22,921 bases of DNA, taken from the IMG/VR virus record IMGVR_UViG_3300035703_000417, positions 1 through 22,921 of that record. The stretch is one strand, 5' to 3'. Each line of letters begins with the position of its first letter. Position 1 is the stretch's first letter. This DNA comes from a virus. Both the position numbers and the translations under genes were made by a program. Positions 1-22,921 of this stretch are shown here, in pieces. Under the pieces are notes generated by a model. It saw nothing but the letters and a program-made list of their open reading frames with translations. It did not search any database and was not told the origin of the DNA.

Positions 1-867
1 GACTTCCCTGTGATCCTTGCCGGTGCAAACCGTCAGGTTCTCTTGGCCAACTACAACAACGTTGCCGACACATGGCGTCGTTTCTGCTCGATCGGAAGCG
101 TAAGCGATTTCCGCGAGTACAAGCGTCTGCGCATGGGGTCTTTCACTCGTCTCGATGCTCTCGGTGAGAACAGCGAGTACAAGAATAAGAAGATCACCGA
201 TGCTGAGTACGAAAGCATCAGCGCTGAAACTTTCGGAAACATCATCAATGTTTCCCGCAAGATGATCGTGAACGACGATCTCGGCGCATTCACTCGCCTT
301 GCCGCAATGCTCGGACGTGCTGCAGCTCGCTCCATCGAGATCGACGTGTACGCACTTCTCGCTGCCAACCCAACCATGTCTGATGGTGTGGCTTTGTTCC
401 ACGCCAACCATAACAACCTGCTCACTTCCGGTGCTGCCCCTTCAGTAACCGAGTTCGAATTGATGCGCGTGAAGATGGCTCAGCAGATGGATAAAGACAG
501 CAACGAGTATCTCGACTTGCGTCCGTCTATCTGGCTCGGTCCTATCGGCCTTGGTGGTCAAGCTCGCGTCGTAAACGATGCGCAGTACGATCCAGACACT
601 GCTAACAAACTGCAGAAACCTAACATGGTTCGCGGTCTGTTCAGCGACATCGTAGATACTGCACGCCTCACTGGCACTGCATATTACGCGTTCGCTAACC
701 CTACCGAGGAGCCGGTAATCGAGGTTGCATTCCTCGACGGTGTTCAGACTCCAATGATGGAATCCGCAGAGGAGTTCAACATGGACGGAATCAAGTGGAA
801 AGTACGCATGGACTACGGTGTTGGAGCGATCGGATACCGTGGCGTGGTGAAAAACCCAGGCGCTTAA
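1..867 (+). CDS. Major capsid protein, Mu gpT-like, C-terminal part (5' end outside window)
   Basis: The reading frame is open from the first base, so the gene starts upstream of the window and the GTG at position 10 is not its start. The 288 visible residues resemble the C-terminal capsid half of Mu-like gpT major head subunits, often found fused behind a ClpP-like prohead protease. Recognisable parts are a segment with NVSRKMIVNDDLGAF at about residues 83-97, a following helix rich in alanine, the DGVALFHANHNN segment near residue 130, and a C-terminus DYGVGAIGYRGVVKNPG. This HK97-fold protein forms the icosahedral shell. A protease domain may lie upstream but cannot be seen. A hairpin and a DUF2190 gene follow, the usual partner of this capsid type. 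The capsid role is well supported; the fused protease is inference. Confidence 0.88.
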   Translation, partial: DFPVILAGANRQVLLANYNNVADTWRRFCSIGSVSDFREYKRLRMGSFTRLDALGENSEYKNKKITDAEYESISAETFGNIINVSRKMIVNDDLGAFTRLAAMLGRAAARSIEIDVYALLAANPTMSDGVALFHANHNNLLTSGAAPSVTEFELMRVKMAQQMDKDSNEYLDLRPSIWLGPIGLGGQARVVNDAQYDPDTANKLQKPNMVRGLFSDIVDTARLTGTAYYAFANPTEEPVIEVAFLDGVQTPMMESAEEFNMDGIKWKVRMDYGVGAIGYRGVVKNPGA

Positions 868-890
868 TCTGCCAACTGAAATGATCTAAC

Positions 891-910
891 GGGGAGGCTA
901 ACACCTCCCC
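891..910 (+). terminator. Stem-loop after capsid gene, possible leaky terminator
   Basis: GGGGAGG (891-897) pairs perfectly with CCTCCCC (904-910) across a six-base loop, followed by TTATCT. The stem is strong but the T-run is poor. It could be a partial terminator or an RNA 3'-end stabiliser that sets the ratio of capsid to downstream mRNA. Confidence 0.5.
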
Positions 911-937
911 TTATCTAAGAACCTCAATAAAAGAAAC

Positions 938-1267
938 ATGGCACAAAATTTCATTCAGGACGGTAAAGTCCTCGAGTACACCAACGCTGGATCTGCTATC
1001 GCTTCCGGTGCTGCTGTCGTTATGAACGACCTGGTTGGTGTTGCACTTGGTTCAATCGCAAACGGAGCTACCGGTCAGGTTGCTACTGAAGGCGTTTTTG
1101 AATTGACCAAGGAAACTCCTTTGGTGATCAGCCAAGGAGATAAAGTGTATTGGGATGTGGCGAACAGCCGCGTTGACAAAACCAACACCAACAAGGTGCT
1201 TGGCGTTTGCGCTGAAGATGCTGGATCCGCTGCTACCACCGTTAAGGTGAAGCTCGTTCACTTCTAA
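938..1267 (+). CDS. DUF2190 family capsid-associated protein (probable decoration protein)
   Basis: This 109-residue protein matches the DUF2190 family by overall pattern: an N-terminal MAQNFIQDGKVLEYTNAG strand region, an alternating Gly/Ala/Val beta-rich body, the segment ISQGDKVYWD near residue 65, and a C-terminal valine-rich strand. Members lie directly after Mu-like and HK97-like capsid genes and are thought to decorate or stabilise the shell. It follows the capsid gene by about 70 bases that contain a hairpin. The start ATG is preceded by an A-rich stretch with no Shine-Dalgarno. The family call is confident; the decoration role rests on family knowledge and position. Confidence 0.8.
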   Translation: MAQNFIQDGKVLEYTNAGSAIASGAAVVMNDLVGVALGSIANGATGQVATEGVFELTKETPLVISQGDKVYWDVANSRVDKTNTNKVLGVCAEDAGSAATTVKVKLVHF

Positions 1268-1278
1268 TCCTGCTCTCT

Positions 1279-1620
1279 GTGAGCAATCTGTTTGACAGCT
1301 ATCAAGATGGCGTCTTCGACCGTGTGACGACAATCATGGGTCGGGACGCCATTTGGCTTCCTGCCTCTGGCGGTTCTTCCATGACCGGTCGCGTTCTGCT
1401 CAATGAACCAACCGAGAAGGAGATGGTCGGAGACGTGGAGTACAATCCGCGCGTGCGCCACATGGAGTATAAGCACGGAGTCTTCACCGGTCTCTTTGAG
1501 CGAGTGAAAGCGAACCACGCAGAGGAGGTGACAATCGATGGCGTGAAGTATGTCTGCCATAGCGCGAACGCGAAGTTCGACGGGAAGACATACACAATCA
1601 ATGTAGAACCACTGGCATGA
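1279..1620 (+). CDS. Putative head-tail joining / neck protein
   Basis: The 113-residue protein starts with GTG at 1279, only 11 bases after the previous stop; the first ATG, at 1336, would remove about 19 residues of conserved-looking sequence. The protein is beta-rich, with a central segment on modifying existing positions (TGRVLLNEPTEKEMVGDVEYNPRV) and a late segment VTIDGVKYVCHSA. Small proteins of this size and strand pattern in this position are usually head-completion proteins related to lambda gpFII, which attach at the portal and bind the tail. It overlaps the next gene by four bases (ATGA). The function comes from position and general fold impression, not a clear motif. Confidence 0.55.
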   Translation: MSNLFDSYQDGVFDRVTTIMGRDAIWLPASGGSSMTGRVLLNEPTEKEMVGDVEYNPRVRHMEYKHGVFTGLFERVKANHAEEVTIDGVKYVCHSANAKFDGKTYTINVEPLA

Positions 1621-2147
1621 ACTACACAGACTTAGAGAAGGAGATTGTGGACCGCATCATTGCGGTGATGCAGACAAACAACGTGACCGAGATTGAGGTA
1701 TCTTCAATCCCGGACACTGACGATGACTTGAAGAAACCTGTGCGTGCCAAAGGCCGTGTGTGGGTAGAGGTGGCTGGAGACGTGAAGGACGAAGATCCTT
1801 CTTCAACAGCTCACATCCGCCAACTCGAAACGGTCAACATCAATGTGCACATACACTCCAAGTTCAGACACAGTCCATCCGAGAATGAACTCGGTGTGTT
1901 TGAAATTGAGGAGATGGTGAGGAAGTACCTGGTTGGATGGCGTCCTACGCACTTCAACCGCATCTACAAAACTGGCTTTAAGTTCAGCCAGCGTCTCGAG
2001 ACTTCATCGGCTTGGGAGTACACGCTGAGCCTTGCAGCAACAACGCTGATCGTGGAAGACACCGACGCGGCAAACGATCCACTGATCTCACAAATCACAC
2101 TGAATTCAAATGATGGCGCAACCGTTCAGGTTCCGCCGCAATCTTAA
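1617..2147 (+). CDS. Gp37-like neck / tail terminator protein
   Basis: This 176-residue protein resembles the Gp37/DUF1834 type proteins of Mu-like phages. It has an N-terminal helix (TDLEKEIVDRIIAVMQ), a beta strand with VRAKGRVWVEVAGD at about residues 42-55, an ETVNINVHIHSKF strand near residue 72, and a helix that ends in the VRKYLVGWRP segment near residue 103. Family members close the head-proximal end of the tail tube. The start ATG overlaps the upstream stop (ATGA), showing translational coupling. The last 25 residues are polar and low-complexity. The call is moderately secure from order and pattern. Confidence 0.6.
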   Translation: MNYTDLEKEIVDRIIAVMQTNNVTEIEVSSIPDTDDDLKKPVRAKGRVWVEVAGDVKDEDPSSTAHIRQLETVNINVHIHSKFRHSPSENELGVFEIEEMVRKYLVGWRPTHFNRIYKTGFKFSQRLETSSAWEYTLSLAATTLIVEDTDAANDPLISQITLNSNDGATVQVPPQS

Positions 2148-2153
2148 TAAGCT

Positions 2154-3794
2154 ATGCCTGGAGCACCAACTTTCATAACGTTTGCCGACAAGGATAAACT
2201 TGGATCGGCACCGCTCAATAAGTTTCGCGATATCGACGCGAACGAGATCAAGGCCGTGGTGAATGATCACTACGGTTGGCTTGTTACGCACAACACGCAG
2301 CTTACAGACCATGAGTCGAGAATCGTAGACCTCGAGACGATGAACGCCTCCGAGGTGATTTACGATGATACGGACACATCGCTTGGCTTCACTAATGTGC
2401 AGGGCGCAATTGAGGAGGTTGTGAATCGCGTCAATGGCAAGCAGGACGCTTCCGCAGGACTCTCTGATATTGCCGCTCTCTCTGCCGTCAACAATGATTT
2501 CCTGCAGTACAAATCAGGTGCGTGGTCCAACCGCACGATCGCTCAGGTTAAGACGGATCTTAACTACACCAAGTCAGATGTCGGGCTGAGCAATGTTCCG
2601 AACGTCGATACTTCAAACGCTTCAAACATCTCAGCCGGTACGCTTAATGATGCGCGACTCAGCGCGTCTGTTACCCGCGAAGGCAACACGTTCAATGGCG
2701 CTAATCAGCTCCTGAAGCTGGATGCCGGAGGGAAAGTTCCGCAGGCGAATCTTCCGGCGGTAGCAATCACCGACACGTTTGTTGTCGGTTCACAAGTTGC
2801 CATGCTCGCTCTCTCTGCGGAGACCGGAGATGTGGCAGTTCGTACCGACCTGAACAAGTCCTTCATTTTGCAGGGTACCGACCCGAGTGATATCGGAGAT
2901 TGGCAGGAGCTCCTATCACCTACGGCAGCAGTGAGCTCCGTGAACGGCTACACTGGTGTTGTGGTCCTCACAAAGTCCGATGTTGGACTTGGAAGCGTGG
3001 ATAACGTTCAGCAAATTCCGATGTCGTATCTCGACACGGATGCAACGATGGCCGCGAATTCAGATTCGAAGGTTCCATCTCAGAAGGCTGTGAAGTCCTT
3101 CTCAGCCAACTATCAAAAGGTTTCGGACGCAAGTGATTTCCGCGCACGATACGTGCGCATGATCGAATTCATTGCGGGTGTATCTGGCGAGCCAATAACC
3201 ACAAACCACTCTGGCGGAACTGGAGCATTAATTGAAAATGAGGCTGGACATATTGGGATATTTCAGCTGTCAACAGCATCATCGGCTACAGGTAGAGGAT
3301 CCCTCTTAGCGTCAATAAACCCCGCTATTCAGCCTTTTACGGCTGGTGATGGTGCTATCACGTTTGAATCTCAGATCAGAATTCCAACGCTTTCTGATGG
3401 CACTGACACGTATTCCATTAGGCTAGGTTTTCAAGACACGGCAACAGGTGGAGTATCAACTGATGGCGCGTACTTTGAATATCTCCAAACAACATCTGCA
3501 AACTGGAGGTTCGTAACCGCCAACAACTCGACAAGAACGACAACCGAAGGATCATCTCCGGTTGCTGTTGCCTCTGGTTCATGGATAACGTTGCGTGTTG
3601 ATATCAACGCGGACGCCACTGAAGCGAAGTTCTATGTGAACGACACCTTGATTGCTACGACCACAACAAACATTCCAGGATCAGGCCGTGCGTTTGGATA
3701 CGGAGTTCACATACTGAAGTCCGTAGGCACAGCAGCAAGAACCGTTGATATAGATTACATCTACGTCAACAAAACCCTAACCACTCCACGATAA
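2154..3794 (+). CDS. Fibre-like structural protein with C-terminal lectin-type domain
   Basis: This 546-residue protein is built like a phage fibre. Residues 1-65 are helical. A segment YDDTDTSLGFTNVQGAIEEV follows at 70-89. Two copies of a TKSDVGLxxVxNV motif lie at 139-150 and 273-284. The segment DTDATMAANSDSKVPSQKAV at 294-313 is common in tail fibres. Residues 330-546 look like a beta-sandwich of the ConA-like/LamG kind (for example WITLRVDINADATEAKFYVND at 477-497, written here only as a region). It lies between neck and sheath genes rather than with the tail fibres, so it may be a head or neck fibre. The DNA of the C-terminal domain (from about 3160) is more AT-rich than its neighbours and contains both TTA codons of the gene, which suggests domain exchange. 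Receptor or glycan binding is inferred. Confidence 0.65.
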   Translation: MPGAPTFITFADKDKLGSAPLNKFRDIDANEIKAVVNDHYGWLVTHNTQLTDHESRIVDLETMNASEVIYDDTDTSLGFTNVQGAIEEVVNRVNGKQDASAGLSDIAALSAVNNDFLQYKSGAWSNRTIAQVKTDLNYTKSDVGLSNVPNVDTSNASNISAGTLNDARLSASVTREGNTFNGANQLLKLDAGGKVPQANLPAVAITDTFVVGSQVAMLALSAETGDVAVRTDLNKSFILQGTDPSDIGDWQELLSPTAAVSSVNGYTGVVVLTKSDVGLGSVDNVQQIPMSYLDTDATMAANSDSKVPSQKAVKSFSANYQKVSDASDFRARYVRMIEFIAGVSGEPITTNHSGGTGALIENEAGHIGIFQLSTASSATGRGSLLASINPAIQPFTAGDGAITFESQIRIPTLSDGTDTYSIRLGFQDTATGGVSTDGAYFEYLQTTSANWRFVTANNSTRTTTEGSSPVAVASGSWITLRVDINADATEAKFYVNDTLIATTTTNIPGSGRAFGYGVHILKSVGTAARTVDIDYIYVNKTLTTPR

Positions 3795-3813
3795 CCAAAA
3801 TTCACCCGATATT

Positions 3814-3845
3814 TTTGGGTGGTTCAGAACAAAAATTTATATTAG
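3814..3845 (+). promoter_or_regulatory. Bacteroidetes-type promoter adjoining the start codon of the 3850 gene
   Basis: TTTG (3814-3817) and TATATTAG (3838-3845) are separated by 20 bases, which fits the Bacteroidetes -33/-7 pattern TTTG-N(19-21)-TAnnTTTG with one change in the -7 box. Only four bases separate the box from the ATG at 3850, so the transcript would begin at or very near the start codon. The -33 element overlaps a short CACCC/GGGTG hairpin (3803-3821 region). Confidence 0.6.
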
Positions 3846-3849
3846 CGGC

Positions 3850-4032
3850 ATGAATCGAATCACAGGAAACCCAATCACCACAATTGCAGGATGCGTCGTA
3901 ATCGCATCCTCTTGTGCGTATGTGTTCTTTGTTCAAGGCGCAACCTGGACAGAGGCAATTGTTGGCGCTGGTTTCGGTGCCGGTCTTCTCGGCATGAAGG
4001 ACCCTAAATTCACCAAGCGCGATGGCAACTAA
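3850..4032 (+). CDS. Small two-helix membrane protein, holin-like
   Basis: The 60-residue product has two hydrophobic stretches, about residues 9-30 (TTIAGCVVIASSCAYVFFV region) and 35-49 (AIVGAGFGAGLLGM), and a short charged C-terminus KDPKFTKRDGN. Small proteins of this design are common in phages of this host group and are often labelled holins. It has its own promoter, with the ATG four bases past the -7 box. Its gene overlaps the next by 11 bases. It sits about 12 kb from the endolysin, so a lysis role is not supported by neighbours; a membrane role in virion assembly or DNA entry is also possible. Confidence 0.5.
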   Translation: MNRITGNPITTIAGCVVIASSCAYVFFVQGATWTEAIVGAGFGAGLLGMKDPKFTKRDGN

Positions 4033-4360
4033 GAAGTCATACCGAAACGCTACGCAGGCAGACATTCGCTTCATCAATGATGAGCGTCTGCGTGTTCGCA
4101 TCACTCCAGGTGATGTTGCCGATCTCGATGAGAACGATTCGTGGGTGAAGAAGCTCGTTGAGAAAGGAGCTCTTGTAGAGGTTCAGAACGAGACTGCACA
4201 GGAAACCGAGGAGGTGTCTGATGTAGCCTCGAGCACTGAAGAAACTGCGGCAGCTTTCGAGCCGCTTCCTCCATTGGAGGAGAATCCGGAGCAGGAGAAA
4301 GTCTCCAAACCCCGGAGAAAGCAAACCCAAAAAGCAAAGTCCAAACCCTCAAAAAAATAA
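4022..4360 (+). CDS. Small sheath-proximal protein, DUF2635-like N-terminus with acidic/basic tail
   Basis: The 112-residue product has a folded-looking first half (residues 1-55), with a pattern of short strands and W..KLVEKGALVEV near residues 41-54. This resembles the small DUF2635 proteins that lie just before the sheath gene in Mu-like phages. The second half is disordered: an acidic Glu/Thr/Ser stretch (about 56-93) followed by a Lys/Arg-rich end (PRRKQTQKAKSKPSKK). The start overlaps the 3850 gene. The family assignment rests on position and a short resemblance; the charged tail is not typical of that family. The role is unknown. Confidence 0.5.
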   Translation: MATKKSYRNATQADIRFINDERLRVRITPGDVADLDENDSWVKKLVEKGALVEVQNETAQETEEVSDVASSTEETAAAFEPLPPLEENPEQEKVSKPRRKQTQKAKSKPSKK

Positions 4361-4363
4361 GCT

Positions 4364-5776
4364 ATGTCAGCAAACTATCTGCACGGTGTTGAAACCGTCA
4401 TCCTCGACAAAGGACCTCGTCCAATCAGGGCGATCAAGTCTTCTGTCATCTTCCTGGTCGGTGTTGCTCCGGTGGAGACCTCCGGTCAGATTGCTTTGAT
4501 CACCAACGAAACCGAGGCAGCTGCTCTTGGTAAGATGGTGCCCGGCTTCAACATTCCGCACGCGCTGGATGCGATCTTCGCTCAGGGCGGTGCTGGTCCT
4601 GTTGTTGTTGTGAACGTGTTCGACAAGTCTTCGCACACCGAAGCTGTGGCAAACGAAGCCGTCACTGTTGAAGGCCGTAAGTTCCGCACAATTTATCCAA
4701 CCATTACCGATGTGGTTGTGACCAATTCCGCAGGTACGACAACCTACGTGAACGGCACAGACTACACATGGGATCAGTTCGGTGACTTTGTCATTCCGGT
4801 TGGTTCTGCAATCACCGAAGGACAGTCCTTGCTTGTGGACTACTCTCGCTTCGATAATACCAATGTGACCGCGTCACACATCATCGGAACGATCACTTCA
4901 GGTGTTCGCTCCGGTCTGCAGTTGATCGATGAAGTATTCAACCGTTGGGGCTTCAATCCGAAGATCATCATCGCGCCTAAATTCGACGCCTTGACCGGTG
5001 TTGCTGCCGAGATGATCGAGAAGGCCGAAAAGGTTCGTGGTCATTGCATCATCGACCAGGCTGAAGGTGTACTTCCTTCTGCCGCAATCACTGCCCGTGG
5101 AAACGTGTCCGGGATCTACGCGTCTGCAAACAAGCGCGTGATCTATACCTACCCATACGTGATGGCTTACGAGCCATACTTCAATGCAGCACAAAGCCGT
5201 CCGATGTCTCAGTACCTTGCAGGTGTGATGGCGTCTGTGGACTTGAACGAAGGCTACTGGGTAAGCCCATCCAACCACGAGATCAAAGGCATCACTGGTG
5301 TTGAACGCACAATCACATGGGCGATCAACGACGCTTCAACCGAAGCGAATCTGCTCAACGAAGCAGGTTATGTGACCGTTGCCGCAGGCTTCGGTACCGG
5401 TGTTCGCGTGTGGGGTAACCGCTCCGCAGCGTGGCCAACCAGCACAGCTCCTTCCAACTTCATCCCGGTTCAGCGCGTTGCTGACATCTTGCATGAGTCG
5501 GTTGAGCTGGCGATGCTTCAATTCATCGACAAGCCAATCAATAACGCTGTGATCTCCTCCATCAAGGAGAGCGTGAACGCGTTCATCCGAACGCTGGTTC
5601 AGCGCGGCGCGATCGTTGACGGTGAGTGCACCTACGACCCGAACAACAATCCTGCTGTTGAGTTGGCCGCTGGTCACTTGACATTCGATCTCACCTTCAT
5701 GCCTCCAACACCTGCAGAGCGCATCACCTTCCAGTCGTTCATCGACATCAACCTGTTGTCTAACCTGGGCGCATAA
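4364..5776 (+). CDS. Contractile tail sheath protein
   Basis: This 470-residue protein matches the P2 FI/Mu L sheath family. Visible features are the N-terminal HGVETVILDKGPRPI strand, the SSVIFLVGVAP segment near residue 26, the FNPKIIIAPKFD strand near 198, the ASANKRVIYTYPYVM region near 255, and a conserved C-terminal domain with TNVRRxA-like replacement RVADILHESVELAMLQFIDKP (about 368-388 as a region) ending in PAERITFQSFIDINLL. Sheath subunits form a helical cylinder round the tube and contract to drive it into the cell. The P2 protein has 396 residues, so this one carries an extra inserted domain around residues 95-160 that looks like an Ig/beta module (YVNGTDYTWD). The start follows the AATAAGCTATG context with no Shine-Dalgarno. 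Confidence 0.92.
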   Translation: MSANYLHGVETVILDKGPRPIRAIKSSVIFLVGVAPVETSGQIALITNETEAAALGKMVPGFNIPHALDAIFAQGGAGPVVVVNVFDKSSHTEAVANEAVTVEGRKFRTIYPTITDVVVTNSAGTTTYVNGTDYTWDQFGDFVIPVGSAITEGQSLLVDYSRFDNTNVTASHIIGTITSGVRSGLQLIDEVFNRWGFNPKIIIAPKFDALTGVAAEMIEKAEKVRGHCIIDQAEGVLPSAAITARGNVSGIYASANKRVIYTYPYVMAYEPYFNAAQSRPMSQYLAGVMASVDLNEGYWVSPSNHEIKGITGVERTITWAINDASTEANLLNEAGYVTVAAGFGTGVRVWGNRSAAWPTSTAPSNFIPVQRVADILHESVELAMLQFIDKPINNAVISSIKESVNAFIRTLVQRGAIVDGECTYDPNNNPAVELAAGHLTFDLTFMPPTPAERITFQSFIDINLLSNLGA

Positions 5777-5798
5777 TCGCCGCAAATACGAACCTGAT

Positions 5799-6317
5799 AT
5801 GGCTACTACTGTAAACCGCCTCACCAACGCAAACATCTACGTCAACGGAAACAGTCTCCTTGGTAAAGCCGAGGAGATCACCCTTCCGGTGATTAAGCAG
5901 AAGATGTCGGAGCACAAAGCTCTCGGCATGGTTGGTTCCGTCGAATTCCCTTCAGGGATCGACAAGCTCGAAGCAAAGATCAAGTGGAACTCGTTCTACG
6001 CAGACATCATGAAGCAGGTGGCGAATCCGTTCGCTTCACTGCAAATTCAGGTGCGCGCCAACCTCGAGAACTACACTGCTTCCGGACGCACGGGAGAAGT
6101 TCCCGTTGTGTGCATCATGACCTCATCTGCGAAGGATTTCCCGATGGGGAATTTCAAGCAGCATGACAACGTGGAGGCTGAGACCAACCTGAACGTCACC
6201 TACTGCAAGCTCGAGATCGACGGAGAAGTGATCATGGAGATCGACGTTCTCGCAAACATCTACAAGGTAGATGGAACCGATCTGCTCGCAACCTACCGCG
6301 CTAACACTGGCGCGTAA
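5799..6317 (+). CDS. Tail tube protein
   Basis: The 172-residue protein lies directly after the sheath gene and has the size and strand order of the P2 FII/Mu M tube family: an N-terminal NIYVNGNSLLGKAEEITLP segment, then MSEHKALGMVGSVEFPSGID at 33-52, a central AKIKWNSFYADIMKQ region and a C-terminal beta hairpin with LEIDGEVIMEIDVLANIYKVDG (147-168 as a region). It forms the hexameric inner tube through which DNA passes. The VEFPSGIDKLEA segment is characteristic. Spacing from the sheath is 22 bases, so the two are presumably co-transcribed. Confidence 0.9.
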   Translation: MATTVNRLTNANIYVNGNSLLGKAEEITLPVIKQKMSEHKALGMVGSVEFPSGIDKLEAKIKWNSFYADIMKQVANPFASLQIQVRANLENYTASGRTGEVPVVCIMTSSAKDFPMGNFKQHDNVEAETNLNVTYCKLEIDGEVIMEIDVLANIYKVDGTDLLATYRANTGA

Positions 6318-6343
6318 TCCGCAACCAACAACACACGATAACC

Positions 6344-6622
6344 ATGGCAAAACAAGAAAAACCCAAAACCGTCGAGAATCCAGACGGTACGAAAGCACTC
6401 ACTCTGCCGTCCGGGAAGGTCGCAACGATCCTTCCCGGAAAAGGCATTCACTCCCGCAAGGCCGTTCAGATGATCGACGGTGACATGAGCCTCTACATCA
6501 ATGCGCTCATGTGTCAGTTGGTCGAAATCGACGGCAAGAAGGTTGTGATGGAGGACTTCGACCAGATGAACATCAAGGACTACAACACCCTGATGGCAGA
6601 ATTCTCTGACGCAAATTTTTAA
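6344..6622 (+). CDS. Tail assembly chaperone, short (0-frame) product
   Basis: This 92-residue protein resembles the Mu gp41/Phage_TAC_7 type tail assembly proteins (ALTLPSGKVATILPGKGIHS, then a helical second half). Such proteins bind the tape measure during tail assembly and are absent from the finished virion. It lies between tube and tape measure genes, as expected. Its last sense codons form the heptamer A_AAT_TTT (6613-6619) directly before the TAA stop. A -1 shift there gives a 141-residue product that ends at 6768 on the tape measure start codon. The family call is good; the frameshift is read directly from the sequence and fits known E/E' and G/GT pairs. Confidence 0.85.
   Translation: MAKQEKPKTVENPDGTKALTLPSGKVATILPGKGIHSRKAVQMIDGDMSLYINALMCQLVEIDGKKVVMEDFDQMNIKDYNTLMAEFSDANF
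6613..6619 (+). other. Programmed -1 frameshift slippery site A_AAT_TTT
   Basis: In the zero frame, codons AAT (6614-6616) and TTT (6617-6619) precede the stop TAA (6620-6622). Slipping back one base re-pairs the tRNAs as AAA and TTT, fitting the X_XXY_YYZ rule. The -1 frame then stays open for 49 codons and ends exactly where the tape measure begins. Confidence 0.85.
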
Positions 6623-6768
6623 TAAGCGCGGAAGGCCTAGCCTTTACCGCGCACTTCCTGAGCACTTCGCTCAGAGAATTGGATGAGATGGATCTTGCTG
6701 ACGTGTGCTTCTGGTACACCGAAGCCATCAAACTCCACAACAAACTGAATAAAGCTCCCGATGCCTGA
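6619..6768 (+). CDS. Tail assembly chaperone frameshift extension (-1 frame)
   Basis: This is the second half of the fusion made by the -1 slip at 6613-6619, not an independent gene; it has no start codon of its own in a sensible place. The 49 codons encode LISAEGLAFTAHFLSTSLRE then LDEMDLADVCFWYTEAIKLH and a short tail, a helical segment with the acidic-aromatic look (DLADVCFWYTEA) of gpE'/gp42-type extensions. In related phages the extension recruits the tail tube while the N-terminal part binds the tape measure. Its TGA overlaps the tape measure ATG (TGATG). Conservation of an open frame through the whole gap supports it strongly. Confidence 0.82.
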   Translation, partial: LISAEGLAFTAHFLSTSLRELDEMDLADVCFWYTEAIKLHNKLNKAPDA

Positions 6769-8453
6769 TGGAACGGTTTTTAAAGTTTTCGATCATCCTC
6801 TCCGCAGTCGACCGCATGAGTTCGGCTGTGGGGCAGGCTGTTTCCAAATCCAAGGCAGCACTTCAGAAGCTCGAGAAGTCTGAAGGTTTTCAGGCTCTCG
6901 ACAAGGCAGCAAACAAATCACTACTTGCAGGCGGCGCAATGGCAGCGGGACTTGGTCTCGCTGTCAGAGCTGCTGAGGAGTCTCAGGTCGCTCAGGCGAA
7001 ACTGGAGCAGGTTTTCCGCTCTATGGGTGAGACTACCGGTAAGGCAGCAAAGCAAGCCGAGGAGTACGCATCGAAGCTATCGATGCAGATCGCCGTTGAA
7101 GACGAAGCGATCATGGCCGCTCAAACAAAGCTTGCAACATTCGAGGCAGTGTCTAATGAGACCGCACGCATGGCCGGTATTTTCGACCGGGCAACAGCTG
7201 CGTCCTTTGACCTTTCCGCTGCAGGTTTCGGTGATGCTGCGTCGACATCCGTTCAATTAGGTAAGGCTCTCCAGGATCCGATCAAAGGTATCACCGCTCT
7301 GCGCAAGTCCGGTGTTTCATTCACCGAGGCTGAGCAGCAAAAGATCAAGGCTCTGACGCAATCGGGTAAACTACTCGAGGCGCAGAACATGATCCTTTCT
7401 GCAGTTGAGAAACAGGTCGGAGGTGTTGCCGCTGCGTCTGCACCGGCATCCCAAAAGATGGCCATTGCGATGGGTGAAATCGGGGAGTCGATCGGAAAGG
7501 TTCTCCTTCCCGCTGTTGAGTCGTTCGCCAACTGGATGACACAAGATGTCATTCCGGCCATTCAGGGATTCATCGAAGAACATCCGGGAGCGGTGAAAGC
7601 CGTGGCTGTGATTGCGGGAGCATTGCTCACCTTCGGTGTGGTGGTGAAGACCGTGACCGGGATCATCTCGTTCATGAATGTTGTGCTTGCGCTCAATCCA
7701 ATCGTGCTTATTGCAGCCGCGATCATTGCCGCAGCAATTGCTATCATTGCGTATTGGGACAAGGTGAAGGAGTGGTTCAAGAAGTTCCTGGACTGGTTCC
7801 GAGGATGGGGCAAATGGATCCTGCTTCCGATCGCACCGCTCATCGCGATTCCTACCGCAATCATTGCGTATTGGGACAAGATCAAGAGCTGGTTTATGAA
7901 CTTCATCCAGTGGTGGAAGGACAAGTGGAACGGCTTTGTTGATTGGGTTTTCGGCATTCCATCGCGCATGTTTCAGGCAGGCAAAAACATTGTCACCTCG
8001 ATATGGGACGGAATGAAGTCCGTTTGGGATAGCTTCGTTGGATGGTTCGAAGATGGCATCTCCTCCATTCGTGAGTACCTGCCTTTCTCTCCGGCCAAGC
8101 GCGGACCTCTGCGCGACATTCACAAACTGAAGTTCGTTGAGACCATCCAGCAATCCATCAAGCCTGCGAAACTCGCTGGCACGATGGAGAAGACTGGCTT
8201 CATGGCCAAGATGGCGTTGATGAAAGCAGCTGCTTCGCCTGTTTCAGGTGGAGGTGGTGGAGCATCGATCAGCCCGAACAGATCTGCAGGCGCAGGAGTG
8301 AGCATCAACTACGCACCTGTTGTGAACCTATCAGGAGGCGGAAGCGCTCAGGAAAAAGAGTCCTTCAAGCAGATGCTCAAAAATCATCAAGCTGAGCTCA
8401 TGGCGATCGTAAAAGATGCCGTGGCTCGTGAACAACGCAAATCCTTTGCCTGA
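6768..8453 (+). CDS. Tail tape measure protein
   Basis: The 561-residue protein sets tail length and is ejected ahead of the DNA. It starts with a TP901-type N-terminus (FSIILSAVDRMSSAVGQAV), then a long helical region containing GKALQDPIKGITALRKSGVS (165-184) and a TEAEQQKIKALTQSGKL motif common in tape measures. Hydrophobic segments lie at about 276-299, 304-328 and 349-368. The motif IIAYWDK occurs twice (326-332 and 365-371), within a 21-base perfect in-frame repeat at 7743-7763 and 7860-7880. LPFSPAKRGPL (438-448) is the usual late marker of this family. At 561 residues it predicts a tail shorter than that of P2 (815-residue gpT). The ATG overlaps the stop of the frameshift product. Confidence 0.92.
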   Translation: MERFLKFSIILSAVDRMSSAVGQAVSKSKAALQKLEKSEGFQALDKAANKSLLAGGAMAAGLGLAVRAAEESQVAQAKLEQVFRSMGETTGKAAKQAEEYASKLSMQIAVEDEAIMAAQTKLATFEAVSNETARMAGIFDRATAASFDLSAAGFGDAASTSVQLGKALQDPIKGITALRKSGVSFTEAEQQKIKALTQSGKLLEAQNMILSAVEKQVGGVAAASAPASQKMAIAMGEIGESIGKVLLPAVESFANWMTQDVIPAIQGFIEEHPGAVKAVAVIAGALLTFGVVVKTVTGIISFMNVVLALNPIVLIAAAIIAAAIAIIAYWDKVKEWFKKFLDWFRGWGKWILLPIAPLIAIPTAIIAYWDKIKSWFMNFIQWWKDKWNGFVDWVFGIPSRMFQAGKNIVTSIWDGMKSVWDSFVGWFEDGISSIREYLPFSPAKRGPLRDIHKLKFVETIQQSIKPAKLAGTMEKTGFMAKMALMKAAASPVSGGGGGASISPNRSAGAGVSINYAPVVNLSGGGSAQEKESFKQMLKNHQAELMAIVKDAVAREQRKSFA

Positions 8454-9313
8454 TGTACGCACAGCTCGGAGATATAAAGTTTGAGGGAATGCTCGGGTTT
8501 ACGGACCTGGATCATTCCAGTTCCGCCAACTATGCGGAACATGCGCTCATTCTCGGTAAGCCGAGACTGCAACGCGTCGGAACCAACCTCGACGAGGTCA
8601 AGGCAACGATGCTGTTTCATTCCAGGTTCTGTGATCCGGAGGCGCAAATCTCATCGCTCTATTCAGCAATGCTGGATGGCGAAGTGATGCCGTTCATCAA
8701 TGGTGCCGGTGATGTTGTTGGTGACTTTGTGATCACCAACATTTCGCGCCGTCCGGAACAGACGGACGCGCTTGGTCGCCTCATTGCCGTGGAGGTAGAT
8801 GTGACCATGCGCGAGTTCTACGACGCTGAGATGATCAAGCGCAGGGAGGAGGAAGCCAAAGCGAACGGTTTTGCCAATGCTCAGAACGACCCGATCCAAT
8901 CGATCGCATCCGTTCCGCCGCAGACACTTCAAGCAGCAGCAGCCGCAGACATAACCGCCGCAACAGCGGACTTCAACAATGTGTCGAACGACCTGAAACA
9001 GGTGACGGAAGGCACAAGTTCCAATGTGGAAGATTCGTATCGACGTGCGGAGCGTGGACTTACAAGCATGAAGGACCGCACCGCCTCTGCCATCGAGAAG
9101 ATCAATGAAACCACTGGCGCAATCTATGACGATACGCGCGATCTGGCCGATGATCTTAACGATGTACTCAGCACTATCAATTCACTTCAGACTGCAGTCG
9201 GAATCCGCGATGCGGTTCTTGCCGCAACCGGTCTCGATGCGCTGTCTGAATCAGTCGACAACCTACAAAAAACTAACGCGATCCTCGTTGGGATCGTGGC
9301 AACTCGACGCTAA
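8453..9313 (+). CDS. Tail protein, P2 gpU-like, with long helical C-terminus
   Basis: Residues 1-125 match the gpU family, with YAQLGDIKFEGMLGF at the start, the EVKATMLFHSRFCDPEAQI segment near 48-66, a G..MPFINGAGDVVGDFVITNI strand pair around 76-97 and a terminal VEVDVTMREF strand. In P2 gpU acts in tail completion. Residues 126-286 are an added region rich in Ala, Asp and Thr with likely coiled coil (for example SYRRAERGLTSMKDRTASAI), not part of P2 gpU. The gene overlaps the tape measure stop (TGATG) and shares its last base with the start of the gpX gene. The gpU call is good; the role of the extension is unknown. Confidence 0.8.
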   Translation: MYAQLGDIKFEGMLGFTDLDHSSSANYAEHALILGKPRLQRVGTNLDEVKATMLFHSRFCDPEAQISSLYSAMLDGEVMPFINGAGDVVGDFVITNISRRPEQTDALGRLIAVEVDVTMREFYDAEMIKRREEEAKANGFANAQNDPIQSIASVPPQTLQAAAAADITAATADFNNVSNDLKQVTEGTSSNVEDSYRRAERGLTSMKDRTASAIEKINETTGAIYDDTRDLADDLNDVLSTINSLQTAVGIRDAVLAATGLDALSESVDNLQKTNAILVGIVATRR

Positions 9314-9528
9314 TGGCATACGTTCAATATACCGCTCAGGAAGGAGATCGTTGGGACCTGGTTGCCTACGAGGCATACGGCGACGTGACCAAGATGGACG
9401 CCATCATCAAGGCCAACCCATCCGTGTCCATCACACCGGAAATCCCGGCAGGAACCAAGCTGCAGATCCCAATCATTGAGGAGGAGGAAGCCGTAGCCGA
9501 AACGCAGTTGCCACCATGGAAACGCTAA
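9313..9528 (+). CDS. Tail protein X (LysM-like)
   Basis: The 71-residue protein is a typical gpX/Phage_tail_X member. YTAQEGDRWDLVAYEAYGD at 7-25 carries the GDRWD..A...YG signature, followed by an IIKANP motif and IPAGTKLQIP, which together form a LysM-like fold. In P2 and Mu relatives gpX sits at the tail hub between gpU and gpD. The last 15 residues are acidic and then end in PPWKR. Its start overlaps the gpU stop. High confidence from motif and position. Confidence 0.92.
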   Translation: MAYVQYTAQEGDRWDLVAYEAYGDVTKMDAIIKANPSVSITPEIPAGTKLQIPIIEEEEAVAETQLPPWKR

Positions 9529-9531
9529 ACA

Positions 9532-11244
9532 ATGGCACGAGTAAGAAGGCCAATATTCAAAGTCCTGTACGCGGGGAAGAACATCACGGAGGACATCTCC
9601 AAGTATCTTATCTCGCTAACCTACACGGACAAAGCGCACGGCGAATCGGACGAGATCGACATTCAGCTCGAGAACTCCGATGGTCGCTGGCTTGACGCAT
9701 GGATTCCGGAGGAAGGAGACAAGCTCGAGGTCGAGATTGGATATGAAGGCCTCCTGGTCAACTGCGGAACATTCACCATCGACGAGATCGCTTCATCCGG
9801 TCCACCGGATGTGATCAACCTTCGCGCGCTTGCGGTCAGCATCAATGACAAACTCCGGACGAAGAAGTCCACCGCGTTCGAGAAGCAAACGCTCAGGCAG
9901 ATTGCGGAAGCCGTGGCAGCGGCCAACGGCCTCACCTTGCTTGATGGCTCTCTCAAAAAAGAGAAGATCACGATCAATCTGGACTTTGAGAAGACGACTC
10001 TGAAAAACACCGCTGCGCTCATCCGCGAAGCCATCCGCCGCAACAGTCAGGACTACTACAACCGTGTTACGATTCCCGGTTACATCGATTTGAAGAAGGC
10101 TGCGCTTGGCATGGAGCAGAAGGGTAAGCGCACCGAGGCCATGTACATCTACCAAACTATGAACGTGGCAAGGGCCGTGGTCTTTGGCTCGGGCATTGAA
10201 GACTACCGGGCAGCTCGCACCTATGCGCTCAACTTCGCGGCAAAGCTCGAGGAGATTGCCTCCGGATTCGAGAATAAGAACTTCACGCGGACCACTTCCG
10301 CTCTTGACGGTGTGCGCATCGATCGCACGACGCAGAACCGGGAAACCGATCTAGCCTTTCTGAAGCGCGTTGGTGAGATGTACGGATTCCTGTTTTCCGT
10401 ACGAGACACAAACCTAATCTTCATCCACTTTTCAGATATCGAGAAAGCTGAGCCTGCTCAGTCAATCGATGTGAAGAACCTAATCAGCTATTCCTTCAAG
10501 AAGACCACGGATCAGACCTATTCAAAGGCCTCTGTGAAGCACTTTAATCCGGCCAAAAAAGAGACGGTGGAGCATGAGGTCGAGGCCGGTGACGACGATG
10601 ATTCGCTTGGTTTTGCGCAGCGCGTGAAGGCCGACACCCTCGAGCTACGCAAGAAGGTTGAGGATAAGAAGCAGGCCGAAATGATGGCCAAAGCCGCTCT
10701 CCACTCCAAGAACTCCAAGCAACAGACGGGAGACTTCACCCTGATTGGTGATCCCATGCTGGTTGCCGGGAACAATTTTGAGCTCACCGGTCTCGGAAAA
10801 ATGTCGGGTATTTGGACCATCACGGAAAGCAAACACACGATAGATCGCGGCGGCGGGTATACCACTTCCGTTCAAACTAAGAAGATCGACAAGCCTACAT
10901 CCGACGTAGGAGCTGCGGCACAAACGCCGCAACAATCCACCGGGTTCTGTGCTGAGAAGTCTTGCTTTGCCGATGCGGCAGCGAAACTCCGTGCCGCTGC
11001 AGCTAAAAACGACCCTGCCACATACAAGGCGCTGGCCGATCCCATTTACATACAGCTGCACAAGTGCGCCACATCGCTCATCGATAAGGGGAACTACACG
11101 GACGGCAACTACGTGCTGCAGAAGATCCGCGCCGCAAAGGAGTATGCCAATAGTGGATATCGATATCAGATGGAGGGAGTGCGCAGAGCATCGCTGCTCT
11201 TTGCTTCTGATCTCGAGAAACTTTCCAAAAAACTGAAATGCTGA
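9532..11244 (+). CDS. Baseplate hub protein, P2 gpD-like, with two helical insertions
   Basis: The conserved gpD core is visible in three blocks: residues 1-150 (beta domain with SDEIDIQLENSDGRWLDAW and LRQIAEAVAAANGLTLL), 259-330 (GVRIDRTTQNRETDLAFLKR, then MYGFLFSVRDTNLIF) and 395-452 (GDFTLIGDPMLVAGNNFEL, then WTITESKHTID). These form the trimeric hub that connects the tube to the spike. The length, 570 residues, exceeds the 387 of P2 gpD. The extra sequence is a helical insert at about 151-258 and a helical, four-cysteine C-terminal domain at about 470-570 (C473, C478, C512, C570). Both added segments share a similar style of Ala/Tyr-rich helices. The gene overlaps gpV by seven bases. Hub assignment is secure; the added domains are unexplained. 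Confidence 0.87.
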   Translation: MARVRRPIFKVLYAGKNITEDISKYLISLTYTDKAHGESDEIDIQLENSDGRWLDAWIPEEGDKLEVEIGYEGLLVNCGTFTIDEIASSGPPDVINLRALAVSINDKLRTKKSTAFEKQTLRQIAEAVAAANGLTLLDGSLKKEKITINLDFEKTTLKNTAALIREAIRRNSQDYYNRVTIPGYIDLKKAALGMEQKGKRTEAMYIYQTMNVARAVVFGSGIEDYRAARTYALNFAAKLEEIASGFENKNFTRTTSALDGVRIDRTTQNRETDLAFLKRVGEMYGFLFSVRDTNLIFIHFSDIEKAEPAQSIDVKNLISYSFKKTTDQTYSKASVKHFNPAKKETVEHEVEAGDDDDSLGFAQRVKADTLELRKKVEDKKQAEMMAKAALHSKNSKQQTGDFTLIGDPMLVAGNNFELTGLGKMSGIWTITESKHTIDRGGGYTTSVQTKKIDKPTSDVGAAAQTPQQSTGFCAEKSCFADAAAKLRAAAAKNDPATYKALADPIYIQLHKCATSLIDKGNYTDGNYVLQKIRAAKEYANSGYRYQMEGVRRASLLFASDLEKLSKKLKC

Positions 11245-11768
11245 GATTCGGAACCATATCATCCACCGACCCAGACAATGGATTTGTCCGGGTGAAGTTC
11301 GACCAGGACGAGGGTCTCGTTTCCGGTTGGCTTCCTGTGCTCGTGTCGCGCACGCAAGACGACAAATTCTACTACCTCCCGGACGTTGGTGAGCAGGTTG
11401 CCTGCCTCATGGACGAGAACGCGGAGGAAGGCGTTGTGCTTGGAGCAATCTACAGTGAGAAGGAAAAGCCCGGAGCTGTTAAAGGTCAGGACAAAATCGG
11501 TGTCGAGTTCAAGAATGGAGACCTGATCGAACATGACCGCGCACAGCGTTTCCTTCGCGTGAAGATGAACACCACTGAGGTGAAGGTGTCCGCGAATGGA
11601 CCAACCATCAAGAAGGCCTCAGAGAGCCTGAAATCAATTCTCTCCGACCTGGTCGATGCAATCCTTGCTGAGACCCATCCGACCGCGATGGGTCCCTCCG
11701 GTACACCGATGAACGCAGCGCAATACACATCCATAAAGTCACGAATCAATCAATTCTTTGAAGCGTAA
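11238..11768 (+). CDS. Baseplate spike protein, gpV-like
   Basis: The 176-residue protein follows the hub gene and has the gpV layout. An N-terminal OB-fold domain (RFGTISSTDPDNGFVRVKFD and LVSGWLPVLVSRTQDDKFYYLPDVGEQVACL) is followed by EGVVLGAIYSEKEKPG, then a short beta region (about 85-120) and a C-terminal helical end that includes AETHPTAMGPSGTP. gpV trimers form the membrane-piercing tip under the hub. The PDVGEQVACLMDEN and VVLGAIYS segments are the strongest family marks. The start overlaps the gpD stop, and the last base is shared with the next ATG. Confidence 0.87.
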   Translation: MLRFGTISSTDPDNGFVRVKFDQDEGLVSGWLPVLVSRTQDDKFYYLPDVGEQVACLMDENAEEGVVLGAIYSEKEKPGAVKGQDKIGVEFKNGDLIEHDRAQRFLRVKMNTTEVKVSANGPTIKKASESLKSILSDLVDAILAETHPTAMGPSGTPMNAAQYTSIKSRINQFFEA

Positions 11769-11998
11769 TGGCACTCAACAAAGCACAACTGAAAACAGAC
11801 CTTGTCGCGGCTTTCACATTCGAGCTCTCAGGGACAATCACTGCCGACCAATCCGCAGCGATTGACCGTGTGTGCGGCAAGATTGCGGACGCGATCGACG
11901 ACTATGTGAAGCAGGGCGAATTGGCTGCGGGTATTGCCGTGACCGTGGATCTCGGCACAGGAAATGGTGCAACGACTGCATCTGCATTTATCGAATAA
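11768..11998 (+). CDS. Small conserved-type baseplate-locus protein of unknown function
   Basis: The 76-residue product has an N-terminal helical half (LNKAQLKTDLVAAFTFE, then ADQSAAIDRVCGKIADAIDDYV) and a short beta end (GIAVTVDLGTGNGATTASAF). I know of similar small proteins between gpV and gp25 genes in other phages, but no function. The start ATG shares its A with the gpV stop (TAATG). It ends 17 bases before the next gene, and that gap holds a promoter-like element. No catalytic or binding motif is visible. Confidence 0.6.
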   Translation: MALNKAQLKTDLVAAFTFELSGTITADQSAAIDRVCGKIADAIDDYVKQGELAAGIAVTVDLGTGNGATTASAFIE

Positions 11999-12003
11999 TT
12001 TTC

Positions 12004-12011
12004 TACATTTG
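12004..12011 (+). promoter_or_regulatory. Bacteroidetes-type -7 box next to the gp25/gpW start codon
   Basis: TACATTTG fits TAnnTTTG exactly and lies four bases before the ATG at 12016, the same spacing as at 3850 and 14244. The -33 side is weaker: CTG at 11982-11984 is 19 bases upstream. It would start a baseplate sub-operon with a nearly leaderless transcript. Confidence 0.5.
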
Positions 12012-12015
12012 AAAC

Positions 12016-12378
12016 ATGGAACTCGCAGAGATCAGATCAGCCGACTGGCAACTCAGCCTCACCACTCCGGGAGATGTAGTGCAAGGCATCGCAGATATTC
12101 AGCAATGCGTGCACATCATTCTGAGTACGCAGAAAGGCTCTGATCCGCTCCGTCCTGAGTTCGGTACCGACATTCTCCGTTATCTCGACAGACCGGTGAA
12201 TGAAGCTGTTCCGAACATGATCCGGGAAATGATGGACGCAGTGAACACCTGGGAGACTCGCGTGAAGATCACCAAGATTGAACACGAGATCGATAAGACC
12301 AACCCCGGAAAGATCACATTCAAAATCACTTGGAAGACCGCTCTCGCAGAGGGGCAAAACGTAATCATCTATGGCTGA
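12016..12378 (+). CDS. Baseplate wedge protein, gp25/gpW family
   Basis: The 120-residue protein carries the gp25-like core: DVVQGIADIQQCVHIILSTQ (16-35), then the GSDPLRPEFGTDILRYLD motif (37-54), the family signature. A helix with a final ITFKITWKT strand follows. T4 gp25 and P2 gpW join the baseplate wedge to the sheath and start its assembly. It overlaps the gpJ gene by eight bases. High confidence from the signature and order. Confidence 0.92.
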   Translation: MELAEIRSADWQLSLTTPGDVVQGIADIQQCVHIILSTQKGSDPLRPEFGTDILRYLDRPVNEAVPNMIREMMDAVNTWETRVKITKIEHEIDKTNPGKITFKITWKTALAEGQNVIIYG

Positions 12379-13471
12379 AGCACCTCAATTCATATCGACT
12401 GATGTCAACGCGATCATTGAAGAACTCGTTGCCTATTACGAATCAGCAACTGGACGCACGCTCCAACCTGCACAGGTAGAGCGTTTGATCATTAACGCCT
12501 TCGCGTACCGTGAAGCGCTAATCAGATCATCCATCCAAGACACTGCAGAGCAGATGCTTGTGGACTTCTCCCGCGCACCTGCTCTGGATTATCTCGGTGC
12601 GCTTGTCGGTGTTTCCCGACTGGCGTCCACTCCGGCCAAAACCACGCTCGAGTTCACACTTGTGAGCGGTCACACGGGTGTCACCGTTCCGGTTGGAACG
12701 CGTGTCACGACTACCGATGGCAAGGTGATTTTCGAGACCACGGAAGCGCTCAACGTTGTGGCTGGCGTAACAGCCGCAAGCGTGGAGGCGCAGTGCCAGA
12801 CCGCTGGAATCATCGGAAACGGCTATGCGCTGGACACTGTTGTGACCCTGCTCGATCCGCAGGCCTTCATTGTGGAGGTCACCAACACGGATGAGACCGC
12901 AGGAGGATCTGACCAGGAGAGTGACGACGAGCTCCGCGAGCGCATCAAGCTCGCACCTGGTTCGTTCTCGAATGCCGGAAGCCGTGGCGCTTACAAGTAT
13001 TGGGCGAAGTCTGCGCATCCGTCCATCATCGATGTTGCCGTGACGAGTCCGGTACCGGGTGATGTTCTGATCTTGCCTCTGATGGAGGATGGATCAATCA
13101 CTCCGACCACGATTCTCGATGCCGTTTACGACGCTTGCAATGATGAGAAGATTCGTCCATTGACGGATCTTGTCACCGTGCAATCTCCAACGCGCATCGA
13201 TTACACGCTGGCCATCAAGCTCACGCTCTACAACACCGCAGACGGGGCAACAGTGACCAACCTGGTCACCGAAGCATTGGATGCCTTCCTGCTCGCGAAA
13301 CGGCAGACGCTCGGACAGGACGTGGTTGGAACACAGATCATCGCTGTGTGCCAACAGGAAGGCGTGTACGAGGTCGACATCACTCCATTCACGGACATCA
13401 CTGTGGCCGAAACTGAGTTCGCTTATTGCACATCCTACACCATCACCATAACCAGCTACGTAAATGGCTAA
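12371..13471 (+). CDS. Baseplate assembly protein J (gpJ/gp47 family)
   Basis: The 366-residue protein is a clear Baseplate_J member. Features are DVNAIIEELVAYYESATGRTLQPAQ at the N-terminus (given as a region, 7-31), the FAYREALIRSSIQDTAEQML helix at about 39-58, APALDYLGALVGVSRL near 63-78, a beta domain with TVPVGTRVTTTDG, and the signature GGSDQESDDELRERIKLAP (167-185) followed by SRGAYKYWAKSAHPSIIDV. It forms the wedge arms of the baseplate. The gene overlaps those before (8 bases) and after (8 bases), so expression is coupled to gp25 and gpI. Confidence 0.94.
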   Translation: MAEAPQFISTDVNAIIEELVAYYESATGRTLQPAQVERLIINAFAYREALIRSSIQDTAEQMLVDFSRAPALDYLGALVGVSRLASTPAKTTLEFTLVSGHTGVTVPVGTRVTTTDGKVIFETTEALNVVAGVTAASVEAQCQTAGIIGNGYALDTVVTLLDPQAFIVEVTNTDETAGGSDQESDDELRERIKLAPGSFSNAGSRGAYKYWAKSAHPSIIDVAVTSPVPGDVLILPLMEDGSITPTTILDAVYDACNDEKIRPLTDLVTVQSPTRIDYTLAIKLTLYNTADGATVTNLVTEALDAFLLAKRQTLGQDVVGTQIIAVCQQEGVYEVDITPFTDITVAETEFAYCTSYTITITSYVNG

Positions 13472-14225
13472 CGATAACATCCTTGCAACGGGAATACGCA
13501 ACAGGGATCACCTGAACGTATTCGACAAGATGGCCGCTGAGCGATACAGCGCTCTCGACGTTGCCAGTATTCTTGTTTACCTGATCGACATCGTGAAGGC
13601 CGACGCGCTTCCGGTGCTCGGTGAGCAGTTCGATGTGATGGGCTTCAAGGGATGGCTGCTCACGCAGACGGAGCAGGAGCGCAGAGACCTAATCAAGAAG
13701 GCCATAGAGCTGCACCGCTACAAGGGAACACCATGGGCGGTGAAGGAAGCGATCAAGCGTTTCGGATTTCCGAATGTGGAGATCCAGGAGCGCATCGATG
13801 ATCTGCTGAACTACTACACCGGAGCTCGTGATTTCGATGGCACGCACATCTACGGAGGCGCGTACCATTGGGCTTTGTTCCGGGTGATCATCGACATCAC
13901 GCTCATCACCACGCCAATCACATCGAGCGATTTCGACACGCTCCGCGCGCTGATCGATGAGTACAAGAATGTCCGCTCACACCTGCTCGATCTGTCGCTT
14001 TCCATCCCCTTCACGGAGGATGTTGAGCCAACCGATGAGCTGTCGGTGATTGAGATATTCAACCCTGACATGGTCGACGACGTGACCACGCAGTATCTGT
14101 TCAATGGTCAGCTGCTCTACAACGGGCAGAATCAATATGACTTCGATCAGTTGGATGTCACGATCATCAACGTAAGTACCGGGAATGCACTCTTTGATTA
14201 TGACTTCGATTTCGATCTCCAATAA
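13464..14225 (+). CDS. Tail protein I, P2 gpI-like
   Basis: The 253-residue protein follows gpJ as in P2. The gpI domain is at about residues 15-140: RYSALDVASILVYLIDIV, ADALPVLGEQFDVMGFKGW, LTQTEQERRDLIKKAIELHR and then YKGTPWAVKEAIKRFGF, the most conserved part. The C-terminal 70 residues, beyond the P2 length of 176, are acidic and end in repeated Asp/Phe/Tyr stretches (for example DYDFDFDLQ). This extra end may anchor the fibre network. The baseplate role is secure. Confidence 0.9.
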   Translation: MANDNILATGIRNRDHLNVFDKMAAERYSALDVASILVYLIDIVKADALPVLGEQFDVMGFKGWLLTQTEQERRDLIKKAIELHRYKGTPWAVKEAIKRFGFPNVEIQERIDDLLNYYTGARDFDGTHIYGGAYHWALFRVIIDITLITTPITSSDFDTLRALIDEYKNVRSHLLDLSLSIPFTEDVEPTDELSVIEIFNPDMVDDVTTQYLFNGQLLYNGQNQYDFDQLDVTIINVSTGNALFDYDFDFDLQ

Positions 14226-14231
14226 AAATCA

Positions 14232-14239
14232 TAAATTAG
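14232..14239 (+). promoter_or_regulatory. Promoter-like -7 box next to the 14244 start codon
   Basis: TAAATTAG lies four bases before the ATG at 14244. The 14-base stretch ATTAGCGGCATGAA (14235-14248) is identical to 3841-3854. No TTTG lies at the usual distance upstream; the nearest approximation is TTCG at 14211-14214 (17 bases). The repeated cassette, more than the -33 element, supports it. Confidence 0.45.
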
Positions 14240-14243
14240 CGGC

Positions 14244-14675
14244 ATGAAGCAGCACGAACATATCAAGCCGGTCGGAATCTTCCGACTGAAGGTCTTCAAA
14301 AAAGGAGTCCTCATTGAGGAGTACGAAGACAAAAACCTGATCGTAAATCAGGGACGAAACCACATTGCTCAATTGCTTGGTGGTGGAGCTACCGACCCGA
14401 TTGACACGATCGGTTTCGGTGAGGGATCTGCAACACCTGCGGCAGGCGATACCGGTTTAACGAACGATTACACCAAACCGATCGGCGCGGTGTCTTATCC
14501 ATCAACCGGGCAACTGCAAATTGATTGGTCGCTGGAGACTTCCGAAGGGAATGGCATGGCCATCACCGAATTCGGTTTGTTTTGGGCGACATACCTTTTC
14601 GCGCGCAAGACTCGCGCTGCAATCAATAAAGACTCAGACATTCGTCTCGAGGGAACGTGGACTATTAACTTCTAA
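14244..14675 (+). CDS. Tail-tip / fibre connector protein (DUF3751-like end)
   Basis: The 143-residue protein has an N-terminal beta part (GIFRLKVFKKGVLIEEYEDK, then NLIVNQGRNHIAQLLGGG), a middle with the glycine-rich phrase IGFGEGSATPAAGDTGLTND and a C-terminal part ITEFGLFWATYLFARKTRAA ending in an INKDSDIRLEGTWTINF strand. The ITEFGLF..LFAR..R..I.KD...L..TW.I.F pattern is common in phage tail-collar fibre N-terminal proteins. It begins the fibre module after gpI. The promoter-like box directly before its ATG suggests separate expression. I would place it as a fibre attachment protein with moderate confidence. Confidence 0.6.
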   Translation: MKQHEHIKPVGIFRLKVFKKGVLIEEYEDKNLIVNQGRNHIAQLLGGGATDPIDTIGFGEGSATPAAGDTGLTNDYTKPIGAVSYPSTGQLQIDWSLETSEGNGMAITEFGLFWATYLFARKTRAAINKDSDIRLEGTWTINF

Positions 14676-14680
14676 GCTAT

Positions 14681-15841
14681 ATGGCAAATCTTACAGAAAC
14701 CTCCACCTGGGAAGCCGGGATATACCAGATTGAAACAACGGACCCCGTTCTTGGTGGTTCGTCTGGTATCGCAAATCAGCAGGGCAAGCAGCTCGCAAAC
14801 CGTACCAAGTATCTGAAGGATCAGGTCGACGCGATTATTGCGGGAACTGCTCTCGGAGCAGGATCAATCGGCGCAAGCAAGCTCGCAAAAGGCGTGCTGA
14901 AATCGCCATTCCGCAATACTGTGATGAGCGGATTCCTAAACAACGCAAACGAACCTGAGTTGCTTCAGATCATGGGGAACAGATTGCTTCGCTTCAAGGC
15001 GAACAATCTCGACTACAACGACGTTCTGCGCCTCTCGTTCGCATCCGGGTTTTCTGAGTATGGACCGGTCGATGTTTTCGAGAGCATCTTTGCCAATGTC
15101 GATGTCGATATTGACCTTTATGTTTCCGCAGCCTCTACCGACATCTACGCCTTTGTTGAGCGTGATCCAGGAACAAGTGCACTCACGTGCAAGGTGACGG
15201 ACAAAGCTCCTGTTTACGGGCAAAACGAGCCTACCGGAGCAACCGGTCAGTACTTCATGAACACCAACCTCATGAAGATGTACAAGTGGGATGGCTCTGC
15301 ATACGTGGAGTGCCAAGCCGTTTTTATCGGAGTTGCTACGCGTACCCTCGTGGGTAGCAATCTTGATACGGTGAGAACATTCCCATTCCGTCAAAACTAC
15401 GAAGCCAACAAGACCATTCCGATCGGAACGGTTCAGGCTTTTGCCGGTCAGATTGGTTCTTCTCAGGCAACCCTTCCGCATGGATGGCTTATTTGTAATG
15501 GTGCCGCAATCTCACGCACTCAGTTTGCTGAACTGTTTGCCTTGATTGGCACCACATACGGTACCGGGGACGGATCAACAACTTTCAACCTTCCTGATCT
15601 TCGCGGTGAATTTATCCGTGGGTTTGATGGTGGCCGTGGTGTTGATACTGGCCGCGTGTTCGGTTCGGCACAGGCGGATGAGTTCAAGGCGCACACGCAC
15701 TTGGAGTACAGCTGGAATGCCGCTGGCTCAGCAACAGTTGGGGGCGTTGGAGGAAACTTCGGAACAGCACAAACCGGAAGCGCAGGTGGCACTGAAACGC
15801 GTCCGCGAAACATTGCAATGCACTACATCATCAAATATTGA
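14681..15841 (+). CDS. Tail fibre with phage collar domain
   Basis: The 386-residue protein ends in a Phage_Collar (microcystin-dependent) type domain at about 250-386, marked by PHGWLICNGAAISRTQFAEL, FALIGTTYGTGDGSTTFNLP, then DLRGEFIRGFDGGRGVD and a final IAMHYIIKY. The N-terminal part has WEAGIYQIETTDPVLGGSSG (10-29) and ANQQGKQLANRTKYLKDQVD (32-51), found in tail fibres of P2-like phages. The central part (about 85-210) is beta-rich. It is probably a receptor-contacting fibre or its collar. The start follows a TAAGCTATATG context. A probable chaperone gene follows it. Confidence 0.88.
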   Translation: MANLTETSTWEAGIYQIETTDPVLGGSSGIANQQGKQLANRTKYLKDQVDAIIAGTALGAGSIGASKLAKGVLKSPFRNTVMSGFLNNANEPELLQIMGNRLLRFKANNLDYNDVLRLSFASGFSEYGPVDVFESIFANVDVDIDLYVSAASTDIYAFVERDPGTSALTCKVTDKAPVYGQNEPTGATGQYFMNTNLMKMYKWDGSAYVECQAVFIGVATRTLVGSNLDTVRTFPFRQNYEANKTIPIGTVQAFAGQIGSSQATLPHGWLICNGAAISRTQFAELFALIGTTYGTGDGSTTFNLPDLRGEFIRGFDGGRGVDTGRVFGSAQADEFKAHTHLEYSWNAAGSATVGGVGGNFGTAQTGSAGGTETRPRNIAMHYIIKY

Positions 15842-15844
15842 GGC

Positions 15845-16267
15845 GTGGAATTGGCTGTAATTACGGTCTACTGCTTCGATCCTGTATCGGGCGAAATTAC
15901 CGGAACTGATCTGGCTCATGAAAATCCGATGCAGCCTGGTCAGTTTCTGCTTCCAAGGAACTCAACCAACATCGCTCCTCCTGCTCCGCAGGCAGGGAAG
16001 ATGCGCGTGTTTAAGAACGGCTCGTGGTCCTTTGAAGATATTCCAATCGTGGTGATTCCGGAGAAGTCTCCAGAGCAGAAAGCCTTTGAGGCAAGAGCTC
16101 AGCGAAACACGCTCCTCGTGAAGTCCGATTGGACGCGTCTTGATGACGTTCCCGCATGGGTAAACAAACCCGCGTGGGCGACCTACCGACAAGCGCTGCG
16201 AGATGTTCCGCAGCAAGCGGGATTCCCGAACGACATCACGTGGCCAACAGAACCGCCTCGCACATAA
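15845..16267 (+). CDS. Tail fibre assembly chaperone
   Basis: The 140-residue product begins with GTG (15845), three bases after the fibre stop; TTG at 15851 is the only near alternative. The C-terminal 60 residues have the usual chaperone pattern: RAQRNTLLVKSDWTRLDDVP (86-105), then ATYRQALRDVPQQAGFPNDI (112-131) and WPTEPP. Proteins with LL..SDWT.LpD.p....WA.YRQALRd...Q.GFP..I.WP help fold or attach the fibre encoded next door, as this position suggests. The N-terminal half (ITVYCFDPVSGEITG) resembles a short fibre-binding beta region. Confidence 0.82.
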   Translation: MELAVITVYCFDPVSGEITGTDLAHENPMQPGQFLLPRNSTNIAPPAPQAGKMRVFKNGSWSFEDIPIVVIPEKSPEQKAFEARAQRNTLLVKSDWTRLDDVPAWVNKPAWATYRQALRDVPQQAGFPNDITWPTEPPRT

Positions 16268-16269
16268 AT

Positions 16270-16300
16270 TTTGGAGAACAAAAAATCGCGCGTATATTCG
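16270..16300 (+). promoter_or_regulatory. Bacteroidetes-type promoter of the endolysin gene
   Basis: TTTG (16270-16273) and TATATTCG (16293-16300) are 19 bases apart, close to the consensus with one change in the -7 box. The start codon at 16318 lies 17 bases downstream, giving a short leader. A separate promoter would let lysis be timed apart from tail genes. Confidence 0.6.
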
Positions 16301-16317
16301 CGCTACAACAACAAGCA

Positions 16318-16785
16318 ATGAGAAATAAGATCGTTGATATAGCACAGTCGCAAGTCGGCACAGTTGAAGGTCCGAACAACGACACGAAGTATGGCAAGTG
16401 GTACGGAATGAACAACGTGGCATGGTGTGCCATCTTCGTTTCGTGGGTGTACAACGAGGCAGGTTCTCCGCTCGGAAAAGTCGACAGCCCGAAAGGCTTT
16501 CACTATTGCCCGTCTGCTTTCAATTTTTGGCGCAAGAACGGCAAGGTTCTCGACAAGAAAAAAGGCCAGCTCCCGCAACCAGGCGACATCGTTCTGTTCG
16601 ACTGGCAAGGCGATAAGAAATCGGATCACACCGGCATCTTTGTTGAGTGGGCTGCAGATGGAAAGTTTGTGTGCATCGAGGGGAACACTTCCCCTGATCA
16701 TCGTGGATCACAATCGAACGGCGGTGGAGTTTACAAGCGCATCCGAGAGGAGAAGCATGTGCTCGCCTTCGTGAGCGTTCTTTAA
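16318..16785 (+). CDS. Endolysin with CHAP domain
   Basis: The 155-residue protein is a single CHAP (cysteine, histidine-dependent amidohydrolase/peptidase) domain that cuts peptidoglycan peptides at lysis. Predicted catalytic residues are C37 in VAWCAIFVSW, H104 in SDHTGIFVEW and E121 or N123 in CIEGNT. The PQPGDIVLFDW segment (87-97) precedes the histidine as in the family. I chose ATG 16318 because the domain begins there (MRNKIVDIAQSQVGT) and a promoter ends at 16300; an upstream in-frame extension to 16156 would run through the chaperone gene and the promoter. No signal peptide or membrane segment is visible, so it needs a holin or another export route. The hub region holds no other lysin. 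Confidence 0.9.
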   Translation: MRNKIVDIAQSQVGTVEGPNNDTKYGKWYGMNNVAWCAIFVSWVYNEAGSPLGKVDSPKGFHYCPSAFNFWRKNGKVLDKKKGQLPQPGDIVLFDWQGDKKSDHTGIFVEWAADGKFVCIEGNTSPDHRGSQSNGGGVYKRIREEKHVLAFVSVL

Positions 16786-16790
16786 AATAC

Positions 16791-17015
16791 TGCCCCGCAA
16801 TTCGGGTTAAAGTTTTGGTTTAGCGCAATTCAGTGTGAGATCGAAGCGGGGCAATCTTCTGGCCTCTGATGGAATGCGGTTTTCTCTGCCAAGGGATTGG
16901 CCGCAGGAAGCGAGGTCAAACCATTCAGCACAAGCTGAGTCTTAAAAACTCCAGATGTGTGTGTGCCTCCGAAAGGAGGTAGAAGCCCCGGATCAGGCAA
17001 GCGATTCGGGGCTTT
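16791..17015 (+). ncRNA. Putative structured RNA, five successive hairpins
   Basis: No protein of any credibility is encoded between 16786 and 17041, yet the sequence folds throughout. P1 pairs TGCCCCGC (16791-16798) with GCGGGGCA (16846-16853) and TTCG (16801-16804) with CGAA (16842-16845). P2 pairs GGCCTC (16861-16866) with GAGGTC (16912-16917), then TGCGG (16875-16879) with CCGCA (16901-16905) and CCAA (16889-16892) with TTGG (16897-16900), capped by a GGGA (GNRA) loop. P3 pairs TTCAGC (16924-16929) with GCTGAG (16934-16939). P4 pairs CCTCC (16966-16970) with GGAGG (16975-16979) round GAAA, again GNRA. P5 is a 12-bp stem at 16983-17014 like a terminator. It could be a phage small RNA read through from the endolysin promoter, or a regulatory leader for the second fibre operon. 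I do not recognise a known RNA family. Confidence 0.55.
16983..17015 (+). terminator. Terminator-like stem at the end of the RNA region
   Basis: AAGCCCCGGATC (16983-16994) pairs with GATTCGGGGCTT (17003-17014) over 12 bp with one G-U pair and an eight-base loop. Only three T follow, so termination may be partial. The left arm repeats the 12 bases at 20029-20040. Confidence 0.6.
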
Positions 17016-17041
17016 GATTAAAGAGAAAAAAAGTTTTGACC

Positions 17042-17404
17042 ATGTCAACCGTCATAAAAGTAACAGCAGCGCAGGAGCGCAAGATCATCGCCAGAGAAGG
17101 TGATGATTTCAGTTTAGTGATGGCCGTGAAAAACCCGGACACCACAGATTTCGACTTCACCGACTACACCGCAAAGATGCAGGTGAAATCGAGAGAGGTG
17201 GAAACCGATACGGCTGTTTTGTCTTTTGAAACGGGAACAGACATCGCTCTGACTTCAGGGCAAATCGCTATAAGCAAACCAGCATCTGAGATGCTCGGAA
17301 AGTCTGGCAAATATTTTTACGACCTGAAGATAACTGATCCGCAAGGCGGAGTTTCCACGTGGTTGTATGGTTCGTTTGAGCTTCTTCCAACTATCACCGT
17401 ATGA
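17042..17404 (+). CDS. Small beta-rich fibre-cluster protein, BppU-like N-domain possible
   Basis: The 120-residue product starts at ATG 17042; a TTG six bases earlier is less likely. It has a beta-sandwich look: GDDFSLVMAVKNPDTTDFDF (20-39), YTAKMQVKSRE, TSGQIAISKPASEM and GKYFYDLKITDPQGGVSTWL ending in a GSFELLPTITV strand. This pattern, with an edge strand for a polymer and a final G.F.L...IT, resembles the N-domain of baseplate upper proteins and other fibre-base Ig-like domains. It overlaps the collagen-like gene by four bases (ATGA), so it probably provides the base of that fibre. AAGTTTTG three bases before the ATG resembles a weak -7 box. Function is inferred from fold pattern and position. 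Confidence 0.5.
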   Translation: MSTVIKVTAAQERKIIAREGDDFSLVMAVKNPDTTDFDFTDYTAKMQVKSREVETDTAVLSFETGTDIALTSGQIAISKPASEMLGKSGKYFYDLKITDPQGGVSTWLYGSFELLPTITV

Positions 17405-18225
17405 CCAACGTAACGCTCATCATACAAACACCATCGATTCCGGTTATTGAGGTTCAAGCACCACAAACACCGACGATCGAAGTTACGCCACAGGGACCAA
17501 TGGGCTTGTCTGCCTATCAGGTTGCCGTGGCGAATGGCTTTGTTGGAACTCAGTCCGATTGGCTTCTTTCTTTGAAGGGTGATCCAGGAGCGGACGGAGC
17601 CGATGGTGTTGATGGTCAGGACGGAGCAGATGGCCTTTCCGCCTATCAGATTGCGGTGAACAACGGGTTTGTTGGCACTGAGTCTCAATGGCTCCTTTCG
17701 TTGAATGGAGCGGACGGTGCGGATGGTCAGGATGGAGCGGACGGTTCAGACGGCGCAGCCGGTCTTTCTGCATACCAGATCGCAGTGAACAATGGCTTTG
17801 TTGGCACTGAGTCTCAATGGCTCCTTTCGTTGAACGGAGCTCCTGGAGCAGACGGTCAGGACGGAGCGGATGGCTCAGACGGCGCAGCCGGTCTTTCTGC
17901 ATATCAGATCGCGCTGAACAACGGTTTTGTTGGTACGGAGTCTCAATGGCTTCTCAGCCTCAAAGGTGATCCAGGAGCGGATGGCGCTGACGGAGCAGAC
18001 GGCGCTGACGGAGCAGACGGCGCAGATGGCGCAGCCGGTCTTTCCGCTTATCAGATTGCGGTGAACAACGGTTTCGTTGGCACCGAGTCTCAATGGCTTC
18101 TCAGCCTCAAAGGTGATCCGGGTGATACTGGTCCTCCAGGAGCTGATGGAGCAGACGGAGCTGATGGCGCTGATGGCGTTGTTGACTACGGAATTGCAAT
18201 TACAAACGCAATCATATTCGGATGA
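17401..18225 (+). CDS. Collagen-like fibre protein with five 43-residue repeats
   Basis: The 274-residue protein begins with a proline/valine-rich 35-residue segment (PSIPVIEVQAPQTPTIEVTP). Five copies of a unit of the form LSAYQxAxxNGFVGTxSxW plus LLSL start at residues 36, 79, 122, 165 and 213. Between and after them lie Gly-X-Y tracts with Pro, Asp and Ala (for example GDPGADGADGVDGQDGADG at 60-78), four after the first four units and a longer one at about 236-259 that begins GDPGDTGPPG. Gly-X-Y tracts form trimeric collagen triple helices, so this is likely a rigid trimeric fibre shaft. A short terminal GVVDYGIAITNAIIFG region may connect to the next protein, whose gene overlaps by four bases. 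The repeat copies differ at a few codons, showing old duplication. Tail fibre role is strongly suggested. Confidence 0.8.
   Translation: MTNVTLIIQTPSIPVIEVQAPQTPTIEVTPQGPMGLSAYQVAVANGFVGTQSDWLLSLKGDPGADGADGVDGQDGADGLSAYQIAVNNGFVGTESQWLLSLNGADGADGQDGADGSDGAAGLSAYQIAVNNGFVGTESQWLLSLNGAPGADGQDGADGSDGAAGLSAYQIALNNGFVGTESQWLLSLKGDPGADGADGADGADGADGADGAAGLSAYQIAVNNGFVGTESQWLLSLKGDPGDTGPPGADGADGADGADGVVDYGIAITNAIIFG
17506..18177 (+). repeat. 129-base tandem protein-coding repeat (five units)
   Basis: The units begin at 17506, 17635, 17764, 17893 and 18037; the first four are spaced 129 bases (43 codons) and the last 144 bases apart. Each has a globular segment and a Gly-X-Y tract. Such a repeat can gain or lose units by recombination and so vary fibre length. 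Confidence 0.85.
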
Positions 18226-19811
18226 AGCAACTTTTAACACCTGCCTATACGTTTGATGCCTCGGCAAAAACTGTCGACCTATCAGACATCGAGGGCTTCG
18301 ATATCAAGAAGCTCTATGCAATCATCAACATTGATCGAAATCAGATCATCTACGCCATAGGCCAACCCGCTTATGGTCTCTCCAGCCTCACGGGATCTGT
18401 GCTGACACTTGTGTACGACACAAGTTCACACGCAGATACAGACAGGTTGGGAATCATTTATGACTTCAGTCTTTTGGAAATTCCGGGAGACAACATAGAT
18501 GGCTCTCCTATACCTATTCGCGCGCTACCGCAGCACGTGAGCAGGATTGGTTTTGCGAAAGCAATTTCCAACGGCATCGATACTGAATGGGGAGCGGTTG
18601 TTGGTTCCATTGGAACCGGGATGACAGTCAATCAGACTGGCGGAAATCTTGTGATTACTGCTGGAACAACCGCGCGATCGGAAACAGTTATACGATCAGC
18701 ATGGAGTTGGAAAGGCGGTGTTCGTTTAAGAAGTAGATCCACTCTTTCACAGCGTATCGCTAACAATAACTTTTTTGTTGAGCTCGTTGATGTAATTGGA
18801 GACGCACTTAGTTACACCATTACCAGCGCAACAACGTTGGTTGTTACAATCCCAAACAACCCATTCACTGCGCAGAATCTTGGTCAATCAGTTTCTGTTG
18901 GTTTGTTTTCTGGGACTGGAACCTTCCTGTCCGGAAGATATGCTATCGCTTCGGTGAGCGGAAATGATGTCACTTTCACTGTTTCGGGATTCGCCGCAGG
19001 TTCTGGCACTTGCTCTGTGTTTGGATGGAACTTCTATCGTTTGCTTTACGATGGAACAACAGCAACACAAGCAAAGTTCGACACTGGCCGCAGAGGCTAT
19101 GCGAGCGGAGACACTACAGCAACAATTAGCACAACGGCATCACCTGGCCACTTGGCTATCATCACAGGAAATGATGTCGTCGCAACATTTGCGGATCAAC
19201 TCGTAGCCAGCTCAACGACTATTCAGCAAACAGTTCGTGCGACACGTGTCGAGAATATTCCTGACGATTACGCACTTCGCTTACAGGTCCGTGTATTAAA
19301 CGGATCTACTGCTCCCGCATCAGGCACAACGTGGACCATCGGATTTTTGTCCGTAAGTCACTACGCCAACCAGGACGTAAGCATACAAGATGTGCGTCCT
19401 ATGGGTGTTGGTAATGGTCTTCCGGTGGAAATTCTCCGAAGCGCAACCATCGCAACAACGCTATCCAGCACCACGGCCAACATCGGGACATCCGGTCTCA
19501 CTGTTTACACAGACTCATCCACCAACCTTGGAGCAAGCGCAACATTCACCGGAACATCACGCGATGGAGGTTCAACACCTGCTTACAATATTTTCACTGC
19601 CAACGCATTTGCAGATGTGGCAGGAACCCTCCGAATTGAAAAATCAACCGACAACACCACGTGGCGAAAAGCTGCGGAGATAGCGGTTGGTGCCAACGAA
19701 GGGAAGGATCTGACTGTGCGATGCACTGCCAGATACCATCGCGTTGTTTACGTGAACGGCGCGGGAGCTCAGGCCGCATTCTTACTCACTTCAGCATACC
19801 AACGTATATGA
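18222..19811 (+). CDS. Large fibre / putative receptor-binding protein
   Basis: The 529-residue protein begins with a beta domain resembling a common structural module (FDASAKTVDLSDIEGFDIKK, IDRNQIIYAIGQPAYGLSSL, then VLTLVYDTSSHADTDRLGII at 66-85). A middle region (about 130-390) is a long Thr/Ser/Gly/Val-rich beta stretch, and the C-terminal 110 residues (ANAFADVAGTLRIEKSTDNT, then TVRCTARYHRVVYVNGAG) look like an Ig/jelly-roll end. I do not recognise a catalytic motif. It ends the fibre cluster, overlapping the collagen-like gene and the next small gene. It contains five of the twelve TTA codons I count in the structural genes and is more AT-rich, consistent with exchange of host-range genes. 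Adhesin function is inferred. Confidence 0.6.
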   Translation: MKQLLTPAYTFDASAKTVDLSDIEGFDIKKLYAIINIDRNQIIYAIGQPAYGLSSLTGSVLTLVYDTSSHADTDRLGIIYDFSLLEIPGDNIDGSPIPIRALPQHVSRIGFAKAISNGIDTEWGAVVGSIGTGMTVNQTGGNLVITAGTTARSETVIRSAWSWKGGVRLRSRSTLSQRIANNNFFVELVDVIGDALSYTITSATTLVVTIPNNPFTAQNLGQSVSVGLFSGTGTFLSGRYAIASVSGNDVTFTVSGFAAGSGTCSVFGWNFYRLLYDGTTATQAKFDTGRRGYASGDTTATISTTASPGHLAIITGNDVVATFADQLVASSTTIQQTVRATRVENIPDDYALRLQVRVLNGSTAPASGTTWTIGFLSVSHYANQDVSIQDVRPMGVGNGLPVEILRSATIATTLSSTTANIGTSGLTVYTDSSTNLGASATFTGTSRDGGSTPAYNIFTANAFADVAGTLRIEKSTDNTTWRKAAEIAVGANEGKDLTVRCTARYHRVVYVNGAGAQAAFLLTSAYQRI

Positions 19812-19954
19812 TAGACGAACGCTTTGCCTACATCGAGCATGGAGAACATAAGTTCCAGGTGCTCAAAAATGACGAGAACGGAAACCCGATTGATTGGGAC
19901 GAGGCCGCTACCGCTGCGAAATATCAGGAGTGGTTGGCAGCTCAATCTGAATAA
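19808..19954 (+). CDS. Small 48-residue protein ending the fibre operon
   Basis: The ATG at 19808 overlaps the fibre stop (ATGA), typical of coupled genes here. The product is acidic and polar, with DERFAYIEHGEHKFQVLKND then GNPIDWDEAATAAKYQEWLA and a short end. The last 20 residues look helical, amphipathic, and resemble a fibre-chaperone C-terminus only vaguely. No function can be assigned. Translation coupling and the clean stop five bases before a promoter box support it as a real gene. Confidence 0.6.
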   Translation: MIDERFAYIEHGEHKFQVLKNDENGNPIDWDEAATAAKYQEWLAAQSE

Positions 19955-19966
19955 TTGCTATATTTG
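19934..19966 (+). promoter_or_regulatory. Bacteroidetes-type promoter upstream of a possible small RNA
   Basis: TATATTTG (19959-19966) matches TAnnTTTG exactly. The -33 side is TTG at 19934-19936, 22 bases upstream, slightly long. The only thing downstream before the terminator is about 85 bases with no gene. Confidence 0.55.
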
Positions 19967-19970
19967 CAGC

Positions 19971-20056
19971 CTATCGTTCTTTGCCGTATCGCAAGTTGTC
20001 TCGTAGAAGACATGCAGCAAAATGGGAAAAGCCCCGGATCTCTCCGGGGCTTTTTG
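19971..20056 (+). ncRNA. Putative small RNA between fibre operon and integrase
   Basis: Between the promoter box at 19959-19966 and the terminator at 20027-20054 there is no credible ORF. The predicted transcript of roughly 85 nucleotides has three hairpins: TTGC (19981-19984) with GCAA (19991-19994), TGTCT (19997-20001) with AGACA (20008-20012), and the terminator. A plain read-through terminator would not need its own promoter. The 5' end is estimated from the box. Confidence 0.4.
20027..20054. terminator. Bidirectional intrinsic terminator between converging operons
   Basis: AAAAGCCCCGGA (20027-20038) pairs with TCCGGGGCTTTT (20043-20054) round a TCTC loop, followed by TGTTTT on the plus strand and preceded by the same A-run for the minus strand. 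It ends the fibre operon and, on the other strand, the integrase message, whose stop lies five bases away. Confidence 0.88.
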
Positions 20057-20058
20057 TT

Positions 20059-21156
20059 TTACAGACCCATTGCCTTGTTCACCCGGTCAACGTCTGCAGG
20101 TTTCACCGAGTGGATGTATCTGGCCGTGGTGGATAGCTGCCGATGGCCGAGAAGATCGGCAATCTCGCGCTGCGACATTCCGGCTTTGTGCGCGAACGAT
20201 CCAACCGTGTGCCTGATGGTGTGGAAATTCGCTCCGCGCACTCCCGCCTTGCGGCACACCCTGCGCCATGCGTGCGCAGCGTATGCCGCGCCTTTATGCA
20301 CCCATATTCCCGGACACAGGAATTCCCGCTTGTGAACGTCTTGCAGCAGCTCGAGAGCTGCGTTCGGCAATCGCACCGACCTTTGCCCTGTCTTGCTATC
20401 GGGAAGCACCAGAAGGCCTCGCTCGAGGTCGACCCATTCCGAACGCGCTTTGCCGATTTCGGAGAAGCGGCAACCGGTGAGCATGAGCAAGCGGACCAGG
20501 CGAGCAAAGTGCGGGTGCTCATCCTTCAGGTGCGGAATGATTCGGGAGATTTCCGCCTCAGTCAGGATCCGTTCACGCGTGCGCTCAGGGTATTTTTTGA
20601 TGCGTCTAGCTGGATTATATCCCGCTTCCAGTACTTCCCATTCCGAAGCGAGATTGAACATCTTAGAGAGCAGCGCAACGGCTCTATTGGCTGACGTGGG
20701 AACATTGCACATGGCCACATGCAAGGCGACCACATCGGCACGCGTCACGCTTCTGATGGGTTTGCTCCCGATTTTTGGACAAATATAGTCCAACCACAGG
20801 CCTTGGTCGCGTTCGATGGAGCTCGGTTTCTTGTATGGCTTGGCGTGCCTGAGCAGGTACATATCCCATAGTTGAGCCACTGTGAGCGTTCCCCTGCGGC
20901 CTTGCAGATCCTCTCCCTCCCGGACGCGAGAGATGAACTTTCGCGCAAGTGCTCGCGCCTGGTCGGGTGCCATATCACACACCCGCGCGATCGTGCGCTT
21001 TCCGTGCTGGCCTTCGTTGTTTCGGTACCGGAGAATGTAGGTCTTCCGTCCGGAGGTATTGCAGCGAACTCCGAAGCCTGGAAGCTCGCTATCCCAGATG
21101 TATTGATCCTTACCGTTGGCTGTGATGGATTCGATCGCTGTTTTCGTGAGTTTCAT
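20059..21156 (-). CDS. int: Tyrosine recombinase (phage integrase)
   Basis: The 365-residue protein has an N-terminal arm-binding domain (about 1-85, with LPGFGVRCNTSGRKTYILRY at 25-44), a SAM-like core-binding domain (about 90-185, LTVAQLWDMYLLRHAKPYKK), and a catalytic domain (about 195-365). All active-site residues are visible: R230 (TGCRFSEIG), K255 (SKTGQ), H312 and R315 (FHTIRH), H338 (LLGHRQ) and the nucleophile Y347 (ARYIHS). It integrates and excises the phage at att sites. It is transcribed towards the fibre operon and shares its terminator. The start ATG at 21156 faces a region with candidate arm sites. A full-length, apparently active enzyme. Confidence 0.95.
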   Translation of the reverse strand: MKLTKTAIESITANGKDQYIWDSELPGFGVRCNTSGRKTYILRYRNNEGQHGKRTIARVCDMAPDQARALARKFISRVREGEDLQGRRGTLTVAQLWDMYLLRHAKPYKKPSSIERDQGLWLDYICPKIGSKPIRSVTRADVVALHVAMCNVPTSANRAVALLSKMFNLASEWEVLEAGYNPARRIKKYPERTRERILTEAEISRIIPHLKDEHPHFARLVRLLMLTGCRFSEIGKARSEWVDLERGLLVLPDSKTGQRSVRLPNAALELLQDVHKREFLCPGIWVHKGAAYAAHAWRRVCRKAGVRGANFHTIRHTVGSFAHKAGMSQREIADLLGHRQLSTTARYIHSVKPADVDRVNKAMGL

Positions 21157-21167
21157 GGCAGCTCCGT

Positions 21168-21187
21168 GGGACGCAGGTTGGACGCAG
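21168..21187 (+). repeat. Tandem arm-type repeat pair, integrase side
   Basis: GGGACGCAG (21168-21176) and TGGACGCAG (21179-21187) lie 11 bases apart in the same orientation, just upstream of the integrase start. They match the pair at 21374-21393. Confidence 0.6.
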
Positions 21188-21211
21188 AATTCCCGAATTC
21201 GGGATGATTCT
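21186..21211. repeat. Palindrome upstream of integrase
   Basis: TCCCGAATTCGGGA (21191-21204) is a perfect 14-base palindrome, extended by AGAAT (21186-21190) and ATTCT (21207-21211) with a two-base bulge. It is 30 bases upstream of the integrase start, where an autoregulatory operator would lie. Confidence 0.6.
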
Positions 21212-21250
21212 GTGTGATGCCACGGGAAGCCTTGCAGCTTGTAAGATGCT

Positions 21251-21265
21251 GAACGAATTACGTTC
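21251..21265. repeat. Short inverted repeat, possible integrase core site
   Basis: GAACG and CGTTC are separated by AATTA, similar in spacing to the two half-sites and overlap of a tyrosine recombinase core. The arms are short, so chance is not excluded. Confidence 0.3.
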
Positions 21266-21272
21266 TGTGCGG

Positions 21273-21290
21273 TCCCGTGAACTCACGGGA
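21273..21290. repeat. Eight-base-arm inverted repeat
   Basis: TCCCGTGA (21273-21280) and TCACGGGA (21283-21290) are perfect arms round AC. Part of the arm, CACGGGA, recurs at 21218-21224. It looks like a dimer-binding operator or core site. Confidence 0.6.
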
Positions 21291-21330
21291 TGGATGATGC
21301 TCGCACTTAAAATGCCGTGCAAGTGTGATT

Positions 21331-21359
21331 TTCGGCAGTAAAATCAATGTGTTGCCGAA
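21331..21359. repeat. Seven-base-arm inverted repeat before tRNA
   Basis: TTCGGCA (21331-21337) and TGCCGAA (21353-21359) flank a 15-base AT-rich centre. It lies about 30 bases before the tRNA and may bind a protein or form a hairpin in the tRNA precursor leader. Confidence 0.5.
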
Positions 21360-21373
21360 TGTTACATGGAGGA

Positions 21374-21393
21374 TGGACGCAGGATGGACGCGG
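21374..21393 (+). repeat. Tandem arm-type repeat pair, tRNA side
   Basis: TGGACGCAG (21374-21382) and TGGACGCGG (21385-21393) are 11 bases apart, as in the pair at 21168-21187. The second copy overlaps the first four bases of the tRNA. Confidence 0.55.
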
Positions 21394-21465
21394 ACGTAGC
21401 CCAACGGTAGAGGCAAGCGACTTAAAATCGCTCGAGTGAGGGTTCGATTCCCTCCGTCCGCACCA
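21390..21465 (+). tRNA. tRNA with anticodon UAA (Leu codon UUA), short variable loop
   Basis: A complete 76-base cloverleaf is visible. The acceptor stem GCGGACG (21390-21396) pairs perfectly with CGTCCGC (21455-21461); A is the discriminator and CCA is encoded (21463-21465). The D arm has GCC/GGC and a GG-containing loop. The anticodon stem AGCGA/TCGCT holds the loop CTTAAAA (21421-21427), so the anticodon is TAA, reading UUA. The T arm is GAGGG/CCCTC with loop TTCGATT. The variable loop is only five bases (CGAGT), while bacterial leucine tRNAs normally have a long variable arm. The charging amino acid is therefore uncertain despite the leucine anticodon. A terminator follows six bases later. 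Confidence 0.9.
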
Positions 21466-21470
21466 AAAAG

Positions 21471-21497
21471 AAACCCCGGAGATCCGCTCCGGGGTTT
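21471..21497. terminator. Terminator between tRNA and HTH gene, likely bidirectional
   Basis: AAACCCCGGAG (21471-21481) pairs with CTCCGGGGTTT (21487-21497) over 11 bp round a five-base loop. It lies downstream of the tRNA on the plus strand and directly after the minus-strand HTH gene, so it can serve both. Confidence 0.82.
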
Positions 21498-21500
21498 AGA

Positions 21501-21755
21501 TCAGACCATCGTGATTAGGTTTGATACTAGCGAGAACAGTGCAAGTTCTTTCACGTATTGGTGTGTGCCGGTTACTGTTCGTTTCTTCTCCCATTCAAGT
21601 ATATCGGCAAGCCGATACAGTATCCGTCCACCAATTTTTGTGTATGGAGGAGATACGCCAAGGCTCCTCCAGTTGGCGAGAGTCCTCGTTGTGATTCTCC
21701 CCTGGTACCGCTCTACCAGCTCGGCGGGAGTGATGTACTCTTTGTGCACGGCCAA
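21501..21755 (-). CDS. Small HTH protein (HTH_17/AlpA-like), possible excisionase
   Basis: The 84-residue product carries a MerR-like winged-helix of the HTH_17 excisionase group: YITPAELVERYQGRITTRTL then ANWRSLGVSPPYTKIGGRIL and YRLADILEWEKKRT. The pattern TP.ELAERY...T..TL..WR..G..P.Y.KIGGR..Y is typical of AlpA/Xis-like DNA-bending proteins. The start is TTG (21755) or GTG (21749); no in-frame ATG is near. It is on the integrase strand and next to the attP region, which suits a recombination directionality factor; a transcription regulator is the alternative. The C-terminal 20 residues (VKELALFSLVSNLITMV) are hydrophobic and unusual for the family. Confidence 0.75.
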   Translation of the reverse strand: MAVHKEYITPAELVERYQGRITTRTLANWRSLGVSPPYTKIGGRILYRLADILEWEKKRTVTGTHQYVKELALFSLVSNLITMV

Positions 21756-22003
21756 GTCCCCATAGTTTAGTTTCCAACCGCACGCGCTTCTCTCCTTGGT
21801 TCAAGGTATTGGTGCCGAGACGGTGTCGACTGCCGACCTATAGTTAGGTAACGGTTTTGTTAAAAACCAGATGCATCGTGTGGTCTTCCGGTATTGATAT
21901 TTGTTAACTGGCCGCGACCAAACGACGCATCTCCGACAGCCCCGTTTGCACCTCCTCCCGGATTTTTCCCGGGCAGTTCCTTTTCACACTTCGACTCTGT
22001 AAT

Positions 22004-22029
22004 GCGCGCGGATTCACGAGTCTGCGCGC
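22004..22029. repeat. Imperfect palindrome in the control region
   Basis: GCGCGCGGATTC (22004-22015) is the inverted match of GAGTCTGCGCGC (22018-22029) at ten of twelve positions, with two G-T pairs. TGCGCGCG also recurs directly at 22003 and 22023, 20 bases apart. Confidence 0.6.
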
Positions 22030-22034
22030 GACTT

Positions 22035-22066
22035 CTTGTTTTTTGGCAATATTGCTTGTTTTTTGG
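22035..22066 (+). repeat. Twin 12-base direct repeats over the early promoter
   Basis: CTTGTTTTTTGG occurs at 22035-22046 and 22055-22066, two helical turns (20 bases) apart. The second copy overlaps the -33 position of the early promoter, as an operator would. Confidence 0.7.
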
Positions 22067-22084
22067 AAATAATCGTTAAGTTTG
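22055..22084 (+). promoter_or_regulatory. Early promoter, Bacteroidetes type
   Basis: TAAGTTTG (22077-22084) matches TAnnTTTG exactly; CTTG (22055-22058) lies 18 bases upstream as a weaker -33 element. Transcription would give a leader of about 15 bases before the ATG at 22106. Confidence 0.65.
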
Positions 22085-22105
22085 CACAATAAATCACAAG
22101 AATTC

Positions 22106-22354
22106 ATGAGCCTTATCTTTTCCAAACCATTTGATCCCGACAGTTCCGGGAACATCACTACTGATCTTTACAGGTCACTGAAACAACGCTGCGACGCTGC
22201 AGGCACAAACCTACAAGAGGTCTGTGATCGTGCCGGTGTTGCACGTTCCACCGTCCAAGCGTGGAGGAACCGGGAGCCTCACACGATCGAAATCATTCGC
22301 CGCATGGAAGCGGCCATCGAAGAAATCAAAAACCAAAAAAACAACAACGCATGA
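22106..22354 (+). CDS. Small XRE-like HTH regulator
   Basis: The 82-residue protein has a helix-turn-helix of the lambda Cro/CI kind: TDLYRSLKQRCDAAGTNLQE then VCDRAGVARSTVQAWRNREP and HTIEIIRRMEAAIEEIKN. I chose ATG 22106 because the upstream TTG at 22082 lies inside the promoter -7 box. It is the first gene after the control region and overlaps the DUF4406 gene by four bases. It could be the Cro-like switch of the early operon or a copy-control regulator. Its operators may be the twin repeats at 22035-22066. DNA binding is well supported; its regulatory direction is not known. Confidence 0.8.
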   Translation: MSLIFSKPFDPDSSGNITTDLYRSLKQRCDAAGTNLQEVCDRAGVARSTVQAWRNREPHTIEIIRRMEAAIEEIKNQKNNNA

Positions 22355-22641
22355 AGGTCTACATCTCAGGCGCGATCTCATCGGTCGGTGAGGAGGTTGC
22401 GCGTCCGCTTTTCGAGGCGAAGGAGCAGGAGCTCCGCGAACAAGGCTACGAGCCTATCAATCCAATGAAGCTGCCACACCAGCACGGGAAATCCTGGGCT
22501 GAGTTCATGGCCGAAGACATGGCTGCGCTTCGTGAGTGCCAGTGCATGTATGTGATGCGCGACTATCAGAAGTCGGTCGGAGTGGATCTCGAGATTGCTG
22601 AAGCTCGCAGGTTAGGAATTCCAATCCGCTTTGAAGAATGA
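22351..22641 (+). CDS. DUF4406 protein (nucleoside deoxyribosyltransferase-like)
   Basis: The 96-residue product matches DUF4406: MKVYISGAISS at the start, the QGYEPINPMKLPHQHGKSWA segment (31-50), AEDMAALRECQCMYVMRDYQ (54-73) and SVGVDLEIAEARRLGIPIRF at the end. The fold belongs to the nucleoside 2-deoxyribosyltransferase-like superfamily; members are common in phage early regions, where substrate and purpose are unclear. Possible roles are nucleotide salvage or signalling-nucleotide handling. It overlaps its neighbours by four bases at each end (ATGA), so it is tightly coupled to the HTH regulator and the helicase. Confidence 0.85.
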   Translation: MKVYISGAISSVGEEVARPLFEAKEQELREQGYEPINPMKLPHQHGKSWAEFMAEDMAALRECQCMYVMRDYQKSVGVDLEIAEARRLGIPIRFEE

Positions 22642-22921
22642 TCCAACTCCGCGACTACCAAGACAACGCCACGAACGCCATCCGACAAGCCTACCTCTCT
22701 GGAAGACGAGCTCCATTGCTTGTGCTTCCGACAGGAGGCGGTAAGACGGTTATCTTCACGTATATCGCGGCGACATCATCCGGACGCGGTAAGCGCGTTC
22801 TGATTCTCAACCATCGGATTGAGTTGCTTCGGCAGACATCGCAAGCACTCCACAAGTTCGACATCCCGCATGGGCTTGTGAATCCGAATTTCACCCAACA
22901 GCTACATCACAGCGTTCAGGT
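22638..22921 (+). CDS. SF2 DEAD/DEAH-type helicase, N-terminal part (runs off window)
   Basis: The frame opens at ATG 22638 (ATGA overlap with the previous stop) and stays open to the window edge, giving 94 residues. A Q-type motif LRDYQ (4-8) is followed by the Walker A LPTGGGKTV (30-38) and motif Ia-like LILNHRIELLRQTSQAL (53-69). This is the start of a superfamily 2 helicase or type III restriction-like helicase domain, the sort used by phages for replication or recombination. Its length and further domains cannot be seen. The helicase fold is secure; the specific role is unknown. Confidence 0.88.
   Translation, partial: MIQLRDYQDNATNAIRQAYLSGRRAPLLVLPTGGGKTVIFTYIAATSSGRGKRVLILNHRIELLRQTSQALHKFDIPHGLVNPNFTQQLHHSVQ

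Follow-up and report, generated by a model that had tools for sequence, protein, structure and literature searches.

Structure of the tRNA gene

How does a phage tRNA with a leucine anticodon come to lack the long variable arm that marks bacterial tRNA-Leu as class II, which amino acid does it carry, and what does the phage gain by keeping it? The gene in question is the only tRNA gene that ARAGORN recovers from the entire window (the whole stretch of DNA analyzed here, 22,921 nucleotides, from a source record that is a linear fragment of 22.9 kb). It is reported as a tRNA-Leu(taa) of 76 nt on the plus strand. The Rfam model RF00005 matches it with 66.6 bits, the cut-off being 29 (E = 9.9 × 10−13), so the match is not a chance one. 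Its coordinates are as follows.

21390 to 21465, plus strand: tRNA-Leu(UAA) with a 5-nt variable loop and an encoded CCA (ARAGORN; Rfam; fold z score, −2.8)
21421 to 21427, plus strand: anticodon loop CTTAAAA of this tRNA (read directly)

A hand parse pairs the acceptor stem (GCGGACG/CGTCCGC) at 7 of 7 positions, the anticodon stem (AGCGA/TCGCT) at 5 of 5, and the T stem (GAGGG/CCCTC) at 5 of 5, and it reads the 5-nt variable loop as CGAGT, the discriminator as A73, and the CCA as part of the gene. A first-pass annotation of this DNA, made by eye, had described a UAA anticodon with a five-base variable loop, and ARAGORN, Rfam, and the hand parse all bear it out; the encoded CCA and the loop CTTAAAA that it gave are likewise confirmed by the hand parse. 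Its statement that all four arms pair perfectly holds for the acceptor, anticodon, and T stems but not for the D stem, in which Rfam, the centroid fold, and the hand parse give three pairs (10-25, 11-24, and 12-23) and a C13·A22 mismatch. Position 13-22 is unpaired in every Leu tRNA that we collected, short-arm and long-arm alike. A promoter scan found no sigma-70-like consensus promoter upstream of the gene.

A branch of leucine tRNAs with short variable arms

Searches with a family pattern in which the short variable loop is fixed recovered at least 120 stretches in viral contigs and at least 117 in bacterial genomes, a few of the latter not being tRNAs, which corresponds to about 110 bacterial loci or more. 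Among the tRNAs that ARAGORN calls in the loci collected, a signature consisting of C13·A22, A14, and GGUAGAG is found in 197 distinct tRNAs, all with leucine anticodons, and in no tRNA with any other anticodon. All five leucine anticodons are represented: UAA in 178, these copies having been picked by a pattern that itself contains GGTAGA, and CAA (9), UAG (6), GAG (2), and CAG (2) in a further 19 that were not preselected in this way. The window tRNA, with its C13·A22 mismatch, A14, GGUAGAG D arm, leucine anticodon, and 5-nt variable loop, is by its sequence a member of this large short-variable-arm branch of tRNA-Leu, which spans phages and bacteria. The textbook rule that bacterial tRNA-Leu is class II thus does not hold for a group of tRNAs that is widespread in phages and chromosomes.

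The viral members mostly stand in groups with other tRNA genes, and some phage arrays (e.g., L004 and L103) carry short-arm tRNA-Leu with CAA, UAA, and UAG anticodons side by side. The closest sequences to the window tRNA among the matches listed are chromosomal copies from Verrucomicrobiota (66 to 67 matching bases), which lie amid housekeeping-type genes with no integrase adjoining. Its anticodon loop, CTTAAAA, is the common one in chromosomal Leu(UAA) genes.

Two observations concern the spread of the family. Contigs of Allomuricauda and other Bacteroidota (L134, L201, L225, and L231) hold arrays of 10 to 11 tRNAs in which UAA and UAG forms of short-arm tRNA-Leu are present; one of the genomes (that of L225) has a long-arm Leu(UAA) too, and these arrays therefore look like mobile tRNA arrays. 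Two genomes (G009, of locus L146, and G002, of locus L125) encode a short-arm tRNA-Leu GAG besides the short-arm UAA gene, so that tRNAs with anticodons other than UAA may have lost the long arm as well.

Short-loop leucine tRNAs have precedents. A tRNA-Leu(UAG) with a short variable loop has been published from a horizontally acquired tRNA cluster of Mycobacterium (PMC6582537). It resembles the window tRNA in its leucine anticodon, its short loop, and a suggested mobile origin but differs in the anticodon itself, in lying within a tRNA cluster, and in occurring beside a normal long-loop isoacceptor. In animal mitochondria, tRNA-Leu(UUR) also has a short variable loop and is leucylated through A73/A14 (PMC9976931), but it is organellar, with another synthetase and another origin.

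Leucine identity and the meaning of UUA

The identity elements of Escherichia coli LeuRS are A73, A15-U48, G18G19, and A20a and do not include the long arm (reviewed in PMC9976931). When parsed by hand against the elements in that review, the window tRNA has A73 together with U8:A14, A15-U48, G18G19, and A20a. In the family at large, A14 is present in all 204 distinct short-arm Leu tRNAs and A73 in 200 of these 204, with the 15-48 pair being A-U in 147 and G-C in 46. Charging of the window tRNA by an ordinary LeuRS through its core and A73 is a well-supported prediction, and from the identity elements we infer that the tRNA is leucylated. The first-pass annotation had offered relaxed charging by LeuRS as one option; the charging itself is well supported by these elements, but the relaxation need not be invoked, because the E. 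coli identity set lies outside the long arm and every element of it is present. The gene product should then read UUA and probably, by wobble, UUG. The distance from G18 to the anticodon was dropped as a leucine marker after the same distance was found in Arg, Met, Asp, and Glu tRNAs.

The chromosomal copies bear on what UUA means where this form occurs. With a loose pattern for any Leu(UAA), only 1 of 11 genomes with the short form yielded a long-arm copy. In 246 Actinomycetota genomes, the short form was found in 33, the long form in about 99, and both in none, against an expectation of 13.3 (P = 8 × 10−9); in 95 genomes from the phylum of G022, the corresponding counts were 11, 60, and 0, against 6.9 expected (P = 5 × 10−6), both P values ignoring the relatedness of the genomes and the counts being those left after the few non-tRNA pattern matches were removed by eye. 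Many genomes show neither form because the patterns miss divergent tRNAs. Among Verrucomicrobiota, 170 of 194 genomes matched a Leu(UAA) pattern, nearly all with the long arm among the matches listed. The other leucine isoacceptors of short-arm genomes are mostly of the long-arm type. The absence of any overlap between the two forms makes the short form appear to be the sole UUA reader in those genomes, and on this pattern of occurrence some members of Actinomycetota and of other phyla appear to have no other UUA tRNA. Of 362 TTA codons in genes close to a short-arm tRNA, 268 align with a position that is predominantly leucine in homologues, and the meaning of UUA is therefore unchanged. The first-pass annotation had held that host leucine tRNAs of the same short-loop type would refute its reading; leucine tRNAs of that type are indeed found in the chromosomes of the bacteria sampled. 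We found no paper among the open-access literature that describes a short-arm tRNA-Leu(UAA) as the sole chromosomal UUA tRNA.

The integrase region and a candidate attP

The most informative context of the tRNA gene, which was absent from the first-pass annotation, is an integrase gene with arm-type repeats and a 9-bp copy of the anticodon loop. These features, in the order int, arm repeats, core, arm repeats, tRNA, and HTH gene, are as follows.

20059 to 21156, minus strand: tyrosine integrase with an arm DNA-binding domain, 365 aa (PF00589, E = 3.9 × 10−19; PF13356, E = 8.5 × 10−11)
21169 to 21185, minus strand: integrase-proximal pair of arm-type repeats, GGACGC at 21169 and 21180, 11-bp spacing (repeat analysis)
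21305 to 21313, plus strand: candidate attP core ACTTAAAAT, 9 bp (repeat family D7)
21375 to 21391, minus strand: distal pair of arm-type repeats, GGACGC at 21375 and 21386, 11-bp spacing (repeat analysis), its final 2 bases overlapping the start of the tRNA
21471 to 21497, minus strand: terminator-like perfect inverted repeat of 11 bp, located between the tRNA and HTH genes
21501 to 21755, minus strand: small HTH_17 protein, excisionase-like by position (PF12728, E = 2.6 × 10−5, just under Pfam's cut-off)

The candidate core, ACTTAAAAT, is identical to positions 21420 to 21428 of the tRNA, that is, to the anticodon loop CTTAAAA and one base on either side, and it ends 77 bases before the tRNA starts. 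It lies 122 to 123 nt from the integrase-proximal arm repeats, and the loop of the full tRNA lies at 238 nt. In 20,000 shuffles of the 233-bp interval, the 9-mer arose anywhere in 11 and at the relevant spacing in none. Downstream of the core, only 16 of 45 bases match the window tRNA from its loop onward, with no T arm. The core is therefore not continued as a tRNA 3′ half, which indicates an attP without rebuilding of a tRNA. The inverted repeat at 21471 to 21497 was considered as a terminator for the tRNA and dropped, since the terminator scan gives it on the minus strand only. There is also a 9-bp inverted match between the start of the integrase gene (TACCGTTGG, 21111 to 21119) and the D loop of the tRNA (CCAACGGTA, 21401 to 21409), probably due to chance.

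Relatives of the integrase region

A single-sequence search of viral contigs recovered no close relatives of the window integrase, but a search seeded with an alignment of this protein and the integrase of Aeromonas phage ST4 succeeded. In seven of the relatives (L272, L277, and L283 to L287), a tRNA 3′ half is present from the anticodon loop onward, with the loop center 122 to 146 nt from the proximal arm repeats; this is the usual layout in which integration rebuilds the host tRNA. Pairs of arm repeats with 11-bp spacing also occur in ST4 and in two of these relatives (L272 and L277).

The layout of ST4 (L239; accession no. OR261032) was predicted before its sequence was examined and was then found as predicted. 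Its integrase is 43% identical to that of the window, and as in the window, there are a full tRNA upstream, a 9-mer copy of the anticodon loop, and paired arm repeats. The full tRNA-Lys(UUU) is at 3595 to 3669 and the 9-bp loop copy at 3799 to 3807, the copy being 136 nt and the loop of the full tRNA 303 nt from the paired arm repeats. It differs from the window in the identity of the tRNA, and the OR261032 record names no attachment site there. This arrangement makes ST4, the host of which is cultured, a second candidate for tRNA-dependent lysogeny (see below). Its tRNA-Lys had no match in E. coli genomes. In its eight closest viral relatives (L272 to L279), the window integrase has no counterpart with a full tRNA nearby, and the plan of integrase, tRNA, and core thus rests on two phages.

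Across 335 genomes from the class of G013, which has one of the most similar tRNAs, the window integrase had no match at E ≤ 1 × 10−40. Of the other 237 short-arm loci, 4 have an integrase no more than 3 kb away, and none has a core copy.

A proposed role in tRNA-dependent lysogeny and the alternatives

tRNA-dependent lysogeny has been published for the actinobacteriophages Fionnbharth, Mollymur, and Gaia (PMC10865867): a core of 8 to 17 bp lies inside a host tRNA gene, which is not reconstructed upon integration, and a like tRNA encoded by the phage keeps the lysogens alive. Related observations exist for Sinorhizobium prophages (PMC11476347). The window shares with the PMC10865867 phages a tyrosine integrase with an arm-binding domain, flanking arm-type repeats, a short candidate core that matches the anticodon arm of its own tRNA (9 bp here), an attP that lacks a tRNA 3′ half, and a phage-encoded tRNA that is cognate with its core. 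It differs in lying outside that set, with genes that include a contractile-tail sheath (hence myovirus-type), and in that disruption of the host gene is a prediction here; also, the tRNA-Leu(CAA) of Gaia has 83 nt, unlike the short-variable-loop Leu(UAA) of the window.

From the tRNA, its identity elements and family, the integrase, the repeats, the core copy, and its spacing, all seen in silico, we consider it likely that the gene encodes a functional, LeuRS-charged, short-arm UUA tRNA that serves tRNA-dependent lysogeny in a temperate phage. Recombination by the integrase would take place between the 9-bp core at 21305 to 21313 and the anticodon loop of a host tRNA-Leu(UAA) gene, integration would break that gene, and the short-arm tRNA-Leu(UAA) of the phage would replace the disrupted host tRNA. 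We infer the integration site, the disruption, and the complementation from this arrangement, and the position of the tRNA gene beside the integrase suggests such a replacement for a host gene that the phage itself breaks.

Alternatively, the tRNA could boost UUA/UUG decoding in lytic growth, adjoining the integrase by coincidence. A translational role is plausible for the majority of viral family members, grouped as they are with other tRNA genes, but here TTA accounts for 13 of 515 leucine codons (2.5%) in the phage genes counted and TTG for 11%, the scarcity of TTA making codon supply a poor reason for retaining the gene. Given also that it is the sole tRNA of the window and sits between arm-type repeats and an HTH gene, the core copy being correctly spaced, we regard this explanation as unlikely. 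Were the tRNA instead a passenger, it would itself hold the crossover site and have been captured along with it, its product being irrelevant. tRNA genes are common attB sites, and in three bacterial loci (L214, L204, and L209), a short-arm tRNA-Leu(UAA) gene has a tyrosine integrase 39 to 137 bp away and may itself be an attachment site. However, the tRNA loop of the window lies farther from the proximal arm repeats than the range seen in the relatives, and the tRNA is entire and well paired, whereas the reconstructing relatives have the 3′ half only; this makes a mere passenger quite improbable.

That phage tRNAs may counter host tRNA-degrading defenses has been proposed (PMC10865867), and the gene could in principle supply a decoy or a nuclease-resistant substitute against a host anticodon nuclease acting on tRNA-Leu. 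A loop as common in chromosomal Leu(UAA) genes as CTTAAAA is not one altered against cleavage, and we hold this to be very unlikely. Recoding of UUA through charging with another amino acid, which the first-pass annotation had also raised, has in its favor the unusual shape of the tRNA only. It is not borne out by the presence of every leucine identity element, by the confinement of the family signature to leucine anticodons, or by the alignment of UUA with leucine in the many chromosomes where UUA seems to be read by a short-arm Leu(UAA) alone, and we consider it almost certainly wrong.

Our search of the open-access literature found no paper on a tRNA-dependent lysogeny system with a short-arm tRNA-Leu(UAA). 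The proposed replacement of a broken host tRNA-Leu(UAA) by the phage copy offers a testable case in a phage that is not among the published actinobacteriophages, and ST4 is a second candidate. A broader idea, which we rate as rather unlikely, is that lysogeny serves as an exchange route for essential tRNA genes; if true, it would account for the mutual exclusion of the short and long forms among bacterial genomes.

Elsewhere in the window, the tail-gene region encodes (17401 to 18225) a collagen-like (GADGADG) repeat protein with repeated LSAYQIAVNNGFVGTESQWLLSL units.
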